Of a DNA stretch of 64,000 nucleotides, positions 1 through 64,000 are shown piece by piece. This DNA comes from Marinomonas alcarazii (GTDB lineage: Bacteria > Pseudomonadota > Gammaproteobacteria > Pseudomonadales > Marinomonadaceae), in assembly GCF_003208215.1 (NCBI RefSeq), contig NZ_QKLW01000001.1, forward strand, positions 310,001 to 374,000. The letters are read 5' to 3'. The notes beneath the pieces are model-generated. The model was not told the DNA's origin. It saw only the letters and a list, made by a program, of their open reading frames with translations, and made no database searches. Positions within the stretch are counted from its first letter, which is position 1. Each line of letters starts with the position of its first letter. A program made the translations under genes and the position numbers.

Positions 1-1579
1 GCACCACAAGAGATTCTAGATCAACTAACGTCTTTAAGGCTTGTTCGGGTTCTTGTCTTTTTAATAGTAGTTCAGTGCTGTAAGCAAGTGTTCTGATGCC
101 GGTAAGGGGCTGATTCAGTTCGTGAGCAATGGCGGTAGACATTTGCCCTATGGCGGCGAGCTTTTCAGTTCTTAATAACTCTTGCTGTGCGACTTCAAGG
201 GCTTTTGTTCGTTCTAGAACACGTTCTTCTAGCCTTGTGTTGGCTTCCAATAAATTCAATTCGGCTTTTTTTCTTTTGCTAATGTCGATTAGTGTCACCA
301 AGTATCCTTGAGAATCGCTCCATTCAAGTGGTGAAACAGATAATAGGGCAGGGAAAAGTTGTCCATCGTCTTTTTGTAACATCGCTTCTTGTCCTAACAA
401 GTTGCTAGTCAGCACCGTGTCTTTTGATTCTGCTTCTTGTAACGATTGCACAAAGGTAAGTGCGGTATGGTTTTCGGGGCAATTAGGTAAAAAATCCTGA
501 AGATAGCGTGCGTTGAGTTGAGCGCTTTTTCCAAGATAGCTCAGGCCCATTGGGTTTGCGAAGGAGATTTCCCCGCTTTTGGTCAGCTGTAAAAGTCCTA
601 CGTGTGTGTTTTCAATTAGCGCACGCTGACGCAGGGCGCTGTCGGCAATGAGGATTTCATTTTCAAGTTTGGACGCGATTTTTAATGCGCGTTCTCTTCG
701 ATATAGCCAAAATAGAAAGATTAAGGCGAAGATCCCTAAGCTTATAAATGCAATGTTCTGTGCTTTCTTTTGGATGGTTTTCAAATTGGATAAATAGTGA
801 ATTTGCCATTTTAGATCGTCCAAAGTGACATTTTGCAGTAAGTAACTTTCATTGTTTAAATGGTATATTTTAGAGCGAGTATTATTTAAAAACTGCACAT
901 TGCTGTAGTTGCTTAGCCAGTCACTAATTAGCAATCTATCTACTTTGCTGGCTAAAAAAATCAGGCTGTTTTGATCTGTCATCACGACCAGATCATCTGA
1001 TAAGTTCCAGCGCTCAATTAGATCGTTCACATTGATACGGACAACAACTGCTCCGGCTAATCCTGAAGGCGTATAAACCGGCGCCATGACGATATGTGCG
1101 GATTTAGATAGCTCAGCGTTGTAGCCAGAAACCAGAATATATTCTCCTTGTTGGTCTTTCAGGACATTGCTTAAGCTCTGTTTGTCGAAATAATCGTCCA
1201 GTTTAAAATGCGGGGATTGCTCACTTGAGACAAGCAAATCTCCTTGTGAGGAAAGAATAAACCAATCTAATGTTTTTGATACGTGAGTAAGGTCTTCTAG
1301 CTGTCGTTGAATTTGCTGGGTTAACGCCTCGTCCTTTGGGTTCTCCATAAAGTCTAATAGCGTTGGGTTGTCTGCAAGGGCGTAGGGCAGAATATGGTAG
1401 CCTTTTAGTTCATTACGTAATTCGATGACGTAATCGAGCAGCTGATCTTGGCCTTCCGAGTGTTTGTTGATGATAAGTGCTTGATAGGCGATGGTGTTTA
1501 CACCGAAGAACAGTAGAGTCAGGATGACACAACCAAGGGAAAGAAAAAAAAGGCGATGTTTACGAAATTGTGAAATCAA
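1..1579 (-). CDS. DctB-like sensor histidine kinase, 3' end outside window
   Basis: Membrane sensor kinase read right to left; the C-terminal ATPase part lies beyond base 1. An N-terminal membrane segment (about residues 8-25) precedes a large periplasmic sensor region, with a stretch near residue 50 (GYHILPYALADNP) typical of C4-dicarboxylate sensors of the DctB type. A second membrane segment, a PAS-like domain and a coiled linker lead to the phosphoacceptor helix, where IAHELNQPLTGIRTLA (near base 110) contains the HisKA histidine. The only start after the upstream in-frame stop is TTG at 1579, with a weak AAGTGAG ahead of it. Family knowledge suggests control of a DctD-type sigma-54 activator and a dicarboxylate transporter, but neither is visible here, so the ligand is inference. 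Confidence 0.8.
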   Translation of the reverse strand, partial: MISQFRKHRLFFLSLGCVILTLLFFGVNTIAYQALIINKHSEGQDQLLDYVIELRNELKGYHILPYALADNPTLLDFMENPKDEALTQQIQRQLEDLTHVSKTLDWFILSSQGDLLVSSEQSPHFKLDDYFDKQSLSNVLKDQQGEYILVSGYNAELSKSAHIVMAPVYTPSGLAGAVVVRINVNDLIERWNLSDDLVVMTDQNSLIFLASKVDRLLISDWLSNYSNVQFLNNTRSKIYHLNNESYLLQNVTLDDLKWQIHYLSNLKTIQKKAQNIAFISLGIFALIFLFWLYRRERALKIASKLENEILIADSALRQRALIENTHVGLLQLTKSGEISFANPMGLSYLGKSAQLNARYLQDFLPNCPENHTALTFVQSLQEAESKDTVLTSNLLGQEAMLQKDDGQLFPALLSVSPLEWSDSQGYLVTLIDISKRKKAELNLLEANTRLEERVLERTKALEVAQQELLRTEKLAAIGQMSTAIAHELNQPLTGIRTLAYSTELLLKRQEPEQALKTLVDLESLVV

Positions 1580-1662
1580 GGGTGTCTCACTTGCTTATAT
1601 TATGCTGAAAGACCTAATAACTTACAGGCAACCGTGTTCGTTGAAAGAAAGGCTTTCTTTAA

Positions 1663-2613
1663 TTAGATAAGGTTAAAACTGCGTAGCAAAGTAACGCCAA
1701 TGCTTGTAGTAATCAAGGATGCAATCGTTGTTATCACAATAATATTGGCAGCAAGAGTGGCGTTGCCCTTCATGGCTCTGACCATAATATAACTTGCAGA
1801 AGCGGTTGGAGCAGAAGACATTAAGAATAATACACCGAGTTCCATACCGCGATAACCCAGTAAATATCCACTAAAAGTCAGTGTAAATGGAATGAACACA
1901 AGTTTACCGACTGATGCCAATATGGCGCCAAGCATGCCGTTTTTTAAGGACTTGAAACTCAATGACGCACCCGCACAAAGCAAGGCCAATGGGAGTGTCA
2001 TTTGCGCAAAATAACTGCCCGTCTTATAAAGTGTAGAAGGAAGTGTGAAGCCTGATAATGTGCAAGCAAAGGCTGCCACAATGGCGATAATTAAAGGGTT
2101 TTTCGCGATGCCTTTTATTATGCCTGTAAAGCTGGCGTTTTTACCCAAAGCTCGGCTTAATCCAATCACAGACAAAATATTAAATAATATGGTGACGCCA
2201 CCTAAGTAAACGGCCGCGACTGAGAATACTTCATTGCCATAAGCGTTTACGCAATAGGCTAAACCGATAATCCCCATGTTGGAACGAAAAGCGCCTTGAA
2301 CCAGCACTGCGCGCTCGGCTTTATCCGCTATCCAAAACGACATAAATAGCTCTAAAGCTATATAAGTGATAGTGACAGCAAGCATGGCAAATATCACCAG
2401 TGATAAGTCGGTATCTTGGCTGATATTTGATTTAGATATACTAATGAAGAGTAGGGCGGGAAGGGTGACGTTGAACACTAATTTAGAGGCAATATCAACG
2501 AAGTTGTCATTGATAAGGCGTATTCGGTGTAGCAATACGCCTAGCGCCAATATTAAGAATATTGGCAATGTAATGGAAAATGAAAAAACCAATACGTCTA
2601 AAAAATTGTCCAA
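1663..2613 (-). CDS. AEC family (auxin efflux carrier-like) transporter
   Basis: A 316-residue, very hydrophobic protein with about ten membrane segments, beginning FSITLPIFLILALGVLLHR. It fits the AEC family of inner-membrane permeases, which in bacteria often carry malonate, malate or other organic acids; the substrate cannot be read from the sequence. The two five-helix halves are separated near residue 160 by a polar loop (LSRALGKNASFTG). It lies 21 bases downstream of the BaeR-like regulator on the same strand, so it may be co-transcribed with the two-component genes, and the DctB-like kinase follows. Family assignment is firm, function is not. Confidence 0.85.
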   Translation of the reverse strand: MDNFLDVLVFSFSITLPIFLILALGVLLHRIRLINDNFVDIASKLVFNVTLPALLFISISKSNISQDTDLSLVIFAMLAVTITYIALELFMSFWIADKAERAVLVQGAFRSNMGIIGLAYCVNAYGNEVFSVAAVYLGGVTILFNILSVIGLSRALGKNASFTGIIKGIAKNPLIIAIVAAFACTLSGFTLPSTLYKTGSYFAQMTLPLALLCAGASLSFKSLKNGMLGAILASVGKLVFIPFTLTFSGYLLGYRGMELGVLFLMSSAPTASASYIMVRAMKGNATLAANIIVITTIASLITTSIGVTLLRSFNLI

Positions 2614-2634
2614 CGCCTATTCCTTAGCAGGATA

Positions 2635-3315
2635 TTACTGGTCGTTGTTTTCGAAACGGTAACCAGCTCCATAAACGGAATGAATAACATTTAACTCTGG
2701 CGCTACGGCAGATATTTTCTTACGCAGTTTCTTGATATGGCTATCAATTGTACGGTCACTTACGACACGGCTGTCAGCGTAAATGCTCTTCATTATCAGA
2801 TCTCGGCCAAAGACACGACCCGGTTCTTTGATTAGTAGTTGAAGCAACTGGAATTCAACAGTCGTTAGGTCAATCAGCTCACCTTTGTAAGTGGCACGTA
2901 GGCGATCTACGTCTAGGTCAAAACCGTCTGTTCTTGGTGATTCAGCTTGGTCTAGTTCAACTCGACGAAGGTTCGCTTTCACACGAGCAACGATTTCGCG
3001 AGGGCTGAATGGTTTGCATACGTAATCGTCAGCACCCATTTCTAAACCAATTAGGCGATCGATTTCTTCAGCTTTGGCTGTCACCATAATAATAGGCACG
3101 CCGCTAAATTGACGAACTTGTTTGCAAATCTCGACGCCATCTAACCCTGGTAGCATCAAGTCGAGCAAAATAATATCGACAGCATTGTTTTTAATGTAGT
3201 TTACGGCAACATCACCGCGGTCAAGGTGATGGTGCTCATAACCTGCTTGCTCTAGGTAAGCACCCATTAATTCTGCTAATTTTGGTTCGTCTTCAATAAT
3301 TAGTACTTTGCTCAT
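2635..3315 (-). CDS. OmpR-family response regulator, BaeR-like
   Basis: A 226-residue response regulator. The receiver domain (1-120) has the acidic pair around E8-D9, the phosphoacceptor D52 in ILLDLMLPG and the conserved lysine K101 in CKPFSPRE. The C-terminal half is an OmpR/PhoB winged helix ending GAGYRFENN. The central segment (MVTAKAEEIDRLIGLEMGAD) is very close to E. coli BaeR, an envelope-stress regulator of efflux genes. The kinase gene lies 18 bases upstream on the same strand, so the two form an operon. No RND efflux genes are adjacent, so the regulon is unknown here. Confidence 0.9.
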   Translation of the reverse strand: MSKVLIIEDEPKLAELMGAYLEQAGYEHHHLDRGDVAVNYIKNNAVDIILLDLMLPGLDGVEICKQVRQFSGVPIIMVTAKAEEIDRLIGLEMGADDYVCKPFSPREIVARVKANLRRVELDQAESPRTDGFDLDVDRLRATYKGELIDLTTVEFQLLQLLIKEPGRVFGRDLIMKSIYADSRVVSDRTIDSHIKKLRKKISAVAPELNVIHSVYGAGYRFENNDQ

Positions 3316-3333
3316 AATGTTATTCGTTCCATA

Positions 3334-4740
3334 TTAATTTAAAGGGAATTCTATTTTTATTCCTAAACCACCATCAGGAGAGTGGTATGCACTGATAGTG
3401 CCTTGATGTCCATCTACAATATTAGAGCAAATGGCGAGACCTAGACCTCTGCCTCCTGTTGCTCTGTTTCGTGAGTTTTCAACGCGGAAAAACTGCTCGA
3501 AAATTTTCTCTTTATCCTCATCACTTACTCCAGGCGCTGAATCCTCGAATAAAATGATCGCTTTCTTGTTCGCCTTTTTTAGTTTTACCGTCAAGGTCCC
3601 TGGAGCGTTTGTGTATTTTAGTGAATTATTCATCAGGTTAGAAAACAACTGATGCAACCTATCAGCGTCACCATTCATAACAATAGGTTTTTTCTGTGAA
3701 TATTCAAATATCAAATCCAGTCCAGCTTCATTGAAAGGTAACGTCATAGATTGAACGGTTTGTTCAATAATGTCGTTAATCGCAATGTCTTCCATGTTGT
3801 AGCTTAGGCTTCCAACATCATGCATTGATAATTGGTTTAAGTCATCAATCAGACGTGCAATGTGCAATGTTTCTTGCTGTAGTGATGCAAGGCTGTCAGG
3901 TGTTACCTTAATAATGCCGTCCTGCATTGCTTCAATCTCGCCACGTAAAATAGCGACTGGTGTTCTTAGTTCATGGGCTGTGTCAGCTACCCAGCGCTTA
4001 CGTGCTTCTCTTGTATGCTCTAATGTACAGGCTAAATTGTTAAAATCACAACTTAGGCTTGCCAGTTCATCAGAGCCATTTACAGCGATGCGTGTCTCAA
4101 ATTTACCCGCCGCTAGTTTTTTAGTTGCTCTTTGCATGGAGGTTATTGGGCGGCTTAGCCATTGAGCTAAAGGCCAAGTTAACAGTGCAGCAATGATGAG
4201 CATGAAAGCGGAAATCAGCAAAAATGCCTCACCTTGCTGTCTCACAAAGCGTACTGTTTGATCCTGAACTAATTCACGAATAGATCGAAGGCCCACATAG
4301 CCGACGACTTTCTTGTTTACTTTTACCGCATGCGTTTCTGCGTCCGCAAATTTAACTTCGCCGATAATGGGGGTCTTCTGGCTATCGAACAGTAAAAAAC
4401 GCTGGCGGTAGTATTGTGATGGGTAAATTAAATCTAGATTGGGTGTGCTTGGGGGCGGCACAAGATCGCGAAGATTTTCAAGTTTTGCTTGCTGCCACTC
4501 ACTTTCCATGCGGCTTTCTTGTACCAGGAAGTACCAATCATCGTAATAGATATATAGGTTGGCTGTTCTGTTGGCCATTTGTTCAAGGAAATCGCGATCA
4601 CGTTCTGTCGCATAGGAGACGAAGCCTTTATCAAAGCTCCATTGAAAGACTTGCCACATAGACACTATTAGCAATACGTTACTTAATACAAAAACGGCAA
4701 ATAGTTTATGGCGAATTTTTAACCCTTTAGTCATGGTCAT
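3334..4740 (-). CDS. sensor histidine kinase, BaeS-like
   Basis: A 468-residue inner-membrane kinase, partner of the adjacent response regulator. Membrane helix 1 spans about 12-34, a periplasmic sensor region about 35-170, helix 2 about 172-192, then a HAMP linker. HisKA carries H256 in ADTAHELRTPVAILRGE, and the ATPase domain has a G-box GRGLGLAICSNIV near the C terminus. The HisKA motif and the following EIEAMQDGI resemble BaeS. The periplasmic part is larger than in E. coli BaeS and aromatic-rich (YIYYDDWYF), so the signal may differ. An inverted repeat TAGTG-N2-CACTA lies 20 bases upstream of its start. Confidence 0.9.
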   Translation of the reverse strand: MTMTKGLKIRHKLFAVFVLSNVLLIVSMWQVFQWSFDKGFVSYATERDRDFLEQMANRTANLYIYYDDWYFLVQESRMESEWQQAKLENLRDLVPPPSTPNLDLIYPSQYYRQRFLLFDSQKTPIIGEVKFADAETHAVKVNKKVVGYVGLRSIRELVQDQTVRFVRQQGEAFLLISAFMLIIAALLTWPLAQWLSRPITSMQRATKKLAAGKFETRIAVNGSDELASLSCDFNNLACTLEHTREARKRWVADTAHELRTPVAILRGEIEAMQDGIIKVTPDSLASLQQETLHIARLIDDLNQLSMHDVGSLSYNMEDIAINDIIEQTVQSMTLPFNEAGLDLIFEYSQKKPIVMNGDADRLHQLFSNLMNNSLKYTNAPGTLTVKLKKANKKAIILFEDSAPGVSDEDKEKIFEQFFRVENSRNRATGGRGLGLAICSNIVDGHQGTISAYHSPDGGLGIKIEFPLN

Positions 4741-4759
4741 AGCTGGGTTTGAAATCCTA

Positions 4760-4771
4760 TAGTGTGCACTA
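4760..4771. promoter_or_regulatory. inverted repeat TAGTG-N2-CACTA upstream of the BaeS-like kinase
   Basis: A 5-bp inverted repeat with a 2-base spacer just upstream of the kinase start (4740, minus). The same half-sites, without spacer, form the centre of the palindrome at 4933-4950, and another TAGTG occurs at 4779-4783. It could be a shared operator between the divergent genes. The repeat is seen directly; its function is inference. Confidence 0.3.
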
Positions 4772-4917
4772 CTAAAAATAGTGAAGCAGTTTGCTCTGTT
4801 ATCATTGCTTTGCTGTGTAATCGCTTCATCTAAGGTGTTGGTTGATAAGTTATTCTAACGGTCTATTTACTATACTGTTTTATTAGGAAAGCTGGCTACT
4901 TGATTGGAGTGTAAATA

Positions 4918-4977
4918 ATGAGGATTTCCTTTAAAATAGTGCACTATTTTTCGTTTTTTGAGCTAGTCCATGATTAA
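4918..4977 (+). CDS. 19-codon leader ORF overlapping the acyltransferase start
   Basis: ATG at 4918 is preceded by a good ribosome site (GGAG at 4906-4909, 8-base spacing) and opens a 19-codon frame, MRISFKIVHYFSFFELVHD, whose TAA overlaps the start region of the acyltransferase (ATG 4970, different frame). The acyltransferase itself has only a poor ribosome site, so translational coupling is likely. An 18-bp perfect palindrome lies inside this frame and could fold in the mRNA. I recognise no known leader peptide. That it is translated is inferred from the ribosome site and overlap only. Confidence 0.4.
   Translation: MRISFKIVHYFSFFELVHD
4933..4950. repeat. 18-bp perfect palindrome AAAATAGTGCACTATTTT
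   Basis: Perfect dyad symmetry centred between 4941 and 4942, 20 bases upstream of the acyltransferase start and inside the leader ORF. It is AT-rich apart from the GTGCAC core and could be a dimer-bound operator or an mRNA hairpin. The TAGTG/CACTA half-sites recur at 4760-4771. Confidence 0.6.
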
Positions 4978-5875
4978 TTTCTTTGTTTTAAGAGGCGTGC
5001 TTTCATTTGTTTTGATTGTACTAAACACTCTGTTTTGCTTTGTGCCAGTAATAATATTGGCTGTTTTAAAAGGGGGGCTTCCTTTTCCGAGAGTGCGTGC
5101 TGTGCTGAATGTCATTCTAGACCGAATTGCTACTTTCTGGATCGGAGTGAATAACATTAATCAGCGTTACTTTGGGCGCTCCGCAATTGATGTTACTGGT
5201 GTGAATGCGTTTGAGAAAAACGAATGGTACATGATCACCGCGAACCACCAATCTTGGGTGGATATTCTTATTCTCCAGCGCCTGTTTAATAGACGCATTC
5301 CTTTCATCAAGTTCTTTTTAAAGCGCGAGCTTATTTGGGTGCCTTTTATCGGTTTGGCGTGGTGGGCATTAGAGTTTCCCTTTATGAAACGTTACAGTCC
5401 TGAGCTGCTCAAGAAGCGACCTGAACTGAAAGGAAAAGACATTGAGGTGACGAAAAAAGCCTGTGAAAAGTTTCAGTATTTTCCCGTTTCGATTATGAAT
5501 TTTCTCGAAGGCACGCGTTTTACAGAAGAAAAACACCGACAACAGTCTAACCAGTACAAGCACCTTCTTACACCGAAAGCGGGAGGTTTGTCCTTTGCGC
5601 TGAATGCCATGAATGGCAAGTTACATCAGTTAATTGATGTAACCATTGTTTATCCCGAAGGTATCCCAAGTTTTTTTGACTACCTTTGTGGGAATGTCCC
5701 CAAGATAAAAGTACATATTAGAATGATGCCGATTGAACCTGCATTGCTTGGTGACTACCAAAATGATGCAGAATATCGGGCGTATTTTCAGCAATGGGTG
5801 AATGACCTTTGGCTGCAAAAAGATCAGCAGTTCGAATACTTATTGCAAGCTGAGGCGAAGGGAGATGAGCGGTAA
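4970..5875 (+). CDS. lysophospholipid acyltransferase family protein (YihG-like)
   Basis: A 301-residue membrane-associated acyltransferase of the PlsC/LPLAT superfamily. An N-terminal hydrophobic segment (about 5-34) anchors it. The catalytic HX4D motif is H93-D98 (NHQSWVDI), followed by a FIKFFLKREL block and the acceptor-binding EGTR motif (FLEGTRFTEEKH, near 179-190). Length and motif spacing match E. coli YihG, a 1-acylglycerol-3-phosphate acyltransferase acting on inner-membrane phospholipid; exact acyl and acceptor specificity is not readable. It stands alone and is probably coupled to the leader ORF before it. Confidence 0.88.
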   Translation: MINFFVLRGVLSFVLIVLNTLFCFVPVIILAVLKGGLPFPRVRAVLNVILDRIATFWIGVNNINQRYFGRSAIDVTGVNAFEKNEWYMITANHQSWVDILILQRLFNRRIPFIKFFLKRELIWVPFIGLAWWALEFPFMKRYSPELLKKRPELKGKDIEVTKKACEKFQYFPVSIMNFLEGTRFTEEKHRQQSNQYKHLLTPKAGGLSFALNAMNGKLHQLIDVTIVYPEGIPSFFDYLCGNVPKIKVHIRMMPIEPALLGDYQNDAEYRAYFQQWVNDLWLQKDQQFEYLLQAEAKGDER

Positions 5876-5985
5876 ATAATTCGTTTTTCTTCTGTATGCT
5901 CCAATCAATCAAGAATTGTATCTTTTTTATTCTTTTTAAATGTCAGATTCTGTCTCTCTACTCTTAATTTATCGAGGCGTTTGGT

Positions 5986-7152
5986 ATGGATATTTCTCAT
6001 TTATTGACTTCTCACTCACGAAATATGGAAGCCTCTTTGGTTCGTGAGCTGCTGCATTATAGTCAACAGCCGGATATTTTATCTTTGGCTGGTGGTTTAC
6101 CTGATGAGAATGTAATGCCTGCTTACCCTAGGTTAGAACTCTTAACCGACAGCCGACAATATGGCCCAAGTGAAGGTGAAAAAGACCTGCGAGAATGTAT
6201 TGTATCTATTGTGGCTGGGCGAGGTATTGAAACCTCGACGGATAACGTGCTCGTGACCAACGGCTCGCAGCAAGGTTTGGATATCGTCAGCCGTTTAATT
6301 TTAGATGAAAACTCGACTATTTTAACTGAGCAGCCAACGTACCTTGCTGCTTGTCAGGTGTTTAAATTACAAGGTGCAAACATACAAGATGTCGTGTCGG
6401 ATAAAGAGGGTATGTCTGTTTCTGCTTTACGCGATGCGATTGAAAAGTATCATCCTAAAGCGGTGTATTTGATTCCTAATTTTCAGAATCCAGCTGGGCA
6501 ATGTTATAGTTTAGAGCGTCGACGCGAGATCGCAGCCTTGCTTGATGAGAAAAATATACTGCTCATTGAAGATGATCCTTACCGTGATCTTTGTTATGAC
6601 AATGTTGACCTAACGCCAATTTCAACGCTAATAAAGCAAGCGCCATGGCTTTATATGGGGAGTTTTTCGAAGGTTTTATGGCCGGGGTTGCGTACTGGTT
6701 ACATCGTTTCCTGTGATGCATTTTCTCCCTATTTAGTGAAAGTAAAACAAGCCGTCGATCTTCATACTAACCGTCTTTCTCAGAGTATGATTACCCAGTT
6801 CTTCAAGTCTGGACAATATCCGGATCATGTTATCCAGCTCCAAAAAGCTTATAAAGAAAAGCGTGACGTGATGGCTGACGCTTTGAATACACAGCTTGGC
6901 GATCTTGTTGAATTTTCACTTCCTGCTGGCGGAATGTTCTTTTGGGTGAAATTGCCTGAAGGTGTTTCATCGCAACGAGTACTGACTGAGGCATTAAAAG
7001 GTAAGGTGTTGGTTCTTCCTGGAACACCCTTTTTTCCGTGTAATAGTCCACTTGATGACTCGTTTCTAAGACTGAGCTTTGCCCGTGTTTCACCAGAGCA
7101 AATTCATCAAGCGATTGCGGTGCTTGCGAAAGTTGTTAGACAACTTTCCTAG
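5986..7152 (+). CDS. PLP-dependent aminotransferase, class I/II (2-aminoadipate aminotransferase type)
   Basis: A 388-residue fold-type I aminotransferase. The Schiff-base lysine is K229 in YMGSFSKVLWPGLRTGY. Other conserved parts are LAGGLPDE (near 34-41), the PNFQNPAGQ strand (near 164-172), the PLP-binding DDPYRDL (196-202) and a C-terminal arginine in LRLSFARV. The opening and the FSK motif place it with LysN/MocR-type enzymes, without the DNA-binding domain of MocR regulators. The amino donor is not predictable. GAGGCG ahead of ATG 5986 supports the start. No operon partner is evident. Confidence 0.85.
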   Translation: MDISHLLTSHSRNMEASLVRELLHYSQQPDILSLAGGLPDENVMPAYPRLELLTDSRQYGPSEGEKDLRECIVSIVAGRGIETSTDNVLVTNGSQQGLDIVSRLILDENSTILTEQPTYLAACQVFKLQGANIQDVVSDKEGMSVSALRDAIEKYHPKAVYLIPNFQNPAGQCYSLERRREIAALLDEKNILLIEDDPYRDLCYDNVDLTPISTLIKQAPWLYMGSFSKVLWPGLRTGYIVSCDAFSPYLVKVKQAVDLHTNRLSQSMITQFFKSGQYPDHVIQLQKAYKEKRDVMADALNTQLGDLVEFSLPAGGMFFWVKLPEGVSSQRVLTEALKGKVLVLPGTPFFPCNSPLDDSFLRLSFARVSPEQIHQAIAVLAKVVRQLS

Positions 7153-7341
7153 CTCACAGTGAGTTGTTGTACTTTTACACTACTTGTTGTGTGCCAATAT
7201 TGACTAGGTTCTTTTGTTTCATGATATTTTTGTGTTGGTAAGGCTGGCTTTTTATTGTATTTATGTTTGGCTAGCAGTTCCTTCTTTTTGGGCTACACGT
7301 TAGAATCTTACTTTTAAGACTGTATAGAATAGGAATATGTA

Positions 7342-8058
7342 ATGGGCAGAGCCTTTCAAAACCGCAAAGAGTCCATGGCAAAAACGTCTGACCAAAAAGC
7401 CAAGGTTTACAGTAAGTACGGCCGTGAGATTTATGTTTGCGCAAAATCCGGTGGTATTGATCCTAATGGTAATTTGGCACTACGTTCTCTGATTGATCGA
7501 GCTAAAAAAGATCAGGTGCCAACTCACGTTATCGATAAAGCAATTGATAAAGCGAAAGGCGGTGGTGGAGAAGATTTTGATACTGCTCGCTACGAAGGTT
7601 TTGGTCCTGGTAATACAATGGTTATCGTCGATTGTTTGTCTGATAACCCAAACCGTACTTTTGGTGATGTGCGCACTTGCTTTAACAAAGTAAAATGCAA
7701 AATTGGTAGCCAAGGTAGCGTGAGTCACATGTTTGACCACAGCGCTATTTTTGTTTTCGCCGGTACGGATGAAGAAGCGGTATTAGAAGCACTAATGATG
7801 GCGGATGTTGACGTAACCGACATTGAGTTGGAAGACGGTAAGGTGACAGTATTTGCACCGCATACTGATTACAGCAAAGCTAAAACGGCCATTACGGATG
7901 CGTTTGGTGACATTGAATTCGAAGTAGATGAAATTCAGTTTGTTGCTCAAAATACGATTGAAATTCAAGGTGAAGAAGTGGAGCAGTTTGATCGCTTTTT
8001 GGATCTTTTGAATGATCTTGATGATGTGCAGCGTGTGTACCATAACGCTGAATATTAG
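7342..8058 (+). CDS. yeeN: YebC/PmpR family protein, YeeN type
   Basis: A 238-residue protein of the YebC/TACO1 family, historically annotated as transcriptional regulators; recent work on the family points to translation of difficult peptide motifs. Conserved segments include [23 protein letters not shown] and QGSVSHMFD. The N terminus [15 protein letters not shown] and [18 protein letters not shown] match the YeeN subgroup rather than YebC proper. AGGA stands 7 bases before ATG 7342. A strong terminator follows. Confidence 0.9.
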
Positions 8059-8064
8059 AATCAG

Positions 8065-8099
8065 AGGCCTTGGTGATCTTTTTCACTAAGGCCTTTTTT
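8065..8099 (+). terminator. intrinsic terminator after the YeeN-type gene
   Basis: A 12-bp stem AGGCCTTGGTGA/TCACTAAGGCCT (one G-T pair) with a short loop, followed by a run of T. It directly follows the stop at 8058. Confidence 0.9.
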
Positions 8100-8116
8100 A
8101 TGTATGTTGATTAAGA

Positions 8117-8311
8117 ATGACTAAGCCAAAACCTCAGTTAAAATCCCCTTGTGTAAATATCTGTCTTTTGAATGACGAAGATGTTTGTGTTGGTTGTTAC
8201 CGTACTGGCAAGGAAATTAGTCAGTGGGGCAGTATGAACAAAGCCTCTCAGCAGGCTGTAATGAAAAAAGTGCGTGAGCGAGAGGCTAAAAGTCGTTTTG
8301 TTTCTGCTTAG
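8117..8311 (+). CDS. DUF1289 small cysteine-rich protein
   Basis: A 64-residue protein with the DUF1289 pattern: SPCVNICLLNDEDVCVGCYRT (residues 10-30) holds four cysteines that may bind a metal or an Fe-S centre, followed by a W and a helical lysine/arginine-rich tail. Function of the family is not established. It sits between the YeeN terminator and the convergent glycosyltransferase gene. Confidence 0.85.
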   Translation: MTKPKPQLKSPCVNICLLNDEDVCVGCYRTGKEISQWGSMNKASQQAVMKKVREREAKSRFVSA

Positions 8312-8329
8312 TGTGTTTTTTCGTTAGCG

Positions 8330-9577
8330 CTATTTCTCTTCATTTTTGTTTTTAAGTTCTATCCATTGGGACATGTATTGCGTGCTTTTAAGGCTGTGAT
8401 GCCGCAGCATTAATCCTAGAAAGTGTTTGTTTCTTAGGCTTTCTTTTAGCTGAAGCTGTAATTTTAATCGATTGATCAGTTTGGGCTCCCACTCTTCTGC
8501 TTGATAGCGAGCTTGCAATATTGTGTTGCCATTTTGTTGCATTAATAGCCAGCTTTCTTTGTCCTCATAGAGCGAAACAGCGGCGTCGACAAAGGTGTCT
8601 ATGTTGTCGGTTATCACGCCATTCCAAGGTAATACGCCATGCATAGATTCCGCGCCAATGCTGGTGGTGATGCTCGGTGTGCCGACTTGCATGGCTTCCA
8701 CTAATTTGCCTTTAATTCCCGCGCCAAAGCGTAATGGTGCTAAGCAAAGTCGCGCTTGTTGCATCACAGTTTGAGCATCTTCAGCCCAGCCTTTCACTAA
8801 AAAGCCTTCTTTTGCATTATGCAGTTGTGTGGCTTTTGGTGGTGGGTATGCACCGTAAATATGCATCTCTGCTTTCGGTAAGCGCTTGCGAATTTTTGGC
8901 CATATTTCTGTTTTCAATTGCAGTACAGCATCCCAATTTGGAGCATGTCGAAAGTTGCCGATGCTAATAAAATGTTCGCGATCTTCGAAACTGCGTAATG
9001 TGTCTGTCTGTTGTGGTTCAGGCAGCATAAATGGTAGGTGGAAAACGTGTGTTTCTGGTACGTGAAATTGATCGACTAGCAGCTTTGCTTCCACTTCAGA
9101 AATCATTAAGGTTAGATCGCAGCGATGAATGGCAGCGATTTCTCGGATGCCGTGGTCGTTGTAAAGGTCTTCAATGACAAACTCTCTGTTTTGCTTAAGG
9201 GCATTGTGTCTGGCTTGCCTTAGTGAGTGAAGGTCTTCTGTATTGAGGACTCGTAACGAATCGGGGCTGAATTTTTCTACGCGCCAGCCAAACTGCTCCT
9301 CCATCATGAAGCGATCAAATACCACAATGTCTGGTTTCTTTTCTGCAATATAGTGATCAAATGAATCGCTGTTCAGCTCTATATGTTCGGCTTCAATGCC
9401 TAGCTGGGATAGGTCTGCCATGTGTTCTGTTTGCTGGGCTGGGCTCGCAAAAGAAATCTGCCATTGTTCTTTATGGAAGCTGTTTAGTAGTTGCATCATT
9501 CTACTGCCAGCAGCGGAAGAGTTTGGTTCTGGCCAGACGTAGCCAATGACAAGTAGGTGCACTGTGCGCTCTCTCAA
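8330..9577 (-). CDS. glycosyltransferase, GT4/GT1 family
   Basis: A 415-residue GT-B type glycosyltransferase. The N-terminal Rossmann half starts HLLVIGYVWPEPNSSAAGSR, and the C-terminal nucleotide-sugar half contains GNFRHAPNWDAV, WPKIRKRLPKAEMHIYGAYP and the acidic donor-binding region FGAGIKGKLVEAMQVGTPSITTSIGAE (near 280-310). It transfers a sugar from an activated donor to an unknown acceptor in the cytoplasm. No polysaccharide or LPS genes are adjacent, so the pathway cannot be inferred. It is convergent with the DUF1289 gene, 18 bases apart. Confidence 0.85.
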   Translation of the reverse strand: MRERTVHLLVIGYVWPEPNSSAAGSRMMQLLNSFHKEQWQISFASPAQQTEHMADLSQLGIEAEHIELNSDSFDHYIAEKKPDIVVFDRFMMEEQFGWRVEKFSPDSLRVLNTEDLHSLRQARHNALKQNREFVIEDLYNDHGIREIAAIHRCDLTLMISEVEAKLLVDQFHVPETHVFHLPFMLPEPQQTDTLRSFEDREHFISIGNFRHAPNWDAVLQLKTEIWPKIRKRLPKAEMHIYGAYPPPKATQLHNAKEGFLVKGWAEDAQTVMQQARLCLAPLRFGAGIKGKLVEAMQVGTPSITTSIGAESMHGVLPWNGVITDNIDTFVDAAVSLYEDKESWLLMQQNGNTILQARYQAEEWEPKLINRLKLQLQLKESLRNKHFLGLMLRHHSLKSTQYMSQWIELKNKNEEK

Positions 9578-9728
9578 GATTTTGATGGTTTTTTGGTTCT
9601 GAATTTTTAGCAGAATCAGGACATATTGGTTCGGCTATTGTATCATGGCGAGTAGATTTGTGTTGCCTGCCTTATTTGAAGTAATTGTCAGGCAAGACGT
9701 AAGCAAAACATGACGTTGAGACAATATT

Positions 9729-10931
9729 ATGATCATAAAACCAAAGATTCGCGGATTCATTTGTACAACAACACATCCAGTAGGTTGTGAGCAAAACGTA
9801 AGAGATCAAATCGCTTTTACTAAAAGCAAAGGGGCGATTGAAAATGGCCCTAAAAAAGTACTTGTAATCGGTGCGTCAAGTGGTTATGGCTTGTCTTCTC
9901 GTATCGCTGCAGCGTTCGGTTCTGGTGCTGCAACAATTGGTGTTTTCTTTGAAAAACCAGGTACAGAAAAGAAAACGGGTACAGCTGGTTGGTACAATTC
10001 TGCTGCATTCGATAAAGTGGCCAAAGAAGAAGGTTTGTACGCGAAAAGTATTAATGGCGATGCTTTCTCAAATGAAGCGCGCGAAACTGTGATTGATTTG
10101 ATTAAGCAAGATCTTGGTCAAGTGGATATGGTGGTTTACTCACTGGCTTCTCCTGTTCGTAAAATGCCAGAAACCGGTGAGGTTGTGCGTTCTGTTCTTA
10201 AGCCTATTGGTCAGCCATACCGTTCTACTGCGATTGATACCAATAAAGATGTCATTATCGAAGCTGAAATTGAGCCTGCGACTGAAGAAGAAGTTGCAGC
10301 GACGACGACGGTAATGGGTGGTCAAGACTGGGAGCTTTGGATGTCTGCTTTACAAGAAGCGGGTGTTTTGGCTGAGGGTGCTCGCACGGTCGCTTATTCA
10401 TACATTGGTTCTGATATCACGTGGCCGATTTATTGGCATGGTGCGTTAGGTAAAGCGAAAGAAGATTTGGATCGTGCTTCTGCAGCTATTGATGCTCAGT
10501 TAGCGAAAATCGGCGGTGGTGCTAATGTTGCCGTATTGAAGTCGGTTGTTACTCAGGCGTCTTCTGCTATTCCAGTGATGCCTTTGTATTTGGCAATGGT
10601 CTTCAAGGTGATGCGTGAAAAAGGTATCCATGAAGGTTGTATGGATCAGATTTACCGTATGTTCTCTGAGCGTCTATACAACAATCATAACCCTGCAGAA
10701 TTGACAGACGAGAAAAACCGTCTTCGCTTGGATGATTGGGAATTGCGCGAAGACGTACAGCAAGCTTGTCGTGATCTTTGGCCTCAAATTAACGATGCCA
10801 ACCTCTTTTCAGAGACGGACTATCAACTTTACAAAGATGAATTCTTGAAGTTGTTTGGTTTTGGTGTCGAAGGTGTTGATTATGACGCAGAAGCCAATCC
10901 TGAAGTGGATTTTGAAGTCATTACTCTTTAA
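9729..10931 (+). CDS. fabV: trans-2-enoyl-ACP/CoA reductase FabV
   Basis: A 400-residue NADH-dependent enoyl reductase that performs the last step of each fatty-acid elongation cycle. It begins [20 protein letters not shown], the FabV signature, has a cofactor loop [11 protein letters not shown] (47-57) and the Y-x8-K catalytic pair in [10 protein letters not shown] near residue 235. FabV is longer than FabI and is usually triclosan-insensitive; whether another enoyl reductase exists elsewhere is unknown. A 7-bp inverted repeat (TTGCCTG 9663-9669, CAGGCAA 9689-9695) lies in the leader. A terminator follows. Confidence 0.96.
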
Positions 10932-10948
10932 TCGTTACTAAAAGAGAC

Positions 10949-10987
10949 AAAAAAGGAGTTCAAGTATTGCTTGGACTCCTTTTTTTA
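10949..10987 (+). terminator. intrinsic terminator after fabV
   Basis: A-tract, stem AGGAGTTCAAG/CTTGGACTCCT (one mismatch) with a six-base loop, then seven or more T. It starts about 18 bases after the fabV stop. Confidence 0.88.
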
Positions 10988-11034
10988 TGTGTTTTTATCT
11001 CTTATAGTGAATGGAGTCTTACTTTGGGGTGGTT

Positions 11035-11577
11035 ATGAAATATTTAATTGGGTTGCTTTGTGCAGTATCGTTATGTGTGCATGCTCAGACTGTTGAGCGT
11101 CAGCCTGTTGAGATTATCTATGGTAATCAGATTATTCGTTCCGAGCATCAGGTTGTGTTGAGTTCTCAGGAACAGGTGGCAGTTATTCCAGCTGAAAAGG
11201 CAAAAATGACCCTAGGACCCAATGTTGTTATTACAGCGGATGGTAAGGGCATGTCTTATTTGGAAGAAAATGCCATTGCTGAGCGTGAGCAGGCGATTTA
11301 CGATGAAGTGAATAAGCGTACTGAAGAGGCGCCTTTTACTGTGCTGTTTACAGGTAATATTCCCGAAGATATTCAAAATAAGCGTTTAAGAATGATGCCG
11401 GAAATTGGTATTTTTGGTGATCAAATTAATGCGGATGATCGCTCGTCAGATAAAGTTGTACCAGATGTTGGGGATTTCTCTCCTGTAGGGGAATCTGCTG
11501 CGCCAGCTTCGGCGCGTGGGGCAAAAGGGGCTCCTGCCACGGACGCTGAAAAACTGGAGCGATTAATTGGCGGTTAA
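11035..11577 (+). CDS. small secreted protein of unknown function
   Basis: About 180 residues from ATG 11035, chosen because it directly opens a signal peptide (MKYLIGLLCAVSLCVHAQ, likely cut after HAQ) and follows GGGGTGG; an in-frame ATG at 11011 would add eight residues. The mature part has a beta-rich segment (VEIIYGNQIIRSEHQVVLSS), then an acidic mid region and an alanine/glycine-rich tail. I recognise no domain. Location is probably periplasmic. It is convergent with the protease gene, 10 bases apart. Confidence 0.65.
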   Translation: MKYLIGLLCAVSLCVHAQTVERQPVEIIYGNQIIRSEHQVVLSSQEQVAVIPAEKAKMTLGPNVVITADGKGMSYLEENAIAEREQAIYDEVNKRTEEAPFTVLFTGNIPEDIQNKRLRMMPEIGIFGDQINADDRSSDKVVPDVGDFSPVGESAAPASARGAKGAPATDAEKLERLIGG

Positions 11578-11587
11578 CTCCTAAGTC

Positions 11588-14539
11588 TCACAGCTTGGGT
11601 GACATAGGGGAGGCCTCCTGCCAAGATTCTTGGTCTGTTAATTCCTGCGGAAACGCTTTGTTATGAATGATGATTTTTGCTGTTTCAGCTGATTCAAATT
11701 TCTGTTTGATAAAGGCAAGAAAGTCTTTTACTTCTATCTTTTCTACGTTTTCTATCCATTCTTCTTTCGTCTGAAAATCGGGTGCTGGTTTGGCAATTTG
11801 ATGCCATTCATTAAGGGCGTTATCACTTAGGTTTTTTGCTGTCATTTTTAGTTCGCTTAACAGCGCATTTTTTGCTTTATAAAACTCATCAGCAGATAGA
11901 TTGGGTAATCTTTCTCTTTGCTCTTCTATGAAGTCTTCCATGGCGTTTACTAAGGTTAGCGTATCCTTATTGGGGGATTGTACCAGCAGCCCTAGTATTG
12001 GGGTTTTGCGAATGCTGAGGTCTTGCGCGCCAACAATGTAGCCGAGCTGCTTTTTGGTCCTTAGTTCTTGATAAAAAGGGCTGCTAATGAGCTTTTTCAA
12101 GATGGCAAAGTACGCTTTTTCGGTAATCGCCTTTTGTGTGTTCTGTCCGCTGGTGTCTATTAATGTGTAAAGTACAACGCAGTCGTTGCTTGTGGAGTTG
12201 AACTTGTAATGATGCTTCTGTTGTGCGGTGAGTTCTTTGGTTTCAATTTCTAGCGGTTCTCTTTGTGTGAGTCTGTCTTCTACGCGTTGGTAAATGGATT
12301 GAGCAAGTTGTGTTGATTGTTGCTCTGTGACATTTCCTGTGCTGTAGGCGACGATATCAAAATGACTGCGCGCCCTTTTTGTGAAAGCTTGGAGGTCTTC
12401 TAATGTGAGTGATTCTAGTGCACTTTCTAGTTGTTCTATGGTCTGGCTATTTTTTGTGATGAGCGTGTGTAGCGCGCTGTTGGCATTGCTGTAAGCCTGA
12501 CGACTTTTTTGATTGCTTAGGTCTGTTTTGAGTTGAGCTTTAGCAAGATTGAATGTTTCTTGGTTAGGGCGAAATAAGAAAATCTGATCTATGAGCCAAG
12601 TTGTGTAAACGTTCTGTTTATCTGAGTAGCCGCTTGTTCTAAGTGTGACGCCGTTTGTGTGTGGGTAGAATGAGTAGCCTAATCCTGCGATATACGGAGC
12701 ATAAGTCGACTCGCTTACGCTGTCGTTAAAAAGTCGTGTCCATAGTCTATTGAGCAGTGTGTGTTTGGCGGTATCGGCGGCATTATCGAAGCGAAAGGCG
12801 ATAAAGTTCATCGCCGTGGGTTTTTTAAAGCTGGGGTCGGATTTGTTCCAAAAAGTCATGCCTTCTTTCTGGAATATAATCTTAGGACTTGAGTCTTTTT
12901 CATTGACGAGTTTTAGTGACTCTGGGATGAAGTTGTTTTTTTCAGGTAACCCGACTTGCGTGGTTTTGACTGAAAAATTAATGGTGTCTGAAAGTGACTG
13001 GCTAATTAGGTTGTTACTGTATTCGCTGTTATACCAAGGTTCGGTTTTCCATGTGGGGGCTTTACTTGTCCAGTCCTGCGGGAACGTTTTGTTGGTCACT
13101 ACTTGTATTAGTAGGTTTTCTGGTGACAGTTGTTGTAGCAGGTGTTGGACTTCGCTCTGGTTTGCTGCATGTTCTAGTCGAAAGCTGCTTAGAATGTCCT
13201 CACTTGGTGTATCTAACATTCTTGCAGAGAGTGTTCGAGCAAGGTTTAAAGGGGCGACATAGCTTTGGTTGTTGAACATGAGCTGGCTTAATGTCAGTCC
13301 TTCTTGCAAGTAAAGTGGGTTAACAGGTGAAGATTTCAAAAGGCTAATCGTGGCAAAGAGTCGCTGTGCGACAGTATTGATTTGAGATAGTCCCTCGTCG
13401 GTTAAGCGTATTTTTATGGAGAATAGGGCGTTGTCCCCATAATCCGGAGAAACTCCGGCTGATATGCTGTTAATTAACCCATCTGATTTTAATGAGGCAT
13501 AAAGAGAGCCTTTGTTTTCATTGCCCAAAATATAGGATAGGTAGCGTGTTGGCTGAGTTTTGTAATTTTGTTTTTGGGCGTCTATTTGGTAGAAAATATT
13601 AAGCGTGTTGTTGTTGATTAAAGAACGAACAAATTGCAGTTGTGGTTTATCGGTCGTAATGAGTTCTGGGTAGCTTTTGGATGTCGTTATGGCTTTGCTC
13701 GGAATAGATGAGAAGTATTGATGAGCAAGCTCTGCTAGCTGATTTGGCGGAAGGTTTGCGACAAGAACTAGACCCATATTTTCGCTAGAGTAGTGTTCTT
13801 TGTATAGGTTGAGCAGCTGCTCTCTTAGTGGTTTATTAGGGAGATCTTTGAGGGTGTCTAGGCTGCCTACTGAAAATTGGCTGTAGGGATGGTCAGGGTT
13901 GATCAAGGTTTTTAAGGCTTGGGTATTGCGTCGGCTTTCGTCAGTTAGCTTTGCTTTATATTCTGCATTGACGGCATTTTTTTCTCTTTGAGTGAGTGAT
14001 TCGCTAAACAGGGGAGAGATAAAAAACTGTGAAAAGCGATCTAGGGCGCCTTCATAAGCTGATGGGGAAATATCAAAGTAAAAGTTGGTTTTATCTGTGC
14101 TTGTGTAGGCGTTATGTGTTCCGCCATGAGTGTTTATGTAGGTTTGGTAGTTTCCGGCCTCAGGGTACTTTTCAGTGCCAAGAAACAGCATGTGTTCAAG
14201 AAAGTGAGTCAGCCCCTGTTGCCCTGTTGGGTCTTGAAAACTACCGATTTTGACTGATAGGGAGGCAGAGTATCTTTCTGCTTTTGGATCACTGATAAGC
14301 AGTACTTTTAGGTGGTTAGGGAGAGTGATCAAGTTGTAGCTGTTTTCGTCGCTTGTGCTCTTATTTGAAATCGGTGTAAAGGTGTCTTGAGTGGCGTACG
14401 TAATATTTTGCGTCATTAGTTTTGGGCTTACCGAAGTGTGATTTTTTGTTAGGTGTGCGTCATCCGCGCGAGCTGATGGCGAGGTGTGCGTGATGAATAA
14501 AATGAAAAGTACGTAAAGCGCTGTTTTGAATTTGTTCAT
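11588..14539 (-). CDS. M16 family zinc metalloprotease, pitrilysin (protease III)-like
   Basis: A 983-residue periplasmic peptidase. A signal peptide (1-25, cut near ARA) precedes four M16 domains. The inverted zinc motif HXXEH is H112-H116 (THFLEHMLFLG) with the third ligand E193 in NAVNAEY, as in protease III and insulin-degrading enzyme. Length matches PtrA (about 960). It degrades small peptides in the periplasm. Downstream domains carry the non-catalytic half, including an IVGAQDLSIRKTP segment near 845. It stands alone, convergent with the small secreted protein. Confidence 0.92.
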   Translation of the reverse strand: MNKFKTALYVLFILFITHTSPSARADDAHLTKNHTSVSPKLMTQNITYATQDTFTPISNKSTSDENSYNLITLPNHLKVLLISDPKAERYSASLSVKIGSFQDPTGQQGLTHFLEHMLFLGTEKYPEAGNYQTYINTHGGTHNAYTSTDKTNFYFDISPSAYEGALDRFSQFFISPLFSESLTQREKNAVNAEYKAKLTDESRRNTQALKTLINPDHPYSQFSVGSLDTLKDLPNKPLREQLLNLYKEHYSSENMGLVLVANLPPNQLAELAHQYFSSIPSKAITTSKSYPELITTDKPQLQFVRSLINNNTLNIFYQIDAQKQNYKTQPTRYLSYILGNENKGSLYASLKSDGLINSISAGVSPDYGDNALFSIKIRLTDEGLSQINTVAQRLFATISLLKSSPVNPLYLQEGLTLSQLMFNNQSYVAPLNLARTLSARMLDTPSEDILSSFRLEHAANQSEVQHLLQQLSPENLLIQVVTNKTFPQDWTSKAPTWKTEPWYNSEYSNNLISQSLSDTINFSVKTTQVGLPEKNNFIPESLKLVNEKDSSPKIIFQKEGMTFWNKSDPSFKKPTAMNFIAFRFDNAADTAKHTLLNRLWTRLFNDSVSESTYAPYIAGLGYSFYPHTNGVTLRTSGYSDKQNVYTTWLIDQIFLFRPNQETFNLAKAQLKTDLSNQKSRQAYSNANSALHTLITKNSQTIEQLESALESLTLEDLQAFTKRARSHFDIVAYSTGNVTEQQSTQLAQSIYQRVEDRLTQREPLEIETKELTAQQKHHYKFNSTSNDCVVLYTLIDTSGQNTQKAITEKAYFAILKKLISSPFYQELRTKKQLGYIVGAQDLSIRKTPILGLLVQSPNKDTLTLVNAMEDFIEEQRERLPNLSADEFYKAKNALLSELKMTAKNLSDNALNEWHQIAKPAPDFQTKEEWIENVEKIEVKDFLAFIKQKFESAETAKIIIHNKAFPQELTDQESWQEASPMSPKL

Positions 14540-14605
14540 GACTTCAGACTAACTGAAGCATGGGGAAAGATGCAATGGCTGTCGCGCATTGCATCTATCG
14601 GTGGG

Positions 14606-15349
14606 TTATTGGGCGTCTAAAGATTGCCCATTAACGTTTAGGCTGTCATCGCCCATAAGGTAAAGGTATACCGGCATGATGTCTTCTGTTGTTGCCAGTG
14701 TTTCTGGGTTTTCTTCAGGGTGGGCGTTGGCGCGCATGCTGGTTCTTGTTGCTCCAGGGTTGATCGCGTTCGCCCGAATGTTCGGGGAAAGATCGACCAG
14801 TTCGTTGGAAAACAATTGCATCATGGCTTCGGTGGCAAATTTTGAAATGGCATACGCTCCCCAGTTAGCTTTTGCCTTTCTGCCAACGCCAGACGATGTA
14901 AACACAATAGAAGCATGTTTTGCTTTCTGCATAAGAGGGAGTAGGGCTTGGTTTAGCAATAATTGGCTGGTCACATTGACGCGCATAACTTGCTCGAACA
15001 AGGTGATGTCGTAGGTTGCTATCGGCGTTCGTTCACCTAAAAGGCTGGCATTGTGTAGAATGCCATCTAAATGACCAAATTCACTTTCAATGGTGTTGGC
15101 AAGTTCTACATAGTCGTGCTCAGCCGCGCCATCAAGATTTAGTGGTACGATCGCGGCCTGAGGATAGCCCATTTGTTCGATATGGTCGTATACGGCTTCC
15201 AGTTTTTTGGTGGTGCGTCCTAATAGGATGACTGTTGCGCCATGTTTTGCATAAGTGATCGCGGCGGTTTTGCCTATACCGTCACCTGCACCAGTAACAA
15301 GGATTACCTTGTCTTTAAGTAGTTGGCTTGGGGCTTGATAATCAAACAT
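14606..15349 (-). CDS. yciK: SDR family oxidoreductase YciK
   Basis: A 247-residue short-chain dehydrogenase. The NAD(P) motif is VTGAGDGIGKTAA (19-31), catalytic Ser is in IVFTSSGVGRKA and YxxxK is in YAISKFATEA. The start MFDYQAPSQLLKDKVIL is typical of YciK. Substrate is unknown in the family. It follows ubiG by 20 bases on the same strand, so the two are an operon; in pseudomonads mupP usually sits between them, and it is absent here. Confidence 0.92.
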   Translation of the reverse strand: MFDYQAPSQLLKDKVILVTGAGDGIGKTAAITYAKHGATVILLGRTTKKLEAVYDHIEQMGYPQAAIVPLNLDGAAEHDYVELANTIESEFGHLDGILHNASLLGERTPIATYDITLFEQVMRVNVTSQLLLNQALLPLMQKAKHASIVFTSSGVGRKAKANWGAYAISKFATEAMMQLFSNELVDLSPNIRANAINPGATRTSMRANAHPEENPETLATTEDIMPVYLYLMGDDSLNVNGQSLDAQ

Positions 15350-15369
15350 ATCTCCTCCTTATGCCTTGG

Positions 15370-16107
15370 TTAGGCGTTAATTTTCTGAGTGTGCATCATG
15401 TAATTAACGGATACATCTTTGTCGTTGAGTTTGTACACTTTGGTGATGGGGTTATAGGTCAACCCTGTCATGTGTGAAACTTCTAAACCAGCGGCCCTTG
15501 CGTAGTTATTGAGCTCAGCCGGTTGGATGAATTTTGCGTAGTCGTGGGTGCCTTTAGGAAGCATTTTTAGAATGTATTCAGCCCCTATAATGGCAAATAG
15601 ATAAGCTTTGGGGTTTCTGTTGATGGTGGAGAAAAATACATGTCCACCTGGCTTCACTAGCGTCATGCAGGCTTTGATAACCGATGATGGGTCTGGAACA
15701 TGCTCAAGCATTTCAAGGCAAGTGACGATGTCGTACTGGCCAGATTCTCGTTGGGCAATTTCCTCTGCGGTGATTTTTTCATAATCGATATCGAGCTTTG
15801 ACTCTTCGTTGTGCAGTTTTGCTACAGCAAGTGGGGCTTCTCCCATATCTATGCCTTTGACGCTTGCGCCGAGTTTTGCCATAGCTTCTGACAATATGCC
15901 TCCACCACAACCGACATCGATGACTTTTTTGCCTTTCAGGCCGTCAGCTCGCTCATTTATATAGTTGGTGCGTAGTGGGTTTATGTCGTGCAGAGGTTTA
16001 AATTCATTCTCAGTGTCCCACCAGCGGCTTGCTAGTGCTTCAAATTTTGCAACTTCATTTAGGTCTACGTTGTTTTGTTGAGTGTCGGTCATCTGTTCTG
16101 CATCCAT
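15370..16107 (-). CDS. ubiG: ubiquinone biosynthesis O-methyltransferase UbiG
   Basis: A 245-residue class I SAM methyltransferase performing both O-methylations of ubiquinone. SAM motif I is [20 protein letters not shown] (near 64-83); [10 protein letters not shown] near 27-36 and [10 protein letters not shown] near 131-140 are family hallmarks. A later ATG (residue 6, [10 protein letters not shown]) could be the true start, since ribosome sites before both are weak. It is divergent from gyrA across a 303-base spacer and first in an operon with yciK. Confidence 0.95.
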
Positions 16108-16410
16108 CTTAAATGTTGCTAAAGGCGATAAGCTCGATGTATTGAGCTGCGTAATGTGCTTTATGTCGTCTGTTTTAGGCTTGAGCTAAAGTGTGCTTTT
16201 TCTAGTATAGCGCCAACTAAAGGGGTGACCAATAGTAAACTTACTTTGAGCAGGGAGACTGTTTGGGGTGCTGTTTCTATAATTGCAATATAGAACAACA
16301 AAACATGCTCCTTGAAGGGGTGTTATTTATTTCCTTATGTTACAATGCAGCGCTTATAAAAAGATATTAGGGAGTCTTTTGACTCCAAGGCATAAGGATC
16401 GATTGTATCT
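16108..16410. promoter_or_regulatory. ubiG/gyrA divergent intergenic region with gyrA leader hairpin
   Basis: This 303-base spacer contains no convincing gene. A TATAAT at 16278-16283 and a TACAAT at 16341-16346 are candidate -10 elements for gyrA, but neither has a well-spaced -35. In the leader a perfect 6-bp hairpin, GGAGTC-TTTT-GACTCC (16371-16386), precedes AAGGA at 16394-16398, which lies a little far (12 bases) from the gyrA ATG. Confidence 0.4.
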
Positions 16411-19083
16411 ATGGGTGAATTAGCCAAAGAAATTACTCCCGTCAGTATCGAAAATGAACTTAAGGGATCTTACCTAGACTACGCAATGAGCGTTATTGTG
16501 GGCCGAGCATTACCTGATGTACGAGACGGATTAAAGCCTGTTCACCGTCGCGTTCTATTTGCGATGAATGAACTTAAAAATGATTGGAATAAACCGTACA
16601 AAAAATCGGCGCGTATCGTTGGTGATGTAATCGGTAAGTATCACCCACATGGTGATTCTGCTGTATACGATACGATTGTTCGTATGGCGCAGCCTTTCTC
16701 AATGCGTTACACCTTGGTTGATGGTCAAGGTAACTTTGGTTCTGTCGATGGTGACAGTGCTGCAGCGATGCGTTATACCGAAATTCGTATGGCGAAAATT
16801 TCTCATCATCTGTTGATGGATCTTGAGAAAGAAACGGTTGATTTCGTGCCTAACTACGATGGCACCGAATTTATGCCTGAAGTATTGCCTGCACGCGTTC
16901 CAGGGCTGTTGGTAAACGGTTCTGCGGGTATCGCGGTTGGTATGGCAACTAATATCCCTCCTCATAATCTCGGTGAGATTATTGATGGCTGTCTTGCTGT
17001 TATTGATAACGCAGACATCACCATTGATGAGCTGATCGATCATATACCTGGACCTGATTTCCCTACAGGGGCGTTTATCAATGGTCGTGCGGGTATTATT
17101 GAAGCCTACAAAACAGGTCGTGGCCGTATTTATATGCGTGCTCGCCATCACTTTGAAGACATGGAAAAAGGCAATCGCCAATCCATCGTTTTCACTGAAA
17201 TTCCTTACCAGCTAAACAAGGCGAAAGTGATTGAAAAAATCGCTGAGCTAGTCAAAGAGAAAAAGCTGGAAGGCATCAGTGAGCTACGTGATGAATCTGA
17301 TAAAGACGGTATGCGTATCGTTATTGAATTGCGCCGTGGTGAAAATCCTGAAGTTGTTGTAAATAACATCTTCACGCAAACACAGCTTCAATCTGTATTC
17401 GGTATGAATATGGTGGCCTTGGTTGATGGCCGCCCTCAATTGCTAAACCTTAAGCAAATTCTTGAGTGTTTCGTTAAGCACCGCCGTGAAGTGGTTACTC
17501 GTCGTACTATTTTCGAGCTTCGCAAAGCGCGTGAACGTGGTCACATTCTTGAAGGTTTGGCGGTGTCGCTTGCTAACATCGACCGTGTGATTGAGTTGAT
17601 TCGTACTTCTCCGACCTCTGCTGAGGCGAAAGAAAAATTGGTTGGCGAGTCTTGGCAGCCAGGTGATGTTATGGCCATGCTTGAGCGTGCAGGCGCTGAT
17701 GCATGTAGACCAGATGACCTTGAAGCTTGTTACGGTTTTGTTGATGGTGCTTATCATTTGTCACCAGATCAAGCGCAGGCGATTTTGGACTTACGTCTAC
17801 ATCGTCTAACGGGCTTAGAGCACGACAAGCTAATGGGCGAGTATAAGTCTCTTATTGAGCTTATCGCTGAATTGCTGAATATTTTGTCTGACCCTGATCG
17901 CTTGATGGAAGTGATTCGTGAAGAGTTGGAAGAAGTTCGAGATACATTTGGTGACGCTCGTCGCACTGAGATCTTAACCTCTCGTCAGGATTTGACTATT
18001 GCCGATTTGATTGATGAAGCCCCAATGGTGGTGACAATTTCGAATACTGGTTATGCGAAATCTCAGCCATTGGTTGAGTATCAAGCTCAGCGTCGCGGTG
18101 GTCGTGGAAAATCTTCTGCAAGCATGAAAGATGAAGATCATATCGAGCACTTATTAGTTACTAGTAGCCATGACACTATCATGCTGTTCAGTAATCTAGG
18201 TAAAGTTTATTGGTTGCGTGTGTTCGAGATTCCTGTGGCTAGCCGTAGTGCGAAAGGTCGTCCTATCGTTAACCTACTGCCGCTAAAAGAGGGAGAGTTT
18301 ATTTCTGCTCTATTGCCTTTACCAGTGGCTGAGGCTGACTCTGATGAAGAAGTTTCTGAAGAGGAAATTGTTGAAGCAAGCAGCTACATCTTCATGGCAA
18401 CGGCAAACGGTACGGTTAAGAAGACGGCGATGCAGCATTTTGCGCGTCCTCGCTCTACAGGTTTGATTGCGCTTAGCCTAGATGAAACAGATGAGTTGGT
18501 TGGTGTGTCTGTTACCAATGGTGAAAACGACATTATGTTGGTTTCCTCTTCTGGTAAAACAATACGCTTTAAAGAGTCTGATGTTCGTGCAATGGGTCGA
18601 ACTGCGGCAGGTGTTCGTGGTATTCGCTTGAATGAAGACGCTAAGGTTGTGTCATTGATCGTTCCTCAAGAAGGTTCTGCTGTCTTGATGGCGTGTGAGA
18701 ATGGTTACGGCAAGCGTACTCTAGTGGAAGACTTCCCAGTCTATGGACGTGGTGGTCAAGGTGTTATTGGTATTCAAGTGTCTGAGCGTAACGGCCCTGT
18801 GGTTGGTGCTGCTCAGGTTGATGAAACCGATGAGATTATTTTGATTACCGATCAGGGTACTTTGGTTCGTACTCGGGTGACCGAGGTGTCTTGTCAAGGT
18901 CGTAATACTCAAGGTGTTACCTTGATTCGATTGACCAATGATGAGCATTTGGTTGGTATTGAACGTGTCGTTGAAGATGACGAAGCAGACATTGTGGTTG
19001 ATGAAGCAGGTGATGTTGTAGTCGATCAGGCACCAAGCGATGGTGACGAGTCTCCGGACATTCCAGATACTGATACGGAATAG
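16411..19083 (+). CDS. gyrA: DNA gyrase subunit A
   Basis: An 890-residue type IIA topoisomerase subunit that breaks and rejoins DNA with GyrB to introduce negative supercoils. The active-site tyrosine is Y122 in [10 protein letters not shown]. The quinolone region is [10 protein letters not shown] with S83 and D87 unchanged, the sensitive form. The C-terminal six-blade domain carries the GyrA-box QRRGGRGKS near 563-571. The tail (last 40 residues) is strongly acidic, as in other gammaproteobacteria. It heads the region with serC-pheA-tyrA/aroA-cmk-rpsA but has its own terminator. Confidence 0.98.
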
Positions 19084-19087
19084 AAAA

Positions 19088-19117
19088 TAAGCGACGCACC
19101 TAGGTGCGTCGCTTTTG
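19088..19117 (+). terminator. intrinsic terminator after gyrA
   Basis: Stem AAGCGACGCACC/GGTGCGTCGCTT around a TA centre, then TTTTG. It separates gyrA from serC. Confidence 0.9.
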
Positions 19118-19157
19118 TTGTAGATAAGTCCTGAAAATACTAGAGGTAATAGGCGGG

Positions 19158-20237
19158 ATGAGCCGAGTATATAATTTTTGTTCTGGTCCAGCAGCGCTTC
19201 CTGAAGCGGTATTGAAAAAAGCACAGGCTGAAATGCTTGATTGGCATGGTGCTGGTGTTTCTGTTATGGAAATGAGTCACAGAAGTACTGAGTTTATGTC
19301 GATCTTGGCGTCTGCCAAAGCTCGTTTATCTCGACTGCTTGATATTAGTGATGATTATGAAGTGTTATTTGTTCAAGGTGGTGCATCCACTTTGTTTGCT
19401 CAGATTCCTGCAAATTTAGTAAATGGTTTTGAGTCTGCCTGCTATCTAGATACTGGTGCTTGGTCTTCGAAGGCTATTAAAGAAGCGAAAAGATATACCA
19501 AGGTTAACGTGGTCGGTTCTTCAAAAGAGCAAAATTACACCACGGTTCCTGACTTTTCTAGTTTGAAACTAGATGAAAGTGCGGCCTACTTGCATTTGTG
19601 TGCAAACGAAACGATTGGTGGTCTAGAGTTCGCAGATTTGCCAGAAACAAGCTTGCCTATCGTTGCAGATTTGTCTTCAACTATATTGTCTCGCAAAATT
19701 GATGTGAGTAAATATGGTCTTATTTATGCTGGTGCCCAAAAGAACGTTGGTCCAGCAGGTGTGGTGATTTGTATTATTCGTAAGGATTTGTTGGCTCGTT
19801 GTGGCGATAATGTCCCTTCCATTTGGAATTTTGAAAATTTAGCTGCCAATGATTCTATGATCAATACGCCACCGACTTTTGCTATTTATTTAGCGGATTT
19901 GGTGTTTGAGTGGTTGGAAGAGCAAGGTGGTGTCGAAGCGATTGAGGCGATCAATATTCGTAAAGCTCAAGCCTTATATGACTTTATTGATTCTAGCGAT
20001 TTTTATTCAAACCCTGTTGATCCTGCCTACCGTTCTCGTATGAATGTGCCGTTTATTTTGGCGGATGAGTCCCTTGAATCTCTTTTCTTGAAAGAGTCGG
20101 AAGCGGCTGGCTTACGTACTTTAGCAGGGCATCGCTCTGTTGGCGGTATGCGTGCCAGTATTTATAACGCTATGCCAATGGAAGGGGTTCAGGCATTAAT
20201 TGATTTCATGCGCGCCTTTGAAGAGCGTCATCGATAA
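19158..20237 (+). CDS. serC: phosphoserine aminotransferase
   Basis: A 359-residue class V aminotransferase acting in serine synthesis and in pyridoxal phosphate synthesis, where pdxJ, also in this window, acts two steps later. It begins VYNFCSGPAALPE; the PLP lysine is in YAGAQKNVGPAG; HRSVGGMRASIYNAM near the end binds phosphate. AGG stands 7 bases before ATG 19158. It is followed after 41 bases by pheA, the usual order. Confidence 0.97.
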   Translation: MSRVYNFCSGPAALPEAVLKKAQAEMLDWHGAGVSVMEMSHRSTEFMSILASAKARLSRLLDISDDYEVLFVQGGASTLFAQIPANLVNGFESACYLDTGAWSSKAIKEAKRYTKVNVVGSSKEQNYTTVPDFSSLKLDESAAYLHLCANETIGGLEFADLPETSLPIVADLSSTILSRKIDVSKYGLIYAGAQKNVGPAGVVICIIRKDLLARCGDNVPSIWNFENLAANDSMINTPPTFAIYLADLVFEWLEEQGGVEAIEAINIRKAQALYDFIDSSDFYSNPVDPAYRSRMNVPFILADESLESLFLKESEAAGLRTLAGHRSVGGMRASIYNAMPMEGVQALIDFMRAFEERHR

Positions 20238-20278
20238 CCCCTTTTTAGAGATAATAACGACTACGGATAATAAATAGC

Positions 20279-21400
20279 ATGTCGAATTCTAAACAAGCAG
20301 TACCTGATACGCTGCCGCTATTGCGCGATCGTATTGATTCTATTGACTCGCAAATACAGATGTTGATCAATGAGCGCGCACGCTGTGCTCAGAAAGTAGC
20401 GGAAGTAAAACTGGCTGAGCAAGGTGATGAGTCTGTTGTGTTTTACCGTCCTGAACGTGAGGCGCAAGTTTTACGCAGAGTGATGGAGCGCAATGAAGGG
20501 CCTTTGGGTAATGAGGAAATGGCGAAGATATTTCGTCAGGTTATGTCTTCATGTCTTGCACTTGAGAAGCCAATGCGAATTGCTTTCTTAGGTCCTGAAG
20601 GTACTTTTACTCAGCAGGCAGCGCTAAAGCATTTTGGTAAATCAATTATTAGTGCGCCTATGGCGGCTATTGATGAGGTGTTTCGTGAGGTTGAATCTGG
20701 GGCGGCTAATTATGGTGTTGTGCCAGTTGAGAATTCGACAGAAGGTGTTGTTAATCATACCTTAGACAGTTTTCGTGACTCACGTCTTAAGATATGTGGC
20801 GAAGTGGAAGAGCGAATTCACCACCACTTGTTAGTAAGCCCAAATGTAAATGCGGATGATGTCACGCATATTTACTCTCATCAGCAATCTTTGGCGCAAT
20901 GTCGTGCCTGGCTGGATCGCTATTGGCCGCATGTAGAGCGTGTTGCTGTAAGTTCAAATGCGGAAGCGGCGCGTTTGGCGGCGGAGGCTGGCCGTAGTGG
21001 TCGAGCCATTGCTGCAATAGCGGGTGAAGTGGCTTGCGAACTTTATGGTCTGCTGAAAGTGTCTGCCAATATTGAGGATCGTCCGGATAATACGACGCGA
21101 TTTTTGATTGTGGGGAATGAAGATGTGCCACCAAGTGGAAAGGATAAGACATCATTATTGATCAGTGCGAAAAACGAGCCCGGTGCTTTGTATCGATTGC
21201 TTGAGGCTTTTGAGCGACATGGGGTTGATATGACTCGCTTGGAGACACGCCCATCACTTATGAGCCGTTGGGGATATATTTTCTATATAGACTTCGTTGG
21301 ACATCATTTGGATGAAGGCTGTAGCGCAGTCATTGAAGAGTTGCGTGAACGTGCGTCAGAAGTGAAAGTGTTGGGGTCATACCCAGTTGCTGTGCTTTAG
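20279..21400 (+). CDS. pheA: bifunctional chorismate mutase / prephenate dehydratase
   Basis: A 373-residue P-protein. The AroQ mutase covers about 1-95 (LRDRIDSIDSQIQMLINERA), prephenate dehydratase about 96-275 (IAFLGPEGTFTQQAALKHFG; ENSTEGVVNHTLD) and an ACT domain about 285-370 with GALYRLLEAFERHGVDMTRLETRPS, the phenylalanine-binding motif. It converts chorismate to phenylpyruvate with feedback inhibition. The hisC-type aminotransferase that often follows in pseudomonads is missing; the next gene is tyrA/aroA after 24 bases. Confidence 0.97.
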   Translation: MSNSKQAVPDTLPLLRDRIDSIDSQIQMLINERARCAQKVAEVKLAEQGDESVVFYRPEREAQVLRRVMERNEGPLGNEEMAKIFRQVMSSCLALEKPMRIAFLGPEGTFTQQAALKHFGKSIISAPMAAIDEVFREVESGAANYGVVPVENSTEGVVNHTLDSFRDSRLKICGEVEERIHHHLLVSPNVNADDVTHIYSHQQSLAQCRAWLDRYWPHVERVAVSSNAEAARLAAEAGRSGRAIAAIAGEVACELYGLLKVSANIEDRPDNTTRFLIVGNEDVPPSGKDKTSLLISAKNEPGALYRLLEAFERHGVDMTRLETRPSLMSRWGYIFYIDFVGHHLDEGCSAVIEELRERASEVKVLGSYPVAVL

Positions 21401-21424
21401 CAAATTGATTAAGAGTGTTGTGCT

Positions 21425-23677
21425 TTGACTGGTGAAAGTGAATTTCAGGTGCTCGCGAATGTGACGCCGCAAGAAAATAAGAAGTTTGGCAATGTCATGA
21501 TTATCGGTCTTGGCATGATAGGTGGTTCTTTTGCTAAGGCGCTTAAAGATCGAGGATTGGCAACACTTTATGGTGTCGATCGTCGAGAGGGCGAGCTCGC
21601 GTTAGGGGTCTCGACTGGTGTTATTGATTATCCAGCAGAGCTTTCACAAGAGTATGTCTCAAAAATGGATGTTATTGTTCTTGCAACACCGGTAAGAGCA
21701 ATGGAATCCGTATTGGCTGACCTTAAGCCATTGCTACAAGAAAAAACGCTTGTTACTGATGTGGGTTCGACAAAGGGAAGTGTTGTTGAATCTGTGCGCC
21801 GTGTATTTGGTTTTGTTCCTGCTAATTTTATCCCTGGTCATCCTATTGCGGGTGCGGAAAAAAGTGGTGTTTTGGCTTCGAATCCGCAGCTGTTTGAAAA
21901 GCATATGGCGATTGTCACGCCTTTGCCTGATAGTGACCCCTTGTTATTGGATCGCTTGCACCGAATTTGGCGTGCGGTTGGTGCGGATGTGGTGAGTATG
22001 GATGTTGATCATCATGATCATGTCTTGGCCTCGTCCAGTCATTTGCCACATTTGTTGGCATTTACCTTGGTGGATGCACTGGCAAGCGGTGAGCGTAGCC
22101 AAGATATATTCAAATTTGCGGCTGGTGGCTTCCGTGACTTTACTCGTATTGCATCAAGTGACCCTGTGATGTGGCGAGATGTTTTTATGGCGAATAAAGA
22201 TGCCACGTTAGCTACATTGGATCACTTTACAGATCGTCTGGCTGATATGCGTGCTGCAATTGAGCAAGGTGATGGGGCGAGCATGTTCGGTGTTTTTACC
22301 CGAGCAAAGTCTGCGCGAGATCATTTTCTTCGTCTGCTGGAGTTGCGTACAATAGGTTCAGCAAAAGAGGTGCGCCCTGTTTCTGTCTCTGTATTGCCAG
22401 CTTCTACCATAAAAGGGAAGATTTCTTTGTTGGGTGACAAATCTTTGTCACATAAAGTCATTACTATAGCGGCGCTTTCCGTCGGTGTGAGTGAGATCAA
22501 GAACATTGATTTAACAGGTGATGTACGCATTACAATGCAAGCTTTCCGTGATATGGGGGTTGTTATTGAAGAGGCCTCAGCGGATTGTGTGCGTATCCAT
22601 GGCGTGGGCTTGTATGGTTTAAAAGCGCCAATTGCGCCAATCAATGTGCACGAGTCGCGAGAGAGTTTGTATTTGTTGTTGCCAGTTTTAGCTGGTCAGT
22701 CTTTCTCAGTAACGGTTGTTGCTGAAGGTAAATTGCTTAATCAATCTATGAGTGATTTATTTTCTTTGCTGCGTCAGATGGGTGGATCGGTAGTCTCTGA
22801 ACTGGCTGATTGTTTGCCTGTTACCTTGTCGCCAAATGATTCTTTAAATGTAAATGTAGATGTTGAATTGAAAACAGGGTCTGGGAACCTTTTGATGGCA
22901 GCATTTTTGTCTGCTATTTATTCCCCTGATGAAGGGCGAGTGAAGCCTATGTTGCCTGGCTTATCTCACTGTGAAGTTTTATTGCAGCGCTTTGGCCAGA
23001 ATATGACCAAGCATGGAGACAGTTTTAATTTTTCTCCTGGGTCTTTAGTTGGTACGGATATTGTATTGTCTGGTGATGAATATGAGGCCGTATGGCTTGT
23101 GCTGTTGGCAAGTTTGCTACCAGGCTCTGATTTGATGATCGAAAATGCAGGGTTAGACTCTGTTTCTTTTGATTTCTTGTCGTTTTTAAAATCTATTGGT
23201 GCAAATGTGGTTATACCACCATTGGCTGAATCTGGCCTTTATGAGGGTGTTTTGCAGGCAGGTTTTGCAGAATTATCATCGTTTGTATTATCGGCTGGGC
23301 AGGCCTACCAATTTAGAGATGAGCTACCTTTGCTTTGTGTGGTGGCAGCGTACGCGAAAGGTGACAGTCGAGTAGAGGGTGTGGGTGACCTACCTTATTA
23401 CTATGAAGATAGAGTGTTGGCTTTGGTGGATGCGTTGGATTCTATGAAAATCTCCTGTACATACGAGCACGGTGATCTATTGATCAAGGGTGGTTTTCCT
23501 CAGGGTGGTGAATTGGACTGCGCTGGTGATGATAGATTAGCGCTTGCCATGCTTGGCTTGGGAGCGCGTAGTAAATCCATAACAAAAGTAAATGATTGTC
23601 AAAAATTATTAGAAGAATTTAATGAGTTGGAGAGTGTCGCATTGCAATTAGGTTTTCATTGCTCTGTGGCGCAATAG
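21425..23677 (+). CDS. tyrA/aroA: TyrA-AroA fusion: prephenate dehydrogenase with a degenerate EPSP synthase domain
   Basis: A 750-residue fusion. The N-terminal half (about 20-300) looks active: [15 protein letters not shown] binds [12 protein letters not shown] and [12 protein letters not shown] carry conserved catalytic residues, and [10 protein letters not shown] follows. The C-terminal half (about 318-750) is an EPSP synthase fold with [10 protein letters not shown], but by alignment to E. coli numbering it has R27 to K344, G96 to R412, T97 to E413, R100 to Y416, R124 to Q440, Q171 to N488, E341 to Y660 and H385 to D703. K339, S340, D632 and R663 remain. I infer that the AroA half cannot catalyse. 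The start is TTG 21425 with AAGAGTG ahead; ATG 21497 is too internal. cmk follows after 19 bases. Confidence 0.88.
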
Positions 23678-23696
23678 TTTTTTAAGAGGAATAGTT

Positions 23697-24380
23697 ATGA
23701 TCAACCAAGGCCCAGTTATTACGATTGATGGTCCAAGTGGTGCCGGTAAAGGTACTGTAAGTCAATTGATCGCGGAAAAGCTGGGATGGCACATACTTGA
23801 TAGTGGTGCCTTATATAGATTACTTGCACTTGCTGTCTCCCATCATGGAATGTCTCCTGATGATGTGGAGACGTTAAAAGTCTTGGCTGAGCATCTGGAT
23901 ATACAGTTTCAACAGACCGAAGAAGGTAAAGTTGAGATTATTCTCGAAGGAGAGGTGGTTACTCAAGCTATTCGAACAGAAGAGGTTGGTAATTGTGCTT
24001 CTAAATTAGCGGCAATTCCTGAAGTTCGTGAAGGTTTGTTGTTGCGTCAGCGTGCTTTTTCGCAGGCCCCTGGTCTTGTTGCTGATGGTCGGGATATGGG
24101 AACAGTGGTGTTTCCTTCCGCCCAGATTAAAATATTTTTAACGGCTTCTGCAGAAGAGCGAGCGCAAAGACGTGCGCAGCAATTGCAGCAAAAAGGTGAA
24201 GCTGTTAATCTAGCTGAACTTGTTAAAACGATTAAAGAGCGTGATGAGCGGGATGCGAACAGAGCAATTGCTCCTCTTGTGCCTGCAGCAGGCGCTTTAG
24301 TTATAGATAGTACGAATTTGACCATAGAGCAGGTTGTCGAGATGGTTTTTGCCGAAACGGTAAAAGCGGGTCTTGTATAA
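23697..24380 (+). CDS. cmk: cytidylate kinase
   Basis: A 227-residue (d)CMP kinase. The P-loop is [14 protein letters not shown] (10-23); [12 protein letters not shown] and [13 protein letters not shown] are the nucleotide-binding family motifs, and the lid includes [10 protein letters not shown]. It phosphorylates CMP and dCMP. It lies between tyrA/aroA and rpsA, the standard order in gammaproteobacteria, and likely belongs to the serC operon. Confidence 0.97.
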
Positions 24381-24391
24381 TCTGTTCTTTT

Positions 24392-24428
24392 TTGCGTCTA
24401 CTTTTTTTTATCTATAATGTGCTAGAAT
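24392..24428 (+). promoter_or_regulatory. rpsA: candidate rpsA promoter
   Basis: TTGCGT (24392-24397) and a perfect TATAAT (24413-24418), spaced 15 bases, slightly short. A second -10-like TAGAAT lies at 24423-24428. Both are in the 180-base cmk-rpsA gap, where rpsA usually has its own promoter. Confidence 0.45.
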
Positions 24429-24495
24429 AGATCAAATGTTATTCAAGTCGGTGGAAGTGCCAGCAAGCTTTCATCGCATCATTCAAAAAATTGAC

Positions 24496-24554
24496 CCACA
24501 TTTGCTGGCAATGTGGATATGACCTAGTTCTTTATATAGGTCGATTATATAGGA
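24496..24554 (+). promoter_or_regulatory. rpsA: rpsA leader with two tandem hairpins, likely S1 autoregulation site
   Basis: Hairpin 1 is CCACATT/AATGTGG (24496-24502 with 24510-24516). Hairpin 2 is GACCTA/TAGGTC (24521-24526 with 24537-24542). An AU-rich stretch and AGGA (24551-24554) lead to ATG 24561. E. coli rpsA has a comparable structured leader through which S1 represses its own translation; identity of the mechanism here is inference. Confidence 0.5.
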
Positions 24555-24560
24555 AATACA

Positions 24561-26243
24561 ATGACTCAAAGCTTCGCAGAACTGTTTGAAGAAAGCCTAT
24601 TAACCGTCGAAATGGCGCCAGGCTCAATTGTTACTGGTATCGTTGTTGACATCGATAACGAATGGGTAACTGTTCATGCAGGTCTTAAATCTGAAGGCGT
24701 AATTCCTCGTTCTCAGTTCCTAACGGAAAGTGGTGAGTTCAACTTAAACATCGGTGACGAAGTTAAAGTTGCACTTGATGCTGTTGAAGATGGTTTCGGT
24801 GAGACTAAATTGTCTCGTGAAAAAGCTAAACGTGCAGAAACTTGGTCTGTTCTTGAAAAAGCTTACGAAGAAAATGCCATCGTTCACGGTGTTATCAATG
24901 GTAAAGTCAAAGGTGGCTTCACTGTTGATATCGCTAATATCCGTGCTTTCTTGCCTGGTTCTTTGGTAGACGTTCGCCCAATCCGCGATACATCTCACTT
25001 GGAAGGTGTGGATCTAGAGTTCAAACTTATCAAGCTTGATCAAAAACGTAACAACGTTGTTGTTTCTCGTCGTGCCGTTATGGAAGCGACTAACAGCGCT
25101 GAACGCGAAACATTGCTTGCTTCTCTTGAAGAAGGTCAAGAAGTTAAAGGTATCGTTAAGAACCTTACTGACTACGGTGCTTTCGTTGATCTTGGTGGTG
25201 TTGATGGTCTTCTACACATCACTGACATGGCTTGGAAGCGCATTAAGCACCCAAGCGAAATCATTGCTGTTGGCGATGAGATTGATGTTAAGGTTCTTAA
25301 ATTCGACCGTGAGCGTAACCGTGTATCTCTAGGTCTTAAGCAGTTGGGTGAAGATCCATGGGTAGCTATCAAAGCTCGTTACCCAGAAAATACTAAAGTA
25401 ACTGCTAAAGTAACTAACTTGACTGATTACGGCTGCTTCGCTGAGCTTGAAGAAGGCGTAGAAGGTCTAGTACACGTTTCTGAAATGGATTGGACTAACA
25501 AAAACATTCACCCATCTAAAGTTGTTCAGATCGGTGATGAAGTTGAAGTTATGGTTCTTGACATTGATGAAGAGCGTCGTCGTATTTCTTTGGGTATCAA
25601 GCAATGCACAATGAACCCATGGGAAGAGTTTGCTACATCTTTCAATAAAGGCGACAAGATCTCTGGCGCAATCAAGTCTATCACTGACTTTGGTGTGTTC
25701 ATCGGTCTTGATGGCGGTATTGATGGTCTTGTTCACCTTTCTGACCTATCTTGGGACGAAACTGGTGAAGAAGCCGTTCGTCAATACAAGAAAGGCGATA
25801 TGCTAGAAACAGTTGTATTGTCTATCGATGCTGAGCGCGAGCGTATCTCTCTAGGTGTTAAACAACTAGAAGAAGACCCGTTCCTTGCTTTCGTTGCTGA
25901 AAATGACAAAGGCACTATCGTAAACGGTACTGTTTCTGAAGTTGATGCGAAAGGTGCTGTAGTTGTTCTTGCTGAAGGCGTTGAAGCTACTTTGAAAGTA
26001 TCTGAAATCAGCCGTGAGCGTATCGAAGATGCAACAACTGCATTGAAAGAAGGCGATAAAGTAGAAGCTGCGATCATCAATGTTGATCGTAAAGCTCGTA
26101 CTATTGCTCTTTCTATCAAGCAGAAAGATGCTACTGAAGAGAAAGCTGCGTTGAAATCTCACTCTGAGAAACAACAAGCTGAATCTAATGGTCCTACGAC
26201 TATCGGTGATTTGATCAAAGCGCAACTAGAAAACCAAAACTAA
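24561..26243 (+). CDS. rpsA: 30S ribosomal protein S1
   Basis: A 560-residue protein with six S1 (OB-fold) repeats: the first two dock to the ribosome, and repeats 3-6 bind mRNA (for example [27 protein letters not shown]). It is required to load structured or weakly Shine-Dalgarno mRNAs. Codon use is noticeably optimised compared with neighbours, as expected for a ribosomal protein. Own promoter, leader hairpins and terminator make it a largely separate unit; ihfB, a common downstream neighbour, is absent. Confidence 0.98.
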
Positions 26244-26265
26244 GTTTTGATTCTATAGTTGTAAT

Positions 26266-26294
26266 AAAAAGCGGGCTTAGGCCCGCTTTTTTTT
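26266..26294 (+). terminator. intrinsic terminator after rpsA
   Basis: Stem AAAAAGCGGGC/GCCCGCTTTTT with a short loop and eight T; 22 bases after the stop. Confidence 0.93.
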
Positions 26295-26339
26295 GCATAT
26301 TTTTTTGAAGTTGTTGACAGAAAAACTATACATATAACA

Positions 26340-26348
26340 TGTGGATAA
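26340..26348 (-). other. isolated perfect DnaA box
   Basis: TGTGGATAA is the exact reverse complement of the consensus TTATCCACA. It stands in the gap between rpsA and the small gene at 26377. I see no second box and no AT-rich unwinding element nearby, so this is not an origin. Confidence 0.5.
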
Positions 26349-26376
26349 CCATGGGTATAGGTGTTGTGTATGTTGA

Positions 26377-26625
26377 TCAGCGCAGGGACTCTAGCAATGT
26401 ATTCGTATCTTCCTCGCTCCAATCTTCTTTGTTCAGTAGAGCTTTTAGGGTGTCACTGTTCTGGGCATTTTGAAGATTTTTCTGAAATTTCGCGTAGTGA
26501 AAGTCTTTAATCAAGCGCTCATCATGCTCTGAACGATAAATAGGCGGCTTTACTGAGTTTTCGGCCTTCTTCTCGTTAAGTCCATCTATTTTTTTGTAGG
26601 TATTTAAAAACTGCTTCTTGTTCAT
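26377..26625 (-). CDS. small conserved-looking protein of unknown function
   Basis: An 82-residue, highly charged, probably helical soluble protein (MNKKQFLNTYKKIDGLNEKK...). No cysteine, no membrane segment and no motif I recognise; the C-terminal part EDWSEEDTNTLLESL could form a short helical pair. It begins 11 bases after the trmO stop, with GAG before ATG 26625, so it is the second gene of a trmO operon. It may be a genus-specific partner or simply a passenger. Confidence 0.6.
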   Translation of the reverse strand: MNKKQFLNTYKKIDGLNEKKAENSVKPPIYRSEHDERLIKDFHYAKFQKNLQNAQNSDTLKALLNKEDWSEEDTNTLLESLR

Positions 26626-26636
26626 GATTTGCTCAC

Positions 26637-27356
26637 TTATTCGTGCTCTATTCTGAGAACTTCAAAATGGTCATTTCTTGCGCACCACTTGATATTTAAG
26701 TCCCATAATTGGATTCCGTGCTCTCTATCTATTTGTGTGGATAGGTAGGATGGCCTTGGGTCTTGTTCTATTATTTGCTTAATTAAAGTGGTTATTTTCT
26801 TGTTGTGCAAATTTTCATATCTTTCGCACTGTGCTTTGGCCTCTTCAGAAAAGACGACGGGTCTTTTTTGTGCTTCGGCAGCCGCTGGGGCGAATCCTCC
26901 TTTGGCGTTACTAATGCTATCTGCATAAGGTAAATATGGCTTGATGTCGAGTACGGGGGTGCCATCTAGTAAATCTGCGCCATATAGGTCAATAAATATA
27001 CGCTGACCCTCCTGATAAATTCGTCCGATTTTTACTGCTGATAAGCCTATTGGGTTGGGTCTGTGTGTGGCTCTGGTAGCAAACACGCCCATCTTAGCCT
27101 TGCCTCCTAAGCGAGGAGGGCGAATTTTAGCTTTCCAGCTTTCATTTATGCAGCCATGGAAAATAAACTGTATCCAGATATGAGAAAAACCATCTAGTCC
27201 GTCTAGGGTATCAAGTCTATTGTATGGTGGGATGAGTTCTAGTCTGGCTGTCGCTTCGGTAACCAGACCTGGCTGGCGTGGAATGCCAAATTTTTCTTTG
27301 TAGCAAGAATGGATTATGCCAATAGTGTTTAGAGTAAAGGAATGTTGGGAGGGCAA
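26637..27356 (-). CDS. trmO: tRNA (t6A37) N6-methyltransferase TrmO
   Basis: A 239-residue protein of the TsaA/TrmO family, which methylates N6-threonylcarbamoyladenosine 37 of threonine tRNA using SAM. Family motifs: IGIIHSCYKEKFGIPRQPGL (12-31), GFSHIWIQFIFH, GVFATRATHRPNPIGLSAVK and DIKPYLPYADS. The C-terminal extension (about 170-239) is usual in gammaproteobacteria. Divergent from proA across 131 bases. Confidence 0.93.
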   Translation of the reverse strand: MPSQHSFTLNTIGIIHSCYKEKFGIPRQPGLVTEATARLELIPPYNRLDTLDGLDGFSHIWIQFIFHGCINESWKAKIRPPRLGGKAKMGVFATRATHRPNPIGLSAVKIGRIYQEGQRIFIDLYGADLLDGTPVLDIKPYLPYADSISNAKGGFAPAAAEAQKRPVVFSEEAKAQCERYENLHNKKITTLIKQIIEQDPRPSYLSTQIDREHGIQLWDLNIKWCARNDHFEVLRIEHE

Positions 27357-27487
27357 TGGTCTGTCCTTTCGTGAAAATCTGCACTAAATGAATAAAAATA
27401 GTGTGATAGTATACTGTCTTGATGAAATAGGTCGCGACTTTTTACGGATCTAGTGTGTACTCTTTTTACTTTTATTAGAGATTAACG

Positions 27488-28747
27488 ATGTCTTTAGAAT
27501 CTTATATGAATCAAATTGGTCAGCAAGCTAGGGCGGCTTCTCGTCTGCTTGCTAAAGCATCCACGAAGCAAAAGAATATGGCGTTGTTTGCTATGGCAGA
27601 CGCTTTAGAAAATGCCCGACCTCGATTGATATCTGAAAATGCTAAGGATATGGAAAATGGTCAAGCTAAAGGTTTGGATTCTGCATTGTTAGATCGTTTA
27701 TTGCTTGATGATGCTCGTATTAATGGGATGATCGAAGGATTAAAGCAAGTTGCATCTTTGCCAGACCCAATCGGTGAAATATCCAATATGGTTTATCTTC
27801 CATCCGGTATTCAGCGCGGTCAAATGCGAGTTCCTCTTGGTGTGATTGGTATTATTTATGAATCTCGCCCTAATGTGACGATTGACGCAGCAAGTCTTTG
27901 TTTGAAATCCGGCAATGCGACGATTTTACGCGGTGGTTCTGAAGCGTTTTATTCTAATCAAGCGATTGCTGAGGCTGTAAAAAAAGGGGTTGTTGCCGCC
28001 GGTTTGCCAGAGCATGCGGTGCAGGTGTTAAATACTACTGACAGAGAAGCCGTTGGTATGTTGATCTCGATGCCTGAGTTTGTGGATGTGATTGTGCCTC
28101 GTGGTGGCAAAGGGTTGATTGAGCGCATCAGTAAAGATGCGCGTGTCCCAGTGATTAAACACCTAGATGGTAATTGTCATGTTTATATTGATGAGGAAGC
28201 TGATTTAGAAAAAGCTTTTGCCATTGCTATGAACGCAAAAACACGTCGTTATGGTGTGTGTAATGCCATGGAGTCTTTATTGGTGCATGCCGCAAGCGCT
28301 GAACAAATATTGCCTAAATTAGTTGCAGCTTATCAAGAAAAAGGCGTAGAGCTAGTAGGCTGTGAGCAATCTCGTGCTATTAGTACCGTTATCGGTGAAG
28401 CATCAGAAGAGGATTGGTACACCGAATATTTAGCGCCTAAGTTATCCATTAAGATAGTATCTGATATGGATGAGGCAATTACGCACATTAATAAGTATGG
28501 CTCACACCATACAGATGCGATTGTGTCACAGAATTATTCGAAGACCCGTGCGTTTATGACGGAAGTGGATTCCTCATCTGTAATGGTGAATGCTTCAACA
28601 TCTTTTGCCGATGGTTTTGAGTATGGGTTTGGTGCGGAAATTGGTATATCAACCGACAAAATTCATGCCCGTGGACCAGTTGGTTTGTTGGGGTTAACCA
28701 GTCAAAAGTACGTAGTACTTGGTGATGGTCATACTCGTGACAACTAG
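27488..28747 (+). CDS. proA: gamma-glutamyl phosphate reductase
   Basis: A 419-residue NADPH-dependent reductase in proline synthesis, making glutamate semialdehyde. The catalytic cysteine is in [15 protein letters not shown], and [10 protein letters not shown] and [14 protein letters not shown] are conserved. The gene ends in the region where nadD begins, so translation is probably coupled. proB is not adjacent. Confidence 0.97.
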
Positions 28748-29393
28748 GTCTAATAAATTGTCCGGTTTGGCCATTATGGGAGGGACTTTTGATCCTATTC
28801 ATAATGGCCATTTAAGAACGGCCGTTGAGATACTAGATCGTTACGGTTTTTCGGAGTTGAGGTTAATACCTTGCTTTCAGCCTGTTCATAAAGATCGTCC
28901 TGTGATCACACCTGAACAACGCTTAGAAATGACGCAACTTGCTATTTCTAGTGATGAGCGTTTGAGTGTTGATTCTCGTGAAATCGATCGCGAGGGTCCT
29001 AGTTATACGGTTGATACATTACGAGCTATCCGTGAGGAAATTGGCCCAGATACACCTCTTGTTATGGTGTTGGGTATGGACAGTTTTTTATCCCTTCCAA
29101 CTTGGAAAAATTGGCATCAACTGATGCACTTTGCACACTTGCTTGTGGTGTCTCGACCTGGTTGGGAACCAGACTTTGTGTCTGAATTAAACGCTTTTTG
29201 CGAAAATTGTCGTGCGGCATCACCGCATGAGTTACAATGCGCGCCCTCAGGGCGGATCTGGTTTGAGGCACTGACTCCTCTAAGCATATCCTCAAGCATG
29301 ATTAGGGGATTGGCTCGTAACAATGAGTCTATTGCCTACTTGTTGCCCGAACCCGTTCAGAACTACATACAGCAATATCAATTATATCGATAG
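28737..29393 (+). CDS. nadD: nicotinate-nucleotide adenylyltransferase
   Basis: About 219 residues; makes nicotinic acid adenine dinucleotide in NAD synthesis. Nucleotidyltransferase motifs are [12 protein letters not shown] near the N terminus and SISSSMIR (ISSTxxR type) near the C terminus. The start is uncertain: GTG 28737 overlaps proA by 11 bases; TTG 28758 with AGG ahead is an alternative; no ATG lies upstream of the catalytic motif within reach except inside proA. Confidence 0.93.
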
Positions 29394-29407
29394 GATAACG
29401 TAAACAT

Positions 29408-29761
29408 ATGAGTCAACTTAATCTCACAGCAGATCAAATTTTAGCTTTTGCTGTTGAAGCATTGGAAGATGTTAAGGGTGATAAAATTACAGTGCTAAAC
29501 GTAGGAAATCATACAGATATGATGGACTACATGGTTATTTGTACTGGTACTTCAAAGCGTCACGTGAATGCTTTGGGTCAAAATGTATTTGAACATTTAA
29601 AAGGTCAGGGTCTTCAGCCATTGGGTTCGGAAGGTCGTGGCATGGGCAGTGATTGGGTTTTGGTGGATTTACATGATGTGGTTGTTCATGTGATGACGGA
29701 AGAAGCTCGAGCGTTTTATGACCTTGAAAAACTGTGGGATATTAAACCAGAACAACTCTAA
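29408..29761 (+). CDS. rsfS: ribosome silencing factor RsfS
   Basis: A 117-residue protein that binds L14 of the 50S subunit and blocks subunit joining in starvation. Conserved segments: [31 protein letters not shown] region (30-56) and [21 protein letters not shown]. Standard neighbour between nadD and rlmH. Confidence 0.95.
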
Positions 29762-29772
29762 GGCTTTTTGTA

Positions 29773-30240
29773 ATGCGCGTTCGTTTAATTGCTGTTGGTA
29801 GTAAAATGCCGAAGTGGGTGACGGAAGGTTATGATGAGTATGCAAAGCGTCTTCCAAAAGACTTTGCGTTAGAGCTTGTTGAAATCCCAATGTCGCCACG
29901 TGGGAAAAATACGGATATAGCTAAGGCGATTCGAAAAGAAGGGGATGCCATGCTTGAGGCAATTCCTTCTGGCGACAAGGTCATCGCAATGGAAGTCCTT
30001 GGTAAAGAATGGTCTACAGAGCAGCTTGCAGACCAAACAGAGCAGTGGCGTATGGATGGCTACAATGTTAGCTTGTTGGTGGGTGGCCCTGATGGTCTCG
30101 ACCCAAGATGTACAGCACGAGCGGATCAGGTTTGGTCTTTGTCTCGTTTAACGTTACCCCATCCTATGGTGAGAATTATCTTAGCAGAGCAGATCTATCG
30201 TGCTTGGACGCTAATGAATAATCACCCATATCACAGGTAA
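29773..30240 (+). CDS. rlmH: 23S rRNA pseudouridine(1915) N3-methyltransferase RlmH
   Basis: A 155-residue SPOUT methyltransferase. The SAM-binding knot is in [14 protein letters not shown] (near 100-113), and the C-terminal [23 protein letters not shown] segment with HPYHR completes the active site at the dimer interface. It acts on assembled 70S ribosomes. 11 bases after rsfS; mrdA follows after 10. Confidence 0.97.
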
Positions 30241-30250
30241 AGGTGGTCAG

Positions 30251-32134
30251 GTGAGCCGTCGACATCAGAACTTCCGAAACTATCGTCAAGAGCAGCGTTT
30301 GACTCAACATCGTTTGATTGCTGCTGCGTTATTTGTATTGATACTGGCTATGATATTGATGGCCAGGCTGTTCTATTTACAAGTGATAGAACATGACCTT
30401 TATCAGACAAAAGCGGATGATAATCGGGTGATGTTGGTCACTCAACCTCCACCTCGTGGTTTGATTTATGATCGTAATGGCTTAATTCTGGCGGACAATA
30501 CGCCGATTCACAGTTTAACTATTATTCCTGAACGAGTAGAAGACTTCGCCAAGTTGAAAAAAATGCTCTCTGGCATTATTGAAATCAGCGATGCTGAATG
30601 GGAGGATTTTGATGAAAGACTTAAAGAATACCGCCGTCCTTATCAATCCTTAACACTCAAATCTCAACTGACCGATGAAGAGTGGGCGAAAGTAGCCGTT
30701 GATCTCTATAAGCTTGACGGTGTTCAAGTAGAGGCACAATTAACCCGTTACTATCCGTATGGAGAGGCGTTTGCTCATGCGATTGGTTACGTGGGCCGTA
30801 TTACATCGAAAGATTTAGAAACGGTTGATAAGCAAGCTTACCAAGGCGCTTTATTTATTGGTAAAACTGGCGTTGAAGGTTTCTACGAAAAAACGCTCTT
30901 TGGTGAGGCTGGTCTTAGTAAAGTAGAAGTGAATGCGCGCGGGCGCATCATGTCTGAGCTGGATAGACAAAATCCAACCCCAGGAAAAGATCTGCATTTG
31001 TTTTTAGATGCAAGGCTTCAACAGTATGCTTATGATCTTTTGGGTAATTACACTGGATCAGTTGTAGCAATAGATCCAACAACGGGTGGTGTTTTAGCCT
31101 TGGTTTCAAAACCTGGTTATGATCCTAACTTGTTTGTCCGCGGTATATCCTACGACGATTACAAAATTCTTCGCCAATCAAAAAAGCTGCCTTTATTTAA
31201 CCGAGCGTTACGCGGTGGCTATCCCCCTGCATCAACGATTAAACCGTTTATGGCTCTTGCTGGTCTTGAGTATGGTTTTTCCTCTTGGACTGAGCGTTAT
31301 TTCGCAAAAGGCTATTACCAAATTAACCCAGATGGTCGACGTTACCGAGATTGGAAGCGAACCGGTCATGGTTGGATTGATTTAGAACGCTCTATTATAG
31401 AGTCGGTTGATACCTATTATTATCAATTGGCGAATAAGATGGGAATTACTCCGATCCATAATTTCTTAACACGCTTTGGTTTTGGTCAGAGTAATTTACT
31501 GGATTTAAATGGTCAAAGTGATGGTCTGTTGCCTTCAAATGAGTGGAAAAAAGCTAAGTATAAAGAGCCTTGGTACCCAGGTGACTCAGTAAACGTTGGT
31601 ATAGGGCAGGGGTTTATGGTGGCAACACCGGTGCAAATAGCCTCCGCTACATCTGCACTCGCAAGCAGGGGGCATTATTTTTATCCACGTATGGCAAACA
31701 CGATTGGTGATGAGCCCGCTGTTTTTGAAGACGGCCGCGGTGACGAGCACGATATAGTGTTGAAAGATCAGCGTAACTGGGAGCGAATGGTTGATGCTAT
31801 GCGTAAAGTAATCACCGACTCCCATGGTACGGCTAGACGTTTGCAAGGAACGAAATACGACATTGCAGGTAAAACAGGTACTGGACAGGTGTTTAGCTTA
31901 CAAGAAGACCAAGAGTATGATGCAGATAGCTTAGAAAAAAGGTTGCACGATCATGCTTTATTTATTGGTTTTGCTCCCGCTAAAAACCCTAAGATTTCTA
32001 TTTTTGCAATTTTTGAGAACGGTGGTAGTAGCTCTAAGCCTGCTGATTTAAGTAAGGCGTTGTTTGATGCCTATCTTTATGATGACTACCCTGAGCGATA
32101 TGACTATTTAAAAGGTAATAAGAATGAGGGATAG
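30251..32134 (+). CDS. mrdA: penicillin-binding protein 2
   Basis: A 627-residue elongasome transpeptidase. Membrane anchor about 20-44; pedestal domain; active-site SXXK in PPASTIKPF, SxD in SVDTYYYQ and KTGT in AGKTGTGQ. It crosslinks peptidoglycan during lateral growth with RodA, encoded next with an 11-base overlap. The start is GTG 30251 with AGG ahead. Confidence 0.97.
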   Translation: MSRRHQNFRNYRQEQRLTQHRLIAAALFVLILAMILMARLFYLQVIEHDLYQTKADDNRVMLVTQPPPRGLIYDRNGLILADNTPIHSLTIIPERVEDFAKLKKMLSGIIEISDAEWEDFDERLKEYRRPYQSLTLKSQLTDEEWAKVAVDLYKLDGVQVEAQLTRYYPYGEAFAHAIGYVGRITSKDLETVDKQAYQGALFIGKTGVEGFYEKTLFGEAGLSKVEVNARGRIMSELDRQNPTPGKDLHLFLDARLQQYAYDLLGNYTGSVVAIDPTTGGVLALVSKPGYDPNLFVRGISYDDYKILRQSKKLPLFNRALRGGYPPASTIKPFMALAGLEYGFSSWTERYFAKGYYQINPDGRRYRDWKRTGHGWIDLERSIIESVDTYYYQLANKMGITPIHNFLTRFGFGQSNLLDLNGQSDGLLPSNEWKKAKYKEPWYPGDSVNVGIGQGFMVATPVQIASATSALASRGHYFYPRMANTIGDEPAVFEDGRGDEHDIVLKDQRNWERMVDAMRKVITDSHGTARRLQGTKYDIAGKTGTGQVFSLQEDQEYDADSLEKRLHDHALFIGFAPAKNPKISIFAIFENGGSSSKPADLSKALFDAYLYDDYPERYDYLKGNKNEG

Positions 32135-33245
32135 TGTTTATCGTAGAGCCTTGTCTTTTACTAATGCCCACTTATGGAAGCTGGTGCACATTGATATTCT
32201 GCTGATGGCCTCGCTATTGTTGTTAATATCGGGCGGTCTTTTTATTCTTTATTCTGCTTCTGGTCAGGATGTTGCAATGGTCGAACGACAGGTGTTTCGT
32301 TTGGCTGTGGGGCTTTTAGTGTGTTTGGTCTTGGCACAACTCCCTCCTAAATATATGCGGCGTGCTTCGCCAGCTTTGTTTATTTTCCTTGCTGTTCTTC
32401 TCATTTGTGTGTTGCTTTTTGGGGTGGGGGCAAAAGGCGCTCAGCGTTGGTTGGCGTTACCTGGTGGTTTACGTTTTCAGCCTTCCGAAATTATGAAGAT
32501 TGTTATGCCCATGATGATTGCTTGGTATTTTTCTGACAAGCAACTTCCTCCTAGTTTTAAGCAAATAGTGATTGTGCTTGCTCTGATTGCCACCCCAGTG
32601 TTACTTATCGCTAAGCAGCCGGACTTAGGGACCTCGTTGTTGGTGGCCGTGTCAGGCATTTTCGTTCTGTTTCTCGCGGGATTAGGTTGGCGTTATATTT
32701 TAGGTGCTGCGGCATTAGCGCCTATTGCAGGGTACACATTATGGCAATTCATGCATGATTATCAGCGCCAGCGCGTATTGACGTTTTTAAATCCAGAAAG
32801 CGACCCATTGGGTTCTGGCTGGAATATTATTCAATCTAAAACGGCGATTGGTTCTGGCGGTCTATATGGCAAAGGTTTTCTGGAAGGAACGCAGGCCCAG
32901 TTAGATTTTCTGCCTGAAAGTCATACAGATTTTATTATCGCTGTACTCGCCGAAGAGTTTGGCATGCTGGGCTGTGGTGTGTTGATACTGGCGTATCTAT
33001 TGGTTATAGCACGAGGTTTGTATATCTCTGCCACAGCGGAAGATAATTATGCGCGTTTATTAGCGGGTAGTTTAACGCTTACCTTTTTTGTGTATATGTT
33101 TGTAAATATTGGCATGGTGTCAGGTATTCTGCCTGTGGTTGGGGTACCCTTACCACTCGTTAGTTATGGTGGAACCTCTATTATTACCATCATGGCGACC
33201 TTTGGGATTTTAATGTCAATACAAACACATAAAAGAGCAAGATGA
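32124..33245 (+). CDS. mrdB: rod shape-determining protein RodA
   Basis: A 373-residue SEDS glycosyltransferase with about ten membrane helices. Typical segments: LPGGLRFQPSEIMKI, KQPDLGTSLLVAVSG, LPESHTDFIIAVLAEEFG and LPLVSYGGTSII. It polymerises lipid II glycan strands with PBP2. Overlaps mrdA by 11 bases and mltB by 4 bases (ATGA). Confidence 0.97.
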   Translation: MRDSVYRRALSFTNAHLWKLVHIDILLMASLLLLISGGLFILYSASGQDVAMVERQVFRLAVGLLVCLVLAQLPPKYMRRASPALFIFLAVLLICVLLFGVGAKGAQRWLALPGGLRFQPSEIMKIVMPMMIAWYFSDKQLPPSFKQIVIVLALIATPVLLIAKQPDLGTSLLVAVSGIFVLFLAGLGWRYILGAAALAPIAGYTLWQFMHDYQRQRVLTFLNPESDPLGSGWNIIQSKTAIGSGGLYGKGFLEGTQAQLDFLPESHTDFIIAVLAEEFGMLGCGVLILAYLLVIARGLYISATAEDNYARLLAGSLTLTFFVYMFVNIGMVSGILPVVGVPLPLVSYGGTSIITIMATFGILMSIQTHKRAR

Positions 33246-34300
33246 TGATTAAGCAAGCTGCATTTGTATTTTTAGCGCTTGGTCTGACTGCGTGCAGTAG
33301 TATGGATCACTCAACCTTACCCGCTGATTCAGGGGTCAGTAATTCACTGCTTGAGGATATGCCTGAGGAATGGGCGGAGTCTTATGCAGGTTATCCTGAA
33401 GTTCAGCGCTTTATTAACAAGTTAGTAAAAGAGCACAACTATGACAGAAATCGCCTAGAGCTGGCCTTTTCTCATATAAAAGTGCGTCCTAAGGTCATTG
33501 AAAAATCCGACAACCAACCCGAAGTTATTACTCCTTACTATGAATATAAAACTCGCTTTGTAAACGAAGATAGAGCAAAAGCCGGACGTGAGTTTGCTAA
33601 ACGTAATGAGAAATGGCTACGTAAGGCTCAGCAAGAGTTTGGTGTTGAGCCTAGTATCATTGTTGCGTTAATCGGTGTTGAAACCTATTACGGGCGTATA
33701 ACTGGCTCAAGGGACGTTTTTACATCACTAACGACACTCGCGTTTGATTATCCTAGGCGAAAAGATTATTTCCAAAGTGAGCTGGAAGCATATTTATTAT
33801 TAGTTCGCCAAGAAGGTTGGAACATTGGCGACACAAAAGGGTCATATAGTGGTGCAATGGGGATGGTTCAGTTTATGCCAAGCAATTATCAAAAGCTGGC
33901 AGTAGATTATGACCAGAATGGCCATATTGACTTATGGGGATCCGAAGCCGATGCCATTGGTAGTGTTGCTAACTACCTTAAACACCATGGTTGGAAGGCG
34001 AGAGAGCCTTGGTTTGTTATGGCCTACGTTGCAGAACCAGAAAAGGTGGTAGATTTTGTTAATCGTGGTAGAGCGCCGAGTTCTGAAATGACAGAATGGT
34101 CGGCACTTAATGTACTGCCAGCACAATCCTTTATTCCTAAAAAGACAGGGTTGATTGGTTTGAGAACAGGAGCCGAAGAGGTTTCCTATTGGCTTGCCTA
34201 CGAGAACTTTTTTACCATCATGGACTATAACCCAAGTAGGCGGTATGCCATGTCAGTACTTGAGCTTGCGGAGATGATAGGAAGCTATGAGAGCTATTAA
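33242..34300 (+). CDS. mltB: membrane-bound lytic murein transglycosylase B
   Basis: A 352-residue lipoprotein. Signal with lipobox LTAC (lipidated C18). Lytic transglycosylase domain with the catalytic Glu in IVALIGVETYYGRITG, then GSYSGAMGMVQFMPSNY. It cuts glycan strands to 1,6-anhydro ends. Coupled to rodA (4-base overlap) and rlpA (14-base overlap). Confidence 0.96.
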   Translation: MMIKQAAFVFLALGLTACSSMDHSTLPADSGVSNSLLEDMPEEWAESYAGYPEVQRFINKLVKEHNYDRNRLELAFSHIKVRPKVIEKSDNQPEVITPYYEYKTRFVNEDRAKAGREFAKRNEKWLRKAQQEFGVEPSIIVALIGVETYYGRITGSRDVFTSLTTLAFDYPRRKDYFQSELEAYLLLVRQEGWNIGDTKGSYSGAMGMVQFMPSNYQKLAVDYDQNGHIDLWGSEADAIGSVANYLKHHGWKAREPWFVMAYVAEPEKVVDFVNRGRAPSSEMTEWSALNVLPAQSFIPKKTGLIGLRTGAEEVSYWLAYENFFTIMDYNPSRRYAMSVLELAEMIGSYESY

Positions 34301-35222
34301 TCTACTATTTATTGCCAGCCTTAGTTCGCTGGTATTAAGTGGTTGTATGAGCACGCGTCATGTTTTAGGTAAAGATGAAATAGATTACGAAAAAGCGTCT
34401 GGGGGCGGGCGTTATTCGATTTTGCAAGACCATGCCCCTACAGGTGATATAAAAGTAGATCATTTGCCAGACTTGGTACCGAAATGGGAAGAAAAGAGCC
34501 GTGGTGGCAATAAAAGCCCTTACGAAGTTTGGGGCAAAAAGTATTGGGTGATGGACTCTGCTCAAGGCTATGTGGCAGAGGGGACGGCTTCTTGGTATGG
34601 AAAGAAGTTCCATGGTCATAAAACCTCAAATGGGGAAACATATGACATGTACGCGTTCTCAGCGGCACACAAATCCTTGCCATTGCCGACTTACCTCAAG
34701 GTAACCAACCTTGATAATCAGCGTTCAGTGATTGTTCGTGTCAATGATCGGGGGCCATTTCATGGAGACCGATTAATCGATCTTTCTTATGCAGCAGCGG
34801 CTCGCCTTGATTATCATAAGAAGGGATTGGCACGGGTGAGAATTGAAGCGATAACGCCAGCGAAAGGGCAGAGTTATCGTCCATCGGAGACAGCGGTGAG
34901 TACACCTGCTCCACCACTGAAAGCCTTGTCTGATAAGGCTTTGGCTACTCCGCCGGTTGAAAACCCAAGTCCCGAAGCTGAGTTAAGGTTCTCTCATTTA
35001 CAAATGGGAGCCTTTAGTTCAGAAGAGTCAGCAGACCAACTAAAGCGTCGACTTTTTGAAGCATTTGATACCAGTGTTAAAGTGGTTGTTAATAAGCAAA
35101 GTGATGGTTTGTATAAGGTTTTTGTTGGCCCTTTTGAAAGCGCAGATAAACTACTTGAATGGCAAAGTAAGCTCCAGAAAGAGGGCTTTGGCAACCCGGT
35201 TAGGGTGGCTTTAGTGCCGTAG
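34287..35222 (+). CDS. rlpA: septal ring lytic transglycosylase RlpA with SPOR domain
   Basis: A 311-residue outer-membrane lipoprotein. Lipobox LSGC near residue 19; double-psi beta-barrel about 90-185 (EGTASWYGKKFHGHKTSNGE; VRVNDRGPFHGDRLIDLSYAAA); proline-rich linker; SPOR domain about 232-311 that binds denuded glycan at division sites. In Pseudomonas this enzyme cleaves naked glycan. Confidence 0.95.
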   Translation: MRAINLLFIASLSSLVLSGCMSTRHVLGKDEIDYEKASGGGRYSILQDHAPTGDIKVDHLPDLVPKWEEKSRGGNKSPYEVWGKKYWVMDSAQGYVAEGTASWYGKKFHGHKTSNGETYDMYAFSAAHKSLPLPTYLKVTNLDNQRSVIVRVNDRGPFHGDRLIDLSYAAAARLDYHKKGLARVRIEAITPAKGQSYRPSETAVSTPAPPLKALSDKALATPPVENPSPEAELRFSHLQMGAFSSEESADQLKRRLFEAFDTSVKVVVNKQSDGLYKVFVGPFESADKLLEWQSKLQKEGFGNPVRVALVP

Positions 35223-35303
35223 GCACGATTTGTTTGGGCTAGAGATTCGTTTAATGCTCTAGTATTATTTATTCACATTTTTTAGAAGACGACTTTTTTG
35301 AGT

Positions 35304-36452
35304 ATGAAAAAACTCCTAGTTACCCTATCCCTCGTATTTTGTTTCGTAAGTGGCTCCATTTTTGCGGCTCCGTCATTGATCCCGACCCCTCCGCAATTAT
35401 CAGCTTCTAGCTATATTTTGATGGATGCCTATACCGGAGATGTTTTAGTCGAGCATAATGCTGATGAAGCTTTGCCGCCAGCGAGTCTGACTAAATTAAT
35501 GACGGCTTATATTGTTGAGTACGAACTTGCTCGTGGAAATTTATCTTTAGAAGATAAAGTGACGATTAGCGAAAAAGCATGGAGGATGGAAGGTTCTCGT
35601 ATGTTCATTCGTGAAGGTACGCAGGTTAGCTTAGAAAACTTGATGCGCGGTATTATTATTCAGTCTGGTAATGATGCTAGCGTTGCTGCTGCCGAATACG
35701 TAGCTGGAAGCGAGTCCGCATTTGCCGATTTAATGAATCAGCATGCTCAGCTACTAGGAATGACCAATTCACATTTTGTTAACTCGACCGGGTTTCCTGC
35801 TGAAGATCATTACTCTAGTGCACACGACATAGCGAAATTATCTCGTGCAACTATTCTGCAGTTTCCTGAAAATTACAAAATGTATGCTGAAAAAGAGTTT
35901 ACATACAACAATATCCGCCAACCAAACCGTAACCGTTTGTTGTGGAGAGATAAAACAGTTGATGGTCTGAAAACAGGTCATACAGAGGCAGCTGGCTATT
36001 GTTTGGCCGCATCTGCAGTGCGTAATGGTACGCGCCTAATTACAGTGGTTATGGGAACCAAATCCGATGCGGCTCGCGCTGCTGAAGCTCAAAAACTATT
36101 GGATTATGGTTTTAGATACTATGAAACTCGTAAGCTTTATAGTCGCGGCCAAGTTGTGAACAATGCTCGAGTATGGGGCGGTAGTCAGCCAAATGTTAAA
36201 GTTGGTTTCTCTGAAGATGTCCTAGTGACTATGCCTCGTCAACAAGGCGACTCTATTCAAGCTACATTGGGTATGCAAAAAGAAATCGTAGCGCCTATTG
36301 CTGTTGGTGATGTGTTAGGGAAAATCGTAGTTGGTTCAGAAAATAACGTACTACTAGAGCGTCAAGTGGTGGCACTAGAGGCGGTAGAAGAAGGTGGTTT
36401 CTTCAAGCGAATCTTTGATAAAATTAAACTCTTCTTTATGAACTTGTTTTAA
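35304..36452 (+). CDS. dacA: D-alanyl-D-alanine carboxypeptidase (PBP5/6)
   Basis: A periplasmic serine carboxypeptidase of about 382 residues. Start taken as ATG 35304, opening signal peptide MKKLLVTLSLVFCFVSGSIF; an in-frame TTG lies 6 bases upstream. Motifs: SLTK (PASLTKLMTAY), SGN (QSGNDASVAA), KTG (VDGLKTGHTE). The C-terminal amphipathic helix FFKRIFDKIKLFFMNLF attaches it to the inner membrane. It trims pentapeptides. Confidence 0.97.
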   Translation: MKKLLVTLSLVFCFVSGSIFAAPSLIPTPPQLSASSYILMDAYTGDVLVEHNADEALPPASLTKLMTAYIVEYELARGNLSLEDKVTISEKAWRMEGSRMFIREGTQVSLENLMRGIIIQSGNDASVAAAEYVAGSESAFADLMNQHAQLLGMTNSHFVNSTGFPAEDHYSSAHDIAKLSRATILQFPENYKMYAEKEFTYNNIRQPNRNRLLWRDKTVDGLKTGHTEAAGYCLAASAVRNGTRLITVVMGTKSDAARAAEAQKLLDYGFRYYETRKLYSRGQVVNNARVWGGSQPNVKVGFSEDVLVTMPRQQGDSIQATLGMQKEIVAPIAVGDVLGKIVVGSENNVLLERQVVALEAVEEGGFFKRIFDKIKLFFMNLF

Positions 36453-36480
36453 GGCCTTATAGGCGAATGGTAAACTAGAA

Positions 36481-36783
36481 ATGGCACTAATTACGAAAGA
36501 TGGTGATCAGGCACAAAATGCTGTAGATGCACCTAAAATTGAGTTTCCTTGTGAAAACTACGTTATCAAAGTAGTTTCAATTGATGCCGATGGTATCCAT
36601 CAAGAAATCAAGGAATGCTTGTTGGTGCATGCACCAGAAATGGCGGAAGCAGAGAACATTAATCGCTCTAGTAAAGGGCGCTTTGTTAGCTTTAGTTTTC
36701 GTATTGTTGCTCATAGTGAAGATCAATTATCGGCTTTGCATCGTGACTTAATGTCGATTGAAGCCGTTAAAATGGTCATGTAA
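36481..36783 (+). CDS. ybeD: YbeD/DUF493 family protein
   Basis: A 100-residue protein with the ACT-like ferredoxin fold of the DUF493 family; conserved FPCENYVIKVVS near 20-31 and the GRFVSFSFRIVAHSEDQL stretch. Function is unproven, but it sits between dacA and lipB in many gammaproteobacteria. Its TAA directly abuts the lipB ATG. Confidence 0.93.
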   Translation: MALITKDGDQAQNAVDAPKIEFPCENYVIKVVSIDADGIHQEIKECLLVHAPEMAEAENINRSSKGRFVSFSFRIVAHSEDQLSALHRDLMSIEAVKMVM

Positions 36784-37428
36784 ATGCAGCTAAATTTAAT
36801 TTGCCGTGATTTAGGCGTGATTGATTACGCTGACACATGGGAGCGAATGAAAGAATTTACTCAGCATCGGACAAAAGACGATGCTGATGAAATTTGGCTG
36901 CTTGAACACCCAGCTTTATTTACACAAGGACAAGCTGGGAAAGAAGAGCATCTTTTGGCTCCTGGCGATATTCCCGTTATTCAAGTCGACCGTGGTGGTC
37001 AGGTCACGTATCATGGGCCTGGCCAGCTGGTTGCTTATGTTTTAGTGGATCTGAAGCGTCTTGGAATTGGTGTTCGAGATCTGGTCAGCGTACTAGAAAA
37101 CGCTGTGGTAGGTACTTTGGCACAGAATGCCATTGACGCTTACCCAAAACCCGATGCTCCTGGGGTTTATGTGGATGAGCAAAAAATAGCCTCGTTGGGA
37201 TTGCGTGTGCGCAGAGGCTGTTCATTTCATGGCTTAGCTTTGAATGTTGATATGGATCTTACCCCATTTAATCGTATTAACCCTTGTGGCTATCAAGGCT
37301 TGCAGATGGTTGATATGAAACGTCTTAATAAAGACAGTAATTTATCGAATGTAAAAGTTCAGTTGGCGAATCAGCTTGCTGAACAACTCGGATACAGTTA
37401 TCCGGCTATCCAACAAGGGTGGAATTAG
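36784..37428 (+). CDS. lipB: octanoyl-[ACP]:protein N-octanoyltransferase LipB
   Basis: A 214-residue transferase moving octanoate from ACP to lipoyl domains. Motif [19 protein letters not shown] (near 68-86), the active-site lysine region [21 protein letters not shown] and the acyl-binding cysteine in NPCGYQGL. Immediately followed by lipA, the next enzyme. Confidence 0.97.
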
Positions 37429-37429
37429 A

Positions 37430-38389
37430 ATGACAGCTGAACGCAAACGCGTTGTCCAAGGGGAAAAATTACGCGGTGCCGATAAAATGGCGCGTATTCC
37501 CGTGAAAATTGTTCCAACAGAAGAAATACCTCGTAAGCCAGATTGGCTTCGTGTCCGTATGCCCGCTTCTCCTGAGATTGCTCGTATTAAAGCAACGTTG
37601 CGAGAGCACAAACTGGCTTCTGTTTGTGAAGAAGCTAATTGCCCAAATTTGGGTGAGTGCTTTAGTAATGGTACTGCTACTTTTATGATTATGGGTGAGA
37701 TCTGTACGCGTCGCTGTCCTTTCTGCGATGTGGCTCACGGTCGTCCTAATCCTCTTAGTGCAGATGAGCCAAAAGAATTGGCTGCCGCCATTCGCGACAT
37801 GAAACTTAAATATGTGGTTATTACCTCTGTGGACCGTGATGATCTTCGTGATGGTGGTGCTCAGCATTTTGTTGATTGTATTCGAGAGACGCGTGCAGAA
37901 AGTCCGAACATTGAAATTGAAACTTTGGTTCCTGACTTCCGTGGTCGCATGGAGGTGGCTATTGATACGCTTTCAATTGCACCGCCGGATGTGTTTAACC
38001 ACAATCTAGAGTCTATCCCACGTTTGTATCGTCAAGTTAGACCTGGTTCTGACTATCAGTGGTCACTGGATCTTTTGAAAAACTTTAAAGATCGCTGCCC
38101 TGATGTGCCAACTAAATCTGGCTTGATGGTTGGTATGGGTGAGACCTTTGAAGAGATCGTTGAGGTACTAAAAGACTTGCGCGCGCATAACGTGGATATG
38201 TTGACGATTGGGCAGTATTTGCAGCCATCTAAACATCATTTCCCAATGGCACGTTTTGTACCGCCTGAAGAATTTGCTCGTTATGAAGAAGTAGCAAAAG
38301 AGTTAGGCTTTAAGCATGCAGCATGCGGTCCTTTGGTGCGTTCTTCTTACCATGCGGATAAACAAGCACATGGCGAAAGAGTGTCTTAG
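37430..38389 (+). CDS. lipA: lipoyl synthase
   Basis: 319 residues from ATG 37430, one base after the lipB stop. Radical SAM cluster CTRRCPFC and the auxiliary cluster [12 protein letters not shown], which is consumed as sulfur source. Inserts sulfur at C6 and C8 of the octanoyl chain. An upstream in-frame ATG at 37376 lies inside lipB and would add 18 residues unlike the family, so it was not used. Confidence 0.97.
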
Positions 38390-38408
38390 TTTGTTCTTTC
38401 GTTAGAAT

Positions 38409-38450
38409 AAAGCGGAGCTAAGGTGTATATCTTAGCGCCGCTTTTTTTTA
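38409..38450 (+). terminator. intrinsic terminator after lipA
   Basis: AAAGCGG/CCGCTTT plus inner GCTAAG/CTTAGC stem, then eight T; ends the nadD-lipA cluster. Confidence 0.9.
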
Positions 38451-38494
38451 TTTTAATTACACCTAAAATATTTGTCTGTGCTTCACTAAGTGTA

Positions 38495-38510
38495 CCTCAT
38501 TCGAATGAGG
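38495..38510. repeat. 16-bp perfect palindrome CCTCATTCGAATGAGG in the speA leader
   Basis: Perfect dyad 36 bases upstream of the speA ATG. It may be an operator or an RNA hairpin CCTCAT-TCGA-ATGAGG; no T run follows, so it is not a terminator. Confidence 0.55.
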
Positions 38511-38545
38511 GCTAATGTTTAGTTACATAGAAATTTGGAGATGAT

Positions 38546-40447
38546 ATGAAGCCTTGGTCAATCAAAGATTCGATGGAACTGTATAATGTAAGTCATTGGA
38601 GCAGTGACTTTTTTTCAATCAATGATAAAGGTCGAGTGATTGCTTTACCAGATAGAGAAAATAGTATCGATTTGACTGAGCTTTCCGCGGCGCTTAAACA
38701 ACAGGGTATTCCATATCCATGCCTTGTTCGATTTCCTAATATTTTGCATTCGCGCATTGAGAAAATAACTAACTCGTTTCAGCAGGCGATAGACTACTAC
38801 GACTACCAAGCAAAATACGCCATAGTTTATCCAATTAAAGTAAACCAGCAGCGTCGAGTGGTTGAAGAAATTGCTGCTTGCCAACCTGATAATTTATCTA
38901 CGGTAGGCTTGGAAGCAGGTAGTAAACCTGAGCTTATGGCAGTACTTGCTATGCATAAAAATGCTGACGGCATTATTGTGTGTAATGGCTACAAAGACCG
39001 TGAGTTTATTCATCTTGCCTTGATGGCTGAGAAAATGGGCCATCAGGTCTTCATCGTTGTTGAGAAAATGCATGAGCTAGATTGGATTCTAGAGGAAGCG
39101 GAGAAGATTGGTGTTCAGCCACGTATCGGTATTCGTATTCGCCTTGCGTCAACCTGTACTACGCACTGGGGCAATAGTGGTGGCGAGAAATCGAAATTTG
39201 GTCTAACCACATCTCAGTTGTTGCGCGCAATTGACCGTTTGCGTGAGTTGGGTTTGTTGCATTGCCTTGAGTTAATCCATTTTCATTTAGGCTCGCAAAT
39301 TACTCGTATTCGAGACATTCAAAACAGTTTGAAAGAATGCGCTCGTTATTATGCTGAACTGCATCAAATGGATGTCAAAATCAAGTGGGTTGATGTTGGT
39401 GGCGGATTGGGTGTCGATTACGAAGGTACTCGCAGTCAGAATGACTTTTCTGCAAACTACAGTATTGGTGAATACGCTAACAATGTTGTTTTTGCTTTTC
39501 ATAATGTGTGTGAACAATACGAGCTTCCGCATCCACATTTGATCTCTGAGTCTGGTCGTGCAGTAACGGCGCATCATGCGATGATGATTGCTGATGTCTT
39601 TTCGCATGGCGCAGAGCTTTTGCCAATTGAAGAGCCAAGCGAAGAATGTGAGTTGGAACTGCAACGACTTTGGGCATCTTATCAGAGCTTGAAAGAACAG
39701 CAAGATGAGGGTCGCTCTCTGGTTGAGATTTATCATGACTTGCTGGATGACTTTAACGATAGTTTGACCTTATATAACCACGGCCAGCTTAACCTTGCCC
39801 AAAGAGCGCAAGCCGAAAACCTCTTTTTATCTGCGTGCCGTAATTTATTACCTCGTTTAGATAATCGTAACAGAGGTCATCGTCCTGTTATTGATGAGCT
39901 GAATGAACGTTTAGCTGAAAAATTGTTTGTGAATTTGTCTGTGTTTCAATCCATGCCAGATGCTTGGGGGATTGATCAATTATTCCCTGTCTTGCCTTTG
40001 CAGGGCTTGGATCAAGCGCCTTCTTTTAGAGGTAAGATTCAAGACGTTACTTGTGATTCTGATGGTTGTTTATATAGCTATGTAGACGGTCAGGGTATTG
40101 AATCGTCTTTACCATTGCCGCCACCGCCACCAAAAGGTGAAGATTATTTGATGGGCTTTTTCTTAGTCGGAGCGTATCAGGAAACCTTAGGGGATCTGCA
40201 TAATTTATTTGGCGATACCTGTTCAGTGGATGTGTATTTAACGGATGATGGTTTTAGAATTGATCATGTACTAAAAGGCGACAGTGTTCAGGATGTGCTG
40301 AAGTTTGTCAGTTATGATGAGAATGAATTAATTAAGCGTTACCAAGAGAAAGTAGCAGCAAGCTCGCTTAGTCAGGAAGAGCAGGTGAAACTAATGGCTA
40401 CTTATAAAAAAGTACTAGAAGGCACAACCTATTTGACTCAGGTATAA
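38546..40447 (+). CDS. speA: biosynthetic arginine decarboxylase
   Basis: A 633-residue fold-type III PLP enzyme making agmatine. The PLP lysine is in AIVYPIKVNQQRRVVEEI (near 92-109); GLEAGSKPELMAVLA, HFHLGSQI and VDVGGGLGVDY form the barrel active site; the C-terminal beta domain contains CDSDGCLYSYVDGQG. A good GGAG stands 6 bases before ATG. Followed by aguB, so the route is arginine to agmatine to putrescine. Confidence 0.97.
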   Translation: MKPWSIKDSMELYNVSHWSSDFFSINDKGRVIALPDRENSIDLTELSAALKQQGIPYPCLVRFPNILHSRIEKITNSFQQAIDYYDYQAKYAIVYPIKVNQQRRVVEEIAACQPDNLSTVGLEAGSKPELMAVLAMHKNADGIIVCNGYKDREFIHLALMAEKMGHQVFIVVEKMHELDWILEEAEKIGVQPRIGIRIRLASTCTTHWGNSGGEKSKFGLTTSQLLRAIDRLRELGLLHCLELIHFHLGSQITRIRDIQNSLKECARYYAELHQMDVKIKWVDVGGGLGVDYEGTRSQNDFSANYSIGEYANNVVFAFHNVCEQYELPHPHLISESGRAVTAHHAMMIADVFSHGAELLPIEEPSEECELELQRLWASYQSLKEQQDEGRSLVEIYHDLLDDFNDSLTLYNHGQLNLAQRAQAENLFLSACRNLLPRLDNRNRGHRPVIDELNERLAEKLFVNLSVFQSMPDAWGIDQLFPVLPLQGLDQAPSFRGKIQDVTCDSDGCLYSYVDGQGIESSLPLPPPPPKGEDYLMGFFLVGAYQETLGDLHNLFGDTCSVDVYLTDDGFRIDHVLKGDSVQDVLKFVSYDENELIKRYQEKVAASSLSQEEQVKLMATYKKVLEGTTYLTQV

Positions 40448-40495
40448 GCTAAGCCTTTGTGCTGATGACACACGATATTTTGGAGGTAGTAGAGT

Positions 40496-41374
40496 ATGAG
40501 TACTGTAAAAGTAGCCTGCGTTCAAATGGCAATTAGTACAGATTTTCAAGCGAATTTAGATAACGCGGTTGCGCAAGTAAGAGAGGCCGCAGCAAATCAG
40601 GCAAATATTGTTCTGTTGCAAGAATTGTTTATGGGACCGTATTTTTGCATTGATCAAAAGCCAGAGTATTTTGATTGGGCGCAACCTGTAAATGATTGCT
40701 TGGCGATCCAAACAATGAGTAAGCTTGCGAAGGAGTTGGGGGTCGTTTTGCCTATCAGCTTCTTTGAGCGTGATGGTAATGTATTTTATAACTCTTTGGT
40801 GATGATCGACGCCAATGGTGATGTGATGGATTTGTATCGCAAAACCCATATTCCGGATGGCCCAGGTTACCAAGAAAAATACTATTTCACTCCAGGCAAT
40901 ACCGGTGTGAAAGTATGGGATACAAAGTTCGGTCGTATTGGTTGTGGAATTTGTTGGGATCAGTGGTTTCCAGAATTGGCTCGTGAATTAGCTTTGAAAG
41001 GGGCTGAACTGATTTTTTACCCTACGGCAATTGGTTCCGAGCCTCCTTATCCTGAGTGGGACTCAAAAGATCATTGGCAAAGAACTATGCAGGGGCATTC
41101 CGCTGCGAATATGGTGCCAGTGATTGCTGCGAACCGTGTTGGCCGAGAAGAGGGTGAGAATAGTTTTATCCAGTTTTATGGTTCTTCTTTTATGACCGAT
41201 GAAATGGGAGCGATGAAGTGTGTGGCGGGGCGTGATGAAAGTACTATTTTGTATTCTGATTACGATTTAGATGCGATACGCCAAGCACGACGTTCATTTG
41301 GACTATTCCGTGACCGACGTCCTGATCAATATCAAGCGATCACTTCGGGTGCTGGTGTGACTTGGGATAAATAG
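40496..41374 (+). CDS. aguB: N-carbamoylputrescine amidase
   Basis: A 292-residue nitrilase-superfamily hydrolase forming putrescine. The catalytic triad is Glu in LLQELFMGPYFC, Lys in YRKTHIPDGPGY and Cys in GCGICWDQWFPE. The substrate assignment rests on the strong family pattern and on adjacency to speA. The intermediate enzyme, agmatine deiminase (aguA), is not in the window. Confidence 0.93.
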   Translation: MSTVKVACVQMAISTDFQANLDNAVAQVREAAANQANIVLLQELFMGPYFCIDQKPEYFDWAQPVNDCLAIQTMSKLAKELGVVLPISFFERDGNVFYNSLVMIDANGDVMDLYRKTHIPDGPGYQEKYYFTPGNTGVKVWDTKFGRIGCGICWDQWFPELARELALKGAELIFYPTAIGSEPPYPEWDSKDHWQRTMQGHSAANMVPVIAANRVGREEGENSFIQFYGSSFMTDEMGAMKCVAGRDESTILYSDYDLDAIRQARRSFGLFRDRRPDQYQAITSGAGVTWDK

Positions 41375-41376
41375 CC

Positions 41377-41564
41377 AAAAAAAGTGCCCGCTTCACAGCG
41401 GGCACAAAAGCTTTCCTTATCCCTACTGATATAAAGGGGGATACCAACAGGGAAGATCTATTTACACCAGGCTTTATGAAGCCTATAAGAGTTTAAAAAT
41501 AATAGTGTAAAGGGTATTACTAAGTACCCATGACGGCAGCACAAAGCGTATCGCTAAGTTTTAA
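41377..41564 (-). ncRNA. candidate structured small RNA, minus strand
   Basis: On the minus strand, TGGACA (complement of 41594-41599), a 17-base spacer and TAATAC (complement of 41571-41576) form a plausible sigma-70 promoter. About 188 bases downstream lies a textbook terminator, GTGCCCGC/GCGGGCAC (41384-41405), followed on that strand by seven T (complement of 41377-41383). Between are four more inverted repeats: 41545-41555, 41512-41529, 41469-41484 and 41418-41443. No ORF of note is present. Both flanking genes are on the plus strand. I do not recognise the RNA family; expression is inferred. Confidence 0.5.
41384..41405 (-). terminator. intrinsic terminator with T run only on the minus strand
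   Basis: 8-bp perfect GC-rich stem, 6-base loop. The T run (seven) is on the minus strand; on the plus strand only AAAAGCTTT follows, so it would be a weak end for aguB and a strong one for the candidate small RNA. Confidence 0.75.
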
Positions 41565-41697
41565 TAAAAAGTATTACTGCGTCAGTATAGATCTGTCCAA
41601 ACCTAGGTAATAACTATAGTCGGAGATTACCAATAAGTGTGTATATAATTCATGTTTACACATTTATGATTTATCTATCTTTCAGGTTAGAGAGTCT

Positions 41698-42585
41698 ATG
41701 AGCGTATTTAGTTCCCCAAATAAAGTGCCTTACTATGGTGTTTCGCTTTCTAGTAAACTGATGTCGGATGATTTGACCTACCGAATTATGGTTGAAAAAA
41801 TGCTTGAGCTGGTGAAAGAGCAACCAGGTTATCTTGATGCTGAGTATTCCTCAGGTGAGACGGATGTATTCATCACTTATTGGTCAAGCAAGCCAGAGGC
41901 TGAGGCTTGGTTAAATAATGACGTACAGCGTAGACTTTTAACGATTGGTGAAAATTGTTGGTATGAAGAATACTCGTTAAAGCTGTTTGAAGTGATGAAG
42001 GATATGTCGTTTAAATACTCTAATCATGATTTGTATGCATCACGCTTTCCTCGTATTGTCACAGAGCGCGGAGTGTTAAGAATATTGGACGAAAGCCAAG
42101 CGCCGCTCTTGTATGACTATATTAATCAGGAAAAAGACTTTCTAGCTCAGTGGGAGCCTCTTCGAAGCGAAGGCTATTATTCACTTGAGACTTGTGCATT
42201 ACGCATACGCGAAATGCGTCGTGATTTTCTTGAGGACAGGGGCGTTGTGTTCTGCTTTTTGTCTCCAAGCGAAGACAAAATGCTTGCTTATACTAATTAT
42301 TCCAATATTATCCGCGGCGTTTTTCAAGCTTGTAATTTAGGCTACAGCATCCGAGAAAGCGAGCAAGGCAAAGGGATCATGCATGAAGCTTTAACCGCGG
42401 GATTAGAGTATCTTTCTAAAGAGTTACATATTGATCGTATACAAGCGAGTTACATGCCAAGAAATGTTCGAAGTGCTGCGGTGCTGAAGAAGTTAGGTTT
42501 CGATAAAGAAGGCGTGGCAAGAGACTACTTGAAGATTAATGGTAAGTGGGAAGACCATATTTTAACCGCACTCGTGTTGCGATAA
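41698..42585 (+). CDS. fusion of an ABM-like dimeric alpha-beta barrel domain and a GNAT acetyltransferase
   Basis: A 295-residue two-domain protein. About 1-100 looks like an antibiotic biosynthesis monooxygenase/EthD-type barrel (PYYGVSLSSKL; EQPGYLDAEYSSGETDVFITYW; WYEEYSLKLFEV). About 115-295 is a RimJ/RimL-type N-acetyltransferase with acetyl-CoA loop ESEQGKGIMHEAL and the C-terminal VLKKLGFDKEGVARDYLKING. RimJ-type domains acetylate ribosomal or other protein N termini, but this combination suggests a small-molecule or stress role; substrate unknown. AGAGAG stands 8 bases before ATG. Monocistronic. Confidence 0.8.
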   Translation: MSVFSSPNKVPYYGVSLSSKLMSDDLTYRIMVEKMLELVKEQPGYLDAEYSSGETDVFITYWSSKPEAEAWLNNDVQRRLLTIGENCWYEEYSLKLFEVMKDMSFKYSNHDLYASRFPRIVTERGVLRILDESQAPLLYDYINQEKDFLAQWEPLRSEGYYSLETCALRIREMRRDFLEDRGVVFCFLSPSEDKMLAYTNYSNIIRGVFQACNLGYSIRESEQGKGIMHEALTAGLEYLSKELHIDRIQASYMPRNVRSAAVLKKLGFDKEGVARDYLKINGKWEDHILTALVLR

Positions 42586-42611
42586 CCGTATGTCGTTCAA
42601 AGTTTACTTTA

Positions 42612-43334
42612 CTAGCTTCGTGTTAGAAGGTGAACGCGCCCTTGGTTGTAATGCTTGGTCATGACCGATAGGACAATACTGTTTTGATTTCCTGGGTTTA
42701 AGATGGCCACGGCTTCTTTAGGTGGAATGACTTTTCCTATACTAGGGCAAGCCGTAGGTGTTTTTGATTTGCTCAGTAGAAGAGTTGAGCCGCTAAGTGG
42801 TAAAAAATACTGCGTCGTTGTTTTGTGGTAGTAGAGTGTTTCCTTGTATTTCGCAGGATACAATTCTAGTGAAATTCGTCCGATCTCTGTTTCCCACAGA
42901 GGCCATATTCTGATCTGATTCCTTCCTAATTGCGACTCAACGGTTCCTGACGATATTTTCGTGAACGGTTGGGTTGGCTGTGAATTCATTGAATTTGACA
43001 GCCTAATTAAGCAACATTCGACTCTGGGGGTGAGTAACGTGACAGAGTTGATTGTGTCTGCATTGAGCCAAATTCCTTGGTGTGTTTTCAAGGTGATTTC
43101 TTCAGCGATGGTTTGAACATTGTTTGGTGCATACTGTTGCAAGTAGGCTTCGCCTTTAATGATAAACAAGAATGTATCTGCTTGGTCGTGATAAAAGCGG
43201 GTGGGCGTCACATCTTGAAAAAGGTGATCGTGAATAATCAAAAGGTCATCTTGCTGGTGCACAATAATACGTTTGCTGGTCTCGCCAAGACTGTAGTCTA
43301 GGGGATTGCTTGTATTTTGGACTGTCGCATTCAC
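42612..43334 (-). CDS. cupin-like protein of unknown function
   Basis: A 240-residue soluble protein starting at GTG 43334 (AAGG 10 bases before). Two repeated beta-rich halves can be seen: one around 30-110 (TFLFIIKGEAYLQQY; EITLKTHQGIWLNADTIN) and one around 145-235 (ISLELYPAKYKETLYYH; QYFLPLSGSTLLLS; PPKEAVAILNP), reminiscent of a bicupin. Metal-binding histidines are not convincing. I recognise no family. Convergent with the ABM-GNAT gene and divergent from parC. Confidence 0.55.
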   Translation of the reverse strand: MNATVQNTSNPLDYSLGETSKRIIVHQQDDLLIIHDHLFQDVTPTRFYHDQADTFLFIIKGEAYLQQYAPNNVQTIAEEITLKTHQGIWLNADTINSVTLLTPRVECCLIRLSNSMNSQPTQPFTKISSGTVESQLGRNQIRIWPLWETEIGRISLELYPAKYKETLYYHKTTTQYFLPLSGSTLLLSKSKTPTACPSIGKVIPPKEAVAILNPGNQNSIVLSVMTKHYNQGRVHLLTRS

Positions 43335-43519
43335 TAACCGTTACCTTATTTGATAATTGACCGTATTGAAACACGAGAATACAGGCCTTTCCATGATAAT
43401 CTTACGCAGAGTGTTGCAGTGTATTGGGATGTTTCTTTATAGTTGTTCCCATATTAGTTTATGAAATCCGTATGTGTCGATAATTTACACATTCAAACGA
43501 TTGTAGAAGGAAAGTTTCC

Positions 43520-45817
43520 TTGAGTGAGTTGTCAAATTTTGAGTCGAATGAAACCCTTTCATTAAAAGACTACACAGAAAAAGCGTACTTAAATTACTCT
43601 ATGTACGTGATTTTAGACCGAGCATTGCCACACATCGGTGATGGGTTAAAACCGGTTCAGCGTCGCATCATTTACGCGATGAGTGAACTTGGTCTAAAAG
43701 CCAGTGCGAAATACAAAAAATCCGCTCGTACTGTGGGTGACGTACTGGGTAAGTTTCACCCTCATGGTGACAGCGCATGTTATGAAGCTATGGTGCTGAT
43801 GGCGCAACCTTTCTCGTATCGTTATCCATTAGTGGACGGTCAAGGTAACTGGGGCGCGCCGGACGATCCAAAGTCTTTCGCAGCCATGCGTTACACCGAA
43901 TCTCGATTGTCGAAATACGCGGATGTCTTGCTTAAGGAAGTGAGCCAAGGAACCGTGGATTGGGTTCCGAACTTTGATGGAACGCTACAAGAGCCATCGG
44001 TTTTACCATCGCGTTTACCCAATTTATTGCTCAATGGGACAACGGGTATTGCTGTTGGTATGGCAACCGATATTCCACCACATAACTTGCGTGAAATCGG
44101 CGAAGCCTGCATTCATTTATTGAATAATCCAAATGCAGAATTAGAAGACCTCCTTAATTTTGTTCAAGGCCCAGATTTCCCGACAGGCGGTGAAATTATC
44201 ACGCCTAGAAGCGATATCGCTAAGCTTTATGAGACCGGTAAGGGGCAAATTAAAGCCAGAGCTCGCTTTACTGTCGAGGATGGCGAAATTGTTGTTAACG
44301 AGCTCCCTCATCAGGTGTCTGGTAGCAAGGTGTTAGAGCAAATTGCGGCGCAAATGCAAGCGAAGAAATTGCCGATGGTGGTTGATTTACGTGACGAATC
44401 AGATCATGAAAATGCGACTCGATTGGTGATAGTGCCTAAGTCAAATCGCGTTGATATTGATTCGGTCATGACGCACCTTTTTGCCACAACAGATTTAGAG
44501 AAATCTTACCGTACCAACATGAATGTGATTGGTCTTGACGGTTTACCTCAAGTGAAACCGTTGAAGAATTTCTTATCTGAATGGTTGCGTTTCCGTATTG
44601 ATGTCGTTCGTCGTCGTTTGCAATTCCGACTAGACAAAGTTAATAGCCGTTTGCATATTTTAGAAGGCTTGTTGATTGCTTATTTAAATATTGATGAAGT
44701 AATCGAAATCATTCGTACGGAAGAAAAGCCGAAAGTAGAGCTGATGTCGCGTTTTGGCTTAAGTGATGCGCAAGCTGAGTCGATTTTAGAATTGAAATTG
44801 CGTCACCTTGCTAGGCTTGAAGAAATGCGTATCAAGGGTGAGCAAGATGAGCTAGAGAAAGAGCGTAAGCAGCTCGAAGGTCTACTGTCTTCTGACCGTA
44901 AGTTAAAGAAATTGATTTCGGACGAGATTCAAGAAGCGGTTGATGCTTTTGGTGATGAGCGCCGTACTCCGATTGTGGCTCGTAAAGAAGCGCAAGCCTT
45001 TAGCGAAGAAGATTTGCTATCGAATGATCCTATTACTGTGGTGATTTCTAAGCAAGGATGGATTCGTGCCGCCAAAGGCCATGATATTGATGTTAATGGT
45101 TTGAGCTATAAATCGGGCGATGGGTTCCTAGCCAGCACAAAAGGGCGTTCGAACCAAATGCTCGTGCTAGTGGCTTCTAATGGACGTACGTATTCGATTA
45201 AGGCTCACACCTTACCATCTGCCCGAGGCCAAGGAGAGCCGATAACAGGTCGTATTACGTTGGAAAAAGACGCGACGATTGTTTCGATGGTGCTTGATAG
45301 TGAAGACGCTTATTACTTGATCGCAAGCGATGCCGGTTATGGTTTTGTTGCTCAGCTTAAAGATTTGTATGCGAAAAACAAAGCAGGTAAAGCAACATTG
45401 TCCTTACCGAAAGGGGCGCAAGTACTTGCACCTGTGCCTGTGCAGGATCCTTCGTCAGGTCGTGTTGTTGCGATTTCAAATGAAGGACGTATGCTGGCAT
45501 TTGATGTGGCTTCGTTGCCTCAGATGGCTAAAGGCAAAGGCAACAAGATGCTTAGCATTCCAAGTGCCCGTGCTGCGGATAGAGAAGAGCTGGTGGTTGC
45601 CTTAGCTTGCGTACAACCCAATGATCTTTTAACGGCTTATGCTGGGAAGCGTTTTATTTCCTTCACAGAAAAAGATTTGGAAGAATACCTTGGTGAGCGT
45701 GGCCGCAGAGGACTTAAGTTACCAAGAGGACTTCAAAGAATTGACAGTCTTGAAGTGAAGGTGGGAGAAGGAAAGGTGGCTAAAACCGATGAGCCGCCTA
45801 GCCAAGATTTATTTTAA
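43520..45817 (+). CDS. parC: DNA topoisomerase IV subunit A
   Basis: A 765-residue decatenase subunit. Catalytic Y125 in [10 protein letters not shown]; quinolone region [10 protein letters not shown] with S85 and E89 (E. coli S80, E84) in the sensitive form. TTG start at 43520 is supported by AAGGAAAG six bases upstream and by the usual family length. parE is not adjacent. Ends at a long perfect hairpin. Confidence 0.97.
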
Positions 45818-45835
45818 TCTTAGACAAACTAAGGC

Positions 45836-45871
45836 GAGAGTCTAGAATTGAATTCTAGACTCTCCATTTTT
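45836..45871 (+). terminator. intrinsic terminator after parC
   Basis: Perfect 14-bp arms GAGAGTCTAGAATT/AATTCTAGACTCTC around a single G, then CATTTTT. Confidence 0.85.
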
Positions 45872-45936
45872 GAACCAAGTTTTACATTTTGTGCCCATTA
45901 CAAAAATGGACTTGCTTACGATAAGAGGAAAAGAAT

Positions 45937-46410
45937 ATGAAAGGCAGTAAAAAAGTAATTGATAGCTTGAATACCTTGTTAGCGAACGAATTGGCCGCGA
46001 TTGACCAATATTTCATTCACTCTCGCATGTACGAAGATTGGGGCTTAGATAAACTTTATGAGCGCCTTAATCACGAGATGGAAGAAGAAACTCAGCATTC
46101 TGATTGGCTTATCAAACGCATCTTGTTCTTAGAAGGTGTGCCATGCATGACGAAACGTCGTGATTTGTTGATTGGCTCTGATGTTCGTTCGATGATGAGT
46201 AATGACCTGACCCTTGAACTTGAAGTGGTTAGCTGTGTGAGAGAGGCCATTGCTGTATGTGAATCAGAAGGGGATTATCAAACACGTGAAACGCTAGAGA
46301 AGTTGTTGTTTGATACTGAAGAAGACCATGTTTATTGGTTGGAAAAACAGCTTGGTCTAATGGACAAAATTGGTATGCAGAACTATTACCAGTCACAGAT
46401 GGGTAACTAA
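45937..46410 (+). CDS. bfr: bacterioferritin subunit with ferroxidase site, lacking the heme methionine
   Basis: A 157-residue ferritin-like four-helix protein. All ferroxidase ligands are present: E18, E51, H54, E94 and the E128/H131 pair (one-residue shift from E. coli E127/H130). The axial heme ligand M52 of E. coli Bfr is T52 here. It should therefore oxidise and load iron but not bind heme by itself. It lies 11 bases before a second bacterioferritin gene with the opposite pattern, suggesting a mixed 24-mer. Confidence 0.93.
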
Positions 46411-46421
46411 GGAGTGATGCT

Positions 46422-46886
46422 ATGAAAGGGGATCGTGACGTAGTTGCTAATCTAAACAAAGTTTTGGCCAATGAATTGGTTGGTATCAACCAGTATTTTC
46501 TTCATGCTCGCATGTTTAAAGACTTCGGTTTTAGTGCTCTGGACAAGGCGGATTATAAAACCTCTATCCAAAAAATGAAAAATGCGGATCGTTTGATTGA
46601 GCGTGTTTTGTTCTTGGAAGGTTTGCCTAATTTACAAGATCTTGGACGTCTGCGCATTGGTGAAAATAGCGAAGAGATGATTGCGGCTAACTTGGAATTC
46701 GAATTGGATACCTTGCCAACGCTTAAAGCGGCAATTGATCTTTGTGAGCAGAAAAAAGACTTTATGAGTCGTGATGCCTTAGAAAAGATATTAGAAGAGC
46801 AAGAAGAGCAGATAGATTGGCTCGAAACTCAACAGCATTTGATTGCAACTTCTGGTATTGAAAACTACCTGCAATCACAAATGTAA
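46422..46886 (+). CDS. bfr: bacterioferritin subunit with heme methionine, ferroxidase site lost
   Basis: A 154-residue bacterioferritin. M52 (heme ligand) is kept, E18 and E94 remain, but ferroxidase residues are replaced: E51 to K, H54 to N, E127 to Q and H130 to Q. It likely supplies heme sites, which in other Bfr shells pass electrons from Bfd to release iron, while the preceding subunit oxidises iron. The heteropolymer idea follows alpha/beta Bfr pairs known in other proteobacteria. Confidence 0.93.
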   Translation: MKGDRDVVANLNKVLANELVGINQYFLHARMFKDFGFSALDKADYKTSIQKMKNADRLIERVLFLEGLPNLQDLGRLRIGENSEEMIAANLEFELDTLPTLKAAIDLCEQKKDFMSRDALEKILEEQEEQIDWLETQQHLIATSGIENYLQSQM

Positions 46887-46901
46887 TTTAGTTCTTTGCC
46901 A

Positions 46902-47096
46902 TTAAGCTACTTGAACTTGGGTGTCGGCAATCTTGATCAACTCACTGTTCAGTAGCTTTTTTGCGCACTGGCAACATTTGCCGCACTGGCTACCGATATT
47001 GTGTTCTTTGTAGAGTTCACGCATGGTTGTCGCCCCTTCTTGAATGGACGCTTTGATCTCTCTGTCTGATACTTTGTTACAAATACAAACATACAT
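46902..47096 (-). CDS. bfd: bacterioferritin-associated ferredoxin
   Basis: A 64-residue [2Fe-2S] protein with cysteines C4, C6, C39 and C42 in the Bfd spacing (MYVCICNKVS; SQCGKCCQCAKK). It docks on bacterioferritin at the heme and reduces the core to mobilise iron. Convergent with the bfr pair, 15 bases apart, and under a Fur box, so it should be made in iron limitation. Confidence 0.94.
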   Translation of the reverse strand: MYVCICNKVSDREIKASIQEGATTMRELYKEHNIGSQCGKCCQCAKKLLNSELIKIADTQVQVA

Positions 47097-47146
47097 AAAT
47101 GAAAATCACTCTCACTAATATTCTGATCTTGCGATTCTATTTTTAA

Positions 47147-47161
47147 TGTTAATGATTATCA
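47147..47161. promoter_or_regulatory. Fur box upstream of bfd
   Basis: TGTTAATGATTATCA matches the 7-1-7 Fur consensus TGATAATNATTATCA at 14 of 15 positions (counting N), about 50 bases upstream of the bfd ATG. Expected effect: repression with iron, induction without. Confidence 0.75.
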
Positions 47162-47287
47162 ATAGATAAATATTAATCTATTTTAAATATTTGATAGTTT
47201 TTTATAGGGGCTGTTGGTAAGGCTTACTGATAAGACCGTGAATTAGCTTAGGTCTTATCAGCAAAAGGATGGGATCGAAGAGGGTGT

Positions 47288-47929
47288 TTACTGCTCTTTT
47301 TCTGCTATGTCCGTTAGAACTTTCAGAAATGCTTCAGGGTCGTGGGCACCATGAACCATGTATTTGTCATTGATAACATAGGTCGGTACGGAGTTTATAT
47401 CTAAGTCACGTAAGTGCTTTAGTTTTCTTTCGGTCAGCTGCTGAGCTTCAGGGCTCAGTGCATAATCCATGTCAGCTTTCTGCATACCGATGCTTGCGGC
47501 GACTTCTTCAAGAATGACTTTTGACCCAATGTCCTTTCCATCAGTGAAGTAGGCATGGAATACAGCCAACACAAAAGGCGTCGCTAGCCCAGACTTAGTG
47601 GCAGCCAGTACAAATTGATGGCTGAGCTTGGTATTGGGAATGCGATCTTTTTCAGAAAAATTGAATTGAATTCCTGCTTCTATCCCCACTTGTTGAATAG
47701 CATGTGTCGCTTCATTTAGCTTCTCTGGGCTACCGAACCGCTCACCTAGGTAAGTTTCTCGATCTGCCCCTTCTAGTGGCATATCAGGATGTAGCTCAAA
47801 TGGCTGCCAGCGAATGTCGATACGGTAATCGTCTCCCAGCTGCTCAATCGCTTGTTTAAGACGTGAGTAGCCTAAGTAGCACCAAGGGCAAACCAGATCT
47901 GAAATAATGTCGATTCGTAGATCGGCCAT
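47288..47929 (-). CDS. DsbA family oxidoreductase, FrnE-like
   Basis: About 213 residues from ATG 47929, which has TAGGAG ahead; an in-frame ATG 15 bases further upstream lacks one. Thioredoxin-like DsbA fold with CPWC in DLVCPWCYLGYSRLKQ near the N terminus and the cis-proline loop in SVPTYVINDKYMVHGAHDP. No signal peptide, so cytoplasmic; FrnE-like proteins are disulfide isomerases or glutathione-type reductases linked to oxidative stress. Followed on the same strand side by the Tag-like gene upstream. Confidence 0.88.
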   Translation of the reverse strand: MADLRIDIISDLVCPWCYLGYSRLKQAIEQLGDDYRIDIRWQPFELHPDMPLEGADRETYLGERFGSPEKLNEATHAIQQVGIEAGIQFNFSEKDRIPNTKLSHQFVLAATKSGLATPFVLAVFHAYFTDGKDIGSKVILEEVAASIGMQKADMDYALSPEAQQLTERKLKHLRDLDINSVPTYVINDKYMVHGAHDPEAFLKVLTDIAEKEQ

Positions 47930-47972
47930 GTATTCTCCTAACAAATAATAAATTACTGAATGTATAAAATGT

Positions 47973-48650
47973 TTAATTAACGCTCAGTGCAATGCACTGG
48001 CTTATTTCGGTATAAGAACGTCCGCTCTCGTTATGCCAATGGTTAAACGCAGCTTGTGCGGCTTTCCATGCTGACTGAGTGTCTCTGCCCGTGGTGATAA
48101 TCTCATGCTGGCGCAGGTAACCCTCAACATCCCTGGTTAGCATAAAAGTATCTTTCCCCATGGCTCTTAGCGTGTAAGGGCCGGTATTGCCGCCAAGGCG
48201 AGCGCCATGTTTTTTCAAATAGGCCCACAAGCCTATAATGTTGTCATCCGGCCATTGCGCAACAAAGTTTGAAAAAGAACCATGGCTAGCTTGGCATTCA
48301 CTAATCATTAAGGCGTTTTCACGAATTGTCATGACTTTGCCGAAGTTGCGAATGATGCGCACGTCTTTGGCTTTTTCTTCCCACATTTCATCATGGATTA
48401 GTAGCATTTTTTCGATGTCGAAACCGAAGAAAACCGTTTCAAAACCGGGCCATTTGTTGCGAACAACCTGCCAATTAATGCCAGACTGAAAGACTTTTTG
48501 AGAGAAGCCCGCAAGCCATCTATCGTCTGTGTGCTGGCTGAGTTGTGTTGGGCTTAGTGGTCTAGAAAGCATGGCTTCAAGATGTTTTTTACCACCATGT
48601 CGAAGAGCAGCTCGATCATAAATGGACTGGAAGAGTTCGTATTTCATCAT
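47973..48650 (-). CDS. DNA-3-methyladenine glycosylase I-like protein
   Basis: A 225-residue protein with the helix-hairpin-helix core of Tag: FQSGINWQVVRNKWPGFETVF and IIRNFGKVMTIRENALM match the base-pocket helices, including the tryptophan W61 region. It lacks the N-terminal CGW and the C-terminal His/Cys ligands of the zinc snap in E. coli Tag. Likely a base-excision repair enzyme of the Tag superfamily; specificity could have changed. Just upstream of the FrnE-like gene, 28 bases from its longer start. Confidence 0.78.
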   Translation of the reverse strand: MMKYELFQSIYDRAALRHGGKKHLEAMLSRPLSPTQLSQHTDDRWLAGFSQKVFQSGINWQVVRNKWPGFETVFFGFDIEKMLLIHDEMWEEKAKDVRIIRNFGKVMTIRENALMISECQASHGSFSNFVAQWPDDNIIGLWAYLKKHGARLGGNTGPYTLRAMGKDTFMLTRDVEGYLRQHEIITTGRDTQSAWKAAQAAFNHWHNESGRSYTEISQCIALSVN

Positions 48651-48793
48651 GGACTCCTTTTTTGTGGCGGCCAGTTTATCATAAGCCTTGCTCTATATAA
48701 TGGGCGCAACCAATATCTTGTTTGGTATTTTAGTGATTGACGCTAGGTGTTTGTCTTATAATGCCATTAAATGACCCAATCGAGAGAAGTTGA

Positions 48794-49519
48794 ATGACAC
48801 ACTTAAGCGTTAATTTGAATAAAATTGGTTTACTTCGAAATTCTCGTGGCAGAGATTACCCAAATTTAATAGCGATGGCTGAGCGTACATTAGAACTTGG
48901 CGCTTTTGGTATTACCATCCACCCACGACCAGATCAGCGCCATGCAACTTATCAAGATGCCCATGATTTAAAAGCGCTATTAAAGCGTTTTCCCGGTGCA
49001 GAGCTAAATGTTGAAGGTTTTCCAGATGCTCAATTTTTAGATGTGGTCTTAGAGGTAGAACCAGACCAATGCACCTTGGTGCCTGATGATCCAAACCAAT
49101 TAACGTCAGATCATGGGTGGAATATAGCTCGTGATCAAGATGCTTTACGCCCAGTTATTGCTAAACTGAAGGCAAAGGGAATCAGAGTTGTTTTATTTAT
49201 GGATCCTGATGCTGAGAATATGGCATTGGCAAAAGAGGTGGGAGCGGATCGTGTGGAGCTTTATACCGAAGCCTATGCGAATGCTTATGGCAAAGAAGGA
49301 TTTGAAGATGTTCTTGAAGCGTATCAGCAAGCAGCGCAAGCGGCTATAGACGCTGGTTTAGACGTGAATGCGGGTCATGATCTAGACTTGAATAATGTTC
49401 AGGCGTTATGTGAGCCAGGGCGCATCACGGAAGTATCGATTGGTCATGCTTTAACTGTTGAAGCATTAGATATGGGCTGGGATAACGTGGTGAAGGCTTA
49501 TCTCGCCAAACTGGCATAA
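48794..49519 (+). CDS. pdxJ: pyridoxine 5'-phosphate synthase
   Basis: A 241-residue TIM barrel joining deoxyxylulose phosphate and amino-acetone phosphate. Family motifs: LSVNLNKIGLLRNSRG, GAFGITIHPRPDQRH, LNVEGFPDAQFLD, QCTLVPDDPNQLTSDHGW and VNAGHDLDLNNV. The E. coli partner gene acpS is not adjacent. First gene in a small plus-strand run. Confidence 0.96.
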   Translation: MTHLSVNLNKIGLLRNSRGRDYPNLIAMAERTLELGAFGITIHPRPDQRHATYQDAHDLKALLKRFPGAELNVEGFPDAQFLDVVLEVEPDQCTLVPDDPNQLTSDHGWNIARDQDALRPVIAKLKAKGIRVVLFMDPDAENMALAKEVGADRVELYTEAYANAYGKEGFEDVLEAYQQAAQAAIDAGLDVNAGHDLDLNNVQALCEPGRITEVSIGHALTVEALDMGWDNVVKAYLAKLA

Positions 49520-49543
49520 CGTTTAGTGATAAGAGGCCAGTAA

Positions 49544-50143
49544 ATGCCAAGTGCAAAAAGAGCAGGCTGTGATTCTTGTGGTTTTTTAGCGGGTCAATGT
49601 GTTTGCAAGTGGGTTCCCAAGTTGTCTACTCGCTTGAAAATCTTAATACTACAAGACCCTAAAGAAGCACAGCATGCGAAAAATACTGTGTCGTTATTGT
49701 CTTTAAGTTTAACGTCGGTTGAGTGTATTTCGACAGCCAATCGAGATGAGTTGGTAAGCAGACTAGGGCAATTAAACCCAGCTAAATGGCGCTTGGTGTT
49801 TCCTGCAGACAATGCGGTTTCTATAGAGTCTATGGATGCGGATTCGAATGCGGAAATAGAAGGGCTTATCTTGCTCGATGCTACTTGGCGAAAAGCCAAA
49901 AAAGTGTTTTTTACCGAGCCTATGTTGGGGGTATTTGATGCCGTTAGTTTTGCACAGTCCCCGAAGGGGCAATACGCGATTCGTAAATCGCCTAATATGA
50001 CATCGCTTTCTACTTTAGAAGCATGTGCTTATGCGATAGAGCAGGTTGCAGGAGAGAATATGCAACCATTGAGAGATTTTATGCTGGTTGCGCAAGAATG
50101 GCAGTGGCGTCATCAACCTAAGCACCATAGGCATCTTGATTAA
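49544..50143 (+). CDS. DTW-domain tRNA-uridine aminocarboxypropyltransferase
   Basis: A 199-residue DTW-family enzyme, which adds the aminocarboxypropyl group of SAM to uridine of tRNA (acp3U; E. coli TapT/YfiP). The cysteine-rich start CDSCGFLAGQCVC, the LLDATWRKAKK motif (DATW form) and YAIRKSPNMTSLSTLEA are seen. Position of the modified base is inference. Shares a short operon with pdxJ and the DUF1244 gene. Confidence 0.85.
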   Translation: MPSAKRAGCDSCGFLAGQCVCKWVPKLSTRLKILILQDPKEAQHAKNTVSLLSLSLTSVECISTANRDELVSRLGQLNPAKWRLVFPADNAVSIESMDADSNAEIEGLILLDATWRKAKKVFFTEPMLGVFDAVSFAQSPKGQYAIRKSPNMTSLSTLEACAYAIEQVAGENMQPLRDFMLVAQEWQWRHQPKHHRHLD

Positions 50144-50178
50144 TTGTTAACCTTTTTAAGAGAAGACTTGAGATTATT

Positions 50179-50472
50179 ATGAGCAAACAAACGGAAATTG
50201 AAGCGGCTGTATTACGTCGTCTTTTGAAGCATCTTGATGACAATAAATCTGTGCAAAATATCGATTTGATGAATTTAGCGGGATTTTGTCGTAATTGTTT
50301 AAGCAAATGGTACATGGCTGAAGCTAAGCAGCAAGGCATTGATATGGACTATGATGAAGCGCGCGAATTCGTCTACGGCGAACCATATGATACTTGGAAA
50401 GCGAAGTATCAGCCGGAAGCGACAGCAGAACAGTTAGCTGCGTTTAATGCAAAGTCGATATCTGATAAGTAA
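50179..50472 (+). CDS. DUF1244 family protein
   Basis: A 97-residue protein with the DUF1244 core NLAGFCRNCLSKWYMAEA, then EAREFVYGEPYDTWKAKYQ. The CRNC cysteines could bind metal. Function is unknown. An AT-rich inverted repeat (50483-50492 with 50497-50506) and T run just after its stop may terminate it, ahead of lapG. Confidence 0.85.
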   Translation: MSKQTEIEAAVLRRLLKHLDDNKSVQNIDLMNLAGFCRNCLSKWYMAEAKQQGIDMDYDEAREFVYGEPYDTWKAKYQPEATAEQLAAFNAKSISDK

Positions 50473-50479
50473 TTTTTCT

Positions 50480-51169
50480 GTGAAAAAACGATTTCAATCG
50501 TTTTTTTTACTTATGGGGCACAGCAGACGATGTTTGTGTGTGCTCCTTGTCGTGTGCTTTTTGCCGGGCTTGTGGCTATATGCTGACGTATCGGACAAAT
50601 ATCGAACACTGGCTAAAGAAGCGGCAACTGTTTATGGTGCCAGTGCAGAGAAGCGCATACTTGCATGGCGCAAGTTGATAGGAGAATCTCAATCCTTACC
50701 AATTGTGGAGCAATTGACAGTGGTGAATAACTTCTTTAACCAGATGGAGTTTGTTGATGACATGACTCTATGGGGTAAAGAAGATTATTGGGCAACACCA
50801 ATTGAATTTTTAGGAATGCAAGCAGGGGACTGCGAAGACTTTACTATTGCTAAATATTTCACTCTAAGAGAGCTTGGTGTGCCTGATGATAAGCTACGAC
50901 TTGTGTATGTAAAATCATTGAAACTTAATCAACATCACATGGTATTGGCGTATTACCATAAGCCAACCTCTGTTCCTGTCTTGCTTGATAATCTAGATAA
51001 AGAATTAAAACCCGCGATACAACGCAATGACCTCTTGCCTATTTACTCATTTAACGCAGAGAACATGTGGCTATCCAAAGAAAAAGGGCGCGGTGTCTTG
51101 GTAGGTGGCTCATCTAGGTTGAGCTTGTGGACAGATTTAAATAATCGTTTCAATACGATGAAAAACTAG
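50480..51169 (+). CDS. lapG: LapG-type periplasmic cysteine protease
   Basis: About 229 residues from GTG 50480, which opens a signal sequence with basic start VKKR and hydrophobic core CVLLVVCFLPGLWLYA; ATG 50447 (inside the DUF1244 gene) or ATG 50516 are alternatives. Transglutaminase-like fold with Cys in GDCEDF, His in QHHMVLAYY and Asp in LLDNLD. LapG cuts the N-terminal retention module of giant RTX adhesins to release biofilm cells; it is held by LapD when c-di-GMP is high. lapD follows after 10 bases. Confidence 0.92.
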   Translation: MKKRFQSFFLLMGHSRRCLCVLLVVCFLPGLWLYADVSDKYRTLAKEAATVYGASAEKRILAWRKLIGESQSLPIVEQLTVVNNFFNQMEFVDDMTLWGKEDYWATPIEFLGMQAGDCEDFTIAKYFTLRELGVPDDKLRLVYVKSLKLNQHHMVLAYYHKPTSVPVLLDNLDKELKPAIQRNDLLPIYSFNAENMWLSKEKGRGVLVGGSSRLSLWTDLNNRFNTMKN

Positions 51170-51179
51170 GAGAACGTGG

Positions 51180-53141
51180 ATGACCCTGTTCCGCCAATTA
51201 ATGATAACAATTATCGCCATTTTTTCATTGATGCTTGCTGTCGTAATGGGCATCAATTTTAACACGACAAAAGGCTATTTGATCGGGCAGTTGGCATCGA
51301 CAACACAAGATTCTGCGACGTCTCTTAGCATGTCTGTTTCAGATTTTATGGCTTTGGAAGATTATGCCTCGGTAGAAAGTAGCATCAATGCAGTATTTGA
51401 TAGTGGGTATTTCTCTGAAGTACGCATCCATGTTTATAACACAGAGCAAGACATTGTTCGCTCGAATGAAACAAAGATAGATGGTGTGCCAAATTGGTTT
51501 ATTCAACTGATTGATTTTAAAGTTCCTGTTGCCAAAGCCGTGATATCAAATGGCTGGAGTGAGCTTGGTCAAGTGTATGTTACCGGTAGTGCGGGTTATG
51601 GCTATTATCAGCTCTGGTTAGCGACACGAGATTTACTGATCTCATTCTTTGTCATCGGCGCAGTAACACTACTTGTGGGAAGCTTTGCCTTACGCTATTT
51701 GTTCCGCCCCTTGGTTGAGTTGGAAAAACAGGCTGAAGCGATACAGCAACGCCGCTTTATGAAAATGACGAACGTTCCTAAAACCCGAGAATTAAAATCC
51801 GTTGTTTTATCCATGAACCGGATGGCTGAAAAGTTAGAGAAAGAATTTGCCTCCGAGGTGGAAACGGCGCAATGGCTACAAGCGAAAGCCTTTAAAGACC
51901 CTGTCAGTGGATTGGGGAATCGTAACTTCTTTGAAAGCCAGATTAAATCTCATTTTGTCGGAAGAGAGCGTGGGATTGATGGTCTTATTTTTGTGAGTTT
52001 GGCCGATTTGGCAAAATTGAATAACGAACGAGGCTATGAATCTGCAGACTTGTTTATTCAATCCGCAGCAGATGTATTGTCCAAAAAAGTTGCCACTATT
52101 TCGTCATTTTGCACGCTTGCGCGTTTGTCGGGCGCAGATTTTGTGGTCTTGATTCCAAACGTTGACCATAGCGAGCTTAAGCAAATAGTCGAAGATATTA
52201 TGGCAAACTTACTGGAGTTAAATGTGGCCAGTATTAGTTATTCCAGTCATGTCGCAAATATTGGGGCAATTACCTTTGATGGGCAGGTTGATCGTGCTGC
52301 GGTTATGTCTCAAGCAGACAGTGCCTTACGTGAAGCGAAGCGAGCGGGTGCCAACATGACTAAAGTGTTGGATTTCAATGCGGGTCAGAAATTATCTTTG
52401 AGCAGGACAGATTGGAAAGACGTTTTAGAGTTAACCATCAAGCGTCAATCATTCAAGCTGAAAAAACAGAAGGTGGTGATGTTAGACTCGTCATCAGACG
52501 ATGTTTTCGTCACCTCCCATGAAGAAGTGTTTATGGGCTTGGAGCATGGTGGAAAGGAATATCATGCAGGGTATTTTATTGGCTTGGCTGAACAGTTTGA
52601 TTTGGGTGAAAAAATAGACAAAGTCATTATTTCTCAGGTTATTAACTATATTAAATCCAGAAGCTTAGCCGCACCGCTTACGGTAAATGTGTCAATGTCA
52701 TCCGTCACTAAAGCGTCATTTATTGATTGGTTAGACAGCACTCTTGGTTCATTAAGTACGGATATTAAAAGTAAGTTAATGTTTGAGATATCTGAACAAA
52801 GCGTTTTGTTAGAGGAAGCCCAAGCCAACGTGTTGGCTCAAATACTGAAAAAACATCATGTAGTGTTCGGTATTGATAATGTCGGTAAGCAGTTCTCAGC
52901 TTTCCAATATCTACAAACGCTAATGCCAGATTATGTGAAAGTCGATTCGTCTTATACGCGTATGGCAGCGGGTAAGGAATCTGAGTCTTTCTTTATGCAT
53001 ACTCTTTGTAAGATGTTCAATAGCTTAAATATTGAAGTGATCGCAACGGGTGTGGAGAATGAAAGACAGTTAATAGCATTGAAACGATTTGATGTAACGG
53101 GGGCTCAAGGCTTCTATATTGGGCGCTCGCAAGACATGTAA
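51180..53141 (+). CDS. lapD: LapD-type c-di-GMP receptor with degenerate GGDEF and EAL domains
   Basis: A 653-residue inner-membrane protein. Helix 1 about 6-25; periplasmic LapD/MoxY-type sensor 26-148 with the output tryptophans (PNWFIQL, SNGWSELGQVYVTGS); helix 2 about 151-172; HAMP; GGDEF 236-390 where the active motif reads RLSGADF; EAL-like 405-653 where EAL reads EVF. Both domains should be non-catalytic, with the EAL half binding c-di-GMP. It sequesters LapG, encoded just upstream. Confidence 0.93.
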   Translation: MTLFRQLMITIIAIFSLMLAVVMGINFNTTKGYLIGQLASTTQDSATSLSMSVSDFMALEDYASVESSINAVFDSGYFSEVRIHVYNTEQDIVRSNETKIDGVPNWFIQLIDFKVPVAKAVISNGWSELGQVYVTGSAGYGYYQLWLATRDLLISFFVIGAVTLLVGSFALRYLFRPLVELEKQAEAIQQRRFMKMTNVPKTRELKSVVLSMNRMAEKLEKEFASEVETAQWLQAKAFKDPVSGLGNRNFFESQIKSHFVGRERGIDGLIFVSLADLAKLNNERGYESADLFIQSAADVLSKKVATISSFCTLARLSGADFVVLIPNVDHSELKQIVEDIMANLLELNVASISYSSHVANIGAITFDGQVDRAAVMSQADSALREAKRAGANMTKVLDFNAGQKLSLSRTDWKDVLELTIKRQSFKLKKQKVVMLDSSSDDVFVTSHEEVFMGLEHGGKEYHAGYFIGLAEQFDLGEKIDKVIISQVINYIKSRSLAAPLTVNVSMSSVTKASFIDWLDSTLGSLSTDIKSKLMFEISEQSVLLEEAQANVLAQILKKHHVVFGIDNVGKQFSAFQYLQTLMPDYVKVDSSYTRMAAGKESESFFMHTLCKMFNSLNIEVIATGVENERQLIALKRFDVTGAQGFYIGRSQDM

Positions 53142-53179
53142 TGCAGCTTGCTTGTGCGGTCTTTTAAGAAGGTGGCTTA

Positions 53180-53551
53180 CTAGATTAATGAGTCATCTTC
53201 TCGATCGCCAATGTCTTCATTGTCGGCCATTAAGCTTTCATCATTTCCGCTATGAACGCCACGCACCCATTTTCTACCAAGCAATTTCTTCTGCGCAGCT
53301 AAAGGTAATTCAGTAAATTGTATCAGGCGTTTTTCTGTTAGAAGGTCTACTAAATCTTCCAAAATACGCATCATTTCACCATCAGAGCTAGCGAGTATTT
53401 CTTGGGTGCTGGTGCTTGCTGACGTGAATTTTTTTTCCAATATGCTGGCAACCGTTGGGTCATTAGGAGCGACTAATAATTTGTACTCATCTGACTGTGA
53501 TGTGGCCACATCTATAATCACTCCATCTGCATTGAGTTTTGCGTAAAGCAT
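53180..53551 (-). CDS. conserved hypothetical protein (often mislabelled tryptophan synthase beta-like)
   Basis: A 123-residue acidic protein beginning MLYAKLNADGVIIDVATSQSD. About 10-45 resembles a short beta element, 48-75 a helix with a LEDLVDLLTEKRLI motif, and the tail is acidic. Similar proteins sit by lap or type I secretion genes in marine gammaproteobacteria, by my recollection, sometimes annotated as tryptophan synthase beta chain-like without catalytic resemblance. Function unknown; it is antisense to its neighbours. Confidence 0.6.
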   Translation of the reverse strand: MLYAKLNADGVIIDVATSQSDEYKLLVAPNDPTVASILEKKFTSASTSTQEILASSDGEMMRILEDLVDLLTEKRLIQFTELPLAAQKKLLGRKWVRGVHSGNDESLMADNEDIGDREDDSLI

Positions 53552-53699
53552 ATTGATTTCCTTCTAATATCTCAATTTATGACAAGTTGGTATGTTCTCT
53601 TCCCATATTACTTAATAAACACTATTCTAGACTATAGTTCTTATTATTTTATTATTGATCCACAAGCGGTATTTCGGTTTTTTAAGGAGAATATAGGGT

Positions 53700-55979
53700 A
53701 TGTCTGACACTGGTCGTTCAGAGCAGGACTCTTCGTCACCAGAATCTTATGAAGATAATGACATCATTAATGAGGGTGGTGAAGACGTGACAGGAGTAAC
53801 GAATCAAGCGACTCCTGAAGAAGCTGCCGACCAATGGCGAATTAAAAGTGCTTCGTTAGAATACCCGAATCCGTTATTAGATTGCTTAGTTCTGCTAAGT
53901 AAGTATTTTTATAATCCTTACACTGCCGATGGTATTGCCGCGGGTTTACCTATCACTGAAAATGAAATGACCCCCGAGCTTTTTCAACGCGCTGCACAGC
54001 GCATAGGTTTGAGCTCACGTTTTGTTAAGCGTCCCCTGTTAAAAATCCCAGACATGGTGCTTCCTGTCGTCCTTCTATTGAAGGAAAAGCAAGCCTGCGT
54101 TTTATTGGAATTGGATAAAGAGTCTGGCACCGCCAAAATATTTCGACCAGAATCTGGGGAAGGGGAAATAACCTTACCGATTGAGCAACTGACTGAGTCT
54201 TTTTCTGGTTACTGTTTTTTTGTACGCCCTTTGTATCAATTTGATAAGCGTTCAGCGAAAAATGATGACGAAGAAAAGAAAAAGGGTCATTGGTTCTGGG
54301 GAACTGTGACTGGTTCTTGGCGTATTTATCGAGACGTTTTCATCGCTTCCCTGCTGATTAATATCTTTGCCGTAGCCAGCCCGCTTTTTGTGATGAACGT
54401 ATACGATCGTGTTGTGCCTAACAATGCATTTGATACGCTTTGGGTCTTGGCTATTGGCGCCGCGGTTGTCTATTTGTTTGATTTTTTATTGCGTATGTTG
54501 CGCTCTTACTTTATCGATATTGCTGGGAAAAAATCAGATATATTGATTTCGGCCTCTATTTTTTCCAAGGTGAACAATATCACCATGGCGTCTCGTCCCA
54601 AATCGGTTGGGGCGTTCGCAAAAAACCTCCAAGAATTTGAGAGTATTCGAGATTTTATTACTTCAGCGTCAATCACTACTCTGGTTGATATTCCATTTAT
54701 GTTTCTTATCATTGGCGTGATATGGATGATCGGTGGACCTGTTGGTTATATCCCCATCGTGACTATTGCCTTAATTTTGCTTTACAGCATTATTATCCAA
54801 GTGCCTTTGCGTCGCTCCATTGAAGAAAGCCAAAAAACAGCCTCACAGAAAAACGCGGTATTGATCGAAAGTCTTTATAACGCTGAGAGTGTTAAGCTCA
54901 ATAACGCCGAAGGCGTAATGCAAAAGCAATGGGAAAGTGCGGTTGGTAACATTGCCGATTGGGGCGTGAAAACGCGTCAACTATCACAGTCCTCTTCTTC
55001 TTTTGCCATGGTTGCGCAACAGTTAACAACCGTGATCATTGTGATTGTGGGTGTCTATCAGATCGCAGAAGGGAACATGAGTATGGGGGCGTTGGTGGCC
55101 TCTGTTATGTTGACAGGTCGCGCACTTGGCCCCATGGCGCAGGTGGCGAGTTTAGCAACTCGATACAATCAAGCGAAGTCGGCCTTTACCTCAATAAATG
55201 AAATTATGTCCTCTCCAGTTGAAAACCCTGACGATGTTAAGTTTGTGCATCGTCCTGTCTTTAAAGGAGAATTTCAATTCGAGGCGGTTAATTTCGCTTA
55301 TCCTGATCAAGAGCAAGCAGCGGTAAGTGAAATTAATATTAATATTAGGCAAGGAGAGAAGGTCGCCATTATCGGGCGTATCGGATCCGGAAAATCGACC
55401 ATTGGTAAGTTGATGACAGGCCTTTATACACCCAATAGCGGTGCAATAAGAATAGATGGTGTGGACCTTCGTCAGGTTAATCCTACTGATTTACGTCGTA
55501 ATGTTGGCGCTGTATCCCAAGACGTTAATTTATTTTATGGCTCTATCAAAGATAATATCGTCATGGGCGTTCCTTACATGGAGGATGACGCTATTATTCG
55601 AGCGGCTGACCTGTCAGGTGTTTCTGAGTTTGCTAATCGTAAGCCAAGTGGTCTAGACAGTAATGTTGGTGAGCGAGGTGCTTTACTGTCAGGTGGACAG
55701 CGTCAAAGTATTGCGATCGCTCGTGCGTTACTTTTTGATCCACCAATCCTTATTTTGGATGAACCCACCGCCTCGATGGACAATACAACTGAGACGCGAA
55801 TGAAGCGAAGACTAATGGAAGGGTTAAAAGATAAAACGCTTATATTAATTACACATAAGGCCTCTATGCTGGATATGGTTGACCGTATTATCGTAATGGA
55901 TAATGGTCGCTTGATTGCTGATGGTCCAAAAGCTCAGGTGCATGAAGCACTTCGCCAAGGCAAATTAAAGGTCAGTTAA
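53700..55979 (+). CDS. lapB: type I secretion ABC transporter, LapB-like
   Basis: A 759-residue permease-ATPase. Acidic N-terminal tail, then a C39-like domain (about 60-185) without catalytic Cys, six membrane helices (about 205-470) and the ATPase: Walker A GRIGSGKST, signature LSGGQRQ, Walker B ILILDEPTASMD. This LssB/LapB family exports large adhesins. lapC starts 2 bases after the stop. Confidence 0.93.
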   Translation: MSDTGRSEQDSSSPESYEDNDIINEGGEDVTGVTNQATPEEAADQWRIKSASLEYPNPLLDCLVLLSKYFYNPYTADGIAAGLPITENEMTPELFQRAAQRIGLSSRFVKRPLLKIPDMVLPVVLLLKEKQACVLLELDKESGTAKIFRPESGEGEITLPIEQLTESFSGYCFFVRPLYQFDKRSAKNDDEEKKKGHWFWGTVTGSWRIYRDVFIASLLINIFAVASPLFVMNVYDRVVPNNAFDTLWVLAIGAAVVYLFDFLLRMLRSYFIDIAGKKSDILISASIFSKVNNITMASRPKSVGAFAKNLQEFESIRDFITSASITTLVDIPFMFLIIGVIWMIGGPVGYIPIVTIALILLYSIIIQVPLRRSIEESQKTASQKNAVLIESLYNAESVKLNNAEGVMQKQWESAVGNIADWGVKTRQLSQSSSSFAMVAQQLTTVIIVIVGVYQIAEGNMSMGALVASVMLTGRALGPMAQVASLATRYNQAKSAFTSINEIMSSPVENPDDVKFVHRPVFKGEFQFEAVNFAYPDQEQAAVSEININIRQGEKVAIIGRIGSGKSTIGKLMTGLYTPNSGAIRIDGVDLRQVNPTDLRRNVGAVSQDVNLFYGSIKDNIVMGVPYMEDDAIIRAADLSGVSEFANRKPSGLDSNVGERGALLSGGQRQSIAIARALLFDPPILILDEPTASMDNTTETRMKRRLMEGLKDKTLILITHKASMLDMVDRIIVMDNGRLIADGPKAQVHEALRQGKLKVS

Positions 55980-55981
55980 TA

Positions 55982-57313
55982 ATGAGTAAAAAAACATCAA
56001 TATCTCAAAGTGATTTAGAGTATTTGACTAACCGAAATGCCGCTTTGATGCTGAAGACGCCTCGTGGCGGCCGTATCATTCTATGGGTGATTTTTATATT
56101 CATCACCGTTGCATTAGTGTGGGCTCACTATACTTCGTTGGATGAAGTGACTGTTGGTGAGGGAAGGGTGATTCCTTCGAGTCAGGTTCAACAAATTCAA
56201 AACCTTGAAGGTGGTATTTTAAAAGAAATTAACGTAAAGGTTGGGCAGGTTGTCGATAATGATCAGGTGTTGATGACGATCGAAAACACAGAAGCGCTAT
56301 CTTCATTAAGGGAGCAACAAGCAGAGTCGATTAATTTACGGGTGCGTGCCACACGTCTTCAAGCAGAGTCTTATGGTGTTAAACCTGAGTTTGATGCTGA
56401 TGTTATGAAGGAAAACCCACAGGTGGTTAATCGAGAGCTTGATTTATACAAGAATCGCTTAGAGTCACTGCGTACTAATCAGGCTAGCTTTGAGCAGCAG
56501 ATAGCACAGCGGCGACAAGAGATTGTTGAATTACAGGCGAAGCTGGCAAACTTGAAGCAAAGTTATGCATACTCTAAAGAAGAATTAGCGTTAACTCGAC
56601 CTGCTTTTGAGCAGGGAGCTGTATCGAGGGTTGAGTTATTACAGCTTGAACGGCAAGTGAACCAGCTGCAGGGGGATTTAGAAGCCACTCAATTGGCTAT
56701 TCCAAGAGCCGAGTCAGCGTTAAAAGAAGCGCAGAGTAAGCTCGAAGAAAGTGATGCTAAATTTCGTGCTGATGCCCAAGAGGATTTAACCGCCGTTCGA
56801 AGCAAGTTGGATCAACTGCGTGAAACCAGCGTATCACTAGCTGATAAAGTTTCTAGAACGCAGGTTAGATCACCGGTTAAAGGGATTGTGAAACAAATTC
56901 AAATCAATACGGTGGGTGGCGTTGTTAAGCCTGGAATGAGTTTATTGGAAATTGTACCTATTGAAGACTCGCTATTGATTGAAGCTAAAGTTCGACCCGA
57001 AAACATTGGTTTTATACAGCCAGACTTGAAAGCGGTTGTTAAGTTGTCAGCCTATGATTTTGCTATTTTTGGCGGGTTGCCTGGTGTTGTTGAAAACATC
57101 AGTGCTGATACCATTCTGGATGAAGAAGGCAACAGTTTCTATTTGGTTAGGGTGAGGACGGATAAGAATTATTTAGGGACTGAAAAATCGCAATTGCCAA
57201 TTATCCCAGGTATGCAAGCGACCGTAGATATTATAACAGGCAAGAAAACGCTACTCGATTATTTATTGAAACCAATTCTAAAAGCCAAGCAGAATGCGCT
57301 TCGTGAGCGTTAA
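55982..57313 (+). CDS. lapC: HlyD-family membrane fusion protein, LapC-like
   Basis: A 443-residue adaptor. Inner-membrane helix about 30-50, lipoyl half-motif GEGRVIPSSQVQQIQNLEGGI, long coiled coil 95-270 and the second lipoyl/beta-barrel part RTQVRSPVKGIVKQIQINTVGG. It links LapB to an outer-membrane TolC-like channel (LapE), not present here. Confidence 0.93.
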   Translation: MSKKTSISQSDLEYLTNRNAALMLKTPRGGRIILWVIFIFITVALVWAHYTSLDEVTVGEGRVIPSSQVQQIQNLEGGILKEINVKVGQVVDNDQVLMTIENTEALSSLREQQAESINLRVRATRLQAESYGVKPEFDADVMKENPQVVNRELDLYKNRLESLRTNQASFEQQIAQRRQEIVELQAKLANLKQSYAYSKEELALTRPAFEQGAVSRVELLQLERQVNQLQGDLEATQLAIPRAESALKEAQSKLEESDAKFRADAQEDLTAVRSKLDQLRETSVSLADKVSRTQVRSPVKGIVKQIQINTVGGVVKPGMSLLEIVPIEDSLLIEAKVRPENIGFIQPDLKAVVKLSAYDFAIFGGLPGVVENISADTILDEEGNSFYLVRVRTDKNYLGTEKSQLPIIPGMQATVDIITGKKTLLDYLLKPILKAKQNALRER

Positions 57314-57418
57314 TTACAAAAAAAACGCCAAGGTTTATATTCGGTAACAAATGTTAACAAACTGTCATTGTTAGCTGGTTAGAATAGCTAGGTTGCACTC
57401 AATAGGATGAGGTTTATT

Positions 57419-58054
57419 TTGAAAATTTTGTGTTGGAATACAGATGACGCCGTTTGGACACATTGGAATAGTGTAGTCGCAGTTGGAATTTCATTATTTC
57501 GTGCTGAGACGATAGAAGATGTGCGTGAATCGTTAACTGTATCACCATCCGAGTTTGAATATTGCTTTATGTATTTAGGCAACGACTCTTTTTCCAAAGA
57601 TGTAGAAGATGTTGCGGCATTATGTTCAGCGTTTCCAAAACAAAAAGTGGTCGTTTTTCCGAATCAATTTAGCCAAAGTGCAGCACTAAGATTATTTTCG
57701 GTAGGCGTAAATGGTCAATGTGCACCTTATATTGGTAAGGAGCAATTATCACTGGTGTTGTCCGTGATTGACTCTGGCGAGATTTGGGGAGGGAAGGCTT
57801 TCATAGAGCAACTCATTCAACAGTCTGCACCGACTGAACCAACGTCTAATAACACGCTTGAGCATTTGTCTGACAGGGAATGGAGTGTTGCTAGATGTAT
57901 TGCAAAAGGCCTTTCAAACAAGCAAATTGCATTGGAGTTAGAGATTACCGAGCGGACGGTGAAAGCTCATCTTACTTCTGTTTTTAAGAAAACCAATACA
58001 AAAGATCGTTTGTCCTTGGCTCTTTTGATGAAATCACAGAACATGGTGCATTAA
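57419..58054 (+). CDS. LuxR-type regulator with receiver-like domain lacking the phosphoacceptor
   Basis: About 211 residues from TTG 57419, preferred to ATG 57407 because GGATGAGG stands 6 bases before it. A receiver-like region (1-120) keeps the fold pattern (KILCWNTDDAVW; LFSVGVNGQCAPYIG) but the strand carrying the acceptor Asp reads YCFMYLGND. A canonical LuxR helix-turn-helix ends the protein (LSDREWSVARCIAKGLSNKQIALELEITERTVKAHL). It could respond to protein partners rather than phosphorylation. Position after lapC suggests it controls the adhesin genes. Confidence 0.8.
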   Translation: MKILCWNTDDAVWTHWNSVVAVGISLFRAETIEDVRESLTVSPSEFEYCFMYLGNDSFSKDVEDVAALCSAFPKQKVVVFPNQFSQSAALRLFSVGVNGQCAPYIGKEQLSLVLSVIDSGEIWGGKAFIEQLIQQSAPTEPTSNNTLEHLSDREWSVARCIAKGLSNKQIALELEITERTVKAHLTSVFKKTNTKDRLSLALLMKSQNMVH

Positions 58055-58200
58055 GTTATTTTTTTAGCGTCTTTTGCGCTTTTTTGGTTCGTTTCACTTT
58101 TTTGCCGCTCAATAACATCAGAATGAAAGGGAATTTTCGACTCCAGCAGCGCTCTATTGTTGCTTATCCTCCGTATTTATCTATTTTCTGTGTATCTTAA

Positions 58201-58216
58201 TGGCGCAATTTTTGCA
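58201..58216 (+). promoter_or_regulatory. sigma-54 promoter for nasTS
   Basis: TGGCGC-AATTT-TTGCA matches the -24/-12 consensus TGGCAC-N5-TTGCA at ten of eleven fixed positions, with GG at 58202-58203 and GC at 58214-58215 exactly ten bases apart. It lies 43 bases before the nasT ATG. Implies RpoN and an enhancer protein such as NtrC. Confidence 0.8.
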
Positions 58217-58258
58217 GTTTACTTGAGTGTAACTTAACGCTTTCAAAGAGAATGCACC

Positions 58259-58864
58259 ATGTCCGCTCCCCCCGAAAAAGAATTGACTGTGATGTTGGTC
58301 GATAATGAGCCTGCAAGAGCGGCTATTGTAGAACAAGCTATGATGGATAGCGGTTACCGTGTCATTAGACGTTTAGAGAATGCTAAAAACCTAACCGAAG
58401 CCGTAGCAGAGTTTCAACCAGATATGGTGATTATTGATATTGAATCACCTGATCGAGACATGTTGGAAAATATGTCTCGTCTCACTAAAGATAATCCTCG
58501 CCCAATCGTGATGTTTGCTGAACAGGATGACTCTAAGTATGTAGAGGCTGCCATTAGGGCTGGGGTAAGCGCCTATGTGGTTGATGGCGTCAATAGCGGT
58601 AGCGTCAAAGCATTATTACAAGTGGCTATTGCGCGATTTAGGGAGTTTCATGCTCTTAGGTCTGAGCTTGAGTCGGTAAAAAGCCAGCTTGAAGATCGTA
58701 AGCTGATAGATAAAGCAAAAGGTTTAATCATGAAACATCAGAAATGTGATGAGCCAGCGGCCTATCAAGCTCTTAGAAAACTAGCAATGGATCGTAGTCA
58801 ACGTATGACAGATGTTGCTAGAAATATCATATCTGTCATGGAGTTGATGGGAGGTTCAAAATGA
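58259..58864 (+). CDS. nasT: NasT-type ANTAR antiterminator
   Basis: A 201-residue regulator: receiver domain 8-125 (LVDNEPARAA; acceptor-position D60 in VIIDIESPD), coiled linker and C-terminal ANTAR domain (about 145-198, DKAKGLIMKHQKCDEPAAYQALRKLAMD). ANTAR domains bind leader RNAs with paired hexaloop hairpins and prevent termination. The partner NasS overlaps by 4 bases (ATGA). The nrtA leader 1.4 kb downstream has a matching terminator. Confidence 0.94.
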   Translation: MSAPPEKELTVMLVDNEPARAAIVEQAMMDSGYRVIRRLENAKNLTEAVAEFQPDMVIIDIESPDRDMLENMSRLTKDNPRPIVMFAEQDDSKYVEAAIRAGVSAYVVDGVNSGSVKALLQVAIARFREFHALRSELESVKSQLEDRKLIDKAKGLIMKHQKCDEPAAYQALRKLAMDRSQRMTDVARNIISVMELMGGSK

Positions 58865-60060
58865 ACACAGTGCAATCAAATAGTCTTATTCAGCAAGCGG
58901 ATCCCATTCGTATCGGTTTTATCCCACTTATCGATTGCGCGCCTTTTGTTATTGCTCAAGAGAAGGGCTTCTTTGTCGATGAGGGCGTCAATGTTGTACT
59001 TTCTAAAGAGGCATCTTGGGCAAGTATTCGTGACAAGGTAGCGTTTAATTTGCTAGACGGTGCGCACATGTTGTCATCAATGCCGATCGCTGCCAGCCTA
59101 GGAATAGGCAGTATCAAAACAGCTATGCAAACTAGTTTTACCGTAAGCCACAACGGTAATGGCATAACGATTGGTAATTTTCTGTACGACCAACTGCAAC
59201 ATTTTGCTGACTCTTCTCTGGACATCCGAACGGGCGTCGCTTTAAAAAGGCTCATTGATCATCGAGGTGACAATGTCGCGCCGTTGCGTTTTGCGATGGT
59301 GTACCCTTATTCCTCTCATAATTATCAGTTACGGGATTGGCTGAGCCGAGCTGGTATTAATCCGGATAAAGATGTCCAAATAGTGGTTATTCCTCCGGTA
59401 AAAATGGTTGATAACTTAAGACGTGGCGATATAGATGGCTATTGTGTGGGGGAGCCATGGAATAGCTTGGCGGTTGAGCAAGGTGTTGGTCATATGCTGG
59501 TCACAGGATATGAAATTTGGGGAAGCACTCCGGAGAAAGTATTTGGAGTGAACGCTCTTTGGGCCGAGCAAAATCAAGCACAACATCTTGCGATTATTCG
59601 GGCGTTAGATAAAGCCTGCGCTTGGGTAGATGTCGCAGAAAACCAAGCTGAGCTTCTTAGTATTTTGAGCCATCCAGATTATTTAAATTGCACTATGCAG
59701 CAGTTGGTGTATGGCTTTGGTTCTATTAAGCCAAAGGGGCAGTTTGATTGGCCAATGGAAGCGTTTCAGCGTTTTTCCGGTAGTGATATTAATAAGCCCC
59801 TGCCGAGTTATGCATTATGGGTCATGGCTCAGATGCATCGCTGGCAACAGTTAGGTGGAGTGTCCAAGCTAAACCAGTTAGCCGAGCAAATTTATCGAAA
59901 AGATCTTTACTACAAAGCACTGGGCTTAGTTGAAGACAAAAATGCCATAGAGTGGCAGCTACCAGAGGCAGACGAAGCAACTTGGTTATCTTTGGTGGCG
60001 GATGGGGAAATTCGTTTGCACCCTGAAGGGATTTTAAAGGGGTTTGAAAGATTGGCGTAA
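58861..60060 (+). CDS. nasS: NasS nitrate/nitrite sensor (NrtA-like, cytoplasmic)
   Basis: A 399-residue protein of the CmpA/NrtA solute-binding fold but without signal peptide, the hallmark of NasS. IRIGFIPLIDCAPFVIAQEKGFF opens the first lobe; [18 protein letters not shown] is shared with NrtA. In the known mechanism NasS binds and silences NasT until nitrate or nitrite binds. Translationally coupled to nasT. Confidence 0.92.
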   Translation: MNTVQSNSLIQQADPIRIGFIPLIDCAPFVIAQEKGFFVDEGVNVVLSKEASWASIRDKVAFNLLDGAHMLSSMPIAASLGIGSIKTAMQTSFTVSHNGNGITIGNFLYDQLQHFADSSLDIRTGVALKRLIDHRGDNVAPLRFAMVYPYSSHNYQLRDWLSRAGINPDKDVQIVVIPPVKMVDNLRRGDIDGYCVGEPWNSLAVEQGVGHMLVTGYEIWGSTPEKVFGVNALWAEQNQAQHLAIIRALDKACAWVDVAENQAELLSILSHPDYLNCTMQQLVYGFGSIKPKGQFDWPMEAFQRFSGSDINKPLPSYALWVMAQMHRWQQLGGVSKLNQLAEQIYRKDLYYKALGLVEDKNAIEWQLPEADEATWLSLVADGEIRLHPEGILKGFERLA

Positions 60061-60094
60061 TGCGCATCGGATGATGTGATGTTTTAGTGCGCTG

Positions 60095-60111
60095 TGCATG
60101 ATAATTGGGCA
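60095..60111. promoter_or_regulatory. candidate NtrC enhancer site
   Basis: TGCATGATAATTGGGCA agrees with TGCACCAWWWTGGTGCA at 13 of 17 positions and lies about 100 bases upstream of the sigma-54 promoter at 60197. Binding is inferred. Confidence 0.4.
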
Positions 60112-60196
60112 AGAATAAAGATGTTCTTATCGGTCTGCATTTCAAAATTGAGCGCAAAAAATACAAAAAACCATATAAAACAGTTGTTTATTTTAA

Positions 60197-60213
60197 TTGG
60201 CACACTGCGTGCT
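60197..60213 (+). promoter_or_regulatory. sigma-54 promoter for nrtABC-nirB
   Basis: TTGGCAC-ACTGC-GTGCT: GG at 60199-60200 and GC at 60211-60212 ten bases apart, one mismatch in the -12 block. It lies 205 bases before nrtA, with the leader and terminator between. Confidence 0.75.
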
Positions 60214-60292
60214 TTGTAAAATACATAGAGAAAAATTTTTTGAAAAAAAATGGTGAAATTGGCAACGGTCGTTAATTGTCACCCACATTACT

Positions 60293-60380
60293 GAATCTCC
60301 AAAGTCGGATTTTCTTTGAATGGCAAAGGCGCCTGCAAACACATTCTATTTGTGTTGTGCATGCGCCTTTTTTTGTTTTT
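60293..60380 (+). promoter_or_regulatory. nrtA leader with NasT-controlled attenuator
   Basis: A strong intrinsic terminator, outer stem AAAGGCGC (60325-60332) with GCGCCTTT (60363-60370), inner AACACA/TGTGTT pairing and a T-rich tail, lies 40 bases before nrtA. Upstream, TCC-AAAGTC-GGA (60298-60309) could form a hexaloop with A at position 1 and G at position 4, as ANTAR targets require; I did not find a convincing second hexaloop. Reading through would need NasT. Confidence 0.7.
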
Positions 60381-60417
60381 CTACTTTTTGAAATGTATTT
60401 AGTTGCGGAGTATGACA

Positions 60418-61806
60418 ATGAACCTAAGATTTTTGAAAGCCTTAGATCCCCTTCCTAAAATGGGTTTTTCCATATTAATGGGGTCCGTTCTGTTATCTGG
60501 TGTTGCCCAAGCGGAGGTTGGTTATGCGGAAAAGGAAGAGCTTAAATTTGGTTTTATCAAACTAACCGATATGGCGCCATTGGCGATTGCGTATGAGAAA
60601 GGCTATTTCGAAGATGAAGGGCTGTATGTCACTTTGGAAGCTCAAGCAAATTGGAAAGTTCTACTCGACCGAGTGATTGATGGGCAGTTAGATGGCGCTC
60701 ATATGCTAGCGGGTCAGCCACTGGGTGCAACCATTGGATACGGTACGAAAGCGCACATAGTGACCGCTTTTAGTATGGATTTGAATGGTAATGGTATTAC
60801 GGTTTCCAACGATGTTTGGGATGAAATGAAGAAAAACATTCCAAATGGTCCAGATGGCAAGCCTGTTCATCCAATCAGTGCCAGTGCTTTAAAGCCTGTA
60901 ATAGATGGCTATAAAGCCCAAGGCAAACCATTCAAAATGGGCATGGTGTTTCCCGTCTCCACTCATAATTACGAGTTGCGTTATTGGCTTGCTGCTGGTG
61001 GCATTCATCCAGGTTATTACGCCCCAGCGCGAGGCGACACCAGTGGACAGATTAATGCCGATGCTTTGCTGTCTGTAACACCGCCACCGCAAATGCCAGC
61101 CACCATGGAAGCGGGAACGATTTCAGGTTACTGCGTTGGTGAACCTTGGAACCAACAAGCTGTGTTTAAAGGGATTGGTGTGCCAGTCATTACCGATTAT
61201 GAAATCTGGAAAAATAACCCAGAGAAAGTCTTTGGTGTGAGCAGCGACTGGGCGGATCAATACCCCAATACGCATATTCGTGTTGTAAAAGCCATGATTC
61301 GTGCTGCGAAATGGCTAGATGAAAACAACAATGCTAATCGCCCTGAGGCGGTAAAAATCCTCTCGCGTAGCCAATATGTGGGCGCCGATTACGATGTGAT
61401 CGCCAACAGTATGACGGGCACTTTTGAGTATGAAAAAGGCGATAAACGTGACATTCCAGATTTCAACGTCTTTTTCCGTCATCACGCAACTTATCCCTAT
61501 TACAGTGATGCTATTTGGTACCTCACGCAAATGCGCCGATGGGGGCAAATTTCCGAACCTAAGTCTGACGAATGGTTCATGAAGATCGCTAAAGATGTCT
61601 ACCGTCCTGATATTTATGCGCAAGCGGCACAATCCTTAATAGAGGAGGGTGTCATGTCGGCAGACGAGTTTCCTGATTTTGATAAGGAAGATGGTTTTAA
61701 ACCACCTCAAAGCGACTTTATTGATGGTGTCATGTATGACGGTAAGCACCCTAATGATTATCTGAAGCGATTTAAGATTGGTCTAAAAGGCGATGATCAG
61801 GTCTAA
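60418..61806 (+). CDS. nrtA: nitrate ABC transporter, substrate-binding protein
   Basis: About 462 residues from ATG 60418 (GGAG 7 bases before; two nearer in-frame starts upstream are too close to it). Signal peptide [18 protein letters not shown], then NrtA fold: [51 protein letters not shown]. Periplasmic capture of nitrate/nitrite. Clearly a paralogue of the neighbouring NasS. Confidence 0.93.
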
Positions 61807-61831
61807 ACCAAACACGATAAGTGAGATAAAG

Positions 61832-62803
61832 ATGATGATATCAAACATAACTATGGCTTCTTTAAAGGACAAGATCAGCGCCTTTTCTGTTAAGGGAATC
61901 CTGCTGCCCGTCTTTGGCATTCTTGTGTTTATCTTGTTATGGCAAGTTGGAGCAAGTCGAGTTCATACCTCTTTGGGAGAGTTTCCTGGTCCAGTTGTGG
62001 TGTATGAGCAATGGAATAGCCTCGTTGCAGAACACCAGAATGAACGAGTGAAGGCCGAAAAGTTTTACGTCCGCCAAGAAGAGCGTATTGCAGAACGTCA
62101 AGCTAAAGACCCAAGCTATGCTGGCATTATCCGTGATTACACTGGTAAACCGACCTTTTTTGACCAGATATTTACCAGCTTGTATACCGTCTTAGCAGGT
62201 TTTGGCTTGGCCAGTTTGATCGCGATTCCCTTAGGGATTTTGATTGGTTTGAATCGTTCTGTTTACAGTGCCCTGAATCCGGTGATTCAGGTATTTAAGC
62301 CGGTTTCTCCGCTGGCATGGTTGCCTTTGGTCACTATGGTCGTGAGTGCGAGTTATGTATCTGATGATCCTATGTTTTCCAAATCATTTTTAACATCCAT
62401 GTTCACGGTCACCTTGTGCTGCATGTGGCCAACCTTGATTAACACTGCGGTGGGGGTTGCAGCGGTCGAAAAAGACTTGCTTAACGTATCCAAAGTATTG
62501 CGCCTTGGGTGGGTGACACATGTGATCAAAATCGTCATTCCGTCCGCGATTCCTTTGATGTTCACAGGTTTACGCCTGTCGTTAGGTATTGCATGGATGG
62601 TGTTGATTGCGGCGGAAATGTTGGCGCAAAACCCAGGGCTAGGGAAGTTTGTTTGGGATGAGTTTCAAAATGGCAGTTCGAACTCGTTGGGCCGAATTAT
62701 GGTGGCTGTTCTGATGATTGGCTTTATTGGGTATTTGTTGGATCGAGTGATGTTGGCATTCCAGCGCTTCGCTTCTTGGGATAAGACGCAGGTGCTTCGA
62801 TAA
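61832..62803 (+). CDS. nrtB: nitrate ABC transporter permease
   Basis: About 323 residues from ATG 61832 (GTGAG six bases before); an earlier in-frame ATG at 61793 overlaps nrtA. Helix about 20-38 is followed by a long periplasmic loop (VVYEQWNSLVAEHQNERVKAEK...), then five helices with the permease EAA-like loop AAVEKDLLNVSKVLRLG contacting the ATPase. Second component of the nrt uptake system. Confidence 0.92.
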   Translation: MMISNITMASLKDKISAFSVKGILLPVFGILVFILLWQVGASRVHTSLGEFPGPVVVYEQWNSLVAEHQNERVKAEKFYVRQEERIAERQAKDPSYAGIIRDYTGKPTFFDQIFTSLYTVLAGFGLASLIAIPLGILIGLNRSVYSALNPVIQVFKPVSPLAWLPLVTMVVSASYVSDDPMFSKSFLTSMFTVTLCCMWPTLINTAVGVAAVEKDLLNVSKVLRLGWVTHVIKIVIPSAIPLMFTGLRLSLGIAWMVLIAAEMLAQNPGLGKFVWDEFQNGSSNSLGRIMVAVLMIGFIGYLLDRVMLAFQRFASWDKTQVLR

Positions 62804-62855
62804 GAAGCGATTTGTCGAAAATACATTAATTTAGAGTGCGCTAACGGAGAATGCT

Positions 62856-63704
62856 ATGACAACACATTTAGATATAAGCCATATTTCTATTGAGTTTCCT
62901 ACACCAAAAGGGCCTTTTAAAGCGCTTGATAATGTCAGCCTGAAAATAAAAAAAGGCGAATTTGTGTCGCTTATTGGTCATTCGGGTTGCGGTAAGTCTA
63001 CCGTCCTTAATATCGTGGCTGGTTTGTATGACGCAACGGAAGGCGGCATTTTATTGGATGGTCGTGAAGTGAAGGGGCCAGGACCGGAGCGTGCAGTGGT
63101 TTTTCAAAACCATTCTTTACTGCCTTGGCTAACCTCTTACCAGAATGTCGAATTGGCAGTGAAACAGGTTTTTCGCAAAACCAAATCGAAGAAAGAAATG
63201 CATGACTGGATCATGCATAACTTAGAGTTGGTGCACATGACCCATGCCGCTGATAAGCGTCCAGATGAAATCTCTGGCGGTATGAAGCAGCGTGTTGGTA
63301 TTGCCAGAGCGTTAGCGATGGAGCCTAGTGTTTTACTGATGGATGAGCCTTTTGGAGCATTGGATGCCTTGACTCGGGCACACCTTCAAGATTCGTTGAT
63401 GGAGATTCAAAAAGACTTAAACAACACCGTGATTATGATTACTCACGACGTGGATGAAGCCGTGCTGCTATCGGACCGTATTGTGATGATGACGAATGGC
63501 CCAGCAGCCACTGTTGGAGAAATTCTCCATGTTGACCTTGAGCGCCCGCGTGAGCGTCTGGCTTTAGCGAATGACCCAAGATACGTAGATTATCGAACTC
63601 AAGTGTTGACCTTCTTGTATGAAAAACAACGCAAAGTAGAGCCTATTCAAGCAACGGCTAAAAGTAAAACGGTGGCGGCCAGTGCCAAGGTTGCCAATGC
63701 CTAG
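62856..63704 (+). CDS. nrtC: nitrate ABC transporter ATP-binding protein
   Basis: A 282-residue ATPase: Walker A LIGHSGCGKSTVLN, signature EISGGMKQRVGIARAL, Walker B VLLMDEPFGALDALT. Single ATPase, without the extra solute-binding domain that cyanobacterial NrtC carries, so it is functionally NrtD-like. CGGAG stands 6-8 bases before ATG. Overlaps nirB by 8 bases. Confidence 0.92.
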   Translation: MTTHLDISHISIEFPTPKGPFKALDNVSLKIKKGEFVSLIGHSGCGKSTVLNIVAGLYDATEGGILLDGREVKGPGPERAVVFQNHSLLPWLTSYQNVELAVKQVFRKTKSKKEMHDWIMHNLELVHMTHAADKRPDEISGGMKQRVGIARALAMEPSVLLMDEPFGALDALTRAHLQDSLMEIQKDLNNTVIMITHDVDEAVLLSDRIVMMTNGPAATVGEILHVDLERPRERLALANDPRYVDYRTQVLTFLYEKQRKVEPIQATAKSKTVAASAKVANA

Positions 63705-64000
63705 TCTTATCTCTAAGTCGGGGAAACGCCGTCTCGTCATTGTTGGGGCTGGTATGGCTGGCAGCAAGCTTGCGCACGACTTCGAAAAAGCGCATGGCGA
63801 TGATTACCAAATAGTTTTGGTTGGGGAAGAATCCAGAGTTGGCTATAACCGCATCATGTTGTCCTCTTTGTTGGCAAAGGATATTTCGGATACCGATATG
63901 CCATTTGTTGATGCGCAGAAAATGCAAGAAGATGGCGTTGATATTGTGTCCAATGATCCGGCTATTAAGTTGGACCCGAAAAATAAAACGCTCCTATTAG
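63697..64000 (+). CDS. nirB: nitrite reductase large subunit NirB, 5' part only
   Basis: First 101 codons; the rest is beyond the window. FAD-binding motif RLVIVGAGMAGSKLAHD near 12-28 and VGYNRIMLSSLLA near 49-62 are typical of NirB-like assimilatory nitrite reductases. AAGG stands 6 bases before ATG 63697, inside the last codons of nrtC. Reduces nitrite to ammonium with NAD(P)H. Confidence 0.85.
   Translation, partial: MPSLISKSGKRRLVIVGAGMAGSKLAHDFEKAHGDDYQIVLVGEESRVGYNRIMLSSLLAKDISDTDMPFVDAQKMQEDGVDIVSNDPAIKLDPKNKTLLL

Follow-up and report, generated by a model that had tools for sequence, protein, structure and literature searches.

A fused EPSPS domain that has given up catalysis is described in Pseudomonas syringae, whose TyrA carries a truncated remnant of AroF (EPSPS) of about 200 residues (Song et al. 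2005, PMC1173090); that paper puts the remnant at the N-terminus in one passage and at the C-terminus in another, the catalysis of the EPSPS half is given up together with the gain of a separate EPSPS gene, and the authors consider that the remnant might become a regulatory domain. A second fused shikimate-pathway domain, the DHQase domain of Aro1 in Candida albicans, has been inactivated by active-site substitutions, and Dqd1 can supply the reaction (PMC9074039). In the latter report, the inactivity was measured, the dead domain mediates the Aro1 homodimer, and two species named as being without a separate enzyme have an active DHQase domain.

The TyrA-AroA fusion analyzed here lies in a stretch of 64,000 nucleotides from Marinomonas alcarazii (hereafter, the window). 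The Marinomonas and P. syringae systems share the same TyrA-EPSPS fusion, with catalysis given up, in Marinomonas presumably, alongside the gain of a separate EPSPS gene. However, the P. syringae remnant is truncated and is a case of one species, whereas the Marinomonas half is full length, predicted to be folded, under purifying selection and found genus-wide; further cases occur here in other families, and the separate gene of Marinomonas is of the E. coli type. The word Marinomonas has 0 occurrences in PMC1173090, and no description of a dead EPSPS half in this genus turned up in searches of the open-licence PMC literature. Candida Aro1 resembles the Marinomonas half in that a fused shikimate domain is dead and the reaction comes from a separate enzyme, although it concerns another enzyme step in another kingdom, and the inactivity of the Marinomonas half is one that we infer from its sequence. 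Aro1 is the best worked parallel.

The fusion gene and the residues of its EPSPS half

The features of the locus are as follows.
20279..21400, + strand: presumed pheA-like gene, upstream of the fusion, by translation and gene order
21425..23677, + strand: TyrA-AroA fusion gene, a 750-aa open frame with a TTG start as listed, the true start being uncertain
21476..22330, + strand: TyrA (prephenate dehydrogenase) half, PF02153, the only strong match in the genome
22400..23608, + strand: EPSP-synthase-like half without an active site, PF00275 match, predicted EPSPS fold, dN/dS about 0.09
23697..24380, + strand: presumed cmk, 19 bases downstream of the fusion stop

The names of the pheA-like gene and cmk are assumed from their translations (for pheA, also from gene order), and on the same footing we take the gene order to be gyrA, serC, pheA, tyrA-aroA, cmk, rpsA; relatives were searched by tblastn with pheA and cmk. 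The Pfam domains of the fusion protein follow one another as PDH_N, PDH_C and EPSP_synthase (residues 326-728), and the nearest named fused gene, that of M. foliarum, is 92% identical. The fused TyrA is the single strong one in the genome by PF02153 search, the second match being partial (27.8 bits). As a minor observation on the start, L039 and L062 carry stop codons near 6001, close upstream of the TyrA Rossmann motif (in L039 directly before it), so the fused protein may in truth begin downstream of the listed start throughout the genus.

Against NF011381, the NCBIfam model for bifunctional TyrA/EPSP synthase, the fusion protein scores 907 bits (cut-off 902), with both domains in one frame. 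Its TIGR01356 aroA score is 149.9 bits, below the curated cut-off of 287.25, and the PF00275 score of the fused half is 131.7-133.6 bits (cut-off 22.8), with homology across the whole domain; the separate AroA of the same genome reaches 483.8 bits with PF00275. The half thus belongs to the EPSP_synthase fold family (PF00275) by homology, and has the EPSPS fold by prediction only. Architecture and ancestry are common to the window fusion, the NF011381 family and the Acinetobacter EPSPS (5bs5/5buf), which is the nearest solved structure by sequence. Unlike what the family name implies, the window protein fails the residues expected for EPSPS activity, and the second activity named by NF011381 is very probably absent from it.

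The PF00275 match at 22400-23608 falls where the preliminary description had placed an AroA half that has lost most of its active site, so that the coordinates proved correct, and alignment with E. coli AroA, taken from its RefSeq record, bears out all eight substitutions named there: R27K, G96R, T97E, R100Y, R124Q, Q171N, E341Y and H385D. The residues that we take to bind S3P and PEP or to act in catalysis, as well as their assumed roles, were located on this alignment. It adds K340Y as a ninth loss, which had not been listed, and confirms the survival of K22, S23, D313 and R344; S169 and R386 are also kept. The half further differs from E. coli at 101, 170, 197, 200, 336 and 411, which may partly reflect the fused-type EPSPS class, since intact relatives differ from E. 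coli at these positions as well. An alignment artefact is ruled out by 18 rows that represent other families of the order, either as fused halves or as an AroA in the corresponding place, and that align with an intact site: 18/18 keep K22, S23, R27, G96, T97, R100, R124 and S169, and likewise Q171, D313, K340, E341, R344, H385 and R386.

In Marinomonas, by comparison with these 18 rows, R100, K340, E341 and H385 are missing from all 35 halves aligned residue by residue, out of 48 in the genus and with the window included, whereas R344 is kept in 35/35, K22 in 33/35, S23 in 30/35, D313 in 15/35 and R386 in 9/35. The fused half combines homology with the loss of catalytic residues and is, as judged by its residues, a pseudoenzyme. 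That an unusual residue set still gives it EPSP synthase activity is scarcely conceivable: the predicted EPSPS fold and the presence of K22, D313, R344 and R386 in the window could be cited for such activity, but R100, K340, E341 and H385 are gone throughout the aligned halves, D313 persists in fewer than half of them, and a complete EPSPS is encoded elsewhere in the genome.

The separate AroA and the fate of fused halves across the order

This complete enzyme is the separate aroA that the preliminary description had predicted, found at G000:C2:53424-54650 and carrying the E. coli residue at each of the 21 positions inspected, so the absence of a second aroA is ruled out. The genome holds three EPSPS-family genes, namely the separate AroA, the fused half and a third that we take from its translation to be MurA-like. 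Of the 48 Marinomonas genomes searched, 46 have a whole separate AroA; in G011 (L122) the gene is split by a frame break in a draft genome, and in G067, a 77% complete genome, none was found. The MurA-like gene, for its part, has no match in G032 although that genome is 99% complete, probably through an assembly gap. In the tree, the separate AroA groups with those of related families and of E. coli.

The order was sampled with 215 genomes, 10 of them Marinomonas. Outside Marinomonas, 36 genomes have, among the matches listed, an EPSPS match with E < 1e-131, whose score was read as that of the E. coli type. The search for weak fused halves covered 19 genomes with three hits, the 36 that have a strong separate AroA, and 26 genomes of the same family. 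Eleven of the 36 carry, among the matches listed, a fused half detectable with PF00275, either intact-scoring (380-393 bits in G041, G100, G138 and G201) or weaker (194-306 bits in G208, G092, G145, G082, G220, G238 and G245). In six others, all of family f43, TyrA extends to 607-647 residues. TyrA stands alone, at 296-358 aa, in 18 of the 35 genomes of the order that have both a strong separate AroA and a TyrA match, and was not found in one of the 36.

The f43 extension (L174-L179), which the PF00275 search did not report, is a shrunken EPSPS half of about 310 residues with most of one lobe gone. The possibility that it is an unrelated domain was rejected, as hhalign gives 99.1-99.5% to intact, Marinomonas and decayed halves, against 0.3% for a TyrA control; toward the separate AroAs it gives 93.8% over 210 columns. 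The extension evolves fast, with dN of 0.7-1.05 between members and dS mostly saturated. Among the weaker halves, those of f6 g44 have lost K22 and G96 (K22R, G96A), with H385P in two of three, and those of f36 g36 carry R344P and H385L; both groups retain many residues and may still be active. Most of the active site is lost in G245, and G96A also occurs in the otherwise intact G201.

Where a strong separate AroA is lacking, all 22 fused halves that were examined (9 + 13, two f43 members included) score at least 380 bits. Four genomes (G073, G213, G229 and G232) have halves of 387-405 bits beside another, weaker extra EPSPS-family gene. Decay thus goes with the presence of a separate E. coli-type AroA. 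On the TyrA tree, a minimum of four changes between decayed and intact is needed when the lost rows are left out, and a single decayed clade is rejected (AU p 0.009; 26 decayed versus 19 intact rows), in a test where the 18 lost rows were not counted among the others, the deep forks are weak and several branches are long. On the strength of these sequences, the pattern is genus-wide in Marinomonas, with parallel decay in other families. In L134 and L138 (family f45), an E. coli-type aroA lies directly behind a stand-alone tyrA, as if replacing the old gene in place.

One order thus holds a natural series, from the live fused enzyme through loss of the pocket, a scrambled pocket and a shrunken remnant to clean deletion, so that what becomes of a redundant fused domain can be tested directly. 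The results also suggest that Marinomonas proteins are wrongly labelled "bifunctional prephenate dehydrogenase/EPSP synthase", which bears on pathway models and on surveys of the glyphosate target in which EPSPS domains are counted.

Constraint, predicted fold and released pocket

The fused half stands in one open frame, 731-772 aa long, in all 48 Marinomonas genomes. Its substitution rates were estimated by the method of Nei and Gojobori and are rough, since many pairs have a dS close to 1 or higher; over 18 pairs with dS < 1.5, the half has a median dN/dS of 0.103 and TyrA one of 0.032. Across 13 close pairs, some of which share a genome, the half gives 0.049-0.119 with bootstrap upper limits of at most 0.173, and it aligns without a gap in 12 of them; TyrA gives 0.003-0.064 in the 12 close pairs in which its dS is unsaturated, and the separate AroA gives 0.017-0.082 in close pairs. 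Pooled over 10 pairs sharing no genome, dN/dS is 0.029 for TyrA and 0.086 [0.076-0.097] for the half, which at the protein level evolves about three times faster than TyrA. By block, the pooled values are 0.042 for residues 326-430, 0.115 for 431-545, 0.094 for 546-690 and 0.070 for the C block, so that one part of the half stands out.
22400..22714, + strand: residues 326-430 at the N-terminus of the dead half, its most constrained part (dN/dS 0.042 versus 0.029 for TyrA)

An AlphaFold model, for which the input was 31 Marinomonas sequences only, has pLDDT of at least 84 in 38 of the 44 ten-residue blocks from residue 301 on, and EPSP synthases make up all of its ten best PDB matches, with TM values of 0.85-0.90 by target length; the model is poor in the helical part of TyrA. 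The open frame throughout the genus, the low dN/dS and the predicted EPSPS fold argue that the fused half is not junk. Neutral decay, in which the half would be a passenger pending loss, could call on the other lineages with a separate AroA that have lost the half or reduced it to the f43 remnant. Yet dN/dS is about 0.09, its upper limits stay well short of 1, close pairs align almost without gaps and the frame is open in every genome, all of which makes such a passenger very improbable.

The constraint does not extend to the substrate pocket in the same way. In the 17 substrate-site columns, nearly invariant in 18 relatives, the commonest residue of a column reaches on average a frequency of 0.57 in Marinomonas versus 0.71 in random sets of equally invariant columns, and only 0.5% of draws are as low. 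The ancestral pocket residue is kept at 0.30 versus 0.40 in other invariant columns, a difference that is not significant (15% of draws). Replacement sets differ between groups within Marinomonas: in a by-eye group of 16 window-like sequences, R96, D385 and E411 do not vary and position 386 is either R or K.

The cleft might accordingly have been turned to another ligand or another reaction, for example as an allosteric sensor of a shikimate-pathway compound. Such a reading can point to R344 and K22, kept in all and in nearly all of the aligned halves, to the constant residues of the window-like sequences, and to 13 new fixed residues at positions nearly invariant in relatives. We nevertheless hold it to be improbable: the other groups carry different pocket sets, the pocket is more variable than comparable sites, which speaks against one shared new ligand, and K22 has an explanation at the level of nucleic acid, given below.

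The conserved dyad and the proposed role of the half

Codon identity in the fused gene peaks at residues 331-350 (z 3.9) and at residues 726-740 (z 3.6), and each peak holds a candidate nucleic-acid element.
22434..22451, + strand: perfect 8+8 dyad GTGACAAA-TC-TTTGTCAC, inside the codons of G-D-K22-S23-L-S-H, putative operator or RNA hairpin
23596..23644, + strand: 3' stretch of synonymous conservation, holding TTGTCA-16-TTTAAT (10/12), a candidate cmk-rpsA promoter

Of 35 Marinomonas sequences, 29 have a perfect inner 6+6 dyad, whereas synonymous resampling expects 1.64, a comparison in which the counts overstate the evidence because the sequences are related by descent and not independent; among relatives it is perfect in one of 27 (L107), a 28th being without the motif. 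The exact 8+8 dyad occurs in 25 of 47 Marinomonas genomes, at one place each, and by coordinates each of the 25 places falls within the fused half, close to its 5' end. In four sequences a C-G pair has changed to T-A on both sides of the dyad, and the two K22Q halves (L079 and L091) are those with the weakest dyad. In a folding of 36 bases the dyad gives an RNA hairpin with z -2.7, its inner stem being kept in 30 to 35 of 35 per pair; an outer stem around it was discarded as poorly conserved, each pair being present in 17 to 34 of 35. No known RNA family matched up to E 1 in 21300-23900. Membership in a large regulon is not supported, as the genome has one perfect site, and sites with at most one mismatch number six versus three for the reversed control. 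At the 3' end, the promoter-like pair scores 9 or 10 of 12 in 19 of 35 Marinomonas sequences, and a stricter promoter scan of the region gave four sites versus a shuffle mean of 5.8, the 3' candidate not among them.

The preliminary description had counted K22 and S23 among surviving catalytic residues. Their survival stands, but its cause may lie in the conserved dyad: the codons for K22 and S23 are part of it, so the survival of these residues need not mean catalysis. It could further be supposed that the half is kept mainly for nucleic-acid reasons, that is, for the dyad at 22434-22451, the candidate cmk-rpsA promoter (about 23596-23623) and avoidance of the polarity that a long untranslated gap ahead of cmk-rpsA would bring. 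The two codon-identity peaks, the excess of the 6+6 dyad over expectation with the exact form in about half of the genomes, and the closeness of cmk to the fusion stop are in agreement with this supposition, which leaves unexplained the low dN/dS elsewhere (residues 431-690) and the intact predicted fold; besides, cmk still lies behind tyrA in 14 of the 17 loci of relatives examined in which the half is lost. As a main cause of retention, we regard nucleic-acid function as quite unlikely.

The reading that we find reasonably probable, though well short of assured, is that the AroA half is a non-catalytic EPSPS domain, a pseudoenzyme, retained for TyrA folding, oligomer assembly or effector response. 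The suggestion in the preliminary description that the half is a pseudo-enzyme, perhaps kept as a structural or regulatory partner of TyrA, agrees with both the residue losses and the purifying selection. In the proposed course of events, a lineage gains or keeps a separate E. coli-type AroA, whereupon catalytic selection on the fused half would end and its pocket could change freely; the half, by then presumably devoid of EPSPS activity, would stay in Marinomonas because the working form of TyrA came to depend on the folded domain, which most likely aids folding, oligomer assembly or the response to an effector. The N-terminal 105 or so residues (326-430) may be the most important part. Since relatives have a stand-alone TyrA, TyrA needs no half by nature, and its presumed dependence in Marinomonas would be acquired and not basic.

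Evidence against such a partner role includes the 18 of 35 strong-AroA genomes in which TyrA stands alone and the four in which an intact-scoring half persists beside a separate AroA. The faster evolution of the half would also weigh against a partner of TyrA, as would the conserved K22, S23 and R344 together with the pocket sets particular to sub-clades, which are also explicable by a ligand. Finally, we mention as a tentative and rather doubtful idea that the half has been reused twice, its protein to scaffold or regulate TyrA, and its DNA, where it encodes the former substrate-phosphate loop (K22-S23), as a genus-specific operator or RNA hairpin controlling tyrA-cmk-rpsA; if this were true, the "surviving" catalytic lysine would be kept by nucleic acid and not by catalysis.
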